This document shows, one piece after another, positions 1 through 63,533 of a stretch of 63,533 nt of DNA. Origin of the DNA: Candidatus Zixiibacteriota bacterium (GTDB lineage Bacteria > Zixibacteria > MSB-5A5 > GN15 > JAAZOE01); NCBI GenBank assembly GCA_036480375.1, contig JAZGGI010000027.1, forward strand, positions 1 to 63,533. The letters run 5' to 3'. The first letter of the stretch is position 1; every line of letters starts with the position of its first letter. The translations under genes were made by a program, and so were the position numbers. A model generated the notes under the pieces. It had not been told where the DNA came from and searched no databases. It saw only the letters and a program-made list of their open reading frames with translations.

Positions 1-1032
1 GGCAACATAACTATTCAATCCGAGGATTACAGCACAATACATTTTATTGAGAGTTCCCCTGACTATTACTATCAATCGCGGTATAATATAGATACGAGGG
101 TTGATTATATCCACCTGTTTGACGGCAACGGACTCTATTCCGATTTGATAGGGGGCCATAGCCAGGCGGCTGGTTATCCGGCTCTGGTTTGGGATTCCCT
201 GGCGACGGTTGATCATTCTTATCCATGGAGCCAGGTTTCGGGTATTCCCTGTCCTTCCTATTTTAATCTGATACCGGATATCGCTGGTTTAGAAGTATTG
301 TATACTTATGATTCACGAACGGATAATATTGAAACCGAAGGAATGCCTATAGCTTGGAAATCTCTCGGTGATGATTATCAGTATTTCTTCTTTGGCATGC
401 CGCTATCGTTTTTTGACCGGGCCACCGCAGCGACTGTTATACAGACGGCCGTATCGGAATTGTTAACGGCTGAGATTGTGGGTTCTACTTCAATCTTACC
501 GGAGAAGATAAATTCAGATGATTACGCTGATATAACGACGGCTCTATTGGGTGATTTAGCTCCGGGAAAGAGTGTCGAGGATATTGATATGAGTACGGTA
601 ACAGTTAACGGTGGTATTATTCCCTTATCAACGAGCATATTGATGGAACATCCCGATTATTTAGGAAGTGTTTTGCAATCGGATATTTCAACCGGGGATT
701 TTCTATTATCATACGGTCGCAGCAGTGACAGCAGCAATTTTGGTTATATAGTTTCATGGCAGTTTGCCGGTGAATCAGATATTCAGACAGTCTACGGGAC
801 GGTCACGATAGTCGGTCAGCCTTATGTGAGTGGTGATGCAAATGGTGACGGTGGAGTCGATGTTGGCGATGCCGTCTTTATAATAGATCATGTCTTCAAG
901 GGAGGTCCTGCGCCCGAACCTCTAATTGCCGGTGACACAAACTGTGATGGCCGGACTAATGTCGGCGACGCTGTATACATTGTTAACTATGTATTCAAAG
1001 GAGGGCCGGCACCGTATGCGGGGTGTGAGTAA
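1..1032 (+). CDS. Secreted surface protein with C-terminal dockerin, 5' end cut by window
   Basis: The frame is open from base 1, so the N-terminus lies outside the window; the first in-frame ATG (145) is internal. The visible part is about 343 residues. Its last 70 residues hold two calcium-loop repeats of dockerin type: GDANGDGGVDVGDAV followed by FKGGPAP, then GDTNCDGRTNVGDAV followed by FKGGPAP. Upstream, a segment containing LGDDYQYFFFGMPLSFFD matches the equivalent part of the protein at 35831-38683 (LGDDYQFVLLNFPLTLMD), so the two are paralogues. Dockerins normally bind cohesin modules; in this kind of bacterium they end many exported proteins. The protein ends GCE, leaving a Cys near the C-terminus. 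The next gene follows after 24 nt on the same strand. The role beyond an exported surface or extracellular protein is unknown. Confidence 0.85.
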   Translation, partial: GNITIQSEDYSTIHFIESSPDYYYQSRYNIDTRVDYIHLFDGNGLYSDLIGGHSQAAGYPALVWDSLATVDHSYPWSQVSGIPCPSYFNLIPDIAGLEVLYTYDSRTDNIETEGMPIAWKSLGDDYQYFFFGMPLSFFDRATAATVIQTAVSELLTAEIVGSTSILPEKINSDDYADITTALLGDLAPGKSVEDIDMSTVTVNGGIIPLSTSILMEHPDYLGSVLQSDISTGDFLLSYGRSSDSSNFGYIVSWQFAGESDIQTVYGTVTIVGQPYVSGDANGDGGVDVGDAVFIIDHVFKGGPAPEPLIAGDTNCDGRTNVGDAVYIVNYVFKGGPAPYAGCE

Positions 1033-1056
1033 AGTATATATATATGAGGGCCGGAA

Positions 1057-3606
1057 ATGAAAAAGTCTTTTGGACTTATTGCATTTGGGGGCGTAACGCT
1101 TTTAAGATTAGGCATCATATATATACTTATAATTCCAACTAATCCAGTAATAGCGGAGAATAATACCAGCAGCGAAGGTAATTTTGAATCAGCTATTGGT
1201 TTTCCTGATTTTGAGGATTTTGTATTTTGCCGCAATAATATCAGACTATCTTTGACAAACTTCGGAGTTCTGGGCGCTGCAAACAGGATGATGAACCACC
1301 GGAGCTGTGAATATCCAGCAAATTCATATATTGAATATATGGCACATACCAATTTATGGGTTGGAGGAATAATTGGCGACGATACGGTAGTCTCGACGAC
1401 AGGCGTTTATATGCCAGAGATACCCTTTATGACCACTGAATTTTGGCCTACTGGCTATATGACGAAGAGATCGAATATAAAAAGTGAACCGTACTATAGT
1501 AAGAATGCCGTTTCCGATCTTGATATAATTTGTACTTACACCGATACTCTATCAAACGCGATGCCTTTTTCTGCCCGCCCAGAAGATTTCTATGATGACC
1601 GACCGCATATTCCGCTATATTTATCTATAACTCAGAGTAGTTATGTCTGGAGTTACAATTACGCCGATGACTTTATAATTTTTGATTATGAAATGACCAA
1701 TGTTGGAGACGAACCAATTAAAGAAGTCTATATTGGATTTAAGGCCTATTGCCTCGCGGGGGATAAAGGAGCGATGCAAAGTGGAAAGAGTGCCTATGAT
1801 GAAATAATTGGTTTCAAAAATATTTCCGATCTGTGGTCTGAGCCATGTTTTCCTCCGGGTCAATTAGATTTGATGTGGTGGACCGATAACGATGGTGATC
1901 CCCTCCACAATACACGCTGGACGAATCAATCACCAAGAGCCGCCGCCAGCTTTAGTTTTTTGAGGAAACCCAAACCAGAACTAAACGTTAGTTTCAATTG
2001 GTATCAAGATAGCGAATATTGGAGTTGGAATTATGGCCCGCGATTGAGAAATTATTCTAAGGCTTTCCACCGAGGATTAGGCGCCCCGACTGGTGACCGC
2101 AATAAATATTATATGATTTCACATCATGAAGTCGATTATGATCAGATGTTTATGGCCCTCGATCATCAATATGATGGGTTTCTCCCGCCTCCAAGTTCAG
2201 GCTGGCTTTGGTACTTAGCATACGGCGCAGCGATAGAGGGGATAATATCAGTAGGACCGATAAATCTTGAACCGAATGAGACAACCCATTTTACCACAGC
2301 TTTGGTTTTCGGGGATGAGTTTCACGACAGACCCCACGACTTCTATACTAAGATGAATGCCTTTTATCCCAATGATTTTTATAACACCTTAAATTTCAAT
2401 AATCTTATTGAGAATGCTACCTGGGCGAGATTCACATTTGATAATCCAGGGATTGATACCGATGGAGACGGTTACGGCGGGGAATATATCTGGAAGTGCA
2501 ATTGCGATAGAGTTGACACCTGCTATGAAGTAGGCGAGCATCCTCCCGACACGACTCGTGAATGCTGTTATAAGAGATATTATACCGGCGATGGCGTTCC
2601 CGATTTTCGCACGGCCGCTCCCCCGCCTCCACCGGTTGTCAAAACGGTTCCCGACTATGGCAAAGTAACGGTTCGATGGAATGGTCAGGATTCGGAAGAA
2701 TATATCGATTTTATGACCCAGCAGAAAGGATTTGAAGGATACAAAGTATATTTCGGCGAGTTTAGCAGGGAGAGCGATTTTGTTCTGGTCAAGACCTATG
2801 ACCGGGATGATTTTAAGATGTATGAATTTGATAATTATTCCGGGAAATGGCGCGGCATCTATCTCGGAATAACTCGCGACAGTTTGTTAAGCCTCTATGG
2901 TGCGGACTTTGACCCGGAAAAATATTTTGACGAGCATCATGCCTTTTATGACGGTCACACCGATATATACATGTATTTTGAATTACAAAACTGGAACAAA
3001 TCCGATTTATCCGATCCGAATGGGATTGTCAAAGTTTATCCGAATGCTTCCCGTAACGATGCCAATGATACGACTACTGACGGCTATCTTCGTTTTTACG
3101 AATACGAATACACGATCGATAATTTGCAGCCATCGCGGGCTTATTATTTCAATGTGACGGCCTTCAATAAGGGCAATTTTAATCCTCGTGTGGGGGTTAT
3201 GGAATCATCGGTGACGGCCAATACCGTTCGCGATTTTGCTCTGCCTCCTTCGGAAGCGGTTACGCGCGAGGGTTTGAATGTGATGGTGTTTCCCAATCCA
3301 TATCGGATCGATGGCGGTTATGCCCGGGCGGGATATGAGAATCGCAATCGTCAGAAATCATCCGAGCGGTCGCGAGCAATTCATTTTGCCAATTTACCGC
3401 CTATTTGTTCGATCAGGATTTATACGATTGACGGCGATTTGGTGAGATATATCAAGCATTTTCATCCTGAAGGCGGGCCCGGCTCACAGGAAGAAACGTG
3501 GAATGTTATCAGCCGCAACACCCAGGCCATCACAACCGGGATATATATCTGGCATGTCCGCTCGGATATGGGCGAACAAACCGGAAAACTCGTCATTATG
3601 AAATAA
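1057..3606 (+). CDS. Large secreted protein with fibronectin-like region and T9SS-like C-terminal domain
   Basis: 849 residues. A hydrophobic N-terminal stretch (about residues 6-28, ending near VIAEN) is a likely export signal. Residues about 530-720 contain a fibronectin type III-like fold (PDYGKVTVRWNGQDSEEY and later YYFNVTAFNKGNF). The last 90 residues start with VMVFPNPYRIDGG and end GIYIWHVRSDMGEQTGKLVIMK-like strands; this VFPNP...G.Y.W...G...TGKLV.. layout is typical of type IX secretion or surface-sorting C-terminal domains. The central half resembles the protein at 35831-38683 (both have YVGSLWIGG or NLWVGGIIG, FNWW or FNWYQD, and a repeated YDEI/YDDF pattern), which suggests one family of paralogous surface proteins. 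It probably forms an operon with the preceding dockerin gene. Substrate and function are unknown. Confidence 0.85.
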   Translation: MKKSFGLIAFGGVTLLRLGIIYILIIPTNPVIAENNTSSEGNFESAIGFPDFEDFVFCRNNIRLSLTNFGVLGAANRMMNHRSCEYPANSYIEYMAHTNLWVGGIIGDDTVVSTTGVYMPEIPFMTTEFWPTGYMTKRSNIKSEPYYSKNAVSDLDIICTYTDTLSNAMPFSARPEDFYDDRPHIPLYLSITQSSYVWSYNYADDFIIFDYEMTNVGDEPIKEVYIGFKAYCLAGDKGAMQSGKSAYDEIIGFKNISDLWSEPCFPPGQLDLMWWTDNDGDPLHNTRWTNQSPRAAASFSFLRKPKPELNVSFNWYQDSEYWSWNYGPRLRNYSKAFHRGLGAPTGDRNKYYMISHHEVDYDQMFMALDHQYDGFLPPPSSGWLWYLAYGAAIEGIISVGPINLEPNETTHFTTALVFGDEFHDRPHDFYTKMNAFYPNDFYNTLNFNNLIENATWARFTFDNPGIDTDGDGYGGEYIWKCNCDRVDTCYEVGEHPPDTTRECCYKRYYTGDGVPDFRTAAPPPPPVVKTVPDYGKVTVRWNGQDSEEYIDFMTQQKGFEGYKVYFGEFSRESDFVLVKTYDRDDFKMYEFDNYSGKWRGIYLGITRDSLLSLYGADFDPEKYFDEHHAFYDGHTDIYMYFELQNWNKSDLSDPNGIVKVYPNASRNDANDTTTDGYLRFYEYEYTIDNLQPSRAYYFNVTAFNKGNFNPRVGVMESSVTANTVRDFALPPSEAVTREGLNVMVFPNPYRIDGGYARAGYENRNRQKSSERSRAIHFANLPPICSIRIYTIDGDLVRYIKHFHPEGGPGSQEETWNVISRNTQAITTGIYIWHVRSDMGEQTGKLVIMK

Positions 3607-3610
3607 CTAC

Positions 3611-3723
3611 CACGCAACTAAACTTGACCGTTTTCGTAAAAAAGATTGTAAATAATTTCTTGACAGGTTATACTTAATTATCCTGTTGGAAAGGGGAGGC
3701 ATTAGCTATGCGTGTGTTAGGTG
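3611..3723 (+). repeat. Left copy of 113-bp direct repeat flanking the insertion
   Basis: Matches 6279-6391 with five mismatches in 113 positions (my count), in the same orientation and 2,668 bp apart. The right copy is the native leader, Shine-Dalgarno sequence and first codons of the gene at 6376. Similarity stops abruptly on both sides: after GGTG the left copy reads ATAATTTAC and the right TTATTCTGG. It is too long for an ordinary transposon target duplication. Confidence 0.9.
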
Positions 3724-3797
3724 ATAATTTACAAATAACAGATCGCCACTTCGTTCCCATTTTCACGGAACTCCTCGCGATGACTGATTTTATGTAA
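3708..3797 (+). pseudogene. Truncated duplicate of the 5' end of the gene at 6376
   Basis: The left direct repeat carries the same GGGGAGG ribosome-binding site and the first five codons (MRVLG) of the gene at 6376. The frame then runs into unrelated sequence and stops after 29 codons. It is best read as a gene fragment left by the duplication or insertion. It may still be transcribed, since the upstream leader is also duplicated. Confidence 0.6.
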
Positions 3798-3805
3798 AAA
3801 TAAAA

Positions 3806-3893
3806 AGTTATCCACAAACGCATTTTTGAAAATTCCTCGTATATGAATGTGTCTGTGTAAGTTACAGCGAATTGGGTTCGTTTTGTCCTTTTT
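3806..3893. repeat. 88-bp dispersed repeat, copy A
   Basis: Begins AGTTATCCACA and ends GAATTGGGTTCG plus TTTTGTCCTTTTT. A related copy of the same length lies at 24174-24261, with a near-identical last 25 bp and a diverged middle. It is non-coding; conceptual translation on the other strand gives KTNPI-like peptides that are not real proteins. Confidence 0.7.
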
Positions 3894-4026
3894 AGTACTT
3901 TCGTAAAAGGTTCCTTTGCCATTGATCACAAACACTCAACCATAAACCATTCCATTCAATAATGCAGTTGTTTTCAGTAATTGCGATGGATTTGATGTGA
4001 ATTTGCGAATGGTCTATGCGATTTTT

Positions 4027-4051
4027 CCCACAGCAAGACTGTGGGCCACCC
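4027..4051. repeat. Hairpin repeat with TGGGCCACC flank, copy A
   Basis: Perfect stem CCCACAG / CTGTGGG with a 5-nt loop, overlapping the constant motif TGGGCCACC. The same motif (or its complement GGTGGCCCA) borders different hairpins at 24576-24620 and 52057-52126, so the flank is conserved while the stem sequence changes. There is no U-tract, so it is not an obvious terminator. Confidence 0.55.
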
Positions 4052-4064
4052 TGGCAATTGTTAA

Positions 4065-5621
4065 TTATTTGATTTTTGAAAACCATTCAAGGATGTGCCA
4101 AAATTCCTTATCCTGAACTTCAGTATTATTTACAGCTATTTTTGAAAGTCCTTTTAAAAACTCAAATAAGATTTCATCATGACTAACTCCATGAACGAAA
4201 CACTTCCCTTGAGCAATGTCAGTTGCATCAAACAAAAATTCAAATAATTTCTTATCTTTATCTCTTATTAATACACACCATAGGAACCGGGGCATGTTTT
4301 TAAGCAATAATTCTTTTTTTGCCTTATTATTGATATGTGTATCGTTTCGTATTTCAGATTTGAAATCATTGATGGTGGTCAAGTAGATATCCCATTCAAA
4401 ATGCTGTGGAAACGGTAATTTTAAGGTTTTTATAATACTTCCAATGAAAATATCGAATCCAAGAATTATGTTTCTTATATGGTCGTATCTAATCCTAATT
4501 TTTGGATATAATGGAATTAATAAAAAATGGGGGACCGCTCTAATACTGCCAAAACCCAACGATGTTGACAAGGAATTATAATTACTATTCTCGTAAGATA
4601 TTATTTTATTGTCAAGTTCAACTCGTGCGAACGGACCAACTTGATCATCGTGGACATATAGCTTATCTATTTGGGAAGATTTTAGAAGAATTTTAGTCGG
4701 TCCATATGGAACGCATTCTTTTGTTCCCAGACTAAATCCGGTTACGGCCATGGCATGATTAGCAATATATTTAGGGGGAGATGAATTTGATTGCTCAAAT
4801 AATGATACTCTCAGTAAAAGTGGAATACCCGCTTTCAAGTAGGCATATACTGCACCCTGCAAATTTGCATATTGTTGAGCGTCTATGTGATCAGCCTCCA
4901 AACCAAGCTGGCGCACAGCAAAAATTTCCTGCCTTCCGGTCAATCCTCTGCTTGGTAAAGAACCGGGCGCATTTTCATCTGGAAACTTGGTCGCTATTTG
5001 TGTTATTTCTACGGGTGATGGAATTGGGTGTTGAAATAACTTTCCAGTACCCTGAAACAACGACCATAAGGCACTTGTTGCACAGGCAGCAGCACCTTGA
5101 TCCTGCTCTTGAAAAGCAAGTGTTTTATTGACTGTTAAATTAATTCCGAATAAACTGACGGGATATTCCCTTAATATGGGAAAGTGCCTTCGTCCATTAT
5201 TTGGTCCATATGTTACTAAACATGTTCTTCCAATAAATGTCTTTGGTAGCTTTTTAACCACAATAAATCCAAGGTATGATTCATTGAAATTTAATGCTTT
5301 TTTTTCTTTGCTTCGATTTATCAAAATCGTGCCAAAAAATTGTGGGGAAAATTCTAACTTAAAAAAATGTAACCTGGTACATAATCTCTCATATTGGTCA
5401 AAACAACGGGAATAAAAACCAGCATAATCTTCCATGAAATCTCTGTCAATATAGTCATTTTCCACAACAATAGTTTTGGCATTAAGGTTGGAAAAATAAT
5501 GCCTAAAATATAGGGAATGAAGTTTTGTATTAACAGTTGAAGGTAATGCACCTGATTTTATAGATAGTAATTGTTTTAATTTGTCTATTGTGTAAGGATA
5601 AATCTCATAAGGTTTTTTCAT
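4065..5621 (-). CDS. Papain-like cysteine-peptidase-like protein of unknown family
   Basis: 518 residues, no signal peptide and no clear membrane segment, so probably cytoplasmic. A papain or C39-like active site can be read: QEQDQGAAACATSALWS (residues 171-187) gives a Gln/Asp and nucleophile Cys180, ANHAMAVTGFSLG places His289, and VHDDQVGPFAR supplies acidic residues at 325-326. Residues 1-165 form an unassigned N-terminal domain containing YLGFIVVKKLPKTFIGRTCL; residues 350-518 include MPRFLWCVL and LFEFLFDATDIAQGK. I do not recognise a named family, and proteolysis is inferred from motif order only. The gene starts 5 nt after the stop of a 58-aa ORF, suggesting one transcript. It is more AT-rich than its neighbours and sits inside a direct-repeat-bounded insertion, which suggests acquisition. 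Confidence 0.75.
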   Translation of the reverse strand: MKKPYEIYPYTIDKLKQLLSIKSGALPSTVNTKLHSLYFRHYFSNLNAKTIVVENDYIDRDFMEDYAGFYSRCFDQYERLCTRLHFFKLEFSPQFFGTILINRSKEKKALNFNESYLGFIVVKKLPKTFIGRTCLVTYGPNNGRRHFPILREYPVSLFGINLTVNKTLAFQEQDQGAAACATSALWSLFQGTGKLFQHPIPSPVEITQIATKFPDENAPGSLPSRGLTGRQEIFAVRQLGLEADHIDAQQYANLQGAVYAYLKAGIPLLLRVSLFEQSNSSPPKYIANHAMAVTGFSLGTKECVPYGPTKILLKSSQIDKLYVHDDQVGPFARVELDNKIISYENSNYNSLSTSLGFGSIRAVPHFLLIPLYPKIRIRYDHIRNIILGFDIFIGSIIKTLKLPFPQHFEWDIYLTTINDFKSEIRNDTHINNKAKKELLLKNMPRFLWCVLIRDKDKKLFEFLFDATDIAQGKCFVHGVSHDEILFEFLKGLSKIAVNNTEVQDKEFWHILEWFSKIK

Positions 5622-5626
5622 GTGAA

Positions 5627-5803
5627 TTATAATGTGGCTGGTTCATCTAACAGCTTGGGGTCAACTTGAGCTTCTTTTTTCAATTTTTCAATAGTCTCTA
5701 CAATTTTTTTATCTGTTTTCTTGAGAGACTTCTTCCATTCAGGAGATTTCATCAAGGCAATTACTTTCTTATTCACCATTTCGATGGTTTTTTCCTGTGT
5801 CAT
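5627..5803 (-). CDS. 58-aa charged protein upstream of the peptidase-like gene
   Basis: Starts ATG with a good Shine-Dalgarno sequence (AGGAG, about 6 nt upstream). The product begins MTQEKTIEMVNKKVIALM, continues through KSPEWKKSLKKTDKKIV, and ends DPKLLDEPATL. It is strongly charged, Lys-rich and predicted mostly helical, with no membrane segment. Its stop lies 5 nt before the start of the 518-aa gene, so the two are very likely co-transcribed. It could be a peptide substrate, an inhibitor or antitoxin-like partner of the peptidase-like protein; the sequence does not decide. I recognise no family. Confidence 0.7.
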   Translation of the reverse strand: MTQEKTIEMVNKKVIALMKSPEWKKSLKKTDKKIVETIEKLKKEAQVDPKLLDEPATL

Positions 5804-6375
5804 AATAGTCTCCTAAAAGAATTCAGCAATTTTTATTTAATCCGCCAATCTCGTATTTAACAACGAAAATCAATTAAAAATGTTCACTGTTTTATTATCG
5901 GAAATCAAAGAAGCTTTTTTAGTCATAAAAAAACTACTCATTTTTGTGTAAGTTAACGGCTATCTTTTGCCATAGGCAAAAGATAGCCGTTAAACTTTAA
6001 AAGTCAATAAAAATAATATCACATTTTCATAAGACTGTTAACACCCAAACTATATACCCAAAAAAATGTGCTCAATTCGAATATTGCTGAAAAGAAGGGG
6101 TATATAAATTATTGAGACTGTTTCGGTGAAGGTGTGGACACCTGCGCGGCACAGGCGAAGGCCTGTTTTCATGCGGCGCATCCGGCATAAGCCGGACTCT
6201 TCGCAATGACTTTTAATTACCTTTTCAACAGTCCTTTACGGGAAGGTATTTTTTATTATGATTTCTGAACAAAGCAAGCACGCAACTAAACCTGGCCGTT
6301 TTCGTAAAAAAGATTGTAAATAATTTCTTGACAGGTTATACTTAATTGTCCTGTTGGAAAGGGGAGGCATTAGTC
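5804..6375. other. Intergenic stretch, right end of insertion
   Basis: AT-rich spacer containing the presumed promoter of the two-gene unit reading leftwards, a 19-bp perfect hairpin (5953-5993), a fragment of the dispersed AGGCGAAGGCCTGTTTTC repeat (about 6153-6170) followed by palindromic GC-rich bases, and the right 113-bp direct repeat from 6279. No further gene seen. Confidence 0.65.
5953..5993. repeat. Perfect 19-bp inverted repeat with 3-nt loop
   Basis: The arm TTAACGGCTATCTTTTGCC is followed by ATA and its exact reverse complement. Pairing can continue outward with one bulged base. There is no U-tract on either strand immediately after the stem, so it is not a typical intrinsic terminator. 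It lies about 150 nt upstream of the 58-aa gene and could be an operator, a transcript-stabilising hairpin or an element end. Confidence 0.8.
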
Positions 6376-6391
6376 ATGCGTGTGTTAGGTG
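6279..6391 (+). repeat. Right copy of 113-bp direct repeat
   Basis: Partner of 3611-3723. This copy is continuous with an intact gene: it contains TTGACA (6328-6333), the GGGGAGG ribosome-binding site and the start of the small membrane protein at 6376. It is therefore probably the original locus. Confidence 0.9.
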
Positions 6392-6627
6392 TTATTCTGG
6401 TTACATTCGGAATCCTTTTTATTCTCGGCGCCGGTGGATTTGAAGTAATCGGCGGGATAATAGGCGCCGTAGTCGGATTAATCGCGGGAGTTTTTGGTCT
6501 TGTGGTGGGATTAATCGGCGGCGCTATCGGACTTATCGTCGGTCTGGGAGCGACATTAATTGTATTGGCAATTCCGATATTAATAATCGGCCTGATAATT
6601 ACGGCCGCGGTTCATATTTTTGCCTGA
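6376..6627 (+). CDS. Small glycine-rich membrane protein
   Basis: 83 residues, starting at ATG 6376 behind a strong GGGGAGG site 8 nt upstream; a longer frame from a TTG at 6346 is less likely because it would begin upstream of this site. The sequence is almost wholly hydrophobic with regularly spaced glycines (GGIIGAVVGLIAG, GLVVGLIGGAIGLIVGLG), a glycine-zipper pattern suited to close packing of two or three membrane helices. No charged or catalytic residues suggest a reaction. Its 5' end is duplicated at 3611-3797. Function unknown; a structural or stress-related inner-membrane peptide is possible. Confidence 0.75.
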   Translation: MRVLGVILVTFGILFILGAGGFEVIGGIIGAVVGLIAGVFGLVVGLIGGAIGLIVGLGATLIVLAIPILIIGLIITAAVHIFA

Positions 6628-6734
6628 CCTTACCCTATTCATATATTTAAGCAATAACTCCCCGGCGGGATCGCGCGTATGAATAATTCATATGTCTATT
6701 TCAAATGTTGGTGATTTTTAAGAAAGGACAAAAA

Positions 6735-7685
6735 ATGTCTAAGAAAATCAACCGCAGGTCATTCATAAAAAAGAGTACGGCAATAGGCGCAGCTACCGCA
6801 ATCGGGGGGGCAACCTTTTCGCAACTGATTGACGGGGCAATCAATCAAGCCCGGGCCGATGAAAAATCGGACATTTGCAGTATAATCGGGAAAAACTATT
6901 TTGACAATACTCTTACTGCCATTGAGCAAATCGGGGGAATCGGTCAGTTTGTAACCGAAGGCGCAAAGGTGGGATTACTTGTAAACGCTGTTCGTGGCCA
7001 CCCGGGGACGGATGTACATCCCGACGTATTGTTGGCAGTTTTATTCCTATGCCACCAGGCCGGCGCCGGAGAACTAAAGCTCCTAAAAGACCTGTCGGAT
7101 AACTATTGGAGCAATAGCTCCCGAGCCAAAGAACATGATAAAATCATTTCATCGTTGAAAATCGCCGACAACTTCATCAAAGTCGAAAACCCCAAAGGTA
7201 TTTCTTTAAAAGAAGTACACGTTCAAAAAGATCTCCTTGAATGTGACGCTTTTATAAATATAAGCCTCGCCAAGAATCATATCGGGACTATGCATACCGG
7301 CGTACTTAAGAATTTCATGGGCGCCTGCCCTCACAATCCCACCAACAGATTCTGTCATTTTGGCTCCGATACTGAAACAGAAGAATGGTATGCTAACTGC
7401 GAATTTCTATCCCAGTGTATTGCCGACATGAATCTTGTCAGAAAACCTGATTTGTGCGTTAACGATTCCATTGAATTTTTGACTACCAATGGACCCTTCG
7501 GCCCGGGAGAAATTGGCCGCAAAGACGCGATTACGGTCGGAACCGATCCGGTCGCGGTGGATGCCTACAGCGTCCGCTACCTTGGCTTAAAACCGAAAGA
7601 TGTAATCATGATCGGAATGGCGGCTGACCATGGAATCGGTACGGATGATTTGAAATCGCTCAATATCAAGGAAATCACGGCCTAA
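6735..7685 (+). CDS. Tat-exported DUF362 family protein
   Basis: 316 residues from ATG 6735, preceded by AAAGGA; a frame from 6705 would add ten residues before the signal and is unlikely. The N-terminus MSKKINRRSFIKKSTAIGAA carries a twin-arginine motif (RRSFIKK) and a hydrophobic region, so export in folded form is expected. The body fits DUF362: an early EGAKVGLLVNAVRG, a middle DAFINISLAKNHIGTMHTGV with LKNFMGAC, and a late TVGTDPVAVDAYSVRYLG. Family members are often linked to iron-sulfur or redox proteins, but this copy has no ferredoxin CxxC cluster. It is followed 5 nt later by a lipoprotein gene with which it probably forms an operon. Confidence 0.85.
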   Translation: MSKKINRRSFIKKSTAIGAATAIGGATFSQLIDGAINQARADEKSDICSIIGKNYFDNTLTAIEQIGGIGQFVTEGAKVGLLVNAVRGHPGTDVHPDVLLAVLFLCHQAGAGELKLLKDLSDNYWSNSSRAKEHDKIISSLKIADNFIKVENPKGISLKEVHVQKDLLECDAFINISLAKNHIGTMHTGVLKNFMGACPHNPTNRFCHFGSDTETEEWYANCEFLSQCIADMNLVRKPDLCVNDSIEFLTTNGPFGPGEIGRKDAITVGTDPVAVDAYSVRYLGLKPKDVIMIGMAADHGIGTDDLKSLNIKEITA

Positions 7686-7690
7686 ACTTT

Positions 7691-8200
7691 ATGATATTTA
7701 TGCGCTCAGGCATCGCTCTTATTATAGCAGGTTTGCTCATTCTATTCGCATGCGGTGAACCGCCGCAGGATGATACAATAAAAGTATTACCTTTAAATAA
7801 TCTTCCTTCGGGCTGGACTGCAGCAGACACTGTCCGGACGTTTGTCGGCGAGGATCTTTTCATACTGATTAACGGAGGGGCGGAAATTTATCATGAGTAC
7901 GGCTTCGATCGCGTCTATGCGCAGGAGTTTGATTTTAACGGGAGTCGAGCAGTCACTGTTGAAGTATTTCAAATGAACAATGGTGAAGCTGCCAACGGAA
8001 TATATAATTATAAAGTCGGCGATAAAGAACCGAATATCGAGATCGGGGGTGAGGCCCGTTTAGATCAATACTATTTGAATTTTCGCAAAGAACGATATCT
8101 AATTACTCTGATTGGGTTCAGTGATGAACCGGAAATTATCGACGGCATTATCGAATTGGCAAAACTTATAAATGATAATATTCAGATTGACTCACAATAA
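7691..8200 (+). CDS. Lipoprotein, DUF6599-like
   Basis: 169 residues. A short hydrophobic leader ends in LILFACGEP, a lipobox with the modified Cys at residue 21, so a lipid-anchored periplasmic protein is expected. The start could be ATG 7691 or ATG 7700; neither changes the lipobox. The domain contains DLFILINGGAEIYHEYGFDRV and VTVEVFQMNNGEAANGIYNY, features I associate with DUF6599 proteins, which often sit beside DUF362 genes, as here (5-nt gap). The biochemical role is unknown. Confidence 0.7.
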   Translation: MIFMRSGIALIIAGLLILFACGEPPQDDTIKVLPLNNLPSGWTAADTVRTFVGEDLFILINGGAEIYHEYGFDRVYAQEFDFNGSRAVTVEVFQMNNGEAANGIYNYKVGDKEPNIEIGGEARLDQYYLNFRKERYLITLIGFSDEPEIIDGIIELAKLINDNIQIDSQ

Positions 8201-8244
8201 TATTGATTCTTGACTATTAACTACTAATTGTCCTTAATTCCTGT

Positions 8245-9561
8245 ATGATTTCCGGGCGAAAAACAGCCTATGCGGCTTTAACTTTTACCATGCTGATATT
8301 AATCGCGGGCAATTTAGGCTGGTGGTGGTATTACCAATCAATGAGCAGTTATTTCGAGGAACAATTATCGCGAAGGTTGAGCGGCAACGCTTCGACGGCA
8401 TCGTTGTATTTTTCGGGTACCGATATCGACCGGCTTCTAATTGAAGATTTTGAAATATATGCCAGGATACTGACTTATCTCGATTCGCTGGCTCAAATAG
8501 ATTCCCTGCTGGAGGTATCAATAATCGACCGGGACTTCAATTACCTCATCTCAACCAGAGACGATATCCTGGCCGATGAAAGTTATTTATTGTCCCAACT
8601 GAACTTTGCATTCCTGCAGACGGCGTTAACGGGAAAGACGACCGCTTCGGAGCTTTATAATGTTGATGGGACGTATCTGAAATCAGCCTACGCCCCGCTC
8701 TACGATTCGGCCAATAATATCAGCGCGATATTGGTAGTCGAAGCCGGGGCGACTTATTTTGATTTGCTTTCGGAATTGCGATATAATCTATTTCTTTTGG
8801 CCGGAGGATCGGGCGGGGTCGTGATTATTTTATTGGCCTTTTTTATATTCTATCATCGGCGACTGGCAATCGCCGAGGAAAAAGTTTTTATGGCCGGTTC
8901 TCAGGCGGCTCTGGGCCGGATGGTATCGGTCGTCAGCCATGAAATAAAAAATCCTCTGATGATCCTGGGGGCGGCCGGGGAAAGACTGGAGAAGAAATAT
9001 TCCGATGAAGAGGCCTCGTTTATTACCGAGGAAGTATCCCGCCTCGATGAAATAGTAACCGGTTACTTGTCATTTGCTCGCGGTCAGAGAAAAACCCTAA
9101 CGGAAAAAATAAATATAGTCGAACTGACTCGAAAAATTACCGCCGATCTCCGGGGCCAGTTTGATGAGAAAAATATTGAACTCGTTTGCAGCTCTGAGGA
9201 AGGCTTACCGGATATTGAAGCCGATAAAATCGGTATCCGCCAGGTGATCTTAAATTTGCTCTTGAACGCTCTTCAGGCTGCCGAGCATACCCGGGAAGGA
9301 TATAAAAAGACTGTCTCTATAAAGATTTATCGGTCTGATGCAAGTCTGGTTATTCGCGTGCGGGACAGCGGACCGGGGATAAAGAAGAAACATCGCGAAA
9401 AGCTCTTTGAACCGTTTTACACGACCAAAACCAAAGGATCGGGATTGGGCTTATATCTATGTCGCCGGATAATTCATGACCATCAGGGAACAATCAATAT
9501 TGTTGACGACCCGGAATTCCCGATGAATTTTGAAGTTAAATTACCGTGGAGAACAAAATAA
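8245..9561 (+). CDS. Membrane sensor histidine kinase, NtrB-like
   Basis: 438 residues. Transmembrane segments at about 8-28 and 183-203 enclose a periplasmic sensor domain of roughly 150 residues. The dimerisation/phosphoacceptor region reads VVSHEIKNPLMIL with His232. The ATPase domain has an N-box around NLLLNALQAAEHT, then VRDSGPGIKKKHREKLFEPF and TKGSGLGLYLCRRI. No HAMP domain is evident between the second membrane segment and the H-box. The stop codon is directly followed by the start of a sigma-54-type response regulator, so the two form a cognate pair. The signal sensed is not visible. Confidence 0.93.
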   Translation: MISGRKTAYAALTFTMLILIAGNLGWWWYYQSMSSYFEEQLSRRLSGNASTASLYFSGTDIDRLLIEDFEIYARILTYLDSLAQIDSLLEVSIIDRDFNYLISTRDDILADESYLLSQLNFAFLQTALTGKTTASELYNVDGTYLKSAYAPLYDSANNISAILVVEAGATYFDLLSELRYNLFLLAGGSGGVVIILLAFFIFYHRRLAIAEEKVFMAGSQAALGRMVSVVSHEIKNPLMILGAAGERLEKKYSDEEASFITEEVSRLDEIVTGYLSFARGQRKTLTEKINIVELTRKITADLRGQFDEKNIELVCSSEEGLPDIEADKIGIRQVILNLLLNALQAAEHTREGYKKTVSIKIYRSDASLVIRVRDSGPGIKKKHREKLFEPFYTTKTKGSGLGLYLCRRIIHDHQGTINIVDDPEFPMNFEVKLPWRTK

Positions 9562-10890
9562 ATGAACAAGATTCTCGTTATTGATGACGAACCGAAAATG
9601 ACAAAACTCATCGCCTCACACCTTACAGATAGCGGCCTGAATGTGGACACCGCCGCGTCCGGCAAGGAAGCCATGGATTATTTAAGAAAGCATAATTATG
9701 AAGTCGTCGTGACCGATATAAGACTACCCGCTCCGGACGGCATGGAAATCCTAAAATGGGTAACCGATAATCAACCGGATACTCACGTTATCATGATGAC
9801 CGCTTTTGCCGAGATTAAAAACGCGATTGACGCCATAAAAAAGGGAGCCGCCGATTATCTGATAAAACCGTTTCCCCTCGATGAACTAAGCCTTCAAATA
9901 TCAAAATTACTGCGTCAGAGGAAAACCGAAAATCTGAAAAACCTCAGAGAAGCGGATTTTGATTCTCTCGCCTATAATAAATTTATAGGCCAATCGGATG
10001 CGTCGCAAAAACTGATTGACTTGTTGAAAAAAGTGGCGGTGACCGATACCACGGTTTTAATAAACGGCGAGTCGGGTTCCGGCAAAGAGTTAGCTGCCCG
10101 TATGATTCATGATTTTTCACCGCGTAAAGATAAACCGTTTATCGCCGTAAATTGCGCCGCATTAACTGAGACTTTACTTGAGTCCGAACTATTCGGCCAT
10201 GAAAAAGGAGCTTTCACCGGGGCCGTTTCGCGCAAACCGGGGCGATTTGAACTGGCCGACGGGGGAAGTCTCTTGCTTGATGAAATTGGGGAAATGTCAC
10301 CGGCCCTCCAGGCCAAACTACTTCGGGTGCTCGAAGAAAGAAAACTGGTCAGGGTTGGCGGAGTGGATGTCATTAACGTCGATGTTCGGTTGATCGCCGC
10401 TACTAATAGAGATTTAAAGAAAATGATCAAGGAAGGAACCTTCAGGGAAGATTTGTATTTCCGGATCAATGTCTTCCCGATTGCCATGCCGGCTTTACGG
10501 GAACGCCTTGAAGATATTCCGCCTTTATCGAAATATTTCCTGGAGAAAAGAAATTTCCCATTTCCTGATCTCGATATAGAAATATTGGAGTTGCTCAGGA
10601 GTTATGGCTGGCCGGGCAATATCAGAGAGTTAAAAAATATATTGGAGAGGGCAATAATTCTGGCCGGCGAAAATCCTATTGATATCGGCTGTATCGGCAT
10701 AGATGATGATGATTTAATTGAGGATAAGAATTTAAAAAAAGCGGGCGTTTCATTAAGTGAGAATGAAAAAGAATTGATTATGGATGCTTTGGAAAAAACC
10801 AAGGGAAACAAAACGGAGGCGGCGAAGCTTTTGAGCATTACCCGTCGAAGGCTTTATTCGCGAATGAAAATACATGATATACAACCCTGA
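9562..10890 (+). CDS. NtrC-family sigma-54-dependent response regulator
   Basis: 442 residues. The receiver domain has the acidic pair DDE (8-10) and phosphoacceptor Asp52 in VVTDIRL, with Lys102 in IKPF. The AAA+ domain has Walker A GESGSGKE (169-176), the sigma-54-contacting loop GAFTGA (216-221) and DEIGEM as Walker B. The C-terminus (about 400-440) is a Fis-type helix-turn-helix: KTKGNKTEAAKLLSITRRRL. It begins at the base after the kinase stop codon, so translation is coupled. It should activate sigma-54 promoters when phosphorylated by the kinase; I found no convincing -24/-12 site to name its target. Confidence 0.95.
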   Translation: MNKILVIDDEPKMTKLIASHLTDSGLNVDTAASGKEAMDYLRKHNYEVVVTDIRLPAPDGMEILKWVTDNQPDTHVIMMTAFAEIKNAIDAIKKGAADYLIKPFPLDELSLQISKLLRQRKTENLKNLREADFDSLAYNKFIGQSDASQKLIDLLKKVAVTDTTVLINGESGSGKELAARMIHDFSPRKDKPFIAVNCAALTETLLESELFGHEKGAFTGAVSRKPGRFELADGGSLLLDEIGEMSPALQAKLLRVLEERKLVRVGGVDVINVDVRLIAATNRDLKKMIKEGTFREDLYFRINVFPIAMPALRERLEDIPPLSKYFLEKRNFPFPDLDIEILELLRSYGWPGNIRELKNILERAIILAGENPIDIGCIGIDDDDLIEDKNLKKAGVSLSENEKELIMDALEKTKGNKTEAAKLLSITRRRLYSRMKIHDIQP

Positions 10891-11058
10891 TTTTTGTCCG
10901 CATCGGTACATAATTGACCGGACTGGTACATGATATAAATGACGGAAAATTGGAAACGGTCGATAAATTGTTGATATATAACAGATTTATTAAAAAATCT
11001 GAGCGATTGCCGGTCGGCATGAAAATTGAGTCCTAAAGTGGCAGAGAGAAAAGGACAT

Positions 11059-12111
11059 ATGCTTATGAAATATTTGTCAAAGATAATCATAGTCACTCTG
11101 GGACTTTTAGCGATTTCCGGGGTTGCTTCAGCCCAGATTTATGGAACGGATCAACAACAGCGGCTTCAGTATGCTCTGGAAAGGACTGATGAAATTATAA
11201 ATCGCGCCCGGGAAGTGGTTCAGGAAAGTGGCTCCGAACGGGCCCGTTTGATTTTGCAAGCCGCTATCAGACTTCAGGAAAACGCCCGTCAGATATCGGA
11301 ACGGGCATTTGACTTAACTGATGAGTCTATGGGAATGCAATCCGGCCGCCGTACGCTTGAAGCTCGAGAACGAGCCCAAAGGGCTATTGCAATTACCCGA
11401 CAAGCCGGTGAAAACGAGAATTTTGTAAGGCGTAAACTGGAAAAAACCGAAGAAAAAATGCGTCGCCTGGAGGAACAAATCGGCCCCAATGCCCCGGATC
11501 AGATATCTAAATTACTTGACTCTACCCGAGAAAAACAACGCCGAGCGACGGAATTGTTCCGCAATCGGCGACTGAAGCCCTCTCTCCAGATGACAATTCA
11601 GGTCGAAAAAGCTCTCGAGGATTTAGCCCGGCATATTAACAATAGAAACCGATTGGAAAATCGCTACCTGGCTCAGACGGATAATTATTTCCGACTGACT
11701 GACAGGATTAATTCCAGTGAATTATCGGAAAATGCGGAAGTGCAGGAACGTCTCCGTGCCGCGGAACAATTACGTGAACGAGCCGACGACTTTTTTGCCA
11801 ACGAAAATCACCGTCGCGCCGAAATAGTCATGGGTGATGCGGTTGATATGCTTAGAAAGTTTGCCGAACGATTGCGCGATCCGGCACGCATTAAACGGGC
11901 TCTTGAGAATATTCAAAATATGAGTGACCGCCTCAGGGAAAGAGTTCAACTATCTAACAACCGGCAAATCCGAGATTTATTTGAAAACGCCCTCGAGCAT
12001 TTAGACAACGCCAGAATAGGTTTTCAAAATAATCGATTTGAAGCGGCGGCATCACATATTCAGGCGGCCCGCCTGCTGTTGACAAGGGTTTCCAAACTTC
12101 TGGGAGACTAA
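11059..12111 (+). CDS. Exported coiled-coil protein
   Basis: 350 residues from ATG 11059 (ATG 11065 also possible) behind AAAAGGA. A signal peptide is clear: MKYLSKIIIVTLGLLAISG followed by VASAQ with cleavage after ASA. The mature part is almost entirely helical with heptad-like charged stretches (RRKLEKTEEKMRRLEEQIG; ERADDFFANENHRRAEIVM), rich in Arg, Glu and Asn, and contains no cysteine. It is likely a periplasmic or outer-membrane-associated helical protein. The next gene starts 3 nt after its stop, so they are co-transcribed. No family recognised. Confidence 0.8.
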   Translation: MLMKYLSKIIIVTLGLLAISGVASAQIYGTDQQQRLQYALERTDEIINRAREVVQESGSERARLILQAAIRLQENARQISERAFDLTDESMGMQSGRRTLEARERAQRAIAITRQAGENENFVRRKLEKTEEKMRRLEEQIGPNAPDQISKLLDSTREKQRRATELFRNRRLKPSLQMTIQVEKALEDLARHINNRNRLENRYLAQTDNYFRLTDRINSSELSENAEVQERLRAAEQLRERADDFFANENHRRAEIVMGDAVDMLRKFAERLRDPARIKRALENIQNMSDRLRERVQLSNNRQIRDLFENALEHLDNARIGFQNNRFEAAASHIQAARLLLTRVSKLLGD

Positions 12112-12114
12112 TCT

Positions 12115-13461
12115 TTGACAAAATATCCGGGCGGGATATTTATTATATGGCTAATTCTGATTAGCCGCATTTGGGGAAACGATTTACGGGATCCCTCCGG
12201 ATTATCGTTTTCCAGCGGGCTCGAATATCAGCTTATTTCCCAGGAATATTACAGTTCCATCATCGACACCACCCACATCGACTTATTGGAAAACTGGACA
12301 TTGACTCAGGAAAAATTCGATGAGGTCATTTTTAAAACCAACCTGCGGTACCGCCGCAAATCCCCCTCCAATAGATTCAATTTGATCACAGATATTGAGC
12401 TATCTCGAAAACGGTGGATTTCAAGGGCCGAATCATTCTATCAAATGGGAAATATGAACAAGGGCTTGCGTCTTTACGCCAAATTTGAAAATAAATCCTC
12501 TTTTGAAGACGATTCATATTACGATCGGGGATATCGATTTATTCAGACAAACCTGAGGGGTATATGCCCCATAACGTCTCATATTTCAATCGGCATCAGG
12601 CCGAAATTCGAATATGTTTCTTTTGAGAAATTGAATTCCGGAACGGAATTTTTGGTCGACCAATCCGGAATCGTAAACGCTTTCCAGAATAAAGATTACA
12701 GCATCAGCGGAGCTGAGTTACTTGGCGAAATTAAGTTAAGTGAATTCTCCCGAGTAATTGACTGGTCGGTTACTTTCAATCATCGTGATGTTCCCGATTC
12801 CAGTCTCGCGGCTTATAATCAATATTCATTCCGAATTGGCTTCAGCAATTTCGGGTATCGCGGCTCTTTTATCCTCGAATCCAATCTTGAACTCAAGGAT
12901 TATGCACAATTTAATAATAGAGAGGATTTTACCGCTTTTGAATTATCCGCACTTGCCAATCGGAATTTAGGCGAAAAATATGAAATCGGATTAATTCTCC
13001 AATTTAGCAATTACAGTTATAAATCCCCCGATATCGTCTATCGAAATCATTACCGGATTCGACCCGAAGTCAGACTTATTCGTAAAATCGGCAATTGGAG
13101 TATCGGCCCTGAATTAGTCTTTGAGCGTTATGTCGAAGGCTTAACCGAAGAGTACAACTCCATTCCTGGTCTTGATAACGAGGATTATTCTCATTGGGAA
13201 GCCGGCATTCTGGCAAATTTTATGAACCTGAATAGCGTCTTTCTCAATTCCGGGATTTCATTGGGAAGGCGATACTACCCGGAAGATCTTCTTGTTCTAA
13301 GCTCTTACTCCCTGATTTCCGGTTCTATGATAGCAGATATATCCATTACCAAAAATATATCGATTAATTTAAATGCCGATATCAATTTTGAGCGCCATAA
13401 AATTAAAGAGGACAACATGACTCTTTATTTGCTCTCCGCCTCAGTAAAATCCAGGTTTTAA
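12115..13461 (+). CDS. Probable outer-membrane beta-barrel protein
   Basis: 448 residues. The chosen start is TTG 12115, 8 nt after GGGAG; no ATG exists nearby. An N-terminal hydrophobic stretch (about 8-22, FIIWLILISRIWGN) can serve as a signal. The rest alternates polar and hydrophobic residues in strand-sized blocks rich in aromatic residues (YRIRPEVRLIRKIGNWSIG; FRIGFSNFGYRGSFILESN). The protein ends LLSASVKSRF with a C-terminal Phe, the usual last residue of outer-membrane barrels. It forms an operon with the coiled-coil protein upstream. Substrate or function unknown. Confidence 0.7.
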   Translation: MTKYPGGIFIIWLILISRIWGNDLRDPSGLSFSSGLEYQLISQEYYSSIIDTTHIDLLENWTLTQEKFDEVIFKTNLRYRRKSPSNRFNLITDIELSRKRWISRAESFYQMGNMNKGLRLYAKFENKSSFEDDSYYDRGYRFIQTNLRGICPITSHISIGIRPKFEYVSFEKLNSGTEFLVDQSGIVNAFQNKDYSISGAELLGEIKLSEFSRVIDWSVTFNHRDVPDSSLAAYNQYSFRIGFSNFGYRGSFILESNLELKDYAQFNNREDFTAFELSALANRNLGEKYEIGLILQFSNYSYKSPDIVYRNHYRIRPEVRLIRKIGNWSIGPELVFERYVEGLTEEYNSIPGLDNEDYSHWEAGILANFMNLNSVFLNSGISLGRRYYPEDLLVLSSYSLISGSMIADISITKNISINLNADINFERHKIKEDNMTLYLLSASVKSRF

Positions 13462-13860
13462 GCGATTCTGCACCACCTTAGTGCCAAAAAGCGCTTGACA
13501 AATCTCGAAAATGTATTACTTTTTTGTTGTCTAGGGATTAGTTGTGTTTTGTCGCACCTTTCCTATGCTTCAAGCGCACCTTGAGTAGCTTTATCGTACT
13601 TACTTAAAGTACTCCAAGTTACATATACGCTCTTACAAAAACTTTTTGCTGAGATTTAAACTCAGTTTACTCTTGAGGTATGTTCATTAGACGTTTACCT
13701 ATGCATCATTTAGACTCGACATCTTCGTTTGACGGGTATTCGTTGTTGATTTTAATCCCATTATGTAACAGAGGTTTAAACTCTTGAAAAGGTTCCTTAA
13801 TTCCTTATGGTGTCTTATGTTTTGCGACGCCGTAATGGACAAATTTAAAGGAGCAGTGTA
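13462..13860 (+). promoter_or_regulatory. Long leader of the large surface protein gene
   Basis: 399 bp without a gene. A TTGACA lies at 13495-13500, followed by an AT-rich region with TATTAC at 13514, although the spacing is shorter than usual. The rest would be a leader of more than 300 nt. It contains two similar palindromic blocks (GAGATTTAAACTC near 13650 and GAGGTTTAAACTC near 13771) and ends in AAAGGAG before the start codon. It may be a structured 5' untranslated region. Confidence 0.4.
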
Positions 13861-16494
13861 ATGAAGCAAAACAAGCTACTTATTTTATCATTGCTGGCCT
13901 CGTTTCTGCTTCTGACTTTGGCTTCCTATGCAAATGCTCAGAATACGGTAACATTCGGTATCTTAGATGTATGCCCGCAGCCAGCAGGCTCTAAAGTTTA
14001 TGTCCCTGTTTCAGTGGACAATGACATTGACCTGTTTGCTATAGATATTGTCGGACAGATTGTCTCCACCTCAGGCGGTGTTGACCTTGTCGTGACGGGT
14101 GTAGTTTTTGATAACCGAATGGGACTTCCGGAAGTCCTTGATCAGCGTTATCCAATCGGCGATCTTGGTGGCGGATTATTCCGTCTCGGCGCCGTAAAAG
14201 TTGAAGGTGCAGATTTGGTAATCGGTTCCGGCCAGGTTGCTACATTGGAACTTGAATTTGTTTCCGAATGTCTACTTGGCTCGGCCTCTATCGACCCAGG
14301 CGCCTACAACTGTAATGGTGACGATAAAGTCACCATGTTTTTGGATGGCGAAGGTACCGCGATCTACCCAGATCCCGTTACCAGTGGTGCAGTCAATGTT
14401 GTCAATACCGATCCGCAATTCACCAATTGCCCGGAATCCGATTTTGATATTTTCTGGAAATCCGGTAGTTGGGGCACAAACCAGGTTACAATCGCGTTTA
14501 CCGTCGATGATCCTGACCTGGATTGCGATTGCGACGCTCTCGCCTTTACTCTAATGGAAGGCCCGGGTTCGGTCAACTCCGCCAATGGAGTTTACTCGTT
14601 CACGGCCACATCTGTAGACATCGGTTGTCACCATGTCAAGATTAAGGTGAATGACAGCTATGGCGGCGAAGATTTCTGTGAGTTTGATATTACCGTTAAC
14701 AATAATCCTCCAGAAATTACTGAATGTCCAGACGAGACCATCAATATTCTTTGGGGTCAGACCGCAATGGCGACAGTCGCGGCCACTGATCCCGATATGG
14801 GACCTTCGGCGTTGGTTTATACACTTGAAAGTTATGACGGTCCAGTTTCCTCAGAACCGGTAGTCAATCCGACCACCGGCGCTGTGACCTGGGCTACTTC
14901 TGAAACCAACGATTTTATTGGCGATTTTGAAATCTGTGTCAAGGTTTCGGATCTTGCTCCGAGCACTCAAGATTGCCCAATACCGAACTCAGCGGTATGT
15001 TGTTTCAATGTACATGTTGAGCCGAAGTTCCGCGTCACTATCGAGAAGAGCCACGATGTTTATCTTGGCCATTACACCGATCTCACCGTTACTCTTGATG
15101 ATTCTTACGAATCAATGGAGATGGGTGGTTTTGATTTCTTGATTGCGTATGATCAATCCGTTCTCAGTCTGGTTGACGCCCAAGCCGGCGCTCTTCTGGA
15201 AACCTGTGGATGGGAATACTTCACCTATCGTCACGGTTATGACGGCAACTGTGGTAACGGCTGTCCTTCCGGCGCTGTCCGGATCGTAGCAATGGCCGAA
15301 ACCAATAACGGTCCGTTTCACCCGACGTGCTTCAGCTCGGCCTCAGGCAATGAGCTGGCGGTGTTGAAATTCTACGTCATCAATGATCATAACTACGATT
15401 GTCAATATGTCCCGGTCACCTTCTTCTGGATGGATTGTGCCGACAACGCCATTTCCTCCAAATTTGGTGACACGCTCTTCCTCGAAGACGTAGTTTATAA
15501 TCTTGAAGGCGACATCATTTCCGCTCATGGCGGTTTTCCGAACGCGCTCGGAACCGATGACGCCTGCTTGACTCAGGACGAAGAACAGACGAAAGAATAT
15601 CCTCTTCGTGCCATCGATTTCAAAAACGGCGGCGTTGACATTATCTGCGATTCTCTTATCGATGATCGCGGTGACGTTAACATGAATGGTATCGCCTACG
15701 AAATCGCTGACGCGGTCATGTTTACCAATTACTTCATCAGCGGCTTGTCCGCTTTTAGTACTCATGTCGAGGGTTCGATCGCTGCGTCCGACGCTAATGC
15801 TGACGGCGCTACCCTGACCGTCGCTGACCTGGTTTACCTCGTCCGCGTTATCCAGGGTGATGCGCTTCCGTATCAGAAGCCGGATCCGAATGCGTCCTTC
15901 ACCGTGAAGACGCAGATGGTCGGCGGAAACATGAATGTCGGTATCGAGACTACCAACGATGCCGGTGCGGCCTTGTTTGTCTTTAACGTCACGGGTGAAA
16001 TCGGGCAACCGATTCTGGCCGATGGTGTCAACATGGATATCGCTTACGATGTTGACAATGGCGAACTCCGCATCCTGGTTTACAACATCGACGATCCCGA
16101 AGCTATCAGCTCCGGCGAATTGTTGACCATTCCAGCCAACGGCACAATCGACCTCAGAGAAGTCGAAGCCGCTGACTTTAATGGAAGTACCATGGCTTCA
16201 TCCATTCATGTCCTCCCGTCCTCTTTCGCACTGGCTCAGAACTATCCTAACCCATTTAACCCTACTACAACAATCATGCTGGCTCTACCTGTGGCCTCTG
16301 AATTTACTTTAGAGATCTACAACATTGCCGGCCAGAGTGTGCGTACCTACACCGGCTCAAGTGAAGCTGGAGTAGTTGAAATAGTGTGGGATGGTAAGGA
16401 TACTTCCGGCAGCAGCGTTGCTTCGGGTATTTATCTCTATAAGGTGAAAGCCGCTGATTACTCAGCCACCAGGAGCATGATACTTCTGAAGTAA
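13861..16494 (+). CDS. Abundant-type surface protein: cohesin-like domains, dockerin-like loops and T9SS C-terminal domain
   Basis: 877 residues. The signal peptide MKQNKLLILSLLASFLLLTL ends at ANAQ. Residues about 27-170 and 395-560 look cohesin-like or related beta-sandwich (YVPVSVDNDIDLFAIDIVG; DLTVTLDDSYESMEMGGFDF followed by VLSLVDA). Between them are two Ig/cadherin-like units (FTVDDPDLDCDC; VAATDPDMGPSALVYTL). Residues about 625-690 carry dockerin-like loops (RGDVNMNG, ASDANADGATLTVADLVYLV). The last 85 residues start NYPNPFNPTTTIMLALP and end SGIYLYKVKAADYSATRSM, a type IX secretion sorting domain with the classic NPFNP motif. Codon use looks more biased to C-ending codons than in its neighbours, which fits high expression. 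A strong terminator follows. Confidence 0.88.
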   Translation: MKQNKLLILSLLASFLLLTLASYANAQNTVTFGILDVCPQPAGSKVYVPVSVDNDIDLFAIDIVGQIVSTSGGVDLVVTGVVFDNRMGLPEVLDQRYPIGDLGGGLFRLGAVKVEGADLVIGSGQVATLELEFVSECLLGSASIDPGAYNCNGDDKVTMFLDGEGTAIYPDPVTSGAVNVVNTDPQFTNCPESDFDIFWKSGSWGTNQVTIAFTVDDPDLDCDCDALAFTLMEGPGSVNSANGVYSFTATSVDIGCHHVKIKVNDSYGGEDFCEFDITVNNNPPEITECPDETINILWGQTAMATVAATDPDMGPSALVYTLESYDGPVSSEPVVNPTTGAVTWATSETNDFIGDFEICVKVSDLAPSTQDCPIPNSAVCCFNVHVEPKFRVTIEKSHDVYLGHYTDLTVTLDDSYESMEMGGFDFLIAYDQSVLSLVDAQAGALLETCGWEYFTYRHGYDGNCGNGCPSGAVRIVAMAETNNGPFHPTCFSSASGNELAVLKFYVINDHNYDCQYVPVTFFWMDCADNAISSKFGDTLFLEDVVYNLEGDIISAHGGFPNALGTDDACLTQDEEQTKEYPLRAIDFKNGGVDIICDSLIDDRGDVNMNGIAYEIADAVMFTNYFISGLSAFSTHVEGSIAASDANADGATLTVADLVYLVRVIQGDALPYQKPDPNASFTVKTQMVGGNMNVGIETTNDAGAALFVFNVTGEIGQPILADGVNMDIAYDVDNGELRILVYNIDDPEAISSGELLTIPANGTIDLREVEAADFNGSTMASSIHVLPSSFALAQNYPNPFNPTTTIMLALPVASEFTLEIYNIAGQSVRTYTGSSEAGVVEIVWDGKDTSGSSVASGIYLYKVKAADYSATRSMILLK

Positions 16495-16528
16495 CTTAAG
16501 CTTTGTCTGAAAACACAGCTTTATCTAA

Positions 16529-16560
16529 AACCCCGCGCCTTTTGCGCGGGGTTTGTTTTT
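16529..16560 (+). terminator. Intrinsic terminator after the surface protein gene
   Basis: A 10-bp perfect stem (AACCCCGCGC / GCGCGGGGTT) with loop CTTTT, followed by TGTTTTT. It lies 35 bp downstream of the stop codon at 16494. Confidence 0.9.
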
Positions 16561-16625
16561 ATAATCAATTTCACGGCCATAGATATACAATTGACAACTA
16601 ATCCCCGTTTAACTACACTCTCAAT

Positions 16626-17048
16626 ATGGAATCTAACAGATTTTTGGGACTGGATTACGGAAGCCGGCGTATTGGGGTCGCTATATCTGATCCGCAGGGA
16701 CTCATTGCCCAGCCCCTGGATACGCTTATCGTTAGCGGGATGAAAAACGCTGTCGAGCAGGTAAAAAACCTTATTGATGAAAACGAAATTAATGATATCG
16801 TTATAGGCCTGCCTCTAAATCTTTCCGGACAACCATCGGATCTTTCCCGGGAAACTGAGCTATTCGCCACTGAACTTAAAAAAGAAATAAAGCAGCCCGT
16901 CTATTTTGAGGATGAACGGCTGAGCTCAAAGCAGGCGGAACAGGTTCTCCATTCTCATGGTAAAAAGATTAAGGGAAATAAAGGAAAAATCGACCGGATT
17001 TCGGCGGCCATAATTTTGCAATCATATTTGGATAGGCGAAACATTTAG
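16626..17048 (+). CDS. ruvX: Putative pre-16S rRNA nuclease / Holliday junction resolvase-like RuvX (YqgF)
   Basis: 140 residues, the usual family size. The RNase H-like fold starts FLGLDYGSRRIGVAISDP with catalytic Asp10; IVIGLPLNLSGQPSD, YFEDERLSSKQAEQVL (acidic Glu) and KGKIDRISAAIILQSYL (terminal Asp) complete the family pattern. Members act in 5' maturation of 16S rRNA and share the Holliday resolvase fold. A small ORF and mltG follow closely on the same strand; ruvX-mltG proximity is common in bacteria. Confidence 0.93.
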   Translation: MESNRFLGLDYGSRRIGVAISDPQGLIAQPLDTLIVSGMKNAVEQVKNLIDENEINDIVIGLPLNLSGQPSDLSRETELFATELKKEIKQPVYFEDERLSSKQAEQVLHSHGKKIKGNKGKIDRISAAIILQSYLDRRNI

Positions 17049-17058
17049 GTTTTATAAT

Positions 17059-17211
17059 ATGAATTCAGAATCACAATCAATACTACCGGCTCGATATCGA
17101 AAAACGATCCGGGCATGGATTAATTACTTATTCTGGAGTCTAATGCTGATAATTCTCTGGCCGATATCTTTAATATTCAGGGGAGTTGAAAAATTACGTC
17201 ATCATGATTAG
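17059..17211 (+). CDS. 50-aa single-pass membrane protein
   Basis: Small gene between ruvX and mltG. It begins ATG 17059 with MNSESQSILPARYRKTIRAW, then a hydrophobic helix of about 20 residues (INYLFWSLMLIILWPISLIF), then RGVEKLRHHD. Ten nucleotides separate it from the ruvX stop, and its stop overlaps the likely mltG start at 17204. The compact layout and clean topology favour a real gene, but the upstream ribosome-binding site is weak. Function unknown; a partner of the MltG transglycosylase is possible from position alone. Confidence 0.55.
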   Translation: MNSESQSILPARYRKTIRAWINYLFWSLMLIILWPISLIFRGVEKLRHHD

Positions 17212-18196
17212 GAATTTCAAAAAATATTTATGGATTACCTTTATCCTTTTTTCCCTTATGGTAATCGTGACCGGATGGTGGCTTTTTATCAGGCATGATA
17301 TTTATCCCGCCTCAATTCTGGTTGAGCCGGGTGACCGGTTCCACAATGTTGTTGTCAAACTTCATGATCGTGAAATAGTTAACTCTCCCTGGTTCTTCTC
17401 AAAAGCCGGTATAATAATCGGCCTCGACCGGCATATTATCCCCGGTCGCTATGATTTCAAGAAACGGATATCGAATTTCGAAATCATGCGCAAACTCTGG
17501 AAAGGCGACATCGCTGTTCTGAGCGTAACTATACCGGAAGGTTATTCTTTAAAACAGATAAGTGCCCTGATACACCAAAAATGCGGTACTAACCCCGAGA
17601 GATTTGACAGCCTGGTTCGAGATTCGGCCTATTTATCAAATCTCGGAATCAATGCCGGATTCGCAGAAGGATATCTTTTCCCGGAAACATATCGTTTTCA
17701 ATGGGGTGTTACCGCTCACGAAGCAATAGAAACTATGGCCGCTCATCTCTTTCAGCGCATGAACGATGAACTGCTGGAGAGAGGATGGGAGCTGGGTTAT
17801 AATCTCGATGACATTCTGACGATGGCTTCAATTGTTGAATCTGAAGGCAGTCATGCCGATGAATTTCCGGTTATCGCATCGGTCTATAGAAATCGTCTTG
17901 AAATTGATATGAAATTACAGGCCGATCCGACCGTAATTTACGGCATGGGCGGATTGGATCGAGATTTGATGATAAAAGATTATCAGTTTTCATCGACCTA
18001 TAATACCTATATGCATAAAGGTCTGCCCCCGACACCCATTTGTTCACCGGGAATGAATGCCATTATGGCGATTCTATATCCTGATTCAACTGACTTTTAT
18101 TATTTTGTAGCCGATGGCAACGGTCGCCATGTTTTTAATAAGACCTACCAGGGACACCTGCGGGACATTCGGCGAATTAAAAAACAGTCTCGATAG
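17204..18196 (+). CDS. mltG: Endolytic murein transglycosylase MltG (YceG-like)
   Basis: 330 residues from ATG 17204, which overlaps the stop of the small upstream ORF; a TTG at 17186 would add six residues. One N-terminal transmembrane helix (about 9-29) anchors the protein facing the periplasm. A LysM-like region is followed by the catalytic domain: TIPEGYSLKQIS, AEGYLFPETYRF, LTMASIVESEG with the probable catalytic Glu212, VYRNRLEIDMKLQADPTVIY and STYNTYMHKGLPPTPI. The enzyme cleaves nascent glycan strands and helps set their length. Confidence 0.95.
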   Translation: MIRNFKKYLWITFILFSLMVIVTGWWLFIRHDIYPASILVEPGDRFHNVVVKLHDREIVNSPWFFSKAGIIIGLDRHIIPGRYDFKKRISNFEIMRKLWKGDIAVLSVTIPEGYSLKQISALIHQKCGTNPERFDSLVRDSAYLSNLGINAGFAEGYLFPETYRFQWGVTAHEAIETMAAHLFQRMNDELLERGWELGYNLDDILTMASIVESEGSHADEFPVIASVYRNRLEIDMKLQADPTVIYGMGGLDRDLMIKDYQFSSTYNTYMHKGLPPTPICSPGMNAIMAILYPDSTDFYYFVADGNGRHVFNKTYQGHLRDIRRIKKQSR

Positions 18197-18205
18197 GTTA
18201 ATCGC

Positions 18206-18763
18206 TCAAACGGCAATTTTTCCCGCGGTAAACATTTGATAAAGCCGATCGGCAAAGTCATCGACAAAACCCTTCCCCACGCCTTCAAGATAAGTACCGA
18301 AGGCGCACTCATCCCTCGAGGAAAGGCTCAGAACTCCGATTCGAACGGAATCGGTGATTAAAGGAATCATTAGAACCGAGCGGGTAGCGTCCGACGTGAG
18401 AATCTTCTTTTCAATAGTACTGCTGGAAATATGCTCCGGGAAATTATCTGCGACCGGAAAACCATGGTCAAGAGTCTGATACATAATCGAACTCTTATTC
18501 TTTATGACCAGAGTTACTCCGGTATTGATATGACCGTTTTTCAACATGTGGGAAATGTGCATCTTTTCATTTTGGGCATCCAAAAATGAAAGTGCCCCTC
18601 TCTCAATATTGAAAAACCTCCCCATTCTACCCAAAAGGTTTTGCAATAAATCTCTGATTTTTTTGTTGGCCGCCGGATTGAGAAAATCCGTCACGTTAAT
18701 TGTCATTCTTGAGCTTCTCAAAATATCTTCCAGGCTATACTCGTCTTCAAAAAAGTACCCCAT
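18206..18763 (-). CDS. GAF-domain protein of the sigma-54 regulator operon
   Basis: 185 residues, no signal or membrane segment. Residues about 35-175 look like a GAF domain: a helix (IRDLLQNLLGRMGRFFNI), then ERGALSFLDAQNEKMHIS, and near the end SVLMIPLITDSVRIGVLSLSS. GAF domains bind small molecules or serve as protein sensors; this one has no attached output domain. It is the last gene of a leftward operon (kinase, regulator, GAF protein) with 25 nt after the regulator stop, so it probably modulates that system. It converges on mltG. Confidence 0.8.
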   Translation of the reverse strand: MGYFFEDEYSLEDILRSSRMTINVTDFLNPAANKKIRDLLQNLLGRMGRFFNIERGALSFLDAQNEKMHISHMLKNGHINTGVTLVIKNKSSIMYQTLDHGFPVADNFPEHISSSTIEKKILTSDATRSVLMIPLITDSVRIGVLSLSSRDECAFGTYLEGVGKGFVDDFADRLYQMFTAGKIAV

Positions 18764-18788
18764 TTTCTACCCCCAGATCCAATCCGCA

Positions 18789-20147
18789 TTATACAGGCTG
18801 CATTAGATTGAATTTTTTAATTTTACGCCAGAGCGTTGTTCTCCCAATTCCAAGCTGGCTCGCGGTCAGAGAATAATTCCAGTTATTCTCTTCCAACGAT
18901 TTCAGGATTTGCAATTTTTGAGTCTCGGCCAGAGACCGCGGTTTATCTGGCGGTGACGGCCGACGAGTCAGCTCCGTTTCCCGCGGTGAGATAAAGATTA
19001 TATCTTCATACCTGATCTGATCGCCACCGGAAAGAGCGACTGCTCGTTTTAATGTGTTCTCCAATTCCCGGACATTGCCCGGCCATTTATGTTTGAGTAA
19101 TAGTTCCAACCCATCGGCCGATAGGGTTATTGGAGATCTATCATACTCTTTTGGGATTTTCCTCAAAAAGTATTCCGTGAGAGCCGGAATATCCTCGGGA
19201 CGGTCCCGTAGAGGAGAAACATGAAGAGGCATTACATTGAGCCGATAGTACAAATCATCGCGGAACCTGCCCTCGCGAACCATTTTATCAAGATTAGCGT
19301 TGGTTGCGGCGATTACCCGAACATCAACCTTGGACATCGTATTGCCGCCGACCGGCCTGATTTCTTTTTCCTGCAGAACGCGGAGAAGTTTGGCCTGAAT
19401 CGGCCCAGGTAAATCACCGACCTCATCAAGAAAAAGAGTCCCGTTATGCGCATCGGCAAAGAGACCCTTTTTATTCGCGATCGCCGAAGTAAACGCGCCT
19501 TTAACGTGGCCAAATAATTCTGATTCCAGCAAATTTTCAGGAATGGCGGAGCAATTGATCGGCACGAAGGCGCCCTTACGCCTGTCGCTATGATGATGAA
19601 TGACTTTAGCGATAAGCTCTTTACCCGTGCCTGACGCGCCGGTTATCAAAACGGCAATATTGGTTGTCGAAATCCGGCTGATAACCTGTTTGAGATCATT
19701 TATGGCCTTTGAATTGCCAATTATATTATCAAAACCAAACTGATGAGCCACTTCCTGCTGCAAATACCGAACAGTATGACGCAAATCCAGCCTTTCCAAG
19801 GCCTTATTTGCCTTGAAGACCAGTTCCTCATTTTTAAACGGCTTGGTGATATAATCCGAAGCGCCATTTTGAATTGCCTGAACCGCTGTTTCCACCGAGC
19901 CGTAAGCGGTCATAATAATTACTTCTGTTTCGGGATGTAACTTTTTGCTAAGCACTAAAATATCAAGACCGGATCCCTTCCCCAAACGTAAATCAGTTAA
20001 AACCAAATCAAAAATCTGTGATTCAAGTAATCGACCTGCCCCGGTTTCATCCTCAACCGCGGTCACCGCAAAACTATTTTTCTCAAACAACCGCGCCAGC
20101 ATTTCCCTCATGCCGGTTTCATCCTCAACTATTAATATCGAAGGCAT
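18789..20147 (-). CDS. Sigma-54-type response regulator with variant GAFTSA loop
   Basis: 452 residues. Receiver: EDE (8-10), phosphoacceptor Asp52 in VLTDLRL, Lys102 in TKPF. AAA+ domain: Walker A GASGTGKE (170-177), ESELFGHVKGAFTSA (208-222), Walker B region LFLDEVGDLP, and arginine-finger region FRDDLYYRLNVMPLHVSPLRDR. C-terminus (about 410-450): Fis-type helix-turn-helix (NYSLTASQLGIGRTTLWRKI). The sigma-54 contact loop, normally GAFTGA, has Ser at the fifth position. The upstream kinase stops 2 nt before this start, so the pair is cognate. Confidence 0.93.
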   Translation of the reverse strand: MPSILIVEDETGMREMLARLFEKNSFAVTAVEDETGAGRLLESQIFDLVLTDLRLGKGSGLDILVLSKKLHPETEVIIMTAYGSVETAVQAIQNGASDYITKPFKNEELVFKANKALERLDLRHTVRYLQQEVAHQFGFDNIIGNSKAINDLKQVISRISTTNIAVLITGASGTGKELIAKVIHHHSDRRKGAFVPINCSAIPENLLESELFGHVKGAFTSAIANKKGLFADAHNGTLFLDEVGDLPGPIQAKLLRVLQEKEIRPVGGNTMSKVDVRVIAATNANLDKMVREGRFRDDLYYRLNVMPLHVSPLRDRPEDIPALTEYFLRKIPKEYDRSPITLSADGLELLLKHKWPGNVRELENTLKRAVALSGGDQIRYEDIIFISPRETELTRRPSPPDKPRSLAETQKLQILKSLEENNWNYSLTASQLGIGRTTLWRKIKKFNLMQPV

Positions 20148-20149
20148 AT

Positions 20150-20884
20150 CTAATACTCCCCATTGTCTGATTTGAGTATTCGAACAGATACAATTGTTCC
20201 CCCGTCTGATTTAGGAGAAATTTCTATCGAGCCTGCGTGCAAATCAATCAAGCTTTTGGCGGCCGCCAGGCCCAGCCCCGTTCCGCCGGAACGGTGCGTT
20301 ATAAACGGAAGTAAAATCTCCGCATATTGCTCATTAAAAACTCCATTACCGTTATCTTCGATCCGAATAATCGCGGCGTCGCCGTCGAAATCTGTCGAGG
20401 CAATTATTTCGCCGTCTTCTTCGCCTTTTAATTCCTGTATGGAATTAAGTAAAATTTCTCTGAATATCAGCTTGATCATCTCCCCGTCGCAACAAATCAT
20501 CGGCAAGGGAGTCAAATTCCGATATCTCATCATTATATTATTGACTTTATCCTCCAAAGAAGATGTAACACTTTGAAATTCCCTGAGACAAATTTCATTA
20601 ATATCGTTTTCGATTTTGTTCGGTGGGCTCGGGGCGGCATAGAGCATATACCTTGCTAATATCTCATCAAGATTTTCCGCAGCGTCCAAAATTACCCGGT
20701 TGAAATACAAATCATCCTCAGTGATCACTCGCCCAACCGAAAAATCAAGTTGGCTGGCGGCGGTAGTGATGATGCTTAAAGGATTACGAATCTTGTGCGT
20801 TAACCGCTCCGCCAATCTCGCCGATGATTCCGGAGCTGATGAATTAGTCTTTTTCTCTGATGTCCCTATCTCTGTTTTTATCAC
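20150..20884 (-). CDS. Soluble sensor histidine kinase
   Basis: 244 residues from a GTG start. No membrane segment and almost no sensor domain: after about 20 Ser/Thr-rich residues comes the H-box RLAERLTHKIRNPLSII with His30. The ATPase domain holds LIFREILLNSIQELKGEEDG (N-box), IRIEDNGNGVFNEQ and GGTGLGLAAAKSLIDLHAG. With no sensor of its own it probably takes its signal from a partner, and the GAF protein two genes downstream is a candidate. It is transcribed away from gatC. Confidence 0.9.
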   Translation of the reverse strand: MIKTEIGTSEKKTNSSAPESSARLAERLTHKIRNPLSIITTAASQLDFSVGRVITEDDLYFNRVILDAAENLDEILARYMLYAAPSPPNKIENDINEICLREFQSVTSSLEDKVNNIMMRYRNLTPLPMICCDGEMIKLIFREILLNSIQELKGEEDGEIIASTDFDGDAAIIRIEDNGNGVFNEQYAEILLPFITHRSGGTGLGLAAAKSLIDLHAGSIEISPKSDGGTIVSVRILKSDNGEY

Positions 20885-21278
20885 GATATCCCTATCTCGT
20901 TAAATGTTTCACGATGCAACACATAACTGTGGTATCGGTTGACTCTAAAAATTATTAACCCTTGTTTCAGGAATTATTAAACGAAGACGATTACCTATCT
21001 CAATTTGAAAACTCGGTTGCTCTTTGAAGCGTGCTCGTAAGCCTATCAATTTTAACGCCTTGAGCGTTTTATTTTTTGTGAGTGAGAGTGATTTTCAGAT
21101 TTTTTATAATTTATATTGACCGCTGTCTATCCCGTGTTTCAGAAATTTACGGAGTTTCATCGTTGCTTCAATTTGAATATTTGGTTGCAGGTTGAAATAA
21201 AGAGTATTTTACTGTTTAAAAAGCGAGGCCGATTTGTTTTTTTCTTGACACCCCAACACAAATTTAATAATTAAGCCT
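20885..21278. promoter_or_regulatory. Divergent promoter region with decayed internal duplication
   Basis: 394 bp between the leftward kinase operon and rightward gatC. Two parts resemble each other: around 20960-21030 and 21125-21195 both contain CC-TGTTTCAG-AATT and later TCAATTTGAA followed by GGTTGC. This looks like an old tandem duplication about 170 bp apart, or paired binding sites. No gene is seen. Confidence 0.45.
21245..21273 (+). promoter_or_regulatory. Candidate promoter of gatC
   Basis: TTGACA at 21245-21250 (inside TTTCTTGACA, also found at 3655, 6323 and 27545), then 17 bp and the weak -10 TAATTA. The start codon is at 21279, leaving almost no leader. The -35 is convincing and the -10 is not. 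Confidence 0.35.
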
Positions 21279-21563
21279 ATGCCGATACTTAAGGAACAGA
21301 TTTCACCAATAGCGACGCTGTCGAGGCTAAAACTTACTCCTTCAGAAATAGAAAAATACTCGCACGAGCTAAGTCAAATTTTGGATTATTTCGAAAAGAT
21401 TGCCTCGGTGAATACTGAAAATATCGATATTGAAGACACATCAGCCGCCGCATATCGGCCTCTTCGTGGGGATAAAACTACTTCATCACTCACGGTCGAA
21501 GAGGCTTTAAAAAACGCACCGGCCCAAAAGGACAATTATTTTATGGTACCCCGGGTAATATAG
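21279..21563 (+). CDS. gatC: Asp/Glu-tRNA amidotransferase subunit C
   Basis: 94 residues, the normal size. It reads ISPIATLSRLKLTPSEIEKY, LSQILDYFEKI, then YRPLRGDKTTSSLTVEEALK and a C-terminal NYFMVPRVI, all typical of GatC. GatC stabilises the GatA-GatB complex, which converts misacylated Glu-tRNA(Gln) or Asp-tRNA(Asn). gatA and gatB are not in the window. The next gene begins 1 nt after the stop. Confidence 0.93.
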   Translation: MPILKEQISPIATLSRLKLTPSEIEKYSHELSQILDYFEKIASVNTENIDIEDTSAAAYRPLRGDKTTSSLTVEEALKNAPAQKDNYFMVPRVI

Positions 21564-21564
21564 C

Positions 21565-23989
<2,425 letters not shown>

Positions 23990-24010
23990 ATTCCCCTCAT
24001 TATTATAGAC

Positions 24011-24044
24011 AAAAAAACCGTCGCATTTCGTGGCGGTTTTTTTT
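24011..24044 (+). terminator. Intrinsic terminator after pyrG
   Basis: An A-run leads into a stem of about 8 bp (ACCGTCGC pairing with GTGGCGGT, including G-U pairs) followed by eight T residues. It begins 21 bp after the pyrG stop. Confidence 0.85.
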
Positions 24045-24091
24045 ATGCAGATCATAGAAAATAATAACCATCAGCAGAATATCCGTTAAGC

Positions 24092-24175
24092 CATGCGACA
24101 GCCAAAAACAGGCTGTTGCCTGTCATTCCCGAAAGTGAATCCCTGTCAGAGGTGAAGCGAGTCGGGAATCCAGAG
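24092..24175 (+). repeat. Dispersed repeat of ATTCCCG...CGGGAATCCAGAG type, copy A
   Basis: Begins TGCGACAGCC, contains CAGGCTGTTGCCTGTCATTC and ends AGTCGGGAATCCAGAG. A close relative is at 52239-52320. The ATTCCCG / CGGGAAT ends form an inverted pair around a variable core, reminiscent of ATTCCC-N-GGGAAT repeats known in other Gram-negatives such as dRS3 of Neisseria. Confidence 0.75.
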
Positions 24176-24261
24176 TTATCCACATTTTTATTTATGGAAA
24201 TTCCTTGTAATTTATTGTTTTGTTTTGGATTGCGGAGAATTGGGTTCGTTTTGTCCTTTTT
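24174..24261. repeat. 88-bp dispersed repeat, copy B
   Basis: Counterpart of 3806-3893 in the same orientation. Both begin AGTTATCCACA and end with the same 25 bp (GAATTGGGTTCG then TTTTGTCCTTTTT); the middle is diverged. This copy directly abuts the CGGGAATCCAGAG end of the preceding repeat. Confidence 0.7.
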
Positions 24262-24292
24262 CAGGCGAAGGCCTGTTTTCTGCTGTCGCATA
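24262..24292 (-). repeat. AGGCGAAGGCCTGTTTTC repeat, copy B (inverted)
   Basis: CAGGCGAAGGCCTGTTTTC followed by TGCTGTCGCA is the reverse complement of the start of the repeats at 52239 and 52426. A shorter copy lies at about 6153-6170. Its core CAGGCGAAGGCCTG is nearly palindromic. Confidence 0.7.
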
Positions 24293-24352
24293 GTTGACCT
24301 ACCGTCGGTTCGCCGCTTCGCTAAGGAACCGACGGAACAGTGAGCAACTTCT

Positions 24353-24408
24353 AAAATGGGTTTGTTTCCTCAGAATAACGTTTTTGGTCATATCAAATCG
24401 ATGGTGAT
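24353..24408 (+). repeat. 56-bp repeat, inverted relative to 52460-52515
   Basis: About 53 of 56 bases match the reverse complement of 52460-52515 by my alignment. Both copies sit beside an AGGCGAAGGCCTG unit, so larger composite blocks are shared between the two loci 28 kb apart. Confidence 0.8.
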
Positions 24409-24575
24409 TCAGGGCAGATGCAGGGGCGGCACAGCTCGCGAGCCGCCTTGAAAGCAAGCGTCGCCTGTGGCGACGAACTCTTACAGGCGATTGTATAGTT
24501 GCAATATACTCCATCTTACATATGTGGATGAATTCTGAAAATACATCGGATTGGTTGAATAATTGTAAATGCTCC

Positions 24576-24620
24576 ATGCGGGAACCCACCGTCCCGCAAA
24601 AGCGGGACAATGGGCCACCC
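24576..24620 (-). repeat. Hairpin repeat with GGTGGCCCA flank, copy B
   Basis: On the minus strand: GGGTGGCCCATT, then a perfect 7-bp hairpin (GTCCCGC / GCGGGAC), then GGTGGGTTCCCGCATGGAGC. The copy at 52057-52126 has the same outer parts but a different hairpin. Confidence 0.65.
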
Positions 24621-24904
24621 GTCTCCTTTTTGCAGTACCTATTTATTTTAGAACTTAGAAATTTAAGTCCGGCCCAAAACTTCCCATACAAAATTTTAAA
24701 ACTCGTAGCTGCGTCCAGTTCACAACCAAACTGGTATATCATATACGGAATTATTGGTATATAAATGGCGATTAATTGTATTGGATAGGCTCAATTACTC
24801 CATGATACTAAGCTGTGGAATACTCAGTCAGTGGATAATTGAACACACCCCGTCCTCCTCCGACTAACGTCGTCGGAGTCCACCCCTCTCAAGAGGGGAA
24901 AATT

Positions 24905-26125
24905 TTACAGAGATATATTTCTTAACAAATCCTGACCACCACTTTCAAATAAGCCCTCTTTTCCAAAGATTATTCTTCCAGTACCTAAATAATTGATGAA
25001 TTTTCTAAATATTGGATAGATAATTTGCGTTGATTTTAAATTAGTATCCTTTACTGTATGGCTAATAGAAAATTCAGTTTCCTTAAAAATTTTATCGATT
25101 TGACGATTAAGGAAAGTTTCATAAAAAGCTAAATTCCTGGTAGATGTAGTCCAAAGGACAATTTCGTATTCCGTCCCCAATTGATCGTAAAATTTGTTTA
25201 TTATGGTTTTTAGTAGGCAACCTCCTAGAACTAGTAATTTCGCCAATACTTCCGGTCGATATACATAATTATTACCTTTAATATCCCAGCAGATTCCATC
25301 AGGATTGCCAGTGCAACTGCCGAATAATTCAATATATCCATTTTCGAAAATACTGTATGTCACTCGGGCAGATTGTTGAGATTTGCCAATAGAGCTGTAA
25401 GCACGAATACCATTAAGAAAATGTTCAAATAAACCAATTTCTGGATAAAGGCTTATTTCAGCGAAAACAGAACTATTGGAAATACTGTTCATGAAGTCCC
25501 TGGTAAATTCTAATTCCGGCCGTGCAAATCTATTTGGTATCATTGAAAGAACTAAATGGGGCCGGGGTGTATTATGCTCGATAAGTTCTGCCTTTCGCTT
25601 TTCCCAAAATCTTGTGACCTTGTCCACTTTGTATTCTTCAAAAAGAACCATGTCCTTTATCTCCTGAACGGACATTGGTAGATTATCAGTTCCAACTCGC
25701 TTCCAAAATCGCCAATGGTTTCCATGTTGTACCATGAATGGTTTGTTCGAACTATTCGGAACTATAATCGTGATGAAAGATTTATTATCGTCAAACGGAG
25801 TTATAAAAGTTTCCAAGTGATTAATAGGATGTTTTATACTATCCTTTGCGCACTTATTGATGTCTGATTCAAAATCTTTGGCATTTTCAACACCGATTAA
25901 TTCTTTTGCCCTATGATCTTCATCGCTAATTCCAATGATAATAATTCCACCGTAGGCATTTGCCATTGCCGAGATGTCCTTTAATAATTCCTTTTTCCCT
26001 TTATCATTTTTTTTGTACATTTCTTGTTTAAATTCAAGCGTTATGGATTCTTCGGTTTTATCGGTCACCAATTCTTGAAAATCGGACAACTCAAAATCTT
26101 TAATATTTTTTCCCCTTAGTATCAT
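24905..26125 (-). CDS. AlbA_2 (Schlafen-type, DNA- or RNA-binding) domain protein
   Basis: 406 residues from ATG 26125, preceded by AAAGGA and 4 nt after the rarA stop. Residues about 20-130 match an AlbA_2 / Schlafen divergent AAA_4 domain: ESITLEFKQEMYKKN, LLKDISAMANAYGGIIIIGI and SDEDHRAKELIGVE, with a following NKPFMVQHGNHWRFWKRVGT. The C-terminal 270 residues are unassigned, with no helicase motif and no membrane helix. Such proteins occur as transcription regulators and in defence islands. It is more AT-rich than rarA and has repeat-rich DNA just downstream, which suggests recent acquisition next to a housekeeping gene. Function is inferred only from the domain. Confidence 0.8.
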   Translation of the reverse strand: MILRGKNIKDFELSDFQELVTDKTEESITLEFKQEMYKKNDKGKKELLKDISAMANAYGGIIIIGISDEDHRAKELIGVENAKDFESDINKCAKDSIKHPINHLETFITPFDDNKSFITIIVPNSSNKPFMVQHGNHWRFWKRVGTDNLPMSVQEIKDMVLFEEYKVDKVTRFWEKRKAELIEHNTPRPHLVLSMIPNRFARPELEFTRDFMNSISNSSVFAEISLYPEIGLFEHFLNGIRAYSSIGKSQQSARVTYSIFENGYIELFGSCTGNPDGICWDIKGNNYVYRPEVLAKLLVLGGCLLKTIINKFYDQLGTEYEIVLWTTSTRNLAFYETFLNRQIDKIFKETEFSISHTVKDTNLKSTQIIYPIFRKFINYLGTGRIIFGKEGLFESGGQDLLRNISL

Positions 26126-26129
26126 ATCA

Positions 26130-27467
26130 TCATCCTTTCTTTTTCTCCTCCCGATACTTCCTGAAGGCGTGGAGGTAGGTGGCGATTTTGCGTTCGCGGC
26201 CTTTTTCGGTGGGGAAGTAGAATTTTCTGTTGGCGATATTATCGGGTAAAAACGTCTGGTCAACGAACGGGGTGTCGCTGTCGGGAGGATAAATGTATCC
26301 CTTGCCGTAGCCGACGTCTTTCATCAGTCGCGTCGGGGCGTTGCGGATGTGCATCGGGACGGGGAGGTTTTCGGATTTTTCGACTTCATCCATGACAGCT
26401 CCGAAGGCTTTGTAGGCCGAAACCGATTTTGGAGCCGATGCGAGATAGATGACGGCCTGCGCGATAGCCAGTTCGCCTTCGGGCGAGCCGAGGAAACGAA
26501 ACGATTCGGTAGCCGACATACACAACGTCAGGGCGAATGGATCGGCCAGGCCAACGTCTTCGGATGCGAAACGGACGAGGCGTCTTAAGATATAGAGAGG
26601 CTGCTCGCCGCCTTTGAGCATCCGGGCCAGCCAATAGAGCGCGGCGTCGATATCGCCGCCGCGGATTGATTTGTGCATGGCGGAGATCAGATTGAAATGT
26701 TCTTCGGCCGATTTGTCGTAGATGATGTTGCGCTGGCCGATAATTTTTTTGAGAAGATCGTATCTGATTTCTTCGCCGTTACTGATATCTCCGGCGGCGG
26801 CTTCGAGAATAGACAGCGCCCGGCGAGCATCGCCGTCGGATTGTCCGGACAGGTAGTCGAGGCCTTTTTGTTCGATGGATAATTTTCGCTGGCCCAGCCC
26901 TTTTTCGCTGTCCTTGAGAGCTCGCATGATAATCGTTTTGATATGATCGGATGTGAGCCTTTCCAAAACGTAAACTCGAACGCGCGATAACAACGGAGTG
27001 ATGATTTCGAAGGATGGGTTTTCGGTAGTAGCCCCAATCAAAGTAATCGAGCCGTCTTCAACATAAGGCAAAAAGGCATCCTGCTGAGCTTTGTTGAAGC
27101 GGTGAATTTCATCGATGAAAAGATGGGTTGAAGTGCCGTACATTTTTTTGCGTTTGCGAGCGCGGGCGATGACGTCTTTGAGTTCGCGGATAGATGATAT
27201 GACGGCGGAGTACGGCAGAAAATCTCCGGGACATGAATTGGCTATCAGAAAGGCCAGAGTGGTTTTGCCGCTTCCCGGGGGACCCCAGAAAATCATCGAG
27301 CCGGAACGGCCTTCTTCGATAGCTCGGCGCAATGGAGTGCCGGGAGCGATAATTTTTTCCTGGCCGTAGAATTCATCGAGAGTCGAGGGGCGCATCCGGT
27401 TGGCCAGTGGCCGAGTTTCGGAAACTGCGTCCGGCGGCTGTTTTTTGTCTGAATTGAAAAAATCCAT
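26130..27467 (-). CDS. rarA: Replication-associated recombination protein A (RarA/MgsA)
   Basis: 445 residues from ATG 27467 (MDFFNSDKK); an upstream TTG-initiated extension is less likely. AAA+ ATPase of the clamp-loader group: PLANRMRPSTLDEFYGQEKI, Walker A WGPPGSGKTT (61-70), Walker B LFIDEIHRFNKAQQDAFLP, sensor GATTENPSFEI, then the C-terminal YWLARMLKGGEQPLYILRRL and the late YPPDSDTPFVDQTFLPD typical of RarA. It acts at stalled replication forks. The AlbA_2-domain gene follows after 4 nt. Confidence 0.96.
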   Translation of the reverse strand: MDFFNSDKKQPPDAVSETRPLANRMRPSTLDEFYGQEKIIAPGTPLRRAIEEGRSGSMIFWGPPGSGKTTLAFLIANSCPGDFLPYSAVISSIRELKDVIARARKRKKMYGTSTHLFIDEIHRFNKAQQDAFLPYVEDGSITLIGATTENPSFEIITPLLSRVRVYVLERLTSDHIKTIIMRALKDSEKGLGQRKLSIEQKGLDYLSGQSDGDARRALSILEAAAGDISNGEEIRYDLLKKIIGQRNIIYDKSAEEHFNLISAMHKSIRGGDIDAALYWLARMLKGGEQPLYILRRLVRFASEDVGLADPFALTLCMSATESFRFLGSPEGELAIAQAVIYLASAPKSVSAYKAFGAVMDEVEKSENLPVPMHIRNAPTRLMKDVGYGKGYIYPPDSDTPFVDQTFLPDNIANRKFYFPTEKGRERKIATYLHAFRKYREEKKKG

Positions 27468-27693
27468 ACCAAAATAATATAAGCATTTGGACGTTATTGG
27501 GACAGAGATCGGCATCACATTTTTCAATCAATTGTTCGGCAAAATTTCTTGACAAAAGTTAAGAACTTATATACCAACCTGTTAGGGCTTTTTAAGTTTC
27601 ATCCAAAAAATAAAAAAAGTGTGAACCCTTTTTAAAATATACCGTATATTCAAAATATGACTGAGGGGTCATTTGTTGACTGAGAGGTAGGAA

Positions 27694-28323
27694 ATGGAAA
27701 AGCCGACAGCGAAGAGGAAAGAGAGAGAAAAAGAAGCGCGGAAGCATTCGATACTTGAAGCGGCGGCGCGGGTTTTCTCTCGGAAGAATTTTGGCGAGGC
27801 GACCCTGGATGAAATCGCGATCGAGGCAGAACTGTCGAAAGGCACTCTTTACAATTACTTCAAGGATAAACAGGACCTGTTTGATTCGCTGATGGATCAC
27901 GGGCATGAACATTTTTTGCTATGTTTTGAAGAAGCGATTGGGAAAAGCAAAAGCATAGAGAGTCTTATCGGGAATCTGTTTACCAATTTTATCGGGACGT
28001 TGTTTGAACATCATTACCTGGTGCGGATGATATTGACTTCAGGCATGTGTAGTTCCGATGGCGATTGCTCAGAGGTTATTATTGACTGGCATCGGAGAAT
28101 CGAAGCGGCGACGCAAAAAATCGCGGATGCGTTTGGAGATTTGGATGAGGGAAAAGACATACCTTATGATGACAGGCTTTCTGCTGCGGTTATGATAATT
28201 GCCGTATCTCGTTACCTGTTTTTGATTCATGTTCGGGAAGAATATGAAAACAGATTGAAAAGTGAAATTGAAAACTACACTCGGCTTATCAGCCGGGGGC
28301 TAAATATAGAGAGGGATGCATGA
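27694..28323 (+). CDS. TetR-family transcriptional regulator
   Basis: 209 residues; ATG behind GAGAGGTAGG. The N-terminal helix-turn-helix reads ILEAAARVFSRKNFGEATLD, EIAIEAELSKGTLYNYFKDK and QDLFDSLM, a standard TetR DNA-binding domain. The ligand-binding part (residues 70-205) is helical and unspecific. It opens a four-gene operon with outer membrane factor, adaptor and RND pump and overlaps tolC by 4 nt, so it probably represses this efflux operon until a pump substrate binds. A TTGACA at 27549 may mark the promoter. Confidence 0.93.
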   Translation: MEKPTAKRKEREKEARKHSILEAAARVFSRKNFGEATLDEIAIEAELSKGTLYNYFKDKQDLFDSLMDHGHEHFLLCFEEAIGKSKSIESLIGNLFTNFIGTLFEHHYLVRMILTSGMCSSDGDCSEVIIDWHRRIEAATQKIADAFGDLDEGKDIPYDDRLSAAVMIIAVSRYLFLIHVREEYENRLKSEIENYTRLISRGLNIERDA

Positions 28324-29669
28324 AAATAGTTGGAGTGTTAATGGCGCTTATAATATGTGCGCCGATTATCAATGCGGAAACGATTACGCTATCTCGTGAG
28401 AAAGCGGTCAAGCTGGCTCTGGAAAGAAATGAGCAGTATAAGTCGGCTTTACTTGAACGCGAGAGGATACAGGGCCAGTATGTTGAGGCTCGTTCGGGGG
28501 CGTTTCCACGGATAACATTTGACGGTTCATATCTGCGCAATATTGATTTGCAGTCTTCGGTGTTGACGATGGAAAATAAAGATACCGGCAAGTTGGAAAC
28601 GTTTAATCTCAAATTTGGGACGCCGCATAATTACTCGTTTGGGTTCAGCTTATATCAGCCGTTGTACGCGGCGGGAAAAGTCGGTACGGCAATAAAAATC
28701 GCCAAATACGGTTTTGCCTATACCGATGAATCGATTCGGGTGGCCGGTCATGATGTCGCGACCGAAGCCGATAAAGCTTATTTGGATGCGGTGGCTGCCA
28801 ACGAAGCGGCGCAGGTTTTTCGTGATGCCGAGCTGGTGGCGCAGGCCAATCTGGAGGTCGTGGAAAAATTATATAATGAGGGGCAGACATCGGAGTATGA
28901 ACTTTTGAGGGCTCAGGTACAGGCGGCCAACACGCAGCCGGATAGAATCCGGGCGGAGAACGACGCTGATCTGGCGATGAACTATCTGAAAAATATTTTG
29001 GCTCTCGAACCGGAAACGAGAATTGAATTAGGCTCGACAATTGAGGAAATTTCGATTCCTGAGTTGAAGATGGATGATTTGATATCCGAAGCGATTGCCA
29101 ATCGTCCCGAAATATCTCAAAGCCGGGAAATGATGAATATAAACAAGAAGTTGATATCGATCGCGAAGAGCGGTTATAAACCGGATATTGGCATCAACAG
29201 CCGGCTGCAATGGGATAGTTTTAAGGATGCTATCGGTAAGACATCGATTGCCGGGGATTCATGGTACCGGTCGTGGAATGTGGAGGTAGTGCTGAGCTGG
29301 CCGATATTTTCCGGATTTGAAACGGGCGGCAAAGTTCAGCAGGCCAAGGTTGATTATAATCAGAGCCGGCTGACCAACAGTCAGTTAACACGCCAGATTC
29401 AACTGGAAGTCCGCGACGCGGTCGGGAAAGTAAATGAGGCCCGGCAACGAGTGGAAGCGTTGGGCGAAACCGTGGAACAGGCCGAACGGGGACTTTCCAT
29501 CGGAGAAGTTCGTTTTGAAAACGGAATCGGAACACAGCTTGAACTTTTGGATTCACAGGTCGCTTTGACAATGGCCCGGGTGAACCGGGTCGCGGCTTTG
29601 CATGATCTGGCCGTTGCGGTTAGCGCATTGCGGCGGGCTGTTGGAAGGGACTGGGGGACACAATGGTAA
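28320..29669 (+). CDS. TolC-family outer membrane efflux protein
   Basis: 449 residues with a signal peptide (MKIVGVLMALIICAPIINAE). Two repeated outer membrane factor halves are visible: REKAVKLALERNEQYKSALL with GAFPRITFDGSY, and later ANRPEISQSREMMNINKK, SGYKPDIGINSRLQWDSFKD, VEVVLSWPIFSGFETGG. The C-terminal half ends in long helical stretches (QIQLEVRDAVGKVNEARQRV). It forms the channel-tunnel through which the RND pump exports its substrates. Overlaps the regulator upstream (ATGA). Confidence 0.94.
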   Translation: MKIVGVLMALIICAPIINAETITLSREKAVKLALERNEQYKSALLERERIQGQYVEARSGAFPRITFDGSYLRNIDLQSSVLTMENKDTGKLETFNLKFGTPHNYSFGFSLYQPLYAAGKVGTAIKIAKYGFAYTDESIRVAGHDVATEADKAYLDAVAANEAAQVFRDAELVAQANLEVVEKLYNEGQTSEYELLRAQVQAANTQPDRIRAENDADLAMNYLKNILALEPETRIELGSTIEEISIPELKMDDLISEAIANRPEISQSREMMNINKKLISIAKSGYKPDIGINSRLQWDSFKDAIGKTSIAGDSWYRSWNVEVVLSWPIFSGFETGGKVQQAKVDYNQSRLTNSQLTRQIQLEVRDAVGKVNEARQRVEALGETVEQAERGLSIGEVRFENGIGTQLELLDSQVALTMARVNRVAALHDLAVAVSALRRAVGRDWGTQW

Positions 29670-29680
29670 AGGATAGAAAA

Positions 29681-30703
29681 ATGAGATTTTTGAAGATAGC
29701 GTTTATTTTGACGGCATTGGTAATTGTAGCGGGATGTCTGGAGCAGGAAACAAATGAGATTGCCGAGGCTCCTCCGGTCATGGTCGTGACCGAAAAGGCG
29801 ACTGTCGATGATTTTTCCCGGACAATAAAAGTCGGGGGGACTTTGAAAGGTGATCGGCAAGCCAGGATACTATCTAAAGTGATCGGCACGGTTATTGATA
29901 TTCCGGTCAGAACCGGACAGGCGGTTAGAAAAGGCGATATGCTGGTGAAGCTCGACCGCGGCGGTGTACAATCGCAATACAATCAGGCGGAAGCGGTTTA
30001 CCTTAATGCCGAAAAGCAGTTTAACAAGATGGAACGGCTATTCGCGGCCGGAGCCATTTCCGAATCGCAGCGGGACGCGGCCGAGACTGAATATAAAGTT
30101 GCCAAAGCCAATTTCGAGTCTGCTCGGCAGGCGATTGAAATCAAGGCTCCGTTTGACGGCGTTGTCGTTGATATTCCGGTACGAGCTGGAAATGAAGTGG
30201 CGCAGGGATTGCCGCTTATAGAAATCGCTAATGTTTCGGCGTTGCGGCTCATTCTCGACGTGCCGACGATTCAGGTAGGCATAATAAAGACCGGACAGAA
30301 AGTAATAGTCAGCTCATCTCAGGATAATATGACCGCAATGACCGGAACGGTTATCAGCGTGGCTGACGCGGCCGATTGGGAAACGAGGAGTTTTGAGGTT
30401 GAATGCCGTTTTGACGAGCCGATAAAAGGATTCGCGCCGGGCGTTTATGTGATTGCTGAGGTCGAAATTGAGATCCTATCCAATGCTTTACTGGTTCCCA
30501 ATGATGCTATCTTATATAGGAGTGGGGAAGTCTCAGTTTATGCGGTCTATTCGGATACCGCGCGATTAATTTCGGTTTTGGTGTTGGCCGGTGGAGAAAG
30601 CTACAGCGCGATTGAGGGTCAGATTCAACCGGATGATCGGGTGGTGGTTTTGGGACATAAAATGCTGACTCCGGGAGCAAAGGTTCAGGAGGCGACGCAA
30701 TGA
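29681..30703 (+). CDS. RND efflux periplasmic adaptor, lipoprotein type
   Basis: 340 residues from ATG 29681, which has AAAGGA at good spacing; an ATG at 29663 would add six residues. The leader ends LVIVAGCLEQ, a lipobox, so the adaptor is lipid-anchored. The biotinyl-lipoyl halves are ILSKVIGTVIDIPVRTGQAV and KAPFDGVVVDIPVRAGNEVA, separated by a helical hairpin (YNQAEAVYLNAEKQFNKMER). The beta-barrel part includes VGIIKTGQKVIVSS and FAPGVYVIAEVEI. It links the pump to the TolC-type channel. Confidence 0.94.
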   Translation: MRFLKIAFILTALVIVAGCLEQETNEIAEAPPVMVVTEKATVDDFSRTIKVGGTLKGDRQARILSKVIGTVIDIPVRTGQAVRKGDMLVKLDRGGVQSQYNQAEAVYLNAEKQFNKMERLFAAGAISESQRDAAETEYKVAKANFESARQAIEIKAPFDGVVVDIPVRAGNEVAQGLPLIEIANVSALRLILDVPTIQVGIIKTGQKVIVSSSQDNMTAMTGTVISVADAADWETRSFEVECRFDEPIKGFAPGVYVIAEVEIEILSNALLVPNDAILYRSGEVSVYAVYSDTARLISVLVLAGGESYSAIEGQIQPDDRVVVLGHKMLTPGAKVQEATQ

Positions 30704-33700
30704 TACTTGCTGATATATCGATTAAGCGTCCGGTCTTCGCGACCATGATGACGCTGGCCCTGATGGTTCTGGGGGTGACGTCGTACATGGCCCTGTCGGT
30801 GGACCTGTTTCCCGACGTGAATTTCCCGTTTGTTGTTATATCGGTTGTTTATCCGGGGGCCAGCGCGGAAGCGGTCGAGCTGGATATTACCAAGAAAGTT
30901 GAGGATGCCTGTAACACTATCGGGGGAGTTAAACATATTGAATCGACCTCGTATGAGGGATATTCGCTGACAGTGATTCAGTTCACATTGGAAACCGATG
31001 AGCTGGACGCGGCGGCGGACGTGCGAGATAAAATTACCAATATTCGGCCCGATTTGCCGGATGATATTGAAGAGCCGCTGATTCAAAGATTCGATCCCGA
31101 AGCTCAGCCGATTATTTCTCTGGCCATTTCGGGATCGCAACCTCTCCGGGATTTGACTGATTATGTCGATGATAATATTCGTCCGCGGGTGGAGAATGTG
31201 TCGGGAGTTGGCGAAGCGAGTATTGTCGGAGGTGCGGTTCGTGAAATTCAGGTCCGCTTGAAACCGGATCGGCTGCGAGCGCTGGACTTGACTCCCTCGG
31301 ATATAGCTTTTAAGCTTCAGCAGGCAAATATGGAGTTGCCCGCCGGCCGGATGGTTGACGGAGATCGCGATTGGGTCGTACGGACGATGGGTCGGTTTAA
31401 TTCAGTGCAGGAAATTCGGGATTTGGTTGTGCTTACACTGAATGGCCGATTGGTGCGATTGGAAGAGGTGGCCGACGTGATTGACACCGAAGTCGAGCCG
31501 ACATCCACTTCACGACTTAATGGACGGCCTTTGGTCGGTCTTGATATTCGTCGTCAATCGGGAGCCAACACGGTTGAGGTGGCTCGTGAGATCAAAGAAG
31601 AAGTTAAAGAGATTGAAAAGGATTTGCCGGCTGGAATGACTATCGTTCTCGCTCGGGATGATTCGGTTTTTATCGAAGAATCGATTGATGATGTTCTGAT
31701 AAATATTGTGTATGGCGGTTCGCTGGCGATTCTGGTTATCTTTTTGTTCCTCTCGAATTTCCGCGCTACGATAATCAGCGGGATCGCGATCCCGACGTCG
31801 ATTATCGCAACCTTTACGCTGATGCGGATGCTTGGTTTCACCATCAATTTTATGACGCTTCTGGGCTTGTCGCTTGCTGTCGGACTGCTCATCGATGACG
31901 CTATCGTGGTAATAGAAAATATCTATCGGCACATGGAGATGGGTAAAAAACCGATGAAAGCGGCCGGGGAAGCAACCGGTGAGATTGGCCTGGCGGTTTC
32001 GGCAACGACGTTTTCGATTATGGTCGTGTTTCTACCGGTGGCGTTTATGAGCGGGATTGTCGGGCAATTTTTCTATTCGTTTGGAATGACGGTTGCGTTC
32101 GCGATTCTGGTTAGTTTGTTTATCGCTTTTACCCTGACGCCGATGATGTCATCGATCTATTTGAAACCCCAGGTTGAGGTTATGAAATCAAAAATTTATA
32201 AACGACTCCGGGGTTGGAACCGACTTTTTGACAGATTGGAAAAGAAATGGTATCGCCCGGCTTTGCGCTGGTCGATTTCTTACCGCTGGCTGGTTTTACT
32301 TATGGCGGGAGTGGCTTTCGCGTTTAGTATATTTATGGCGATGTTTGTTATTGGTTCGGAATTTATGCCGCAGGCGGACGAAGGGCTCGTTTCGGTAACG
32401 TTCCAGGGGAGACCGGGCAATAATCTGCAGGCGACTATCAAAGATATCGAACCGGTGGAACAGATGCTGATGGAGTTTGATGAAGTTTCGAGTATTCTGA
32501 CTTCAATCGGGGCCGGGTCCAATCCGGTTTATTACGGTTCGATCACCATGAGGTTGGTCGATCAATCGGAGCGGGAATTGCATGCTCAGGAGATTGCCGG
32601 GATTATCCGCGAAAAACTGAAAGACTATCCCGGATTTTTCTTTACCGCGGCGTTGGGAACTTCAGACCCAGGCGGTCAGGAGCAACCGATTATGTATTCG
32701 ATTCGCGGGCCGGATCGGGATAAGTTGAATGAATACGCCGAAGAACTAATGGAAAAGATTAAGCATACTCCCGGACTGGTTGATTTGAAATCATCCGAAG
32801 AAAGCGGCAAGCCGGAGCTTCAGATTGAATTGAATCGTGATTTGATCTCTGACCTGGGTATCAGCGTCGCCGATGTAGCCATGACGATGAGGACATTTAT
32901 CGACGGCGATAAGGTTAGCCGATTCAAAGACGGCGACGAGGAGTACGATATCCGGTTGCAGGTGGCCGAGAAGTATCGTCAGGATAAGAATAATCTGTCG
33001 CTTCTGGCAGTACCGTCAACCAAGGAAATACCGGAACGGGATCGGTTCAGCGTTCCTCTGGGGCAAATAGCTGAAATTAAGACAGCAACCGGGCCGTCAG
33101 AAATCAAACGATATGACCGGGTTCGCGAAGTTCGAGTTTCAGGCGGATCATCGGGGCGTCCAACGGGTAATATTCGGGCCGATATCCAGCCGGTAATTAA
33201 TTCGATGGCGCTGGATCCCGGGTATAGTATTGGAGCCGTAGGTGAGGCCGAATTTATGGAGGAATCATTTTCGGAAATCGGAATGGCCCTGATTCTGGCG
33301 GTAATCTTTATTTATCTGGTGCTGGCGAGTCAGTATAACAGTTTTTCCGATCCGTTGTCGATTATGGTTTCGCAACCATTGGCGATTGTGGGAGCCATGA
33401 TTAGCCTGTGGATATTTAATACCGCCTTTTCGATAATGTCGCTGATTGGAATTGTGCTGTTGATGGGGCTGGTGACCAAAAACGCTATTTTGCTTATTGA
33501 TTTTACCAAGCAGAGGCGCGAGCGGGGCGAAAAGCGGAATGTCGCTTTGCTTAAAGCCGGTCAGATTCGTTTTCGGCCAATTATGATGACGGCTCTGTCA
33601 ACAATCGGCGGCGTGCTGCCTCTGGCTCTGGCGATCGGCTCGGGCGCCGAGTTCCGGGCTCCGATTGCACGGGCGGTAATTGGTGGTATGATTTCATCGA

Positions 33701-33837
33701 CGGTTCTGACTTTGATAGTGATTCCCGTGGTTTATACTTTTATTGATGATTTGGCACATGGAAATTTCAGGCAGTTATTCCAAAGTTACAAGTGGGATAA
33801 GGTAGAAATTCCGGAAGATATAAAGGTCGAAGTTTAA
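30700..33837 (+). CDS. RND-family efflux transporter permease (AcrB/MdtB-like)
   Basis: 1045 residues, the full family length. It begins LADISIKRPVFATMMTLALM, continues SVDLFPDVNFPFVVISVVYPG, and shows the transmembrane proton-relay helix GLSLAVGLLIDDAIVVIENI with two adjacent Asp residues. The second half repeats the fold: LILAVIFIYLVLASQYNSF and GLVTKNAILLIDFTKQRRER. Twelve membrane helices and two large periplasmic loops are expected. It overlaps the adaptor by 4 nt and is followed by a terminator. Substrates cannot be told from the sequence. Confidence 0.95.
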   Translation: MILADISIKRPVFATMMTLALMVLGVTSYMALSVDLFPDVNFPFVVISVVYPGASAEAVELDITKKVEDACNTIGGVKHIESTSYEGYSLTVIQFTLETDELDAAADVRDKITNIRPDLPDDIEEPLIQRFDPEAQPIISLAISGSQPLRDLTDYVDDNIRPRVENVSGVGEASIVGGAVREIQVRLKPDRLRALDLTPSDIAFKLQQANMELPAGRMVDGDRDWVVRTMGRFNSVQEIRDLVVLTLNGRLVRLEEVADVIDTEVEPTSTSRLNGRPLVGLDIRRQSGANTVEVAREIKEEVKEIEKDLPAGMTIVLARDDSVFIEESIDDVLINIVYGGSLAILVIFLFLSNFRATIISGIAIPTSIIATFTLMRMLGFTINFMTLLGLSLAVGLLIDDAIVVIENIYRHMEMGKKPMKAAGEATGEIGLAVSATTFSIMVVFLPVAFMSGIVGQFFYSFGMTVAFAILVSLFIAFTLTPMMSSIYLKPQVEVMKSKIYKRLRGWNRLFDRLEKKWYRPALRWSISYRWLVLLMAGVAFAFSIFMAMFVIGSEFMPQADEGLVSVTFQGRPGNNLQATIKDIEPVEQMLMEFDEVSSILTSIGAGSNPVYYGSITMRLVDQSERELHAQEIAGIIREKLKDYPGFFFTAALGTSDPGGQEQPIMYSIRGPDRDKLNEYAEELMEKIKHTPGLVDLKSSEESGKPELQIELNRDLISDLGISVADVAMTMRTFIDGDKVSRFKDGDEEYDIRLQVAEKYRQDKNNLSLLAVPSTKEIPERDRFSVPLGQIAEIKTATGPSEIKRYDRVREVRVSGGSSGRPTGNIRADIQPVINSMALDPGYSIGAVGEAEFMEESFSEIGMALILAVIFIYLVLASQYNSFSDPLSIMVSQPLAIVGAMISLWIFNTAFSIMSLIGIVLLMGLVTKNAILLIDFTKQRRERGEKRNVALLKAGQIRFRPIMMTALSTIGGVLPLALAIGSGAEFRAPIARAVIGGMISSTVLTLIVIPVVYTFIDDLAHGNFRQLFQSYKWDKVEIPEDIKVEV

Positions 33838-33844
33838 GATATAA

Positions 33845-33875
33845 AAAAAGGCGAGTCGTTTACGGATCGCCTTTT
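33845..33875 (+). terminator. Intrinsic terminator of the efflux operon
   Basis: Stem AAAAGGCGA / TCGCCTTTT around a 12-nt loop, 8 bp after the transporter stop. A-rich and T-rich edges could let it act in both directions, since an anti-sigma gene ends at 33900 on the other strand. Confidence 0.85.
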
Positions 33876-33899
33876 CTTCTATATTATTTTTTCCAAAAA

Positions 33900-34439
33900 T
33901 CAGACGCTGAATATTCGCAGTCCGGTTTGTTTTCTGTGATGACTAATAAAGTTATCGATTCCGGCGATAAGTCCGATTGTCATTGCCGTAAATAAGACCA
34001 TCAGGGGCAGTTTGCCAAATTCGGAAAGTTTGTTTTCCAGCCAGGTAAAGGATGCTCCATAATTGCTTTCTGGAGCCGAGAATGAGTTTATTAAGCCGGA
34101 GAAAATATGTTCAAAATTGATAAAATAAATCGCGGCACTAATTACAATGAGGGCAAAGGCTGCGGCGATAAATTTCTCCTGGAATATGAAAAACTTTGAG
34201 TTTTCTTTGGTCTCAATTTGATTTAATTCAGGTATTTTCCCAATAACGGCATCGACAAAATCAGGAGAGAGCTGAATTTCAGGCTCTTCCGATAGACCGG
34301 AGATAACAGCCTTATAATCGGTTAACGCCTGCCGACATTTTGGGCAGGTATTCAGATGGAAGGCGGTTTCATCATCCAAAATTAAATTGCGATCGAGGAA
34401 TTCCTGAATTCGTTCTTCTGTCAAATGATCTCGGTTCAC
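33900..34439 (-). CDS. Anti-sigma factor with zinc-finger motif
   Basis: 179 residues. The N-terminal cytoplasmic part contains an anti-sigma zinc-binding pattern, FHLNTCPKCRQAL (His, Cys, Cys). A transmembrane helix (about FIAAAFALIVISAAIYFINF) follows near residue 90-112, and a second hydrophobic stretch (PLMVLFTAMTIGLIAG) lies near 148-163. Its start overlaps the stop of the sigma factor gene by 4 nt, the usual arrangement for a sigma factor and its membrane-bound antagonist. Confidence 0.85.
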   Translation of the reverse strand: MNRDHLTEERIQEFLDRNLILDDETAFHLNTCPKCRQALTDYKAVISGLSEEPEIQLSPDFVDAVIGKIPELNQIETKENSKFFIFQEKFIAAAFALIVISAAIYFINFEHIFSGLINSFSAPESNYGASFTWLENKLSEFGKLPLMVLFTAMTIGLIAGIDNFISHHRKQTGLRIFSV

Positions 34440-35002
34440 AGTTCCTCCCGATTATATTTGGCCAGTAATCTGTCTTTTAACATCCGCCGGGCTCGAAAAA
34501 GATAACTTTTTACGGTTCCTTCCGGCATTTTCATTATATCGGCGATTTCGGCGTAACTCATCTCATCAATATGATATAAAGTTACGATCGTCCGATAAAC
34601 CGGCGGGATATTATCAATCTCCTGTCTTAATATAGCGGAAATATCCTTTTGCGCAAACTGATAATCAGGTCTTTTTGTTTCGCCATCGGCCGGTTCAAAC
34701 GATTTATTTTCGTCTCCCAAATCTTCATAAAACGGAAGTTTCTTTTTTTCCAGGAAGTTAAGGCAGGTCGTATATGCTATTCTCGCGATCCAGGTTGAGA
34801 GCTTGCAATCAAACCGGAAATTTCCGAGATTCTGGTACACTTTAATAAAAACCTCCTGACAAATATCTTCCTGATCCGACTCCCGTTTTATCATTCGATA
34901 AACTATATGACTGACAAGGCGTTGGGTTTGATTTATCAAATCGCGGAAGGCCGCTTTATTTCCGGCCAAGATGCTGTCAACCAACTTTTTTAAATCAATC
35001 AT
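34436..35002 (-). CDS. ECF-type RNA polymerase sigma factor
   Basis: 188 residues. Region 2 reads RLVSHIVYRMIKRESDQEDICQE-like sequence with DICQEVFIKVYQNLGNFRFD; region 4 reads IDNIPPVYRTIVTLYHIDEM, SYAEIADIMKMPEGTVKSYL and FRARRMLKDRL. This is the two-domain ECF (sigma-70 group 4) plan. It should direct transcription of an envelope-stress or similar regulon when its partner anti-sigma factor (downstream, 4-nt overlap) releases it. A divergent membrane protein gene starts at 35134 and may be a target. Confidence 0.94.
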   Translation of the reverse strand: MIDLKKLVDSILAGNKAAFRDLINQTQRLVSHIVYRMIKRESDQEDICQEVFIKVYQNLGNFRFDCKLSTWIARIAYTTCLNFLEKKKLPFYEDLGDENKSFEPADGETKRPDYQFAQKDISAILRQEIDNIPPVYRTIVTLYHIDEMSYAEIADIMKMPEGTVKSYLFRARRMLKDRLLAKYNREEL

Positions 35003-35133
35003 ATATCGTCACCCTATTTGACAGAATAAGAAAGCAAAAGTTGCAGAAAATATGAAGATAAAAAATTGCAACAATTGCGGGAGATATCGGTCTGATGGTG
35101 TAGAAAGCAAAATTAAATGTAAAGGAGAAAACA

Positions 35134-35502
35134 ATGCAGAATCCTGAAATAATAATAGTACCGGTAGTATTCGGAGTTGTCGCATATATGATAAAACTCT
35201 GGCTCGACTATCTTTTGAAATCAAAGCTAATCAATCGAGGGATGGTTGATGAGAAGGTTAAGTTTTTGAATTTCAACGGCCACGAGAGATATGCTCCTAC
35301 TTCGTTAAAATGGGGATTGGTTTTCGTTTTGGTCGGTATCAGCCTTTTGGTGATTCAGGCTTTCCCGGGATATGTTGAAACCGAATTTATTTTCGGCATG
35401 ATGCTGATAGCCGCCGGGGCCGGACTCTTGATTTACTACTTTGTGGCCAGTTCGCTCAGAAAAAAGCATCTGGAATCACATCCGGAGCAAAAGACAGAAT
35501 AA
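35134..35502 (+). CDS. Small integral membrane protein divergent from the ECF sigma gene
   Basis: 122 residues behind AAAGGAG. Three hydrophobic segments: IIIVPVVFGVVAYMIKLWLD (about 6-28), WGLVFVLVGISLLVIQAF (66-84) and FIFGMMLIAAGAGLLIYYFV (90-110). The tail is charged (RKKHLESHPEQKTE). Small membrane proteins often sit beside ECF sigma/anti-sigma pairs; it is DUF6249-like in layout but I am not certain of the family. A terminator follows about 50 bp downstream. Confidence 0.7.
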   Translation: MQNPEIIIVPVVFGVVAYMIKLWLDYLLKSKLINRGMVDEKVKFLNFNGHERYAPTSLKWGLVFVLVGISLLVIQAFPGYVETEFIFGMMLIAAGAGLLIYYFVASSLRKKHLESHPEQKTE

Positions 35503-35830
35503 GCACGAATTAGTAAAAAACCTGTTTACGCTATATATACTTTTGCCTCGCCCAGGGAATCCCCAGTTCCCCGGGCATTTTTTATTCACAAACAACCGGC
35601 AAAAATATCAATCTCAAAAGTCTCATATCCAAATGTCTGCCGTTTATCGTTGCCGTATCGTTTGTGATTTTTATTTGGCATTAAACATAAACCATAGTTA
35701 ATTCGTCTATATCAAACACGGCCACCTCTCACTTTAGGCTGTGAAAATTCATATTCCGAGAAAAAAAGACTTTGCGATAAGGGAAAGTATGTTATATTTA
35801 TTAATATAAATTAACCTGAGGGGTATTGCT
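35503..35830. other. Intergenic region before the dockerin protein gene
   Basis: 328 bp. It holds a terminator at 35550-35584 and, near 35770-35800, an AT-rich promoter-like stretch (TTGCGA then GTTATATTTATTAATATAAA). No gene is seen on either strand. Confidence 0.5.
35550..35584 (+). terminator. Intrinsic terminator
   Basis: Ten-position stem with one mismatch (GCCCAGGGAA / TTCCCCGGGC), followed by ATTTTTTATT. It ends the membrane-protein transcript from 35134. Confidence 0.8.
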
Positions 35831-38683
35831 ATGGGGAAATATCAGTTTACGGTAAGACTATTTTTGGCGGCTATTGTTATGCTGATGGCTGGGTTTTTGT
35901 TAGCCGCCGATGAAGGGGGATATTCAAAGAATTCTGAGGATAAGGTTTCCTTAAATGATCAGACTATATTGCCCGGAGATCCGCGAAAGGTCGCCGTTCA
36001 TGATGCTGGGAAATTTTATACAACGATATACGAGACCAATATTGGTTTAAATGGAGCGGGGAATTCGGTAGATCCTGAAACCGGGGAATTACTGAAGCCG
36101 CTGACATATCCGAAGGGGAGTGATCTGAAGTATGCCTATGTCGGATCTTTGTGGATTGGCGGCGTTGCAGATAGTGATTCATTTGTCACAGTTGGTGATG
36201 ATGGATGGATTGGGGATAGAGAACTTTTTCCTGAAGATTATATACGCGGAAATACATATCGCACCGGTAATTATGCCGATGATGAATTTATTTCAACCGT
36301 AGTTGATACATTTTATGGTAGCGAAGGGCCAACTTTTTATCATAGACCTCTGGGACTTGAAGTTGTGCACCGGACTTATAGCTGGAGCGATCCGCTTTAT
36401 GATGATTTTGTGATAATGGAATATACTATTACCAATATTCAGGATAAAAATATAACAGACGGCTGGGCAGGGATATTTTTGGATGCAGATGTGAATCATA
36501 TTTCATTCAATCAATCCGGTTATATGGATGATTGTGCCGGAACGTTGGAGGTTGGCTTAAACGATAATGTTCCCAGTCAGAAATCATTAATTGCCTATAT
36601 TATGGATAATGATGGTGATCCGATTAGATCGGGCGGTGAACTTGTCTGGGATTACAGATCTCCGCGCGGAGCAATTTCCGTCAGATTACTTGAAGCAAGT
36701 TTTGATGTGGAGCGGATTAATTTCAACTGGTGGTGCAGTAGTGGTAACCCTGATGATGGAATTTTTGGCCCTCGTCAACTGGGTAATTATTGGCCAAGTC
36801 CTTCCGCATCATCCTATTGGAGATTGGACCAACGCAAATATGACGATTTGTCATATCCAGAAATCGATTATAATCAGTTGGAAACGAATCTATTTGATAC
36901 CACGAATGGCTGGAGGAATCCACCTGTTGAAACCGCAATTGATGTAGCGGATGGATGTGATACGAGGTTTTTATTATCGTTCGGGCCGTTTGATTTGCCT
37001 CCGGGAGATTCGGTGACGTTTGCCGTGGCTCTGGTGGCGGCCGATAACGTGCATGCCAATCCTGATGATTTTGCCAATTTTTACGAAATGTATGATCCAA
37101 TTCCATTTGAAAAGAGTTTGGATTTTTCGGAATTGATTTTGCATCATCGCCGGGCGGAGCAAGTATATAAATCCGGTTTGAAGAAACCGACCCCGGGACC
37201 GCCACAGGGGATGAAGATTGTCGATTATGACGATGATTACGTTGATCTAACCTGGAATGCGAGCATAAGGCCAGATTTGGCCGGATACAATCTTTATTCT
37301 CGCGATAAAACCTATAATGGTGAATGGCAAAAATTCAATAGCTATTTAATGATGGATACTATCTGTCGATTTGACGTCCCATATTCAACAAATGAATACG
37401 ATTGGGCGGTAAGTTTGAGCGACCGGCGTCATCGGGAATCGGGGTTGTCTCTGCCGGTGAGCTTGACTCCGGCTCGCCCTCATCCGGTAAAAGAATTCTC
37501 AATTTCCGTGATTGATGCTGTTCCGGTACTATCATGGACGCCTTCGGTTGATTCGGCCAATGTGGAATTTGTTGTTTATCGCGGAGAGCGTGGAGATTCG
37601 TTATATCCTTATGATTTGACCTCAGAACATTCATATAGAGATTACAATGTCGTATCCGGAGACAGATATTACTATTCGGTAGCGGTGAAAAACGAGCTCG
37701 GGTTGGAGTCGTTGTTAAGCGATATCTTATATGCAATTCCGATGGCGATGAACGAGGGAATATTATTGTGTGATTTTAATGGCTGGTCTCATTCTCAGAC
37801 CGGTCCGTTCTACACTTCTTATCTGGAAACGCTTTATAATAACGCCTTATCCCGGCTGCCGTCGCGGATGGAAATGTACGACCGATTTTATCACACCATC
37901 AACGAATTCGCCGACTACAATATTCTTATATTTGATTCCGAATCGAGATGGAACCTGATTGATCCCAGGGCATTTGACGACCTGCGGACATATTTTGACG
38001 GCGGCGGCAAAGCGATTATTATTAGTTCGATTTTCAGATCTCCTTCGGATGAAACCATTACCTGGACATTCGATGATAATGACTTCTTCAAACAATACTT
38101 AAAACTTGACGGTCTTGTTACCAACGCTCTTGTATTCGATGGAGCGTATTTCTACGGGGATTTGATGGGATGTGCGTCGCTTCATTCGGATTATGAAGAC
38201 ATTTTGGCCGATACCGCCAAGCTGACGGCGTCGCAATTGCCAATCAGCGGTTATATCCCGATGACCGGGTATTTGATTCCTACCGAAGAAGCCGAGCCGA
38301 TATATTCATACATATCATCCGACGCCGATACGGTTCATCATGGCGCAGTTAATGGTATTCGCTATTTGGGCGATGATTATCAGTTTGTCCTGTTGAATTT
38401 TCCTCTGACTTTGATGGATGGTGAGACGGCCGTGGCGGTTTTGCACCGGGCTCTTATGGATATGGGGATTGATGTTCTTTGCGGCGATGCCAATGGCGAC
38501 AACCGGACTGACGTAGCCGATGCCGTCACGCTATTGCATTATCTGTTTCGAGGCGGATCGCCGCCTTCTGATGAAGCGCATGCTGATGTTGATTGCGATG
38601 GAGAAATAGTATTAGCCGATGCAATTATGATAATAAATTTCATATTCCGTGACGGTGCTCTTTTGAAGTGCTGCCAGAATTGA
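35831..38683 (+). CDS. Large secreted protein with fibronectin-like region and C-terminal dockerin
   Basis: 950 residues with a signal peptide (FTVRLFLAAIVMLMAGFLLA, then ADE). The first 440 residues are a mostly beta domain shared with the protein at 1057-3606 (YVGSLWIGGVADSDSF; INFNWWCSSGNPDDG). Residues about 455-640 form fibronectin type III-like units (MKIVDYDDDYVDLTWNASIR; VPVLSWTPSVDSANVEFVVY). Residues 650-880 match the partial protein at 1-1032. The C-terminus is a dockerin: CGDANGDNRTDVADAVTLL, then DVDCDGEIVLADAIMIINF, ending KCCQN. So the region at 1-3606 and this gene share modules in different arrangements. No type IX tail is present here. Function is unknown. Confidence 0.87.
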   Translation: MGKYQFTVRLFLAAIVMLMAGFLLAADEGGYSKNSEDKVSLNDQTILPGDPRKVAVHDAGKFYTTIYETNIGLNGAGNSVDPETGELLKPLTYPKGSDLKYAYVGSLWIGGVADSDSFVTVGDDGWIGDRELFPEDYIRGNTYRTGNYADDEFISTVVDTFYGSEGPTFYHRPLGLEVVHRTYSWSDPLYDDFVIMEYTITNIQDKNITDGWAGIFLDADVNHISFNQSGYMDDCAGTLEVGLNDNVPSQKSLIAYIMDNDGDPIRSGGELVWDYRSPRGAISVRLLEASFDVERINFNWWCSSGNPDDGIFGPRQLGNYWPSPSASSYWRLDQRKYDDLSYPEIDYNQLETNLFDTTNGWRNPPVETAIDVADGCDTRFLLSFGPFDLPPGDSVTFAVALVAADNVHANPDDFANFYEMYDPIPFEKSLDFSELILHHRRAEQVYKSGLKKPTPGPPQGMKIVDYDDDYVDLTWNASIRPDLAGYNLYSRDKTYNGEWQKFNSYLMMDTICRFDVPYSTNEYDWAVSLSDRRHRESGLSLPVSLTPARPHPVKEFSISVIDAVPVLSWTPSVDSANVEFVVYRGERGDSLYPYDLTSEHSYRDYNVVSGDRYYYSVAVKNELGLESLLSDILYAIPMAMNEGILLCDFNGWSHSQTGPFYTSYLETLYNNALSRLPSRMEMYDRFYHTINEFADYNILIFDSESRWNLIDPRAFDDLRTYFDGGGKAIIISSIFRSPSDETITWTFDDNDFFKQYLKLDGLVTNALVFDGAYFYGDLMGCASLHSDYEDILADTAKLTASQLPISGYIPMTGYLIPTEEAEPIYSYISSDADTVHHGAVNGIRYLGDDYQFVLLNFPLTLMDGETAVAVLHRALMDMGIDVLCGDANGDNRTDVADAVTLLHYLFRGGSPPSDEAHADVDCDGEIVLADAIMIINFIFRDGALLKCCQN

Positions 38684-39454
38684 TTATTTTCTACCTATTA
38701 TGACAAGCTGAGTGGCCCAGGCAATACCGATTTTATTTATGCGATTGCGGAGAGTATTACCCTCATCTATGAGGGTTTTATGATCCGACTGACCGTTTAA
38801 CTTTTCCAAATATTCGTCAATGACATTATTGATATATTGGATCGTATCTTTGTCCTGGGGGTCGGTATCGGGATCGACGTAATCGTAGAAATCAAGCGAA
38901 GAAAGACTCAGGATTTCGACATAACTGATAATCTCATTTTTTGTCATGGTTTGGTTATGAGTGATGCCCTCCAGCCGATTTATTTTGGCCCACCAATGAT
39001 GCAAATCAACATGGTTTAACTGGAGCTGGCTTTGATTGTCGCGAATCATTTCGGCAACTATAAAGGTTCCCCCCGGCCGGAGGATTCGCATCATTTCATT
39101 CAGCGTTTCATTGATGTTGCCCAGATGATGGAGGGAATTGCAAATGGCAACCGTGTCAAAACTATCATCATCAAAGGTCAGTTTGGCCCCATCCATTTGG
39201 GCAAATGAGATATTTTTGCCTTCGTATTTTTCCCTGGTCTTATTGAATTTAGATTCAACAATATCGATGCCGATTATTTCATCAAAGGCCGGTAATCTGT
39301 CGGTTAGTAATTCTATAAACCCGCCCTCGCCGGTGGCGACATCCAGAATCTTCCCGCCGGCGATTTGGGAAAAGGGATAATCAATTTCCTTCATTTTTGG
39401 CTCCTCGGCGCCGCTCCAGTTGTTATATACGTGATAATTTATGAATTGATTCAT
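38684..39454 (-). CDS. Class I SAM-dependent methyltransferase
   Basis: 256 residues. The SAM-binding motif I is KILDVATGEGGFIELL, motif II IIGIDIVESKFNKT, then FAQMDGAKLTFDDDSFDTVA and SLHHLGNINETLNEMMRIL with LRPGGTFIVAEM, the UbiE/Methyltransf_11 layout. A longer C-terminal part (150-256) probably sets the substrate. It ends directly at the stop of the convergent surface protein gene. It lies upstream of no close partner; the sugar-nucleotide genes on the same strand are 65 bp away, so a role in modifying a glycan or small molecule is possible. Confidence 0.85.
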   Translation of the reverse strand: MNQFINYHVYNNWSGAEEPKMKEIDYPFSQIAGGKILDVATGEGGFIELLTDRLPAFDEIIGIDIVESKFNKTREKYEGKNISFAQMDGAKLTFDDDSFDTVAICNSLHHLGNINETLNEMMRILRPGGTFIVAEMIRDNQSQLQLNHVDLHHWWAKINRLEGITHNQTMTKNEIISYVEILSLSSLDFYDYVDPDTDPQDKDTIQYINNVIDEYLEKLNGQSDHKTLIDEGNTLRNRINKIGIAWATQLVIIGRK

Positions 39455-39519
39455 GAGAAAATGATAATAGAAGAAATAAGAAATTGAGGCTATGACGGAT
39501 TAATCGGCGCAGCTAACAA

Positions 39520-40488
39520 TTAGTCAATGCTTATGCCGCCGACCGGGGTAGTTTCCGAAAAGATATCGGAGAACCATTTAATGGTTTCCTTCAAACCGAT
39601 CCTTAAATCAAAATCGACGGAGTATCCCAACCCGCTTATGGCCGCCTGGATATCGGCTCCGCTGTGAAGAATATCTCCGGGGCGGGGATCGACGTATTTG
39701 GGATTGATATCGATATTTAAAACACCGGAGATTAATTTCAAAAGGTTATTTAGTGTAATACGTTGGCCGCTGGCGATATTGAAACATTGGCCCGGAGCAT
39801 TGGGGGCGGTACAGGCTTTCAGGTTGGCGTTGACGACATTCTCGATATAAACAAAATCACGGGACTGTTCACCATCGCCGAATATCACCGGCGGTTTGCC
39901 GTGTAAAATCGCTTTGATGAAAATAGGAATAGCCGCCGAATATTGGCTGGCCGGATCCTGACGCGGTCCGAAAACGTTGAAATAACGCAGCGAAACCGTC
40001 TCCAGTCCATAGAGCTGATAATAAATTTTGCAATATTCCTCGCCGGTTAATTTATTGACGGCATACGGAGACAAGGGATCGGGTTTCATCGTTTCAATTT
40101 TGGGAAGCTCTTCCGAATCGCCGTAGATAGCCGATGAACAGGCAAAGATAACTCTTTTGACATTGGCCTGCCGGGCCGATTCCAGGATATTTAAAGTCCC
40201 GCCAATATTGACGGCGTTGGCGGTCAAAGGATTTTGAACGGAACGGGCGACCGAGGGCAGGGCGGCGTGGTGCAAAACGTAATCGATATCATTCATCGCC
40301 TCTTCGACCGTCCAGAAATCCCGAATATCACCTTCGATAACTTTGATTTTATCGAGCAACGGTTCAATGTTGTCGAGGTTGCCTGACGAAAAATTGTCCA
40401 GTACGCGGACGGAATCGCCTCGTTTGACAAGTTCAAAAGCGAGATTGCTGCCGATGAATCCGGCTCCGCCGGTGATTAAATAGTTCAT
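39520..40488 (-). CDS. UDP-sugar 4-epimerase (GalE/WbpP-like SDR)
   Basis: 322 residues, extended short-chain dehydrogenase. NAD-binding TGGAGFIGSNLAFELVKRG, then ALPSVARSVQNPLTANAVNI, catalytic Ser in ACSSAIYGDSEELP and YAVNKLTGEEY (Tyr-x3-Lys), RYFNVFGPRQDPASQYSAAI and GDGEQSRDFVYIENVV. This matches UDP-glucose or UDP-N-acetylglucosamine 4-epimerases of the WbpP/Gne kind. With the neighbouring nucleotidyltransferase and dehydratase it forms a surface-sugar precursor cluster. Confidence 0.88.
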   Translation of the reverse strand: MNYLITGGAGFIGSNLAFELVKRGDSVRVLDNFSSGNLDNIEPLLDKIKVIEGDIRDFWTVEEAMNDIDYVLHHAALPSVARSVQNPLTANAVNIGGTLNILESARQANVKRVIFACSSAIYGDSEELPKIETMKPDPLSPYAVNKLTGEEYCKIYYQLYGLETVSLRYFNVFGPRQDPASQYSAAIPIFIKAILHGKPPVIFGDGEQSRDFVYIENVVNANLKACTAPNAPGQCFNIASGQRITLNNLLKLISGVLNIDINPKYVDPRPGDILHSGADIQAAISGLGYSVDFDLRIGLKETIKWFSDIFSETTPVGGISID

Positions 40489-40529
40489 ATCCTACCCTGT
40501 AATAAGCGTCCTGTTATCGTTTGTTTAGT

Positions 40530-41264
40530 TTATCGGTTACGGCGATTAAAGGTTTTAACGTTTTTTCCGGTGAAACGTTTGCTATTTTTGAAGAATAGCT
40601 TGATTGCCTTGGTATAATCATCCGGCCGCCCAATATCAAGCCACTCGCCCTTATGATGGTAAACGGCGGGATTAATTTTCAATTTTAGCAGTTTATTGAC
40701 CAGTTGCGGGAAATCAAATTTTTGATTGGTTGGGATATATTTGAGTATTTCTCTCTTAAAGGCATAGATCCCCATAGAAACAAGATACTCGACATTCGGT
40801 TTTTCCCGGTAAGCTGTGATTTTATCGCCGGCGGTTTCGATGACCCCGAAATCAATCGGCAATTTTCTTTGGTATGACGCGACGGTCGCGATGGCCTTAT
40901 TATTTTTGTGATAGTCGATAAATCTTTTGAAATCGATATCAGTCAATATATCGCCGTTCAAAACCAGAAAATCTTTGCCGAGATTTTTGATAAGTTTTAG
41001 CGGTCCGGCTGTACCGAGAGGTTTTTTTTCTTCCGAATACCTGATGCGCAGATCGAAATCACCCGCGGCGGTAACCATTTTGATAAGCTTGGATGCTTCG
41101 TGACCGACGGTCAAAATAGCCTCGTCGATTCCGGCCTGGGATAATTGCGAAAGCACAATTTCCAGAATCGGGTAGCTGCCGATCGGCATCAATGGTTTGG
41201 GAAAGACGTAGGTGAAAGGTTCCAGGCGTGAGCCTTTGCCGCCTGCGAGAATGACCGCTTTCAT
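40530..41264 (-). CDS. Sugar-1-phosphate nucleotidyltransferase
   Basis: 244 residues. Signature MKAVILAGGKGSRLEPFTYV with FPKPLMPIGSYPILE, then KPLGTAGPLKLIKN, FLVLNGDILTDIDF and DFGVIETAGDKITAYREKP, ending HHKGEWLDIGRPDDY. It activates a sugar 1-phosphate with an NTP; GTP- and dTTP-using members look alike, so the product is not certain. The start overlaps the stop of the upstream LegB-like gene (TAATG), so they are translated together. If the dehydratase is truly LegB-like, this could be a guanylyl- or uridylyltransferase of a nonulosonic acid route. Confidence 0.87.
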   Translation of the reverse strand: MKAVILAGGKGSRLEPFTYVFPKPLMPIGSYPILEIVLSQLSQAGIDEAILTVGHEASKLIKMVTAAGDFDLRIRYSEEKKPLGTAGPLKLIKNLGKDFLVLNGDILTDIDFKRFIDYHKNNKAIATVASYQRKLPIDFGVIETAGDKITAYREKPNVEYLVSMGIYAFKREILKYIPTNQKFDFPQLVNKLLKLKINPAVYHHKGEWLDIGRPDDYTKAIKLFFKNSKRFTGKNVKTFNRRNR

Positions 41265-42256
41265 TAGAGTTGATAATCCTCTTTTTTAGTTTTGTCGATA
41301 CGGGCATTGAAATACTCAATGGTTTTTTCGAGCCCTTTTGATATATCGATTATTTTCGCGAGCCCAAAAGTTTCTACTGCCCGTTTTCTGTCGCCAAGAA
41401 GCCGGTCAATGTCGGATTTTTTGGGTCTGACGCGGCGTTTATCGGTTTTAATAATCAGTTTATTCCCCAGTAAATTTCCAACTTGTTTGACAATTTCTTC
41501 AATCGAATAATCCTTGCCAGAGCAAATATTGAATTGTTCACCGTTGCTTTTGGAAGAGAGGGCTATTTTTATTAGAGCCGCCGCGGTATCGCCGACAAAA
41601 TTAAGATCCCGGCGAGTATGTATATTTCCCAGGGATATGGTTTTTCCGCGCAGAGCCTGAATGATGATAGTCGGGATAACGGCTCGGGCCGATTGCCGGG
41701 GGCCATAAGTATTAAACGGCCGGGCGATGACGACCGGGAGATTGTATGAGCGATGAAAGGATTCGGCCAATTTATCGGAGGCGATTTTGGAGGCGGCATA
41801 AGGGGATTGAGCAACCTGGGGATGATTTTCATCAATCGGCAGATACTGGGCCGATCCATAAACTTCTGACGTCGAAAGCTGAACTATTCTTTTGATATTC
41901 TTTTCCCTGGCAGCGTTGAGGATGTTTATGGTTCCGACGGTATTGACATTGAGAAAATCACCGGGAGAAATATAAGAATAAGGTATGGCAATCTGGGCGG
42001 CGAGGTGGATAATGATGTCATTTTTGCCAACCGCCCGCTTTACGTCTTCATAACTGCGAATATCGCCCGGGACAATATTAAGGCGTCGTTTCTCGGGTAT
42101 ATTGATTTCGTCGAGAAATCCGGCCTGTCCGGTTGATGTATAGCGAACAAAGGCGGTTACTTTGGCACCCGCGTTGAGAAGAAGTTCAGTGACATGAGAC
42201 CCGATAAATCCGCCCGCGCCGGTAACCAGAATTTTTTTGTCCCTGGTATTTTGCAT
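41264..42256 (-). CDS. NAD-dependent 4,6-dehydratase, LegB-like
   Basis: 330 residues from ATG 42256, with AGGGA about 8 nt upstream; a TTG 33 nt earlier lacks this. Motifs: ILVTGAGGFIGSHVTELLLN, VTAFVRYTSTGQAGFLD, LAAQIAIPYSYISPGDF, STSEVYGSAQYLP, SPYAASKIASDKLAESF and RPFNTYGPRQSARAVIPTII. These run closely with the LegB and GDP-mannose 4,6-dehydratase-like group that makes 4-keto-6-deoxy sugars on the way to legionaminic or related acids. No other leg/neu gene is in the window, so the final sugar is uncertain. First gene of a three-gene operon. Confidence 0.85.
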   Translation of the reverse strand: MQNTRDKKILVTGAGGFIGSHVTELLLNAGAKVTAFVRYTSTGQAGFLDEINIPEKRRLNIVPGDIRSYEDVKRAVGKNDIIIHLAAQIAIPYSYISPGDFLNVNTVGTINILNAAREKNIKRIVQLSTSEVYGSAQYLPIDENHPQVAQSPYAASKIASDKLAESFHRSYNLPVVIARPFNTYGPRQSARAVIPTIIIQALRGKTISLGNIHTRRDLNFVGDTAAALIKIALSSKSNGEQFNICSGKDYSIEEIVKQVGNLLGNKLIIKTDKRRVRPKKSDIDRLLGDRKRAVETFGLAKIIDISKGLEKTIEYFNARIDKTKKEDYQL

Positions 42257-42343
42257 ACAAACATCCCTGTTTGTTATTTTATCGGCCAAAAGCCAATATG
42301 CCTAATTGTTTTTAAGAAAAGGGTCTTATCCAAAAATGACAAT

Positions 42344-42372
42344 AAAAAAAGCCCGATTAAAATCGAGCTTTT
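42344..42372 (-). terminator. Intrinsic terminator downstream of cheW
   Basis: Stem AAAAGCTCGA / TCGGGCTTTT (one mismatch) with loop TTTTAA on the minus strand, followed by further T residues. It lies 22 bp beyond the cheW stop. Confidence 0.85.
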
Positions 42373-42393
42373 CAATTTTGAATGTTTTCCTGC

Positions 42394-42891
42394 TTATGCC
42401 ATTGCTTCTTCCGGCATTTCATTCATCATAGCAGTAGTATCTCCGACCAATTTGCCAAGATCGAGAAGGATGAGCAGGCGGTCATCGAGACGCGCCACGC
42501 CGGTGATATAGTTGGCTCCGGAATCAATTGTTACATTCGGCGGCGGCTCGACAATTGAACCCGGTATGCGCAAGACTTCATTGACCGAGTCAACGACGAG
42601 TCCAATAACCTCACCGTTAATATCAACGACAACGATACGGGTGTCCTTATCCTCCTCCTTCTCCTCCAGATTGAATTTCCGGCGAGTATTGATAATCGGA
42701 ATCACTTTGCCGCGGAGATTTATTACCCCGTCAACATAGTGCGGCGCCTGAGGAACCTTGGTTATATCAGGCATACGGTTGATTTCCTGGACCTTGAGAA
42801 TATCGATACCATATTCTTCAGATCCAATTTTAAAACTGACGAGTTGCAACAGTTCTTCGGTCGCAACATTGTTAATCTTGGTTTCTGTCAT
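42394..42891 (-). CDS. cheW: Chemotaxis coupling protein CheW
   Basis: 165 residues from ATG 42891 with GGAGAGG upstream. The sequence follows the CheW fold: LVSFKIGSEEYGIDILKVQE, INRMPDITKVPQAPHYVDGV, INLRGKVIPIINTRRKF, RIVVVDINGEVIGLVVDSVN and ITGVARLDDRLLILLDLGKL. CheW joins chemoreceptors to CheA. No receptor, CheA or flagellar gene is nearby, so it stands alone here with its own terminator. Confidence 0.95.
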   Translation of the reverse strand: MTETKINNVATEELLQLVSFKIGSEEYGIDILKVQEINRMPDITKVPQAPHYVDGVINLRGKVIPIINTRRKFNLEEKEEDKDTRIVVVDINGEVIGLVVDSVNEVLRIPGSIVEPPPNVTIDSGANYITGVARLDDRLLILLDLGKLVGDTTAMMNEMPEEAMA

Positions 42892-43222
42892 AATCCTCTC
42901 CAAACCCTCTATTTTATTGTCCTTATTTGGCCCTTCGATATATAATTAATCGGTAGATTTTTACTTTCCATGAATCGAATGTACAATATTTGCACATGGG
43001 TTTTTTTATCCAGTATATTCATCATTATAAGATTTTCAACCGGGGAAAATCCCCGGGCAGGATGCATAACTTCCCATAAGACAGGGTATTATAAAGACCT
43101 CTGATAGTCAGAGACTTGAACCATCTAATTAGAGTCAACCTCTTGATTTTTCAAAGTTATGGGCTATCTTGGCAATTCAATTATTCGTATGGTTTTTTTT
43201 TAAGAAAGGATGGCTTTCGGAG
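42892..43222. other. Divergent intergenic region
   Basis: 331 bp between cheW and a small secreted protein gene. A strong short hairpin (CCGGGGA / TCCCCGG, loop AAA) lies at 43041-43057 with no U-tract after it. Nothing else is recognisable; no riboswitch consensus fits. Confidence 0.5.
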
Positions 43223-43609
43223 ATGAAATTTACAAAATGTATTCTAATCGGGGCGCTTATTTTCTCATTTGCTTTAACATCTTTGGCGGTATCGGAAAAT
43301 ATAATTCCTTACACGAATGAAATATCTTATTTCAGGAATTTTGACGATAACGGCAAAAATCGCGGGACGACGCTGCAGATTATTTCGATAAATGAATTTA
43401 ATCTCGGGACGAATTTCATATTTGAATTTACCGGTGATTTTAACTGGGAACTCGATTTTACAAATGACAGGGACTATTATATTGAGCTTTCCATTGTTAA
43501 GCCGGTTTATAAATCAATCTCATTGAACTATCAGCGAATATATGGAACATTCTATAAACCTCCGGTCAATCAGGTCGGGGTTAGATTGTCTTTGTTCGGC
43601 GGGTCTTAA
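43223..43609 (+). CDS. Small exported protein of unknown function
   Basis: 128 residues from ATG 43223, with AAAGGA about 12 nt upstream. A signal peptide is plausible: MKFTKCILIGALIFSFALTS followed by LAVSEN. The mature part is beta-rich and aromatic (FIFEFTGDFNWELDFTNDRD; SISLNYQRIYGTFYKPP), ending VGVRLSLFGGS, which could be a short outer-membrane strand protein. I recognise no family. Confidence 0.65.
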   Translation: MKFTKCILIGALIFSFALTSLAVSENIIPYTNEISYFRNFDDNGKNRGTTLQIISINEFNLGTNFIFEFTGDFNWELDFTNDRDYYIELSIVKPVYKSISLNYQRIYGTFYKPPVNQVGVRLSLFGGS

Positions 43610-43621
43610 TTTGGAAAACAG

Positions 43622-43648
43622 AAAAAAACTCGCCCGAGGCGGGGTTTT
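43622..43648. terminator. Possible bidirectional terminator
   Basis: AAAAAACTCGCC, loop CGAG, GCGGGGTTTT between two convergent genes. The stem has a bulge and a G-U pair. Confidence 0.5.
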
Positions 43649-43665
43649 GGCAAAATCACTTTATA

Positions 43666-44421
43666 TCAATTATTGAATTCAATCTCTCGGGCGAAGGCGA
43701 TATACTTGTCAATATCCTCTTCAAGAATAGGTCCCTGATGAGGGCAGATCCGTTCCGGGGATAATCTTTCAATTTTATTAAGAGCCTGATGAAACGCTTT
43801 TTTTGAACAGATTCCCTGAGTGGGCGCGGGTGTTATTCCTTCCCGGCTTTCAGAACCGGCATAAAGATTCCATTCGTCACCGGGGATATAAAACAGGTTG
43901 CCGGAAAATATTGTGCCACTTTCAGCGTCATGCAGAAATCCTGAACCGGCGCATTCCAGGTTCGGCGTTTCATAGTAGGTCAGGTTTCTTCCCGATTTCA
44001 AGATGATGCTGTCTCCGCCATCAAGGCCGATAACGGGATGCCTGCATCCGTAATGACGAATGGAATCTACCGTTCGGGAAGGCGCGTAGATTCGAACGTT
44101 GGAATCGCATATCCCCTCGAATAAAGGAGTCGCGGCGCACCGGCTCGGATCATTATGGAGCAACACGATATGCTGAATTAATTCGGGGTTTATCACCGAA
44201 GTAACTTTACTTTTGATTATCCTGTGACTTTGTTCCGCGCGCGAGCCGGGATTAATCAGCACTCCCTCCCGACCGTCCATTAATAGATAAGGATTATGCG
44301 AGCGGTTGGTTGCCTTATCAAAATGGCCAACCCACCAGATATTGGGCGCGACGGTGTGGGCTTTTTGATCGTCGAATTTTTTCCGCTCGACTAACGCTAT
44401 TGAAACCTTTTCCTGATTCAT
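43666..44421 (-). CDS. Metallo-beta-lactamase-fold protein with degenerate metal site, flavodiiron/ODP-like
   Basis: 251 residues, no signal peptide. The order of segments follows the oxygen-binding metallo-beta-lactamase-fold domain of flavodiiron-type proteins: NPYLLMDGREGVLINPGS, IQHIVLLHNDPSRCAA (89-96), YYETPNLECAGSGFLHD, GTIFSGNLFY and a final ERICPHQGPI (His228). The standard HxExDH motif is HNDPSRC here, the later His and Asp positions appear as Glu and Asn, and only His89, Asp91 and His228 stand out. So either metal binding is altered or the protein has become a sensor or non-enzymatic relative. There is no flavodoxin domain. Confidence 0.7.
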   Translation of the reverse strand: MNQEKVSIALVERKKFDDQKAHTVAPNIWWVGHFDKATNRSHNPYLLMDGREGVLINPGSRAEQSHRIIKSKVTSVINPELIQHIVLLHNDPSRCAATPLFEGICDSNVRIYAPSRTVDSIRHYGCRHPVIGLDGGDSIILKSGRNLTYYETPNLECAGSGFLHDAESGTIFSGNLFYIPGDEWNLYAGSESREGITPAPTQGICSKKAFHQALNKIERLSPERICPHQGPILEEDIDKYIAFAREIEFNN

Positions 44422-44565
44422 TCTATCTCCTGCTGTTAGCTATAAAGATTATCGGACAAAAGCGGGTTTTTTTTATAATCATGGAGGGATTAAAACAAAT
44501 TCATCGAGGGAAAATTTATGATGGAGGGACTCTATGCACGATTAATCGAAATTGAGAATTATTGG

Positions 44566-45708
44566 TTATTCCTGATCGGTGGAATCGTAAATTTCCGACT
44601 GTTGCCTTTCATAGTACAGTTCCAGGTCATCGGGCAAATCAGACCATAGGTGGATGATTACCGATTCCGGCTCATCGTTTCTGACGATATTGACATGAGC
44701 TCCGTCGGGAAGCTTGTTTAAAATCAAGGTGAATAGCGCTTTGATATTACGGGGCGCGGTTCCGTCGATATTTCTGATTAAATCATCGGTTCTCAGACCG
44801 GATACAAACGCCAGCTTAAAGCTATCAATTTCGACGACTCTGAAAAACCCGGAACGGTCCCGGGCAACCGAAAAGCCCAATTGCCCGCCGGGAGGAGCCT
44901 GAAGCTGATGGTCGCCCCATCCGGATTCCCGGGGCCGGGTAACGGGCGGACGGGTCAGGGCGACAAGGCGGGAACCGTAAGGTTCATTGGCTATATAACT
45001 GGCTAAGGTTGAATCCTCTGAAAGATGCCAGTTATCCCAGAAATAATTGAAAAACACTTCCTGCCCCGGTTCTCGTTTTTTCCAATGAGCCGATTTGAAA
45101 ACAGCCATCAAAGTATCGACGTTGGTAAAATCGGAAAGAGTTCTCAGGGCCAAAAGATTGGCCATATTGTCAAATCTTCGAGGCGTTTTACGCAATAACG
45201 GATGGCCGGCAATATAATAATTGCCGCTTCCCGGCAAAGACGCCTGGTCTAACAGTCTTTTAGCCAGTTGCCGGAACAGAGTCAAGTAATGAGACAAGCC
45301 CCGGGGCAGAGCGATTATACGATCGCCGTCTTTTTTACCAGCTAACGGTATCGTCATTGGGTTATGGTTAGCGTAATCGGGATAATATTTGACGAGATAT
45401 ATTTTGAACTCCGGCTCAACCCAGTTGATTCCGGCATAATAAGAAAGATAATATAGAACAATATCGCCCTGTTCCTCCCAGAATACTTTTAATGATTCGG
45501 CTACGGGAGTAATCGTTGAGCAAGCCCGAACGGCGTGCCTGCGGCTGTCATAATCATCGGGGAAAAGAGAAATCATGTAATCAAAATTATCGATGACCAT
45601 TTCCACGTCGGGGAGGTCGGTTGTCTGCGCCAATACCGATAGAGTTGACGGCGCAAGACAGACGGCCAATATTAATAAAATAATCTTAACGAAGGAATTA
45701 TCCCGCAT
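44566..45708 (-). CDS. Exported PDZ-domain protein
   Basis: 380 residues with a signal peptide (SFVKIILLILAVCLAPSTLS, then VLAQ). Residues about 270-355 form a PDZ domain: GQLGFSVARDRSGFFRVVEI, SGLRTDDLIRNIDGTAPRNI and HVNIVRNDEPESVIIHL. The middle part (60-260) has ALRTLSDFTNVDTLM and VFFNYFWDNWHLSEDSTLAS, reminiscent of peptidase-associated regions of the aspartyl or M1-like kind, but I see no HExxH. It is likely periplasmic. The neighbour at 45715 ends 6 nt before its start, so they are probably co-transcribed. Confidence 0.8.
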   Translation of the reverse strand: MRDNSFVKIILLILAVCLAPSTLSVLAQTTDLPDVEMVIDNFDYMISLFPDDYDSRRHAVRACSTITPVAESLKVFWEEQGDIVLYYLSYYAGINWVEPEFKIYLVKYYPDYANHNPMTIPLAGKKDGDRIIALPRGLSHYLTLFRQLAKRLLDQASLPGSGNYYIAGHPLLRKTPRRFDNMANLLALRTLSDFTNVDTLMAVFKSAHWKKREPGQEVFFNYFWDNWHLSEDSTLASYIANEPYGSRLVALTRPPVTRPRESGWGDHQLQAPPGGQLGFSVARDRSGFFRVVEIDSFKLAFVSGLRTDDLIRNIDGTAPRNIKALFTLILNKLPDGAHVNIVRNDEPESVIIHLWSDLPDDLELYYERQQSEIYDSTDQE

Positions 45709-45714
45709 GGTTAA

Positions 45715-46722
45715 TTATCCATTCTCAGGTGGTGGCGTCGTTTCCGGCGGTGGGGGTGGCGGAGGCGGATTATCGTCCGTGGAAGGTGGTGGCGGAGTCG
45801 ATGAAGTCTGTGGCGGAGCAGGCGCGTTTACCTGAATAGCCGCGACCGCCTGGGATAATCCTTTGAGTTGATAATACCATTCGGTAGTCATAAGATGCGT
45901 GGCCGACCCGGTAAAGCCGCTTATTACGAGGAGTATTATAAGCACCGTCGGGACGCCTATCAGGACTGCCAAAAGCCAGTTGACAAATCCGACGGCAATA
46001 AATGGAAGAACCATGAAAATTACAATAATCATGGCGGTTATGCCGATAGCGATGGATATTCCCAGATAGATGAGGGCGTAGAGAATCGATGGTCCCAGAT
46101 GGGATTTCCAGAGGGCGAAGCTGTCGCCGATTGAGTCGAAGACCTGTTTGTTTTCGATGACAATCATCCGTTCGGTGAGGGCCGCCGTGACTCCGATTAT
46201 AAAAATACCGACGATGAGCAGGGGGATTAATATAGCGAGAGATAAAAGTCCCAATCCGACATGAATTATAAACGTGCCGACCCCAATCATTATAAGTATA
46301 AATACAAAAGCGCCTCCGATTATCAGAGCCAGAAGCGATAAGCCGAAGAGAGGGAAGAATTTTTTAAGTCCGGTTGAGAGGGCGTTCGAAAACCGGTATT
46401 CCATATTACTTTTGATATCACGGGCGGCTCCGATTAATCCTCCGATTGATATCGTTCCCAATACCCAGAAAACGAGTACGAGAAGAAGAACAATTCCGGC
46501 GAGAGCCAGAATAAAGAGAGGATTATCAAAATCGAAATTCCTTAAATCAAAATCGCCGAAACGGTCCCAGCGTCCCCAATTGCCGATATCACCGCGTTCA
46601 AATTTGTCGGACAAATTGAAATATCCGCTGCCGCCTCCGGAAACAAACAAACCGAAGATCCAGAGAGATTTGTATTTCCAGGCCTGCTTGAATCCGGTCG
46701 CTATTATTTTTCCGTAATCCAT
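45715..46722 (-). CDS. Multi-pass membrane protein with proline-rich C-terminal tail
   Basis: 335 residues. About six hydrophobic helices, including PLFILALAGIVLLLVLVFWV, LSLLALIIGGAFVFILIMIG, VGLGLLSLAILIPLLIVGIF and MIVIFMVLPFIAVGFVNWLL, resembling glycerophosphodiesterase-type or DUF4013-like membrane domains. The final 35 residues are very proline-rich (TDDNPPPPPPPPETTPPPEN), likely a flexible cytoplasmic or periplasmic tail. It starts MDYGKIIATGFKQAWKYKSL. Function unknown; it precedes the PDZ gene by 6 nt. Confidence 0.75.
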   Translation of the reverse strand: MDYGKIIATGFKQAWKYKSLWIFGLFVSGGGSGYFNLSDKFERGDIGNWGRWDRFGDFDLRNFDFDNPLFILALAGIVLLLVLVFWVLGTISIGGLIGAARDIKSNMEYRFSNALSTGLKKFFPLFGLSLLALIIGGAFVFILIMIGVGTFIIHVGLGLLSLAILIPLLIVGIFIIGVTAALTERMIVIENKQVFDSIGDSFALWKSHLGPSILYALIYLGISIAIGITAMIIVIFMVLPFIAVGFVNWLLAVLIGVPTVLIILLVISGFTGSATHLMTTEWYYQLKGLSQAVAAIQVNAPAPPQTSSTPPPPSTDDNPPPPPPPPETTPPPENG

Positions 46723-47033
46723 AATATGTAACTACCTGTTTAAGGTTTAGCTGTCAATAAAAATCATAAACGCGCATGAGCCCCGCTGAGATTAATATAG
46801 CATATAGTAATCAGGTTTTTCAAGCCTTCTTTATGCTATAAGATATACTCATTGGGACGGGCAATATTCAATATAATTTGGAGAATGAATTTTAGGTTTG
46901 TCCGCTAATTTTTCCAAAACAAAAATACCTTTTGGCTGGAACCCGTCGGGCTCCAGCCCTACGAATGACGCATAATCGGAATCCGACCTGCCATACAGCG
47001 GATTTTTCAGCGGCTCCAGAAACTCAATAACCA
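46723..47033. other. Intergenic stretch with GGCTGGAACCCG hairpin
   Basis: 311 bp. A hairpin at 46934-46958 pairs GGCTGGAACCC with GGGCTCCAGCC around a 3-nt loop. A 61-codon minus-strand frame (46849-47034) passes through this palindrome and gives low-complexity text; I do not accept it as a gene. Otherwise AT-rich. Confidence 0.55.
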
Positions 47034-47768
47034 TTATTCATTATCATTTGTAGTTACGCAGTCATTGACGAAGAATTCAAATGGCGATTTTCCTTCTCCG
47101 AGTAACTTATCATAATTCTGAAGTGCCTTTATAAATTCTTTTCTTTTTTCTCCGGTGATCATATTAAGCATTTGCGTTTCCCAATAAGTTGCGGGGGAAT
47201 TATCTTTGATATGCGCGACAAGGTTAAGGATAAACATACCAGCCGGAGATTTAGCCAACGCTGATTTATTTTCTTCAGTTAAGAAATCATCTAAAGCCAG
47301 CCCAATAAAATGCACGAGACCGTAAATTGAATTGTGCTTGTCATGCTCTTCAGGAGACATATAGATAAATTCATTATTGCCACGTGATAAAAAATCAATA
47401 ATTTTCTCATCGGGAGTACCTATTACAATATCTCCATGAAGACCAAAATGTTTACACTTGAGGCGGGAAAGTTCTTTTTCAGCCGCGACCCGCGCCGAAC
47501 AAACATCAATTGCGATAGTATCCGGTCGAACGTATTTATTGATTTTTGTAATTACATTGCCAAGGGCGTTAATCGGCACAGAAAGCAATAGATAGTCAGC
47601 GGAACTAATGGCAGTTTCAAAATTGTCGATTAGCCTGGCGCCGGTTTGTTCAACTTCTTCTCTAATATTACATGTAGATATAACACCAACTTCAAAAGCA
47701 TTACTAAACAACTTCGCGTAATGCTTCCCCATCTTTCCGAATCCAATAATGATTAACTTACTCTTCAT
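47034..47768 (-). CDS. Prephenate dehydrogenase-like protein (TyrA-like)
   Basis: 244 residues from ATG 47768 with AAAGGA 6 nt upstream. The NAD(P)-binding start KLIIIGFGKMGKHYAKLFSN, ADYLLLSVPINALGNVITKI, KYVRPDTIAIDVCSARVAAE and KHFGLHGDIVIG fit prephenate or arogenate dehydrogenases. The usual HPM(F/A)G motif is replaced by LHGDIVIG, so the activity is less sure; a related NAD-dependent oxidoreductase is possible. It comes last in a run of kds and acyltransferase genes, 16 nt after the acyltransferase stop. Confidence 0.72.
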   Translation of the reverse strand: MKSKLIIIGFGKMGKHYAKLFSNAFEVGVISTCNIREEVEQTGARLIDNFETAISSADYLLLSVPINALGNVITKINKYVRPDTIAIDVCSARVAAEKELSRLKCKHFGLHGDIVIGTPDEKIIDFLSRGNNEFIYMSPEEHDKHNSIYGLVHFIGLALDDFLTEENKSALAKSPAGMFILNLVAHIKDNSPATYWETQMLNMITGEKRKEFIKALQNYDKLLGEGKSPFEFFVNDCVTTNDNE

Positions 47769-47784
47769 GTTCAATCCTTTATTG

Positions 47785-48714
47785 CTAGCCTTTCAGCGAC
47801 CTCAAAAACTCAAGATCATTCACTTCTGGGCGGGTGTGCCAGCGGTTGTGCATCCAGATCCATTGGTCAGGGTGGCGGCGGATAATTTTCTCGATCTCTT
47901 TTGTCATGCGGCCGGTAATTTTATAAATATTTTCCCGGGTCCGTTCGCGCGATTCGATTGTTAATTCTTCGCCGATGACGATTTTGTATTTGCCTCTCGG
48001 GAACGACAAACAGAATATCGGCAAAAAGGCGGCTCCCGATACAAGGCCCAGTTGAGTCGGGCCGATGGGAGTTTTGGCCAGACGTCCAAAAAACGGAGTC
48101 AGCTCCCCGCCGACGCGAAACGAATCGGTGTCAATAAGAAAGCCGATGGCGTAATTGTCTTTGAGAAACCTTAAAATATCGCGAGGCGAGTCGTCAGTGC
48201 GGATATTTACGATATCCATGGCCGTGCGGTTGGCGATCAACATCTCATCGAGACGTTTATCGTATAATTCCCTCCCGATGACAGCCGCTTTATAACCTGA
48301 CTGCGCCACCCAGGCGGCAAGAAGCTCGAAATTGCCGATATGCCCGGTAAATGCGACGATGCCTTTTCCTTTCTGATATGCTTTCTTGAGATTCTCTTCC
48401 CCGACGATTTCGATATTGGGCCGCATCTGGGTTTGATAATACCGGCGCATGCGCATATCTTCAAGAGCGGCCCGCCCGAACGTCTGAAAACATAACCGGG
48501 CGATTTCTTTTTTTCGGTGATAGCTTAAGCTATTCCCGTATGCTCGATCCAGATTGAGAAGTGTTTTATGCCGTTCTTTTTTGATGAGACAATACGCGAT
48601 CATCCCCAGCAGTTCGCCGAGGAAAAGAGTTATAAATCGCGGGAGAAAATTTATCAGCCAAAAAAGAATACGGGCGCTGAAAAAAACAATATTGTTTTTG
48701 AGTTTATTCGCCAC
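47785..48714 (-). CDS. Lipid A biosynthesis-type acyltransferase (LpxL/HtrB family)
   Basis: 309 residues. N-terminal membrane anchor (FFSARILFWLINFLPRFITL). The catalytic HX4E motif is GHIGNFE (His125, Glu130), followed by AAVIGRELYDKRLDEMLIAN, IGFLIDTDS, VGGELTPFFGRLAKTPIGP and PDQWIWMHNRWHTRPE, all as in the lysophospholipid acyltransferase family of lipid A late acylation. It adds a secondary acyl chain to lipid A. The gene follows kdsD closely (17 nt), in line with LPS synthesis. Confidence 0.92.
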   Translation of the reverse strand: MANKLKNNIVFFSARILFWLINFLPRFITLFLGELLGMIAYCLIKKERHKTLLNLDRAYGNSLSYHRKKEIARLCFQTFGRAALEDMRMRRYYQTQMRPNIEIVGEENLKKAYQKGKGIVAFTGHIGNFELLAAWVAQSGYKAAVIGRELYDKRLDEMLIANRTAMDIVNIRTDDSPRDILRFLKDNYAIGFLIDTDSFRVGGELTPFFGRLAKTPIGPTQLGLVSGAAFLPIFCLSFPRGKYKIVIGEELTIESRERTRENIYKITGRMTKEIEKIIRRHPDQWIWMHNRWHTRPEVNDLEFLRSLKG

Positions 48715-48731
48715 GGGAAATCACCGAAACC

Positions 48732-49691
48732 TCACACCAGTTTCGATTGCAGGATATCATGCAGATGTATTATTCCAACCGGCCGGTTATCGTCATCGAC
48801 CGCAACCAGGGCCGTGATTTTGTATTTTTCGCACATCGCCAGGACCGTATCGAGAAGGGCGTCAGCCGAAATCGTTTTGGGATTTTCGGACATCATTTGT
48901 GAAATCGCCATTTCCATAAAGCCATTGCCTTTTTCCGATATGCGACGCAGATCGCCGTCGGTGAAGATACCCGCCAGCTTACCGTCGTCATCGACAATCA
49001 CGGCTGTGCCGAGCATCCCCTGCGACATCGCAATGAGCGTTTCCTGCACGGTTGCCGATTTTTTGACCATTGGGATTTTGTCGCCGGTATGCATCAAATC
49101 GGAAACCCGGAGCAGAAGCCTCCGTCCCAGCGATCCCCCGGGATGAAGCTGCGCAAAATCATCCTGAGTGAATCCTCGCTGTTCGAGAAGTACGACCGCC
49201 AAGGCATCCCCCATGACTCCCGCCGCGGTGGCCGATGAGGTCGGAACAAGATTGTTGGAACAGGCTTCGTTGGGTACCGAGCAATCGATAACAATATCGG
49301 CCCTCTGAGCCAGAGGCGAATCGGTCTCGCCGGTCAGGACGATAATTTTAATACCCAGCCTTTTGAAGGCCGGGATAATATGATGCAACTCTTCCGTACC
49401 GCCCGATTTGGATATGGCGATAACGATATCCTGTTTGGTAACGATCCCCAAGTCGCCGTGGATGGCCTCGGCCGGATGGAGAAATATAGCCGGAGTACCG
49501 GTCGATGAAAACGTCGCCGCGATTTTCTTACCGATTATTCCCGATTTGCCCATGCCGGTCACGATCACCCGTCCGGATGTTTCGAGAATGGCTTTGACTG
49601 CCCGTTCGAAATTTTCATCCAACCGCTCAACTAGGCCGGCGATGGCTTGAGATTCCTTGGTAATAACATCTTTGGCGGTTTTGAGAATCAT
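48732..49691 (-). CDS. kdsD: Arabinose-5-phosphate isomerase (KdsD/KpsF type)
   Basis: 319 residues: an N-terminal SIS domain (VIVTGMGKSGIIGKKIAATF, STGTPAIFLHPAEAIHGDLG, ISKSGGTEEL, VPTSSATAAGVMGDALAVVL) and two CBS domains (VSDLMHTGDKIPMVKKSATV; AISQMMSENPKTISADALLD). It converts ribulose 5-phosphate to arabinose 5-phosphate, the first step to Kdo. It overlaps kdsC by 4 nt, so the two are translated together. Confidence 0.95.
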   Translation of the reverse strand: MILKTAKDVITKESQAIAGLVERLDENFERAVKAILETSGRVIVTGMGKSGIIGKKIAATFSSTGTPAIFLHPAEAIHGDLGIVTKQDIVIAISKSGGTEELHHIIPAFKRLGIKIIVLTGETDSPLAQRADIVIDCSVPNEACSNNLVPTSSATAAGVMGDALAVVLLEQRGFTQDDFAQLHPGGSLGRRLLLRVSDLMHTGDKIPMVKKSATVQETLIAMSQGMLGTAVIVDDDGKLAGIFTDGDLRRISEKGNGFMEMAISQMMSENPKTISADALLDTVLAMCEKYKITALVAVDDDNRPVGIIHLHDILQSKLV

Positions 49692-50239
49692 TTCGTAAAA
49701 TAATCAACCGGTTTTTTACCGATCGCCTTGAAATACAGTTCGATAATTTCCCTCACGGCTCCCTGCCCGCCGTTGTTTTTGGTAATGTAGTCGGCGACGG
49801 CAATAAGGTTGTCATGAGCCGACGCTACCGCAATTCCAATTCCGGCGGCCTGGGCCAGGGTCACGTCCATAATATCGTTACCGATAAATACTGTTTGTTT
49901 GAGATCAAAACCAAGCTTTTTCTTTTTCAAATATTCTCCGACGATGCGAGCTTTGTCACCATGAGCCTGAATGACGTGTTTGATTTTTAAATCTTTCATG
50001 CGCGAAGTCGTAGCCGGAGAGGGGCGGTTGGACATAATCATTATCTCGAGTCCCGAGCGCATCGCCAGAACCATCGACAGCCCATCGCCGATATGGAATT
50101 TCTTGAGTTCAAAGCCGTCGGGACCCATATAAATATGATCGTCGGTCAAAACGCCGTCAACGTCGAGAATGAGGGCCTTGACCTTCTTGAAACGCTCCAT
50201 CAATTGCCGTTTGGCCAGGTATTTCTTTTTGGTCGGCAT
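49688..50239 (-). CDS. kdsC: 3-deoxy-manno-octulosonate-8-phosphatase KdsC
   Basis: 183 residues, HAD-family size for KdsC. ALILDVDGVLTDDHIYMGPD carries the nucleophile Asp26 and Asp28; EIMIMSNRPSPATTSRM, HGDKARIVGEYLKKK, QTVFIGNDIMDVTLAQAAGI complete the motifs, ending YITKNNGGQGAVREIIELYF. It removes the phosphate from Kdo 8-phosphate. It lies between kdsA (0-nt gap) and kdsD. Confidence 0.95.
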   Translation of the reverse strand: MPTKKKYLAKRQLMERFKKVKALILDVDGVLTDDHIYMGPDGFELKKFHIGDGLSMVLAMRSGLEIMIMSNRPSPATTSRMKDLKIKHVIQAHGDKARIVGEYLKKKKLGFDLKQTVFIGNDIMDVTLAQAAGIGIAVASAHDNLIAVADYITKNNGGQGAVREIIELYFKAIGKKPVDYFTK

Positions 50240-51037
50240 CTATTTTCCAATAATCTCCAGAATCTGTTTCAATAATCGGGGCATCTGGTCGAGGGGCAAT
50301 TGCGTGGCCGCGTCCGATTTGGCCCGCGACGGTTCGGGGTGAGTTTCGACAAACAGACCATCGATTCCAACTGCGGCGGCGGCCCGGGCAAGGGTGACAA
50401 TAAACTGCTTGTCGCCTCCCGAATAAGTTCCCATCCCGCCGGGACGCTGCACCGAGTGAGTGGCGTCATAAACGACCGGATACCCGAAACTTCTCATAAT
50501 TTCAATCGACCGAAAATCGACGACGAGGTTGTTGTAACCGAAAGTCGTTCCACGTTCGGTCAGCATGATTTTTTTACCGTTTTCCCCAACTCCCTTTTCG
50601 GCGGCTTCTTTCATATTTTCCGGCGAGAGAAACTGCCCCTTTTTTATATTGACCCATTTGCCGGTCGCGGCCGCCGCCCGGATAAGTTCAGTCTGACGGC
50701 ACAAAAAGGCCGGAATCTGAAGGACATCGATGTTTTTGGCCAGTTCAATCTCGTTCGTTTCATGAATATCGGTCAAAACAGGGAGGTCGAACTTCGTCCG
50801 GACTTTTTCGAGAATGGCTATCGCTTCGTCGTCACCGATTGAGGCAAACGACTTACCCGATGTGCGGTTGGCTTTGCGGTATGATGATTTATATATTAAC
50901 GGAAGCTTGAGCTTTTCGCATAGATTTTTGAGATATTCGGCCGTCTCGAATGTCGTCTTTTCGTCTTCGACGACACAATTCCCGGCAATGAGAAAAAAAA
51001 TTTCCCCGATTCCAATTTTATTAATCATTTCATCCAT
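50240..51037 (-). CDS. kdsA: 3-deoxy-8-phosphooctulonate synthase KdsA
   Basis: 265 residues (start 51037 or 51028). FFLIAGNCVVEDEKTTFETA, PLIYKSSYRKANRTSGKSFA, VLTDIHETNEIELAKNIDVL, IPAFLCRQTELIRAAAATGK, KKGQFLSPENMK, LTERGTTFGYNNLVVDFRSI and PVVYDATHSVQRPG are all standard KdsA segments. It condenses arabinose 5-phosphate with phosphoenolpyruvate. First gene of the kdsA-kdsC-kdsD-acyltransferase run. Confidence 0.95.
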   Translation of the reverse strand: MDEMINKIGIGEIFFLIAGNCVVEDEKTTFETAEYLKNLCEKLKLPLIYKSSYRKANRTSGKSFASIGDDEAIAILEKVRTKFDLPVLTDIHETNEIELAKNIDVLQIPAFLCRQTELIRAAAATGKWVNIKKGQFLSPENMKEAAEKGVGENGKKIMLTERGTTFGYNNLVVDFRSIEIMRSFGYPVVYDATHSVQRPGGMGTYSGGDKQFIVTLARAAAAVGIDGLFVETHPEPSRAKSDAATQLPLDQMPRLLKQILEIIGK

Positions 51038-51087
51038 AGATGGGAAATATATAAGTATTGTCTCCGATGGGCAAGCGGGAAAGCCCC

Positions 51088-52002
51088 TTATTCAAATGGT
51101 GGAATTTCGATATTGCTTGAAGATAGTGCTTTCTTTTGCAGACTAAAATTATCTAATTCATTCTTAAAATCCTCATATAGAATAACTCTATCTTCTAAAT
51201 ATTCGCACCCAGAATTGTTGACCGTGTCGGCAAAGCTCTTGTCCGAAGTGACGATATAATCACATAGATCTAGATAAACCGTTTGCACGATATCGCAATA
51301 ATCACTTTCTCTTGGCCTTTTTCGCCTATCCGGTCTCAGATACTTCTTGAATAGATTGGCGCAGGAATACTTAAAATAAGTAAGACCCCGCAATTTGGTT
51401 TCAATTTGATCTATAGAATAATTATCTTTCAAAGACTCTAAACCAAAGTGCTTAATCCCCTCAAGTAAAAAGGTTTTTCTCATACAATTCATAAATATTC
51501 GTGATTTGATAATTGAATGTTGTTCTTTCTTTGCCAAATGATCAATATTCTTAAGTCGATTCTCGATGTAATTTATTGAAAAGCGGTGGTTCTCCTTTAA
51601 TTTGAAAGCTATTTCATTTTGTAAAGCCTCAAATTGTTTTTTGAAGTTCGCATAATTTGTGCAAATACTTAGTCTCCTAAATATTTGTAGCCAATTTTTC
51701 CCTTTTTCCTGTGTTTCATTAATTGATGATAAGTGTGCTGTATTTCTCAAATGTATTGCCGTATCAGGAAATATATGCTTATTGCATAATTCAGATGCTC
51801 GCCTGACATTAATTTGCATTTTCTCAAAAGCTTTAACGGAATTTATTCCTTTTATTGTTTCAAAAAAGACAACAGGTATAAAATGTAAGCATAATATTTT
51901 TTCATCATGAAGTTTTCTGATTTTACCCAATATAATTTGATATTCACTATCATTCTTAGTCATTGAAGATAGAGCATTTGTATCAATTGAAATAATAATC
52001 AT
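51088..52002 (-). CDS. PIN-like domain protein of unknown function
   Basis: 304 residues, clearly more AT-rich than the kds genes beside it. The N-terminus IIISIDTNALSSM has the first acidic residue of a PIN fold; near the C-terminus RPRESDYCDIVQTVYLDLCD followed by YIVTSDKSFADTVNNS supplies more acidic residues in the order expected for PIN-like nucleases. The middle 180 residues are helical and unassigned. No antitoxin-like partner is adjacent. It could be an RNase or a stand-alone defence or accessory gene. Repeat-rich DNA lies directly upstream. Confidence 0.65.
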   Translation of the reverse strand: MIIISIDTNALSSMTKNDSEYQIILGKIRKLHDEKILCLHFIPVVFFETIKGINSVKAFEKMQINVRRASELCNKHIFPDTAIHLRNTAHLSSINETQEKGKNWLQIFRRLSICTNYANFKKQFEALQNEIAFKLKENHRFSINYIENRLKNIDHLAKKEQHSIIKSRIFMNCMRKTFLLEGIKHFGLESLKDNYSIDQIETKLRGLTYFKYSCANLFKKYLRPDRRKRPRESDYCDIVQTVYLDLCDYIVTSDKSFADTVNNSGCEYLEDRVILYEDFKNELDNFSLQKKALSSSNIEIPPFE

Positions 52003-52056
52003 AGATTAATGTAAAATAGATCGGATGACATTTGTCAATCACATTTTTATACATCC

Positions 52057-52126
52057 GGTGGCCCAATCGACCGGTTGCCCGCCCGAACCGGTCTTTGCCT
52101 GGTTCGGGTGGGTTCCCGCTGGGAGC
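52057..52126 (+). repeat. Hairpin repeat with GGTGGCCCA flank, copy C
   Basis: Begins GGTGGCCCA, holds an 8-bp hairpin (CCCGAACC / GGTTCGGG, loop 11 nt), and ends GGTGGGTTCCCGCTGGGAGC. Outer parts match 24576-24620 (minus strand), while the hairpin differs. Confidence 0.65.
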
Positions 52127-52238
52127 GTCAGCAATTATCTTGTCTGTTTGCCATTAAATCTGAAATTCTCCTCAAAGATGAAAGTAATTAACAGATTTTA
52201 TCAAAAGAGGATTTATGCCAAAAAACTCCGATCATCTA

Positions 52239-52320
52239 CGCGACAACCGAGAACAGGCCTTCGCCTGTCATTCCCGAGAGTGAAGCCCCTTGAAGGGCGA
52301 AACGAGTCGGGAATCCAGAG
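52239..52320 (+). repeat. Dispersed repeat of ATTCCCG...CGGGAATCCAGAG type, copy B
   Basis: Starts CGCGACAACCGAGAACAGGC, includes CCTTCGCCTGTCATTCCCGA and ends AACGAGTCGGGAATCCAGAG. Close to 24092-24175 apart from the variable core. Confidence 0.75.
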
Positions 52321-52425
52321 AAAGTTCAAACCATCTGGATACCCGCCTGCGCGGGTATGACAATAAAAACACTAAGGTAGAATAAAATAAATGATTAACT
52401 TCTCGGCAAAAGTTCAGATAAATTA

Positions 52426-52456
52426 CGCGACAGCCGAAAACAGGCCTTCGCCTGTC
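52426..52456 (+). repeat. AGGCCTTCGCCTG repeat, copy C
   Basis: CGCGACAGCCGAAAACAGGC followed by CTTCGCCTGTC; same unit as the start of the repeat at 52239, and the reverse complement of 24262-24292. Confidence 0.75.
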
Positions 52457-52459
52457 GTA

Positions 52460-52515
52460 ATCACCACCGATTTGATATGACCCAAAACGTTAATCTGAGG
52501 AAACAAACCCATTTT
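52460..52515 (-). repeat. 56-bp repeat, partner of 24353-24408
   Basis: Reverse-complement match of about 53 of 56 bases to 24353-24408. Directly adjacent to the AGGCCTTCGCCTG unit. Confidence 0.8.
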
Positions 52516-52524
52516 TCGGTTCGT

Positions 52525-53412
52525 CTATGTTTTCTCCTTCAACATGAACCGCAGGCCGAGGATGATTAAAACAGTGCTGGAGATGGTTACAAGGGTAATC
52601 GGTTCGTCGAAGAATACCAAAGCCAGAAACGAGACAAAAATCGGAACCAAACTATAGACAAACGACGAGGTGCGGGTAGGGCCGATTTGCTCGATGCTGA
52701 GATTATATAAAAGGTACCCAATAGCCGAGGCGACAATACCCATATACAAAATCGAATAGATTGCTGTCGCCGATAATGTCAATACCTGTTGATAGGCGTT
52801 TTCGAATAAAGAAAGAGGCAAAAGAATAATCACACCCCACATCGCCGAATAAAAAGTTATCGCGAATCCGGAGTATCTTTGAATCAATTTTTTGGTGATG
52901 AGAGCATAAACTGTCCAACTTAGAACAGCGCAAAACATCAATAGATCGCCTCTATTGAAATCCATCCCGGTCAGGATTGAAAGATGTCCTTTTGTTATAA
53001 GCAACATCACGCCCGCAAGCGAAATCAATATGCCGATGTAATTGGATAAACGCAGTCTCTCTTTGAGAAATACGGCGGCGGCGATGCCGATAACTACCGG
53101 ACCGAAGGCGTTAATGATGGCGGTGTTGGCAATTGCCGTATAACGCAGGGCAATATAGAAAAAGAAATGATACCCGATGACGCCGGTCAGCCCCAGAATG
53201 GCCATCAGGATATGGTCTCGTGCGGATACTTTTAGAGATGTGGTTTTATATTTGAAAATGAAGAGAGAGAGAAACAAAAAGGCAATTATGTATCGAATCA
53301 ATGTGATTGTCAGGGGCGGCAATTCGTAAATGGCATATTTACCGGCGATAAAACTTCCCGCAAAGGTCAGCGAGGTAAAAATCGGCAAAGATATTTTTCG
53401 GTAATCGGCCAT
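52525..53412 (-). CDS. EamA/DMT-superfamily transporter
   Basis: 295 residues from ATG 53412; a longer frame to 53469 would run into the terminator of the upstream gene. About ten hydrophobic helices in two EamA repeats: FTSLTFAGSFIAGKYAIYEL, TLIRYIIAFLFLSLFIF, YIGILISLAGVMLLITKG, then WTVYALITKKLIQRYSG and SFVYSLVPIFVSFLALVFFD. It is a likely exporter of small metabolites; the substrate is unknown. Confidence 0.9.
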   Translation of the reverse strand: MADYRKISLPIFTSLTFAGSFIAGKYAIYELPPLTITLIRYIIAFLFLSLFIFKYKTTSLKVSARDHILMAILGLTGVIGYHFFFYIALRYTAIANTAIINAFGPVVIGIAAAVFLKERLRLSNYIGILISLAGVMLLITKGHLSILTGMDFNRGDLLMFCAVLSWTVYALITKKLIQRYSGFAITFYSAMWGVIILLPLSLFENAYQQVLTLSATAIYSILYMGIVASAIGYLLYNLSIEQIGPTRTSSFVYSLVPIFVSFLALVFFDEPITLVTISSTVLIILGLRFMLKEKT

Positions 53413-53470
53413 CCCGCGAAGATATATCGAATGACGGCGAAATACAATGGCAAGCTTTTTGGCATCCAAT

Positions 53471-53503
53471 AAAAAAACCGGAAAATAGTTTTCCGGTTTT
53501 TGA
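53471..53503 (-). terminator. Intrinsic terminator after the ankyrin/PD40 gene
   Basis: On the minus strand AAAAACCGGAAAA, loop CTA, TTTTCCGGTTTTT followed by more T. It lies 22 bp past the stop at 53525. Confidence 0.9.
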
Positions 53504-53524
53504 GATTGCTATATTAAAATCACA

Positions 53525-55639
53525 TCACAGATCATCTGGTTTCAATTCCTCTAATATTGACGCCTCAACCCAGTATATACCCCCGATGCCATTCACTCGA
53601 CCATTATAGAAGAGATATTTTTCATCAGGAGAGATTAGAGGACATAGGCCTTCCAGACCGGTGGAAATCGGTTGGCTCCATTGATCTTCATCGGTCTTGA
53701 AACTAATGTATATATAGATCTGATTGTTATCATCGTCGTTATCGTGCCCGCCGGAGGCAAACAATAAAAAGCTTTCATCGGAAGCGATATAGGGGCATGT
53801 TTCGGTGGAAGGGGTATTTATTATGGAACCAACATTTGTGGGAGTTTGAAATTCACCGTTGACAAATTCTGATTTGTATATATCAGTCAGGCCGTGACTA
53901 TCGTCCCGCTCGCCCTGGATATAAATAGTCCCTGAATTCGAAAAAGTAAATTGCCAGTGAATGTTAAGATTGTTCAATTCTCCCGGAGCAAGGTACGGTT
54001 CGCCCCATCCGGATTCATTCTTATCAACAATCCAGACATTTTTCTTGGTGCGCTGTCCATCCGGCGTCAGAGGCCGACGAGATAAAAAGTATAACCTGGA
54101 TCCGTCTTGAGAAAAGACAGGGACATCGTCGTTGGTTTCGAGTCCTTGTGTAAACTCCGGAAATTCGGGAATCGTCCACTGGCCGTTCTCTATTCTGGAA
54201 TATACAATTGCGCCTTCGGCATAACCTGAATCAACCGGAAAAAAATAAGAACTCCAGTAGGCTTTCGTTCCGTCGGGGGAAAAGGCCACGGCGCTATGCC
54301 CGTGACGATTAGTAGAAACAATATCTGGCGCGAATAATTCTGGTTTAATTCCCGGTGGGGTTTGACCAAAATACGGATCGGTTAATTTCGGAAATTTCTG
54401 AGGATTTTGATCGGCTCCTCTTAAAATCAATAGACTCTTTACTCCTTCGCGGTTTTTGCTATCTGCCAGGTTATACGGTGAAAGACCGCTTAAGGTACGG
54501 GCATTCATATCGGCGCCATTTTCAATTAATAGTTGGGCGCCCTGAGTACGGCCTTTCCAGGCGGCATAATGCAGAGGAGTCCAGCCATAAATATCGGAAT
54601 CTGTAATATCAAATCCCTGCTCAAGGAATGTATTTATAATATTGACCGATCCGCCCTGAGCGGCAGAATGCAACAAGGACCCTCCTATTCTACTTTTGAT
54701 ATGTAAATCAACATCACTTTTGGCTAATTGTGTGAATAATCTGTCCAGACCTTTCTCGATAGAATAATTGAGCAATTCTTGGCTGTTATTACCGGATGTT
54801 TCAACTATGGCGCCATTATCTAAAAGCAAATTAACAATTCCGCTGAATCCCCGCCATGCCGCCAACACCAGGGGTGTATCATCGCCCCTGTCGCGAGCAT
54901 TTACATTGGCTCCGTACCTTATGAGTAGCGCAGCCATATCGGCGTTACCCGTTTCGCGAGCTACCCACAATAATGGAGTGCGGCCGTAATCCTCGGGTAT
55001 TTCGGTATCGGCTCCCAATTTCAAGAGGTACTCAACAATTTCCAGGTAATTGGAACCGGCCGCAAAACTCAAAGCAGTTCTACCGCTCCGTGACTTTTGA
55101 TTCAAATTCGCGCCCCGAGATATGATAATTTTTAATAACTCAAGCTGTTCTCGAAGGGCAGAATAGTGTAAGGGGCTAACATTGTCATTATTTGATATAT
55201 TGATATCAGCCCCAGCCCCTATTAAATATTGGGCTGTTTCCTGATGGCGAAACATCAACGCGAATAATAATGGAGTATTGCCATTATCGTCCTGAGCGTT
55301 TATATCCGCGCCCCGAGAAGACAGAAGTTCTATTACATCCGTATGACCGGCCACGGCCGCATTGTGAATCGGCTGGCTATTTTCGTTGTCACCGATGGCG
55401 ACATCGGCCCCCAGATCGAGTAGAAGTTTTACGATTTCGATATGCCCCTCATAAGACGCCTGATTAAGTGGGGTCAATCCGGATTCGTTTTTCTGATTTA
55501 ATCTTTCCGGGGCTTGTCTTAATATTTCTGTAACTTGATCGACATAGCCGGAATCAATAGCGGTTGTGAGGTCATTTCCGAGTGTCGGAGTCGCGGTGAT
55601 TACAAATATAATGACAATAAGTACCTGTACTTTTTGCAT
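53525..55639 (-). CDS. Exported ankyrin-repeat and PD40 beta-propeller protein
   Basis: 704 residues from ATG 55639, with AAGGAGG at good spacing (ATG 55642 is too close to it). Signal peptide MQKVQVLIVIIFVITATPTL then GND. About eleven ankyrin repeats follow (residues 40-415), for example SGLTPLNQASYEGHIEIVKL, GWTPLHYAAWKGRTQGAQLL and ENGADMNA. Residues about 440-700 contain PD40/TolB-like blades (AVAFSPDGTKAYWSS; VPVFSQDGSRLYFLS; PLISPDEKYLFYNG). The combination suggests a periplasmic or surface scaffold binding protein or glycan partners. A terminator closes the gene. Confidence 0.88.
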   Translation of the reverse strand: MQKVQVLIVIIFVITATPTLGNDLTTAIDSGYVDQVTEILRQAPERLNQKNESGLTPLNQASYEGHIEIVKLLLDLGADVAIGDNENSQPIHNAAVAGHTDVIELLSSRGADINAQDDNGNTPLLFALMFRHQETAQYLIGAGADINISNNDNVSPLHYSALREQLELLKIIISRGANLNQKSRSGRTALSFAAGSNYLEIVEYLLKLGADTEIPEDYGRTPLLWVARETGNADMAALLIRYGANVNARDRGDDTPLVLAAWRGFSGIVNLLLDNGAIVETSGNNSQELLNYSIEKGLDRLFTQLAKSDVDLHIKSRIGGSLLHSAAQGGSVNIINTFLEQGFDITDSDIYGWTPLHYAAWKGRTQGAQLLIENGADMNARTLSGLSPYNLADSKNREGVKSLLILRGADQNPQKFPKLTDPYFGQTPPGIKPELFAPDIVSTNRHGHSAVAFSPDGTKAYWSSYFFPVDSGYAEGAIVYSRIENGQWTIPEFPEFTQGLETNDDVPVFSQDGSRLYFLSRRPLTPDGQRTKKNVWIVDKNESGWGEPYLAPGELNNLNIHWQFTFSNSGTIYIQGERDDSHGLTDIYKSEFVNGEFQTPTNVGSIINTPSTETCPYIASDESFLLFASGGHDNDDDNNQIYIYISFKTDEDQWSQPISTGLEGLCPLISPDEKYLFYNGRVNGIGGIYWVEASILEELKPDDL

Positions 55640-55802
55640 CATACCTCCTTTTTGAAATTTATTCTTAATCCTACAATACTTGGTAGCCCTGAAATTGATA
55701 TTCTTATAGACGTACCTGTCCTTAATTTGTTTAGATAATTTTTTGGTCTGAATGGTTGCCTGCCACAATCGAATTTATTAGTTTGCTGCCAAAGAGCAAC
55801 TT

Positions 55803-56891
55803 ATATGCGGGGTCAAGCTGGAACTACTCATAGATTCAGAAAACTTCTGGGGCAGATTTCGCGAAGAAATCGCATCAGCCCGGAACGCGGTTTATGTTCA
55901 GACTCTCTCTTTTGAGGGTGATTCTGTCGGGTGGCAATTAGCCAAGGCGCTCAACAGTTCCCAGGCGGCCGATAAACGAGTCATCGTCGATTATTATACC
56001 CGATATATTCTCAGCGATAAATTTCTATATTCACCAAAAAATATATTTGATGCCGAGTTACGAAAGGAAAAAAAAGAAACGGCAAGGATGATAAATGAAT
56101 TGCGAGAACGAGGTACCGGAGTCAGGTTTGTAAATCCGTTCGGGCCGCTGATGATACATATCCCCGCACGCAACCACAAGAAAATAATAATTATCGATGA
56201 AGAGATCGCATACATCGGGGGGATGAATTTCAGTGAGCATAATTTCGCGTGGCATGATTTGATGCTGAGAGTTGAGAATAGAGACATTGTTGATTTTTTG
56301 AAAAATGATTTTTTAATGTCCTGGGGCAGTATGCATTATGGTGGACGGGCGCAATTTGACAATATGGAAATTTTCAGCTTTGACGGCGTTGGCAATAAAA
56401 CATCATTTGAGCCGATTATGGAAATGATTGATAATGCTCATAATTCAATTTATGTTCAGAGCCCCTATTTATGTTTTCCGTTTTCCGATAAGCTGGCCGA
56501 TGCCTCCCGTCGGGGTGTTGACGTAACGATTGTTTCTCCCGCTCAAAACAATAAGAAAATGCTGCGCAAGTATATCGAGTGGGAATCGGCCCGGTCGGGA
56601 TTTGATTTGCGGATGTATCAAAACCGCATGACGCACATGAAGGCGATGCTGATTGATGATGAATATTTAATCGTTGGTTCATGCAACTTTGATTGTTTCA
56701 GTTATTATTTTGAGCAGGAAATTATCGCGGTTATAACCGATGTAGATGTTATTCAGGAATTTAAAGAAAAAGTCATTGAAGTTGATAATTCCAATAGCCT
56801 CCCCTATGAGGGAAAGGTAAATAACCTATCCGGCCGCATGCGCCGCTGGGAAATGCAAATATTGAACGCCATCGCGAAATTATTAAATTGA
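55803..56891 (+). CDS. Phospholipase D/cardiolipin synthase-type protein with unusual 5' end
   Basis: About 362 residues. Two HKD motifs are intact: NHKKIIIIDEEIAYIGGMNF and THMKAMLIDDEYLIVGSCNF (HxKx4D twice), as in PLD-type phosphatidyltransferases. Homologous-looking sequence (VKLELLIDSENFWGRFREEI, RNAVYVQTLSFEGDS) extends well upstream of the first in-frame ATG at 56088, yet no ATG, GTG or TTG exists in this frame after the stop at 55779. An ATG at 55805 is one frame off; deleting one G of the GGGG at 55808-55811 would give MRVKLELLID. So either initiation is non-canonical or the gene has a one-base frameshift at its start. No signal peptide is visible. Confidence 0.8.
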   Translation: MCGVKLELLIDSENFWGRFREEIASARNAVYVQTLSFEGDSVGWQLAKALNSSQAADKRVIVDYYTRYILSDKFLYSPKNIFDAELRKEKKETARMINELRERGTGVRFVNPFGPLMIHIPARNHKKIIIIDEEIAYIGGMNFSEHNFAWHDLMLRVENRDIVDFLKNDFLMSWGSMHYGGRAQFDNMEIFSFDGVGNKTSFEPIMEMIDNAHNSIYVQSPYLCFPFSDKLADASRRGVDVTIVSPAQNNKKMLRKYIEWESARSGFDLRMYQNRMTHMKAMLIDDEYLIVGSCNFDCFSYYFEQEIIAVITDVDVIQEFKEKVIEVDNSNSLPYEGKVNNLSGRMRRWEMQILNAIAKLLN

Positions 56892-56982
56892 ATAACCATC
56901 TGTCTGAATTTCATGTTGCCCGGCCCTTAGAATAAAAAAAAGCCTCATTTTGAATAACAACATTGGTCTTCTCAAATTGTAG

Positions 56983-57013
56983 AAAGTTGCGATATTCGTA
57001 TAAAGATCCCCGC
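56983..57013 (+). repeat. 31-bp direct repeat, left copy
   Basis: AAAGTTGCGATATTCGTATA then AAGATCCCCGC. It matches 58674-58704 at 28 of 31 positions, same orientation. Both copies are followed within a few bases by a hairpin, and they bracket the YCF48-repeat gene. Confidence 0.75.
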
Positions 57014-57023
57014 CAGTTTTTAT

Positions 57024-57058
57024 AAGCGCTTATCTTGCATTAAGATAGGCGTTTTTTT
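57024..57058 (+). terminator. Intrinsic terminator
   Basis: Thirteen-pair stem with two G-U pairs (AAGCGCTTATCTT / AAGATAGGCGTTT region), loop GCATT, then seven T. It could end the phospholipase D-type transcript. Confidence 0.8.
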
Positions 57059-57221
57059 GTATTGAAAATTGTTGTAAAAATCACAAAATGATCTATGTTT
57101 TGTTGTTCAGCATTGTCCGGATTAATCAAAGACGCCAATTCGGCTAATGAAACGAAAAGTAATCTAATCACAAGTGCACGCCCGATCGGGAATTACTATT
57201 CGATTAAGCACTTGCATCTTA

Positions 57222-57250
57222 TTGACGTTTGGCAGTTTTGGTGTTATATT
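57222..57250 (+). promoter_or_regulatory. Sigma-70-like promoter of the YCF48-repeat gene
   Basis: TTGACG (57222-57227), 17-bp spacer, TATATT (57245-57250). The start codon at 57295 leaves a leader of about 38 nt. The best-formed promoter I can read in the window. Confidence 0.6.
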
Positions 57251-57294
57251 TATTTATATTGGCTTATATCAACAATTCTCTCGGGGATAAGAAA

Positions 57295-58539
57295 ATGCTT
57301 GAGCGTTCAAAACTTCATCAATCGTTGTTGTTCATTCTTTCATTATTATTTCTATCATTACAATTCGGCTGTTCAGATTCCGGCCCGACTGGTCCGGTCA
57401 ATCCCGGAGAAGGGCAAACGGGGTGGTTTTGGCAAAATCCCCTTCCACAAGGGAATAATCTTAATGACATCAGTTTCACCGATGCCAACAACGGCACTGC
57501 GGTTGGGTATTCTGGCACTATATTACGAACAATTGACGGCGGCGCTACCTGGACGGAACAGACAAGCGGCACGACAAAATCTTTGCATGGCGTAAGTTTC
57601 ACCGATACCAACAACGGCTTTGCAGTTGGATGGGATGGCATTATATTACGGACAACCGATGGCGGCACAAACTGGACGAGCCAGACAAGCGGTACAACAA
57701 ACTGGTTGCATGGCGTAAGTTTCACCGATGCCAACAATGGTACTGCGGTTGGGACTGGCGGCACTATATTGCGGACAATCGACGGCGTCGCTACCTGGAC
57801 GAGCCAGACAAGCGGTACAACAAACTGGTTGCTTGGCGTAAGTTTCACCGATGCCACCAACGGTACTGTGGTTGGGTATGATGGCACGATATTACGGACA
57901 ACCGACGGCGGCACAAACTGGACGAGCCAGACAAGCGGTTCAACAAATTGGTTGCTTGGCGTAAGTTTCACCGATGCCACCAACGGTACTGTGGTTGGGA
58001 TTGGCGGCACTATATTGCGGACAACCGACGGGGGCGCTACCTGGACGAGCCAGTCAAGCGGCACGACTAATTATCTATATGGAGTAAGCTTCACCGATGC
58101 CAACAACTGCACTGCGGTTGGGGTGTCTGGCACAATATTACGGACAACCGACGGCGGCACAAACTGGATAAGCCAGACAAGCGGCACGACTAATTACCTA
58201 TATGGAGTAAGTTTCACCGATGCCAACAACGGTACTGTGGTTGGGGCTGGCGGCACTATATTACGGACAACCGACGGGGGCGCTACCTGGACGAGCCAGA
58301 CAAGCGGCACGACAAATAATTCTTTGTATGGAGTAAGTTTCACCGATGCAAATAGCGGAATTGCGGTTGGGTATTCTGGCACTATATTACGAACAATCGA
58401 CGGCGGAGCTGCCTGGACGGAACAGACAAGCGGCACGACAAACATGTTGCTTGGCGTAAGTTTCACCGATGCCACCAACGGTACCGTGGTTGGGACTGGC
58501 GGCACTATATTACGGACAACCGATGGTGGAGGGAATTAG
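57295..58539 (+). CDS. YCF48-like beta-propeller repeat lipoprotein
   Basis: 414 residues from ATG 57295 (GGGGAT upstream). A lipobox, LFLSLQFGCSDS, marks a lipoprotein. The body is nine units of about 41 residues with the pattern GVSFTDANNGTAVG, GTILRTTDGG and WTSQTSGTTN, typical of YCF48/BNR-like propeller repeats. The units are very alike at DNA level (123-bp period), with one unit one residue longer. Such proteins bind partners or glycans outside the cell; no catalytic site is seen. The last unit is short and the protein ends TTDGGGN. Confidence 0.88.
   Translation: MLERSKLHQSLLFILSLLFLSLQFGCSDSGPTGPVNPGEGQTGWFWQNPLPQGNNLNDISFTDANNGTAVGYSGTILRTIDGGATWTEQTSGTTKSLHGVSFTDTNNGFAVGWDGIILRTTDGGTNWTSQTSGTTNWLHGVSFTDANNGTAVGTGGTILRTIDGVATWTSQTSGTTNWLLGVSFTDATNGTVVGYDGTILRTTDGGTNWTSQTSGSTNWLLGVSFTDATNGTVVGIGGTILRTTDGGATWTSQSSGTTNYLYGVSFTDANNCTAVGVSGTILRTTDGGTNWISQTSGTTNYLYGVSFTDANNGTVVGAGGTILRTTDGGATWTSQTSGTTNNSLYGVSFTDANSGIAVGYSGTILRTIDGGAAWTEQTSGTTNMLLGVSFTDATNGTVVGTGGTILRTTDGGGN
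57463..58533 (+). repeat. Tandem 123-bp coding repeats
   Basis: Nine units, each encoding one propeller repeat, for example units beginning at 57463, 57586 and 57709 exactly 123 bp apart. Long identical stretches between units show recent duplication or gene conversion, so copy number may vary between strains. Confidence 0.85.
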
Positions 58540-58673
58540 CAGTTACTGTAGTTCTCGGGGATAAAAGAGTATATTTAGGATTGACGAAATCCCGCCACAA
58601 TTATAAAACCTCACAATTTAATTTGTTCACCAACAAATTCATTTGCAGTTGTAGTGAGCCATTCATATCTTAA

Positions 58674-58704
58674 AAAGTTGCGAAATTCGTATACTGATCC
58701 CCGC
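58674..58704 (+). repeat. 31-bp direct repeat, right copy
   Basis: AAAGTTGCGAAATTCGTATA then CTGATCCCCGC, followed by the rest of a hairpin (CCCCG / CGGGG, 58699-58715). Partner of 56983-57013. Confidence 0.75.
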
Positions 58705-58722
58705 TTTAATCGGGGCTTTGGT

Positions 58723-59457
58723 TTAGAACTTTTTATCCAGATTATAATAATTGCCGTATTCGAAGTAGGGCAGAGGCGGCGGCGGTCCGCCTTGGAATAC
58801 GCAATTGATAATATAATAGGCGTCGCCGACATTGACATATCCGTCGCAGTTGCCGTCGCCGGTCAGCATATGCGGCATGGGGTCGGGTACCTGGCTAAAA
58901 ATAAGATTATTTTAATATACGATATCACCGACATTAACAGCGCCGTCGTTGTTAGCGTCGCCGCGGGTGATGGCCAGCATTGCCCGGTAAGCATCAACTC
59001 GACCATAACCATAATAATAATCCGGCGGCGTTATCGTCCCCGATTCCAATTCGGTAACGGCGGAATTTCTCAGGATATCATAGATTTCTTCAACCGTCAG
59101 GTCAGGATTGCGGGCCAGAAGCAAAGACTCAATCCCGGTCGCAATCGGAGCCGCACCGGAAGTCCCGCCATAATGGCAATTATAATCCCTGTCGTTATTC
59201 ATATACATTGGACAGTTCCATTCGGCAGATGTGAACATATCGTTATATCCCCAATCATCGATGTGGTCCAGCGTCCAGATATCCCCAAGTAAATCAATAT
59301 CACCGCTCGGAGCAACAACATCCAGCAAATCTCCATGCTGGCTATAATACCAAAGATTGTCATACAGATCGATTGCGCCAACGGAAAAGCAATTGGGGTG
59401 ATTCGCCGGATATGCAACCCAATCGGAGCATGAGGCTTGCCAGGTATTGCATTTTAT
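58723..59457 (-). pseudogene. Broken subtilisin-like peptidase with dockerin
   Basis: The open frame begins right after a stop at 59458-59460 with no proper start and encodes only the C-terminal half of an S8 peptidase: YPANHPNCFSVGAIDLYDN, LLDVVAPSGDIDLLG and the catalytic-Ser segment HYGGTSGAAPIATGIESLLL. The Asp and His parts of the triad are missing. A dockerin follows: GDANNDGAVNVGDIVY, then TAA (58912-58914), then in the same frame NNLIFSQVPDPMP and GDGNCDGYVNVGDAYYIIN with FQGGPPPP, ending DKKF. Thus an in-frame stop splits the dockerin, and the 5' half has been lost against the neighbouring gene 15 nt upstream. Confidence 0.85.
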
Positions 59458-59472
59458 TTAGTATTCTGATTG

Positions 59473-60138
59473 TCAAAATCGATACACGATGGCCAGCGTG
59501 GATTCTTCTCCAGGGGATAATTCTAATGATATGTCCTTTGATTTTCTGACCGGCGCGGGGAAGTCCTGCAGGTGGGCATCAACGTAAGCGTCGATCATCG
59601 AAAAGAATATCGTGATGCCGGCGTACCAGATGTTGCTGTTGCGGCTGTCGCGGTAATCGGCATAGACGCGGAACGCTTCCGCTTTTTGTGAGGCGAGGCT
59701 GTCGGGCAGACTGCGCCAATCCTGGCGGGCATCGCCCGCCTTGATGCCAAAATCAACCATCTTGTAAATGAAGTACGATTCGATCAGGAAGATGACTCCG
59801 GATCTGAAATATTTTTTATTGGCATATTGTCCCCATCCGGGAAAGGCGACCGATTTTAGCATGGTCATCGACGGCGATCGTTTTGGTAACGGGCGAGTGT
59901 TCTCGGTCAGGTAGGCCTGGATGATGAGCGAGTCTTCCTGAAATTGATACAATTCCGGTATTAACCAAACAGTATCATTCGCTGGTTCGGGGACTGCGAT
60001 AGTGGAATCAGTCGGATTTAATGAATCAGCCGGATTAACATCGGTCACACCGGCGCGGGCATGCGCAACCATGATCATAATAGCCGGGACAAGCAATACC
60101 ATGAATCGAGTGAAATATTTATTTCTTACGGGGAGCAT
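59473..60138 (-). CDS. DUF5683 family exported or membrane protein
   Basis: 221 residues. N-terminal hydrophobic leader (FMVLLVPAIMIMVAHARAG). The domain part SMTMLKSVAFPGWGQYANKK, YFRSGVIFLIESYFIYKMVD and NIWYAGITIFFSMIDAYVDA matches DUF5683, common in Bacteroidetes-like lineages. It ends LSPGEESTLAIVYRF. Its start lies 20 nt inside the end of the lipid kinase gene, so they form an operon. The exact function is unknown; an envelope role is likely. Confidence 0.82.
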   Translation of the reverse strand: MLPVRNKYFTRFMVLLVPAIMIMVAHARAGVTDVNPADSLNPTDSTIAVPEPANDTVWLIPELYQFQEDSLIIQAYLTENTRPLPKRSPSMTMLKSVAFPGWGQYANKKYFRSGVIFLIESYFIYKMVDFGIKAGDARQDWRSLPDSLASQKAEAFRVYADYRDSRNSNIWYAGITIFFSMIDAYVDAHLQDFPAPVRKSKDISLELSPGEESTLAIVYRF

Positions 60139-61084
60139 TGGTAAACACCCGTAAAACGCGATGAAGCGCCTCGATTACAATTTCTTTTCCGGAAAACTCG
60201 ACTTCCTCACTGTCCATCATCCAGGTGTGTCCTTCGGCCGGACTGATACTCAAACGATGGCCGCGAATCATTTTGATTTTGTCGAGGTACTGATACTTGT
60301 CTTTTTTCAAAGCGCGAATAAAACCGGTAATTTTATCGCGGGCGCAATTCTCATCATATACCATGACGACCCGTCCGTCATCGGGGGCCGCGGCTGGAGC
60401 GAACGGCAGAGTTAACACATGTGAAAGAAGATGTATATTAAGAATGATAGGTTGCGCTTCGACAGTATGATTATCCATTTTCAGCGTCATCGTCCGGGGG
60501 ACGGTTGCATCGGCGGCTTTGCCGGCCATCTGGGCCCACGTCATGGCCAGGCGCGGCAGTTTTTTGGTTCCCTGCCGGTTAATCATGTGGGGTACGAGTC
60601 CGGCCGTTAGAGAGCCCAAAAAGAAGGCGCCGTTGGCCAGCCCGGCGTCGATGCGGGTTTGATAGCCGGCGCGAATGATATTAAGAGCCTCCTCGGCATC
60701 AGTATGTCCGAAGAGGGACAAAAATATGTTATTATGCAAGCCGGTCGGGACGATTCCCAAAAGCCCCTTGGCGCGGGAAATCCGGGCGGCGGCGAAGCGA
60801 ACCGACCCGTCTCCGCCAAAGACAATTATGGCAAACGGTTTATTACGAATTGCCTGCGCAATCGCCTTTTCGAATTCCTTCCAATGCTCGACCGTATCGG
60901 TATGGCATTCCCATCCCGAACGGCGCAATCGTCTCTGGAGCCTCTGGGCCAACTTGACCGGTTGGTCGGGATCAAATCCAAAATCGGCCGTATTCACAAT
61001 AAGGCTGTATGCCTTTTTGCGACGGGCGGGAGATTTATAGCGTCCCGGGCGGCGCGGAGTGTATTTCTTCTTTTTCTTATCCAT
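60119..61084 (-). CDS. Diacylglycerol/lipid kinase-family protein
   Basis: 321 residues from ATG 61084. A Lys/Arg-rich start (MDKKKKKYTPRRPGRYKSPA) precedes the DAGK catalytic domain: FAIIVFGGDGSVRFAAARIS with the GGDG motif, GLLGIVPTGLHNNIF, and later TRIDAGLANGAFFLGSLTAG. The usual GTGN is TGLHNN. It may phosphorylate a membrane lipid or related substrate. The basic N-terminus suggests nucleic-acid or membrane contact. First gene of an operon with the DUF5683 protein. Confidence 0.82.
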   Translation of the reverse strand: MDKKKKKYTPRRPGRYKSPARRKKAYSLIVNTADFGFDPDQPVKLAQRLQRRLRRSGWECHTDTVEHWKEFEKAIAQAIRNKPFAIIVFGGDGSVRFAAARISRAKGLLGIVPTGLHNNIFLSLFGHTDAEEALNIIRAGYQTRIDAGLANGAFFLGSLTAGLVPHMINRQGTKKLPRLAMTWAQMAGKAADATVPRTMTLKMDNHTVEAQPIILNIHLLSHVLTLPFAPAAAPDDGRVVMVYDENCARDKITGFIRALKKDKYQYLDKIKMIRGHRLSISPAEGHTWMMDSEEVEFSGKEIVIEALHRVLRVFTNAPRKK

Positions 61085-61299
61085 AGTCTTCAATAATAAC
61101 GTCTAACAACCCCAAAAAAACAACTGTTTAATGTCTTCCCAATATTGTACAATTTAACAGGTTGGGAACGGTTATTATAATACGCTTTTTATACAAGGAA
61201 AACATCTTCAAGCCGATATAAAATAAAAAGCCCGTTGGAAAATTTTGATAAACGAATTTCCTTGCTCTTAATTATAGAATTAGCGTATCTGTATTATAT

Positions 61300-62148
61300 A
61301 TGACTTCTACGCCGTCGCAAAATATATCCGGCAGGATATTTATCTGGATTTCATTCACGGTTCTCGCGTTGCTGTATATACCGGTGCTGATCGGATTAAT
61401 CGAAGTATGGTGGGCGGATGATAACTACTCGCACGGATTCCTAATTCCCATAATTTCGGGATACTTGCTCTGGAAAAAGAGAAAGGCTTTGGCGGAAGTT
61501 CCCGAATCAACGGGAAATAATCTGGGCTTATTGATATTGATTTCCGGCATGGTGGTTTTTGTTCTGGCGACGGCCGCCGCGGAATATTTCACTTTGCGGG
61601 CATCTTTGGTCATAACACTCTTTGGGCTGGTCTGGTACCTCTTTGGATATCAGATGATTCGCAAAACGTGGTTTGAGTTATTGTTCTTATTTTTCATGGT
61701 GCCTTTGCCTTACGTGATTTACTATTCGCTGACGTTTCCGATGCAGCTTTACGCAACAACAATCACCACCAAGATTTTAAGTTTCGTCGGGATGTCGGCG
61801 ATTCAGCAGGGCAACGTCATCCATCTGCCGGGGTATTCCCTTGAGGTCGCCGAAGCCTGCAGCGGTCTGCGGTCATTGATCTCGCTTCTGGCGTTGGGGG
61901 CTCTGTACGCTCGCTTCACTCAGATAACTTTCGGACGGCAGATACTTTTATTTTTGTCAACCGTTCCCATCGCCATCGCGGCCAATATCTTTCGCCTTTT
62001 ATTCACGGCGGTCGGCGCCTATACCGTATCGCACGAACTGGCCGAGGACTTTTTGCATGAATTATCGGGAATGATGGTTTTTGTGGTGGCCTTTATCATG
62101 CTCTTTATCTGGGGCGCGGTAATAAAGCCGAGGAAGGCCACAGCATGA
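61300..62148 (+). CDS. Exosortase (transpeptidase-like membrane protein)
   Basis: 282 residues with about eight membrane helices. The active-site residues of exosortases are present: Cys187 in LEVAEACSGLRSLISLLALG, Arg232 in IAANIFRLLF and His253 in DFLHELSGMMVF, with the early DDNYSHGFLIPIISGYLLW. Exosortases cut and sort proteins bearing PEP-CTERM-type tails, often together with exopolysaccharide production. The next gene (EpsI-type) overlaps by 4 nt. No PEP-CTERM-type protein is in the window. Confidence 0.93.
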   Translation: MTSTPSQNISGRIFIWISFTVLALLYIPVLIGLIEVWWADDNYSHGFLIPIISGYLLWKKRKALAEVPESTGNNLGLLILISGMVVFVLATAAAEYFTLRASLVITLFGLVWYLFGYQMIRKTWFELLFLFFMVPLPYVIYYSLTFPMQLYATTITTKILSFVGMSAIQQGNVIHLPGYSLEVAEACSGLRSLISLLALGALYARFTQITFGRQILLFLSTVPIAIAANIFRLLFTAVGAYTVSHELAEDFLHELSGMMVFVVAFIMLFIWGAVIKPRKATA

Positions 62149-62798
62149 ACGGAACGGCGAAAAAGGCGATTATATCACTGGTTATCCTGATAATCTTCGG
62201 CGGTTTCGGGACCTATCTACGCGGACATGAACAGATGCCCGATAGCCAGCCCGATTTTAGTTTGATTCCCTTCAATGATTTCGGTTATACGGGCAGCGAG
62301 CATAGATTTGATGAGTTTGCTTATGAAGTGTTGAAGGCTGATACCTCGACGCTGCGCAATTATTTTGATGATGCCTTCAATAGTTACTGGCTTTTTGTGG
62401 CCTATTTTTCCAGTCAGAAATACGGCGCGCAAATTCATTCGCCCAGGCATTGCCTCCCTGGCGGGGGATTCAAAATCGAGACGATTGAACTTTATCCGAT
62501 TAAACTCAATGACGGAACGACACTTCAGGTCAACCGTCTTACCATCGCTAACAATATGCGAAAAGAGCTGATGATATACTGGTTCGAGACTCGCGGCGGA
62601 GTAATTTCTGATGAATACGGATTAAAGCTTGACCTGATGCGAAACGCCATATCTCTCCAGCCGACCGACGCCGCATTTTGCCGCCTGACGATGCCTCTCT
62701 CGCTCCATGCCGATTTTGATAAAGCCACCGAACGGGCCGTAAAATTTATTCGGGATTTCTATCCCTCCATGCAGGAAGCTCTGCCCTTCGATAAGTAG
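62145..62798 (+). CDS. EpsI-family exosortase-associated protein
   Basis: 217 residues. One N-terminal membrane helix (IISLVILIIFGGFGTYL) and an exported domain with QIHSPRHCLPGGGFKIETIE (Cys103), LQVNRLTIANNMRKELMIYW and YGLKLDLMRNAISLQPTDAA, as in EpsI/exosortase C-terminal-domain proteins. In other bacteria these work with exosortase in polysaccharide or protein-sorting systems. Translationally coupled to the exosortase by ATGA. Confidence 0.9.
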   Translation: MNGTAKKAIISLVILIIFGGFGTYLRGHEQMPDSQPDFSLIPFNDFGYTGSEHRFDEFAYEVLKADTSTLRNYFDDAFNSYWLFVAYFSSQKYGAQIHSPRHCLPGGGFKIETIELYPIKLNDGTTLQVNRLTIANNMRKELMIYWFETRGGVISDEYGLKLDLMRNAISLQPTDAAFCRLTMPLSLHADFDKATERAVKFIRDFYPSMQEALPFDK

Positions 62799-62810
62799 CC
62801 TTTATTTATT

Positions 62811-63386
62811 ATGTCAAATTTTTCATTCAAAGAAATTTGTCCTGAGATGTGGTGCGATTTTGAAAAGCTATTTGGGCAAAAGGGCGCCTGCGCAGGATGC
62901 TGGTGCCAACACTGGCGCATGTCGAACCGTTTTAAAGAATGGGAAAACAAGAAAGGACGCAAAAATAAAGCCGCTTCCAAAAAGTTGATTTTATCCGGTG
63001 GCATGACAGGGCTTCTGGCGTATGATGGAGATATCCCGGTCGGATGGTGCTCGTACGGTCCGCGCGAAGTTTATACTCGTATCAATATGATGAAGCCGTA
63101 TCGGCGCGACGATATTGAGGGCGTCTGGTGTATCAATTGCTTTTTTATCAATAAGAATTATCGCCGCCTCGGATTGGCAAGGGAGATGCTGGCGGCGGCG
63201 GCTAAATTTATTAAGAAACGCAAGGTTAAAATTATCGAAGCCTATCCGACGCCGCTTACCAAAGACGGCAGACAACTACCGGCGGCGTTTTCATATACCG
63301 GCCCGTTGAAGATGTTTGAAGATATCGGGTTTAAGATTGTCCAGCGCACATCCCACTCCCGCCCACTGGTGCGGAAAATGATATAA
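62811..63386 (+). CDS. GNAT-family N-acetyltransferase
   Basis: 191 residues. The acetyl-CoA-binding core is VWCINCFFINKNYRRLGLAR, with the R-x-x-G-x-A pattern, followed by EMLAAAAKFIKKRKVKIIEA; the C-terminal YTGPLKMFEDIGFKIVQR is also family-like. The N-terminal part has a Cys-rich segment (KGACAGCWCQHWRM) found in some uncharacterised GNAT proteins. Substrate unknown. It follows the EpsI-type gene by 12 nt. Confidence 0.88.
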   Translation: MSNFSFKEICPEMWCDFEKLFGQKGACAGCWCQHWRMSNRFKEWENKKGRKNKAASKKLILSGGMTGLLAYDGDIPVGWCSYGPREVYTRINMMKPYRRDDIEGVWCINCFFINKNYRRLGLAREMLAAAAKFIKKRKVKIIEAYPTPLTKDGRQLPAAFSYTGPLKMFEDIGFKIVQRTSHSRPLVRKMI

Positions 63387-63490
63387 AAATTTCATTTTCC
63401 CGCAGCAAGGGGCCTGTTGAAAAAGTCTTGAAATGATCTTCAGCCTAAAGAATGGGGAAACATTTCGAATCGTAAGTTCTTGATACACGT

Positions 63491-63526
63491 CAGGTCACAA
63501 TTTTGTTTTCACAAAATCAAGACCTG
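63491..63526. repeat. Imperfect inverted repeat near the window end
   Basis: CAGGTC...GACCTG outer arms and ATTTTG/CAAAAT inner arms around a short loop, with an unpaired triplet between the two parts of the stem. The 147-bp stretch after the GNAT gene otherwise shows no gene; GGCCTGTTGAAAAAGTC at about 63410 resembles the complement of bases near 6222-6233. Confidence 0.45.
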
Positions 63527-63533
63527 CCGCAAC

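Follow-up and report, generated by a model that had tools for sequence, protein, structure and literature searches.

What does a bacterium make from two adjacent genes of which the first encodes a small charged protein and the second a papain-like protein, and what might the small protein do for the large one? The question is raised by a contig of Candidatus Zixiibacteriota bacterium (JAZGGI010000027.1), of which the whole stretch of 63,533 nucleotides was analysed and is referred to here as the window. The preliminary description of this locus, made from the sequence alone, had reported a small open reading frame with an AGGAG site, ending 5 nt before a 518-aa gene. All of these elements held: the 58-aa gene comes first and the 518-aa gene second on the minus strand, with 5 nt between them (Table 1). 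A second, paralogous pair was found on another contig of the same genome (G000:C31), with large proteins that are 76% identical. The DNA homology of the two copies is limited by the stop codon of the large gene on one side and by a point ~225 nt upstream of the small gene on the other, and beyond these limits the DNA differs. Since the homology ends at the cassette borders, the unit consists of the two genes plus the leader; the pair is an autonomous two-gene unit. Comparison of the paralogues gave dN 0.067 and dS 0.546 for the small gene (dN/dS 0.12, purifying selection) and dN 0.152 and dS 1.388 for the large gene, and on the basis of these ratios both genes are genuinely coding. The further claim that the pair lies in a mobile-looking island held only in part, in that the window has neither an integrase nor a transposase next to the pair. 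Its mobile character rests instead on a local drop in GC content (34% in each of the two genes vs 44.5% for the window), on the two-copy cassette whose homology stops at its borders, and on plasmid and island copies found elsewhere.

Table 1. Positions of the gene pair and its features in the window.
Feature	Position	Strand	Remark
Papain-fold protein, 518 aa (predicted fold)	4065..5621	-	N-terminal alpha/beta domain, papain-like core, C-terminal domain
Papain-like core, about residues 168-345	4587..5120	-	Borders approximate, from secondary structure
His324-Asp325-Asp326, presumed third catalytic residue	4644..4652	-	Invariant 79/79
His289, presumed general base	4755..4757	-	Invariant 79/79
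Gln173-Asp174 ... Cys180, presumed oxyanion residue and nucleophile	5082..5105	-	Invariant 79/79
Small partner gene, 58 aa	5627..5803	-	Charged helical protein ending ...QVDPKLLDEPATL
Conserved C-terminal tail, residues 46-58	5630..5668	-	Fixed register to free carboxyl end across loci
AGGAG ribosome-binding site of small gene	5810..5814	-	
Block common to both cassettes	~4065..6027	-	79% nucleotide identity; contains only the two genes and the ~225-nt leader
Inverted repeat in leader	5953..5993	.	19-nt perfect arms, 3-nt loop
Promoter-like TTAACA-17-TATTAT, TG before -10	6013..6041	-	Consensus match only

Relatives of the large protein were sought with single sequences and with profiles. A single-sequence search returned relatives in nine more genomes of the same phylum and on four plasmids (Hymenobacter, Shewanella, Pseudomonas aeruginosa and Mesorhizobium). 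The first scan of genome contigs with a single sequence yielded no relatives; a profile scan then succeeded and, with one genome per species, gave 213 relatives of the large protein, with 80 loci read. Five further relatives came from viral contigs, no phage record matched the large protein, and DNA searches located the pair in 20 E. coli genomes. Altogether relatives occur in about 17 phyla including some archaea, as well as on plasmids and in E. coli islands, and nearly all of the ~95 loci examined contain both genes. The prevalence across other phyla does not derive from random sampling. On a tree of 79 large proteins, the labels of 17 phyla require 26 changes, above the minimum possible number of 16 and far below the number needed for shuffled labels. 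From this we infer that the family is old and partly vertically inherited, with transfers likely. The pair falls outside the families of Pfam, NCBIfam and PADLOC, one member standing barely above the general C39_2 cut-off, yet its relatives reach across about 17 phyla, archaea and E. coli among them. Neither protein matched the PADLOC 2.0 models at E <= 1, PHROGs offered nothing convincing, and the literature searched contained no paper on the pair, nor did a search by accession; the main text of the DefensePredictor paper describes no papain-like system. In one genome (G025; loci L006 and L010) the two parts of the enzyme gene sit at separate contig ends and the reading changes near residue 251, possibly because of an insertion or an assembly break.

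The identity of the large protein was addressed by structure prediction. An AlphaFold2 model built with 79 sequences reached a pLDDT of 94.6 and a pTM of 0.93. In this model a helix spanning residues 180-196 starts at Cys180, which caps the central helix, His289 lies in strand 284-298, and Asp325 ends strand 318-325. Foldseek against the PDB gave staphopain as the top match (1pxv_A, E 1.6e-5, target TM 0.61), followed by Treponema C0362, UfSP, PCAT1 and phytochelatin synthase, with ZUFSP also matched. Gln173, Asp174, Cys180, His289 and His324-Asp325-Asp326 were invariant in all 79 sequences. Cys180 and the HDD motif formed part of the search patterns, so their invariance is partly due to selection; Gln173, Asp174 and His289 lay outside the patterns. 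The arrangement satisfies the criteria for clan CA, namely a Cys at the start of the central helix, a downstream His and Asp on strands, an upstream Gln, and structural similarity to solved members. The existence of the unit and, as a model prediction, the papain fold of the large protein are well supported, and proteolytic activity is inferred. At the sequence level the nearest Pfam model is Peptidase_C39_2 (PF13529), which 20 of the 79 members match with a best E of 1.8e-4. The protein of the window scores 14.7 bits, below the gathering threshold of 24, and among the proteins with scores shown only the plasmid protein L013 exceeds the cut-off (24.7 vs 24). A profile search of PDB sequences found nothing at E <= 1, and no sequence relation to solved C47 members was detected. 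These results bear out the resemblance to papain/C39-type peptidases that had been proposed from the motif order: the residues are at the stated places in the chain (Q173/D174/C180, H289, H324-D325-D326), and the best PDB matches to the confident papain fold include staphopain, C39 peptidases and UfSP. A Cys180-His289 pair in contact had been named as the structural check, and in the model Cys180 begins the central helix and His289 and Asp325 lie on later strands; no coordinates were available for a Cys-His distance.

Two extra domains flank the papain-like core. The N-terminal domain carries the invariant polar residues E54, Y57, D65, Y70, R83 and H85, which suggest a second functional site. 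A mainly gammaproteobacterial subgroup of ~700 aa (L013, L093, L099, L100, L102 and L103) has an additional C-terminal domain (~180 aa; L013 7830-10007) with the motif GHPxLTGxKPARIxGE...SGRYS and no Pfam match; the small partners of this subgroup end in Y[GST]L or CSL.

We then considered the small protein. Where upstream DNA exists, an open reading frame of 48-92 aa precedes the enzyme in nearly every locus, mostly within 75 nt and in some loci at gaps of up to 194 nt. Among the 87 small reading frames picked, 78 scored as typical and most of the others were recognisable with an altered end. The exceptions are L022, which has no small reading frame, and L058, L095 and L101, in which it is truncated or degenerate. 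The proposed check that homologues carry a small upstream gene was thus passed across phyla. What the preliminary description had missed is the conserved C-terminal tail. The body of the small protein is variable and charged, and the last residues are its most conserved part, with the consensus ...[VIL]DPxxLxxP[FIV]T[LIV]-COOH. Counted from the carboxyl end, position -1 is L/I/V, -2 is T/S/G/N, -3 is hydrophobic, -4 is often P, -7 is L and -12 is V/I/L. The features at -1, -2 and -7 occur together in 52 of 83 loci as compared with 2 of 284 control positions. Only the longest upstream reading frame was used for this count, since an earlier pick had relied on the motif itself. No natural fusion of the small and large proteins was found; in 79 sequences the large protein is extended at its N-terminus by 24 aa at most. 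Absence of fusions is what would be expected if the free end of the tail matters.

The two genes lie in one frame in 28 of ~85 loci, which equals the chance expectation of one third, and stop-codon read-through was accordingly rejected as a real feature. The read-through chain of one in-frame pair (L037, with the stop read as a residue) served only to model both proteins together. This 587-aa model (23 sequences, pTM 0.87) contained a confident helix at residues 19-43, a tail with a pLDDT of about 70 and a floppy linker at about 40. New beta-bridges appeared that involve tail residues -4/-3, the residue three before the catalytic Cys and the invariant PxxGL loop, none of which were present in the model of the enzyme alone. 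It is possible, as a model prediction, that the tail lies along the substrate cleft near the catalytic Cys; in the absence of coordinates or PAE the evidence is suggestive only. The placement is read from DSSP changes in one tethered model, the two models compared come from different homologues, and the tether may introduce bias. Mutual information between tail and enzyme columns, calculated over 66 sequences, gave no clear signal.

The E. coli copies provided a separate comparison. An island lineage present in 19 E. coli genomes has Tyr in place of the catalytic Cys as well as the catalytic His, and its small protein ends in SYEA. The Tyr residues were read in two of the 19 genomes, and the other 17 have DNA that is at least 99% identical. 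In a copy from another strain with intact catalytic residues, the small protein ends in SYSL. The E. coli copies link the tail to the catalytic state, but through a single event. In the E. coli island copy L102/L104 the enzyme occupies 12004-14052 with its 682-aa frame intact, and the small gene 11763-11927.

The neighbourhoods of the pair were compared with a defence role in mind, since clustering of homologues in defence islands had been proposed as a check. Copies in E. coli lie beside ABC-three-component (ABC-3C) genes, between tRNA-Pro and integrases, and another E. coli copy adjoins FRG-domain, GTPase, CbtA and restriction genes. Annotated neighbourhoods also hold multiubiquitin-ThiF modules, TrlF, caspase and helicase. 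Type I restriction-modification genes occur near L028, L049 and L082, a Hma/DISARM-like helicase near L027, HKD-Snf2 near L054, a ubiquitin-like E1 near L092, L013 and L014, and a caspase near L011 and L055. Defence genes adjoin many loci and not all, a frequency for which no background rate was measured. No constant neighbour or third gene was present in the loci compared, and the PADLOC models left 10 of the 20 flanking proteins chosen by hand unmatched. That the pair acts in defence is the leading idea, inferred and not a result.

Our best explanation, which we consider slightly more likely to be wrong than right, is that of a papain-fold protease gated by a product-like tail and acting in defence. 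In this view the pair would spread horizontally as an autonomous two-gene unit, and the large protein would be a cytosolic papain-fold cysteine protease with Cys180-His289-Asp325 as its catalytic residues and Gln173 in the oxyanion position. The small protein would be made first from a shared transcript and would bind the enzyme through its helix, with the conserved tail occupying the substrate cleft in an extended, product-like manner. We propose that the enzyme would be held silent because the small protein ends in the cleft, leaving nothing to cut. The trigger would be loss or displacement of the small protein, which could be caused by phage takeover, by stress proteolysis or by a phage factor, among others. 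The freed protease would then harm the cell or the invader, so that the system would resemble a toxin-antitoxin or guard system with a protease as its effector. Of this picture, the analysis shows an autonomous and widespread pair of genes, the fold, the invariant catalytic residues and a tail in constant register to the free end, and a model suggests that the tail lies near the active site. Inhibition, trigger, target and defence role are inferred, there being no activity, toxicity or phage data. The earlier suggestion of a peptidase with a small partner or substrate (toxin-antitoxin-like, defence or peptide processing) is accordingly supported as a possibility, its function remaining an inference. 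A bolder reading, to which we would not quite give an even chance, is that the pair represents an undescribed and widespread system of defence or conflict: the free C-terminus of the small protein would sit in the active site like a reaction product, and proteolysis would start once this tiny labile protein is lost. If true, protease-based bacterial immunity would gain papain-fold proteases with a product-like gate.

Known systems resemble the pair in part. Staphopain B and staphostatin B (MEROPS C47 / I57) combine a papain-related fold with a dedicated partner protein that is inserted into the active site much like a substrate, a mode of binding that for the new pair is a proposal. Staphopain is a small secreted protein with a prodomain, whereas two extra domains accompany the core of the new enzyme; staphostatin is a beta-barrel of which an internal segment crosses the site, whereas the new partner is a short helix whose free C-terminus is conserved. 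The working principle we propose is found in NleF bound to caspase-9, where a protein inhibits a cysteine protease by placing its C-terminus in the non-primed part of the cleft, a tail inhibitor 'one residue short of being cleaved' (PMC7863939). That system involves a caspase fold and a type III effector, and no sequence relation is claimed. Against the gate model, according to the review just cited, true papain-like proteases have no known inhibitors that are both stable and substrate-like, although C47 staphopain is an exception. C39 leader peptidases (PCAT1, ComA) and Peptidase_C39_2 share the papain-like core, the Cys-His-Asp order, the weak Pfam match and the structural matches, but the new pair has neither an ABC transporter nor a double-glycine substrate. 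With type II toxin-antitoxin systems the pair shares two genes, a small charged first gene, mobility and a place beside defence genes, and the criterion of a mobile two-gene operon with the small partner first is met. Here the toxin would be a large three-domain protease, no known family matches, and toxicity and neutralisation are inferred.

Two rival explanations, each less likely than the gate model, remain possible. The small protein may be a modifier or substrate, its C-terminus trimmed by the enzyme or the whole protein transferred to a target, as by ubiquitin-like-protein proteases or transpeptidases. Conservation of the extreme C-terminus, the structural matches to UfSP, ZUFSP and the acyl-transferring phytochelatin synthase, and the ThiF/multiubiquitin neighbours in several loci speak for this. 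Against it, the coding sequence stops at the conserved residue and leaves no extension that could be removed; a free carboxylate would have to be activated, and a constant E1-like partner is absent; and the small protein is a charged helix without a beta-grasp. Alternatively, the small protein may be an obligate subunit, chaperone or activator rather than an inhibitor, its tail docking as a structural anchor. Obligate pairing, operon order and the helix confidently predicted in the read-through model are consistent with this, but a tail that keeps its register to the free end and is predicted near the cleft better fits a cleft binder, and the two E. coli families link the tail with the catalytic state, in one event. 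Maturation of a peptide, with the small gene as precursor of a secreted product processed in the C39 manner, is very unlikely: C39_2 is the nearest Pfam model, but no constant transporter lies alongside, no double-glycine site is present, and the small protein is charged, lacks a Cys-rich or hydrophobic core and is conserved at its C-terminal end. A mere leader coupling translation of the large gene, suggested by the upstream position and short distance, is all but excluded and largely refuted by the dN/dS of the small gene and a tail conserved at the protein level across phyla, the wider gaps in some loci also counting against it.

Several features of the non-coding DNA around the cassette were also recorded. 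Exact copies of the leader inverted repeat occur in this genome only at the two cassettes, and a similar inverted repeat lies upstream of the small gene in the nearest relative, L017; the leader palindromes of this nearest clade, in the window and in L017, have TATCTTTTGC...GCAAAAGATA in common. As a feature of the family the repeat was rejected, since, the nearest clade apart, a repeat turned up in just one further locus out of 87, with an unrelated sequence. At 4027-4045 of the window, ~20 nt past the stop codon of the enzyme gene, lies a perfect hairpin, CCCACAG-TCTTG-CTGTGGG, a possible terminator. Just downstream of the cassette, at 3806-3900, is an interspersed repeat of ~95 bp with at least 40 copies in this genome, and stretches related to it occur near L002 and L017.
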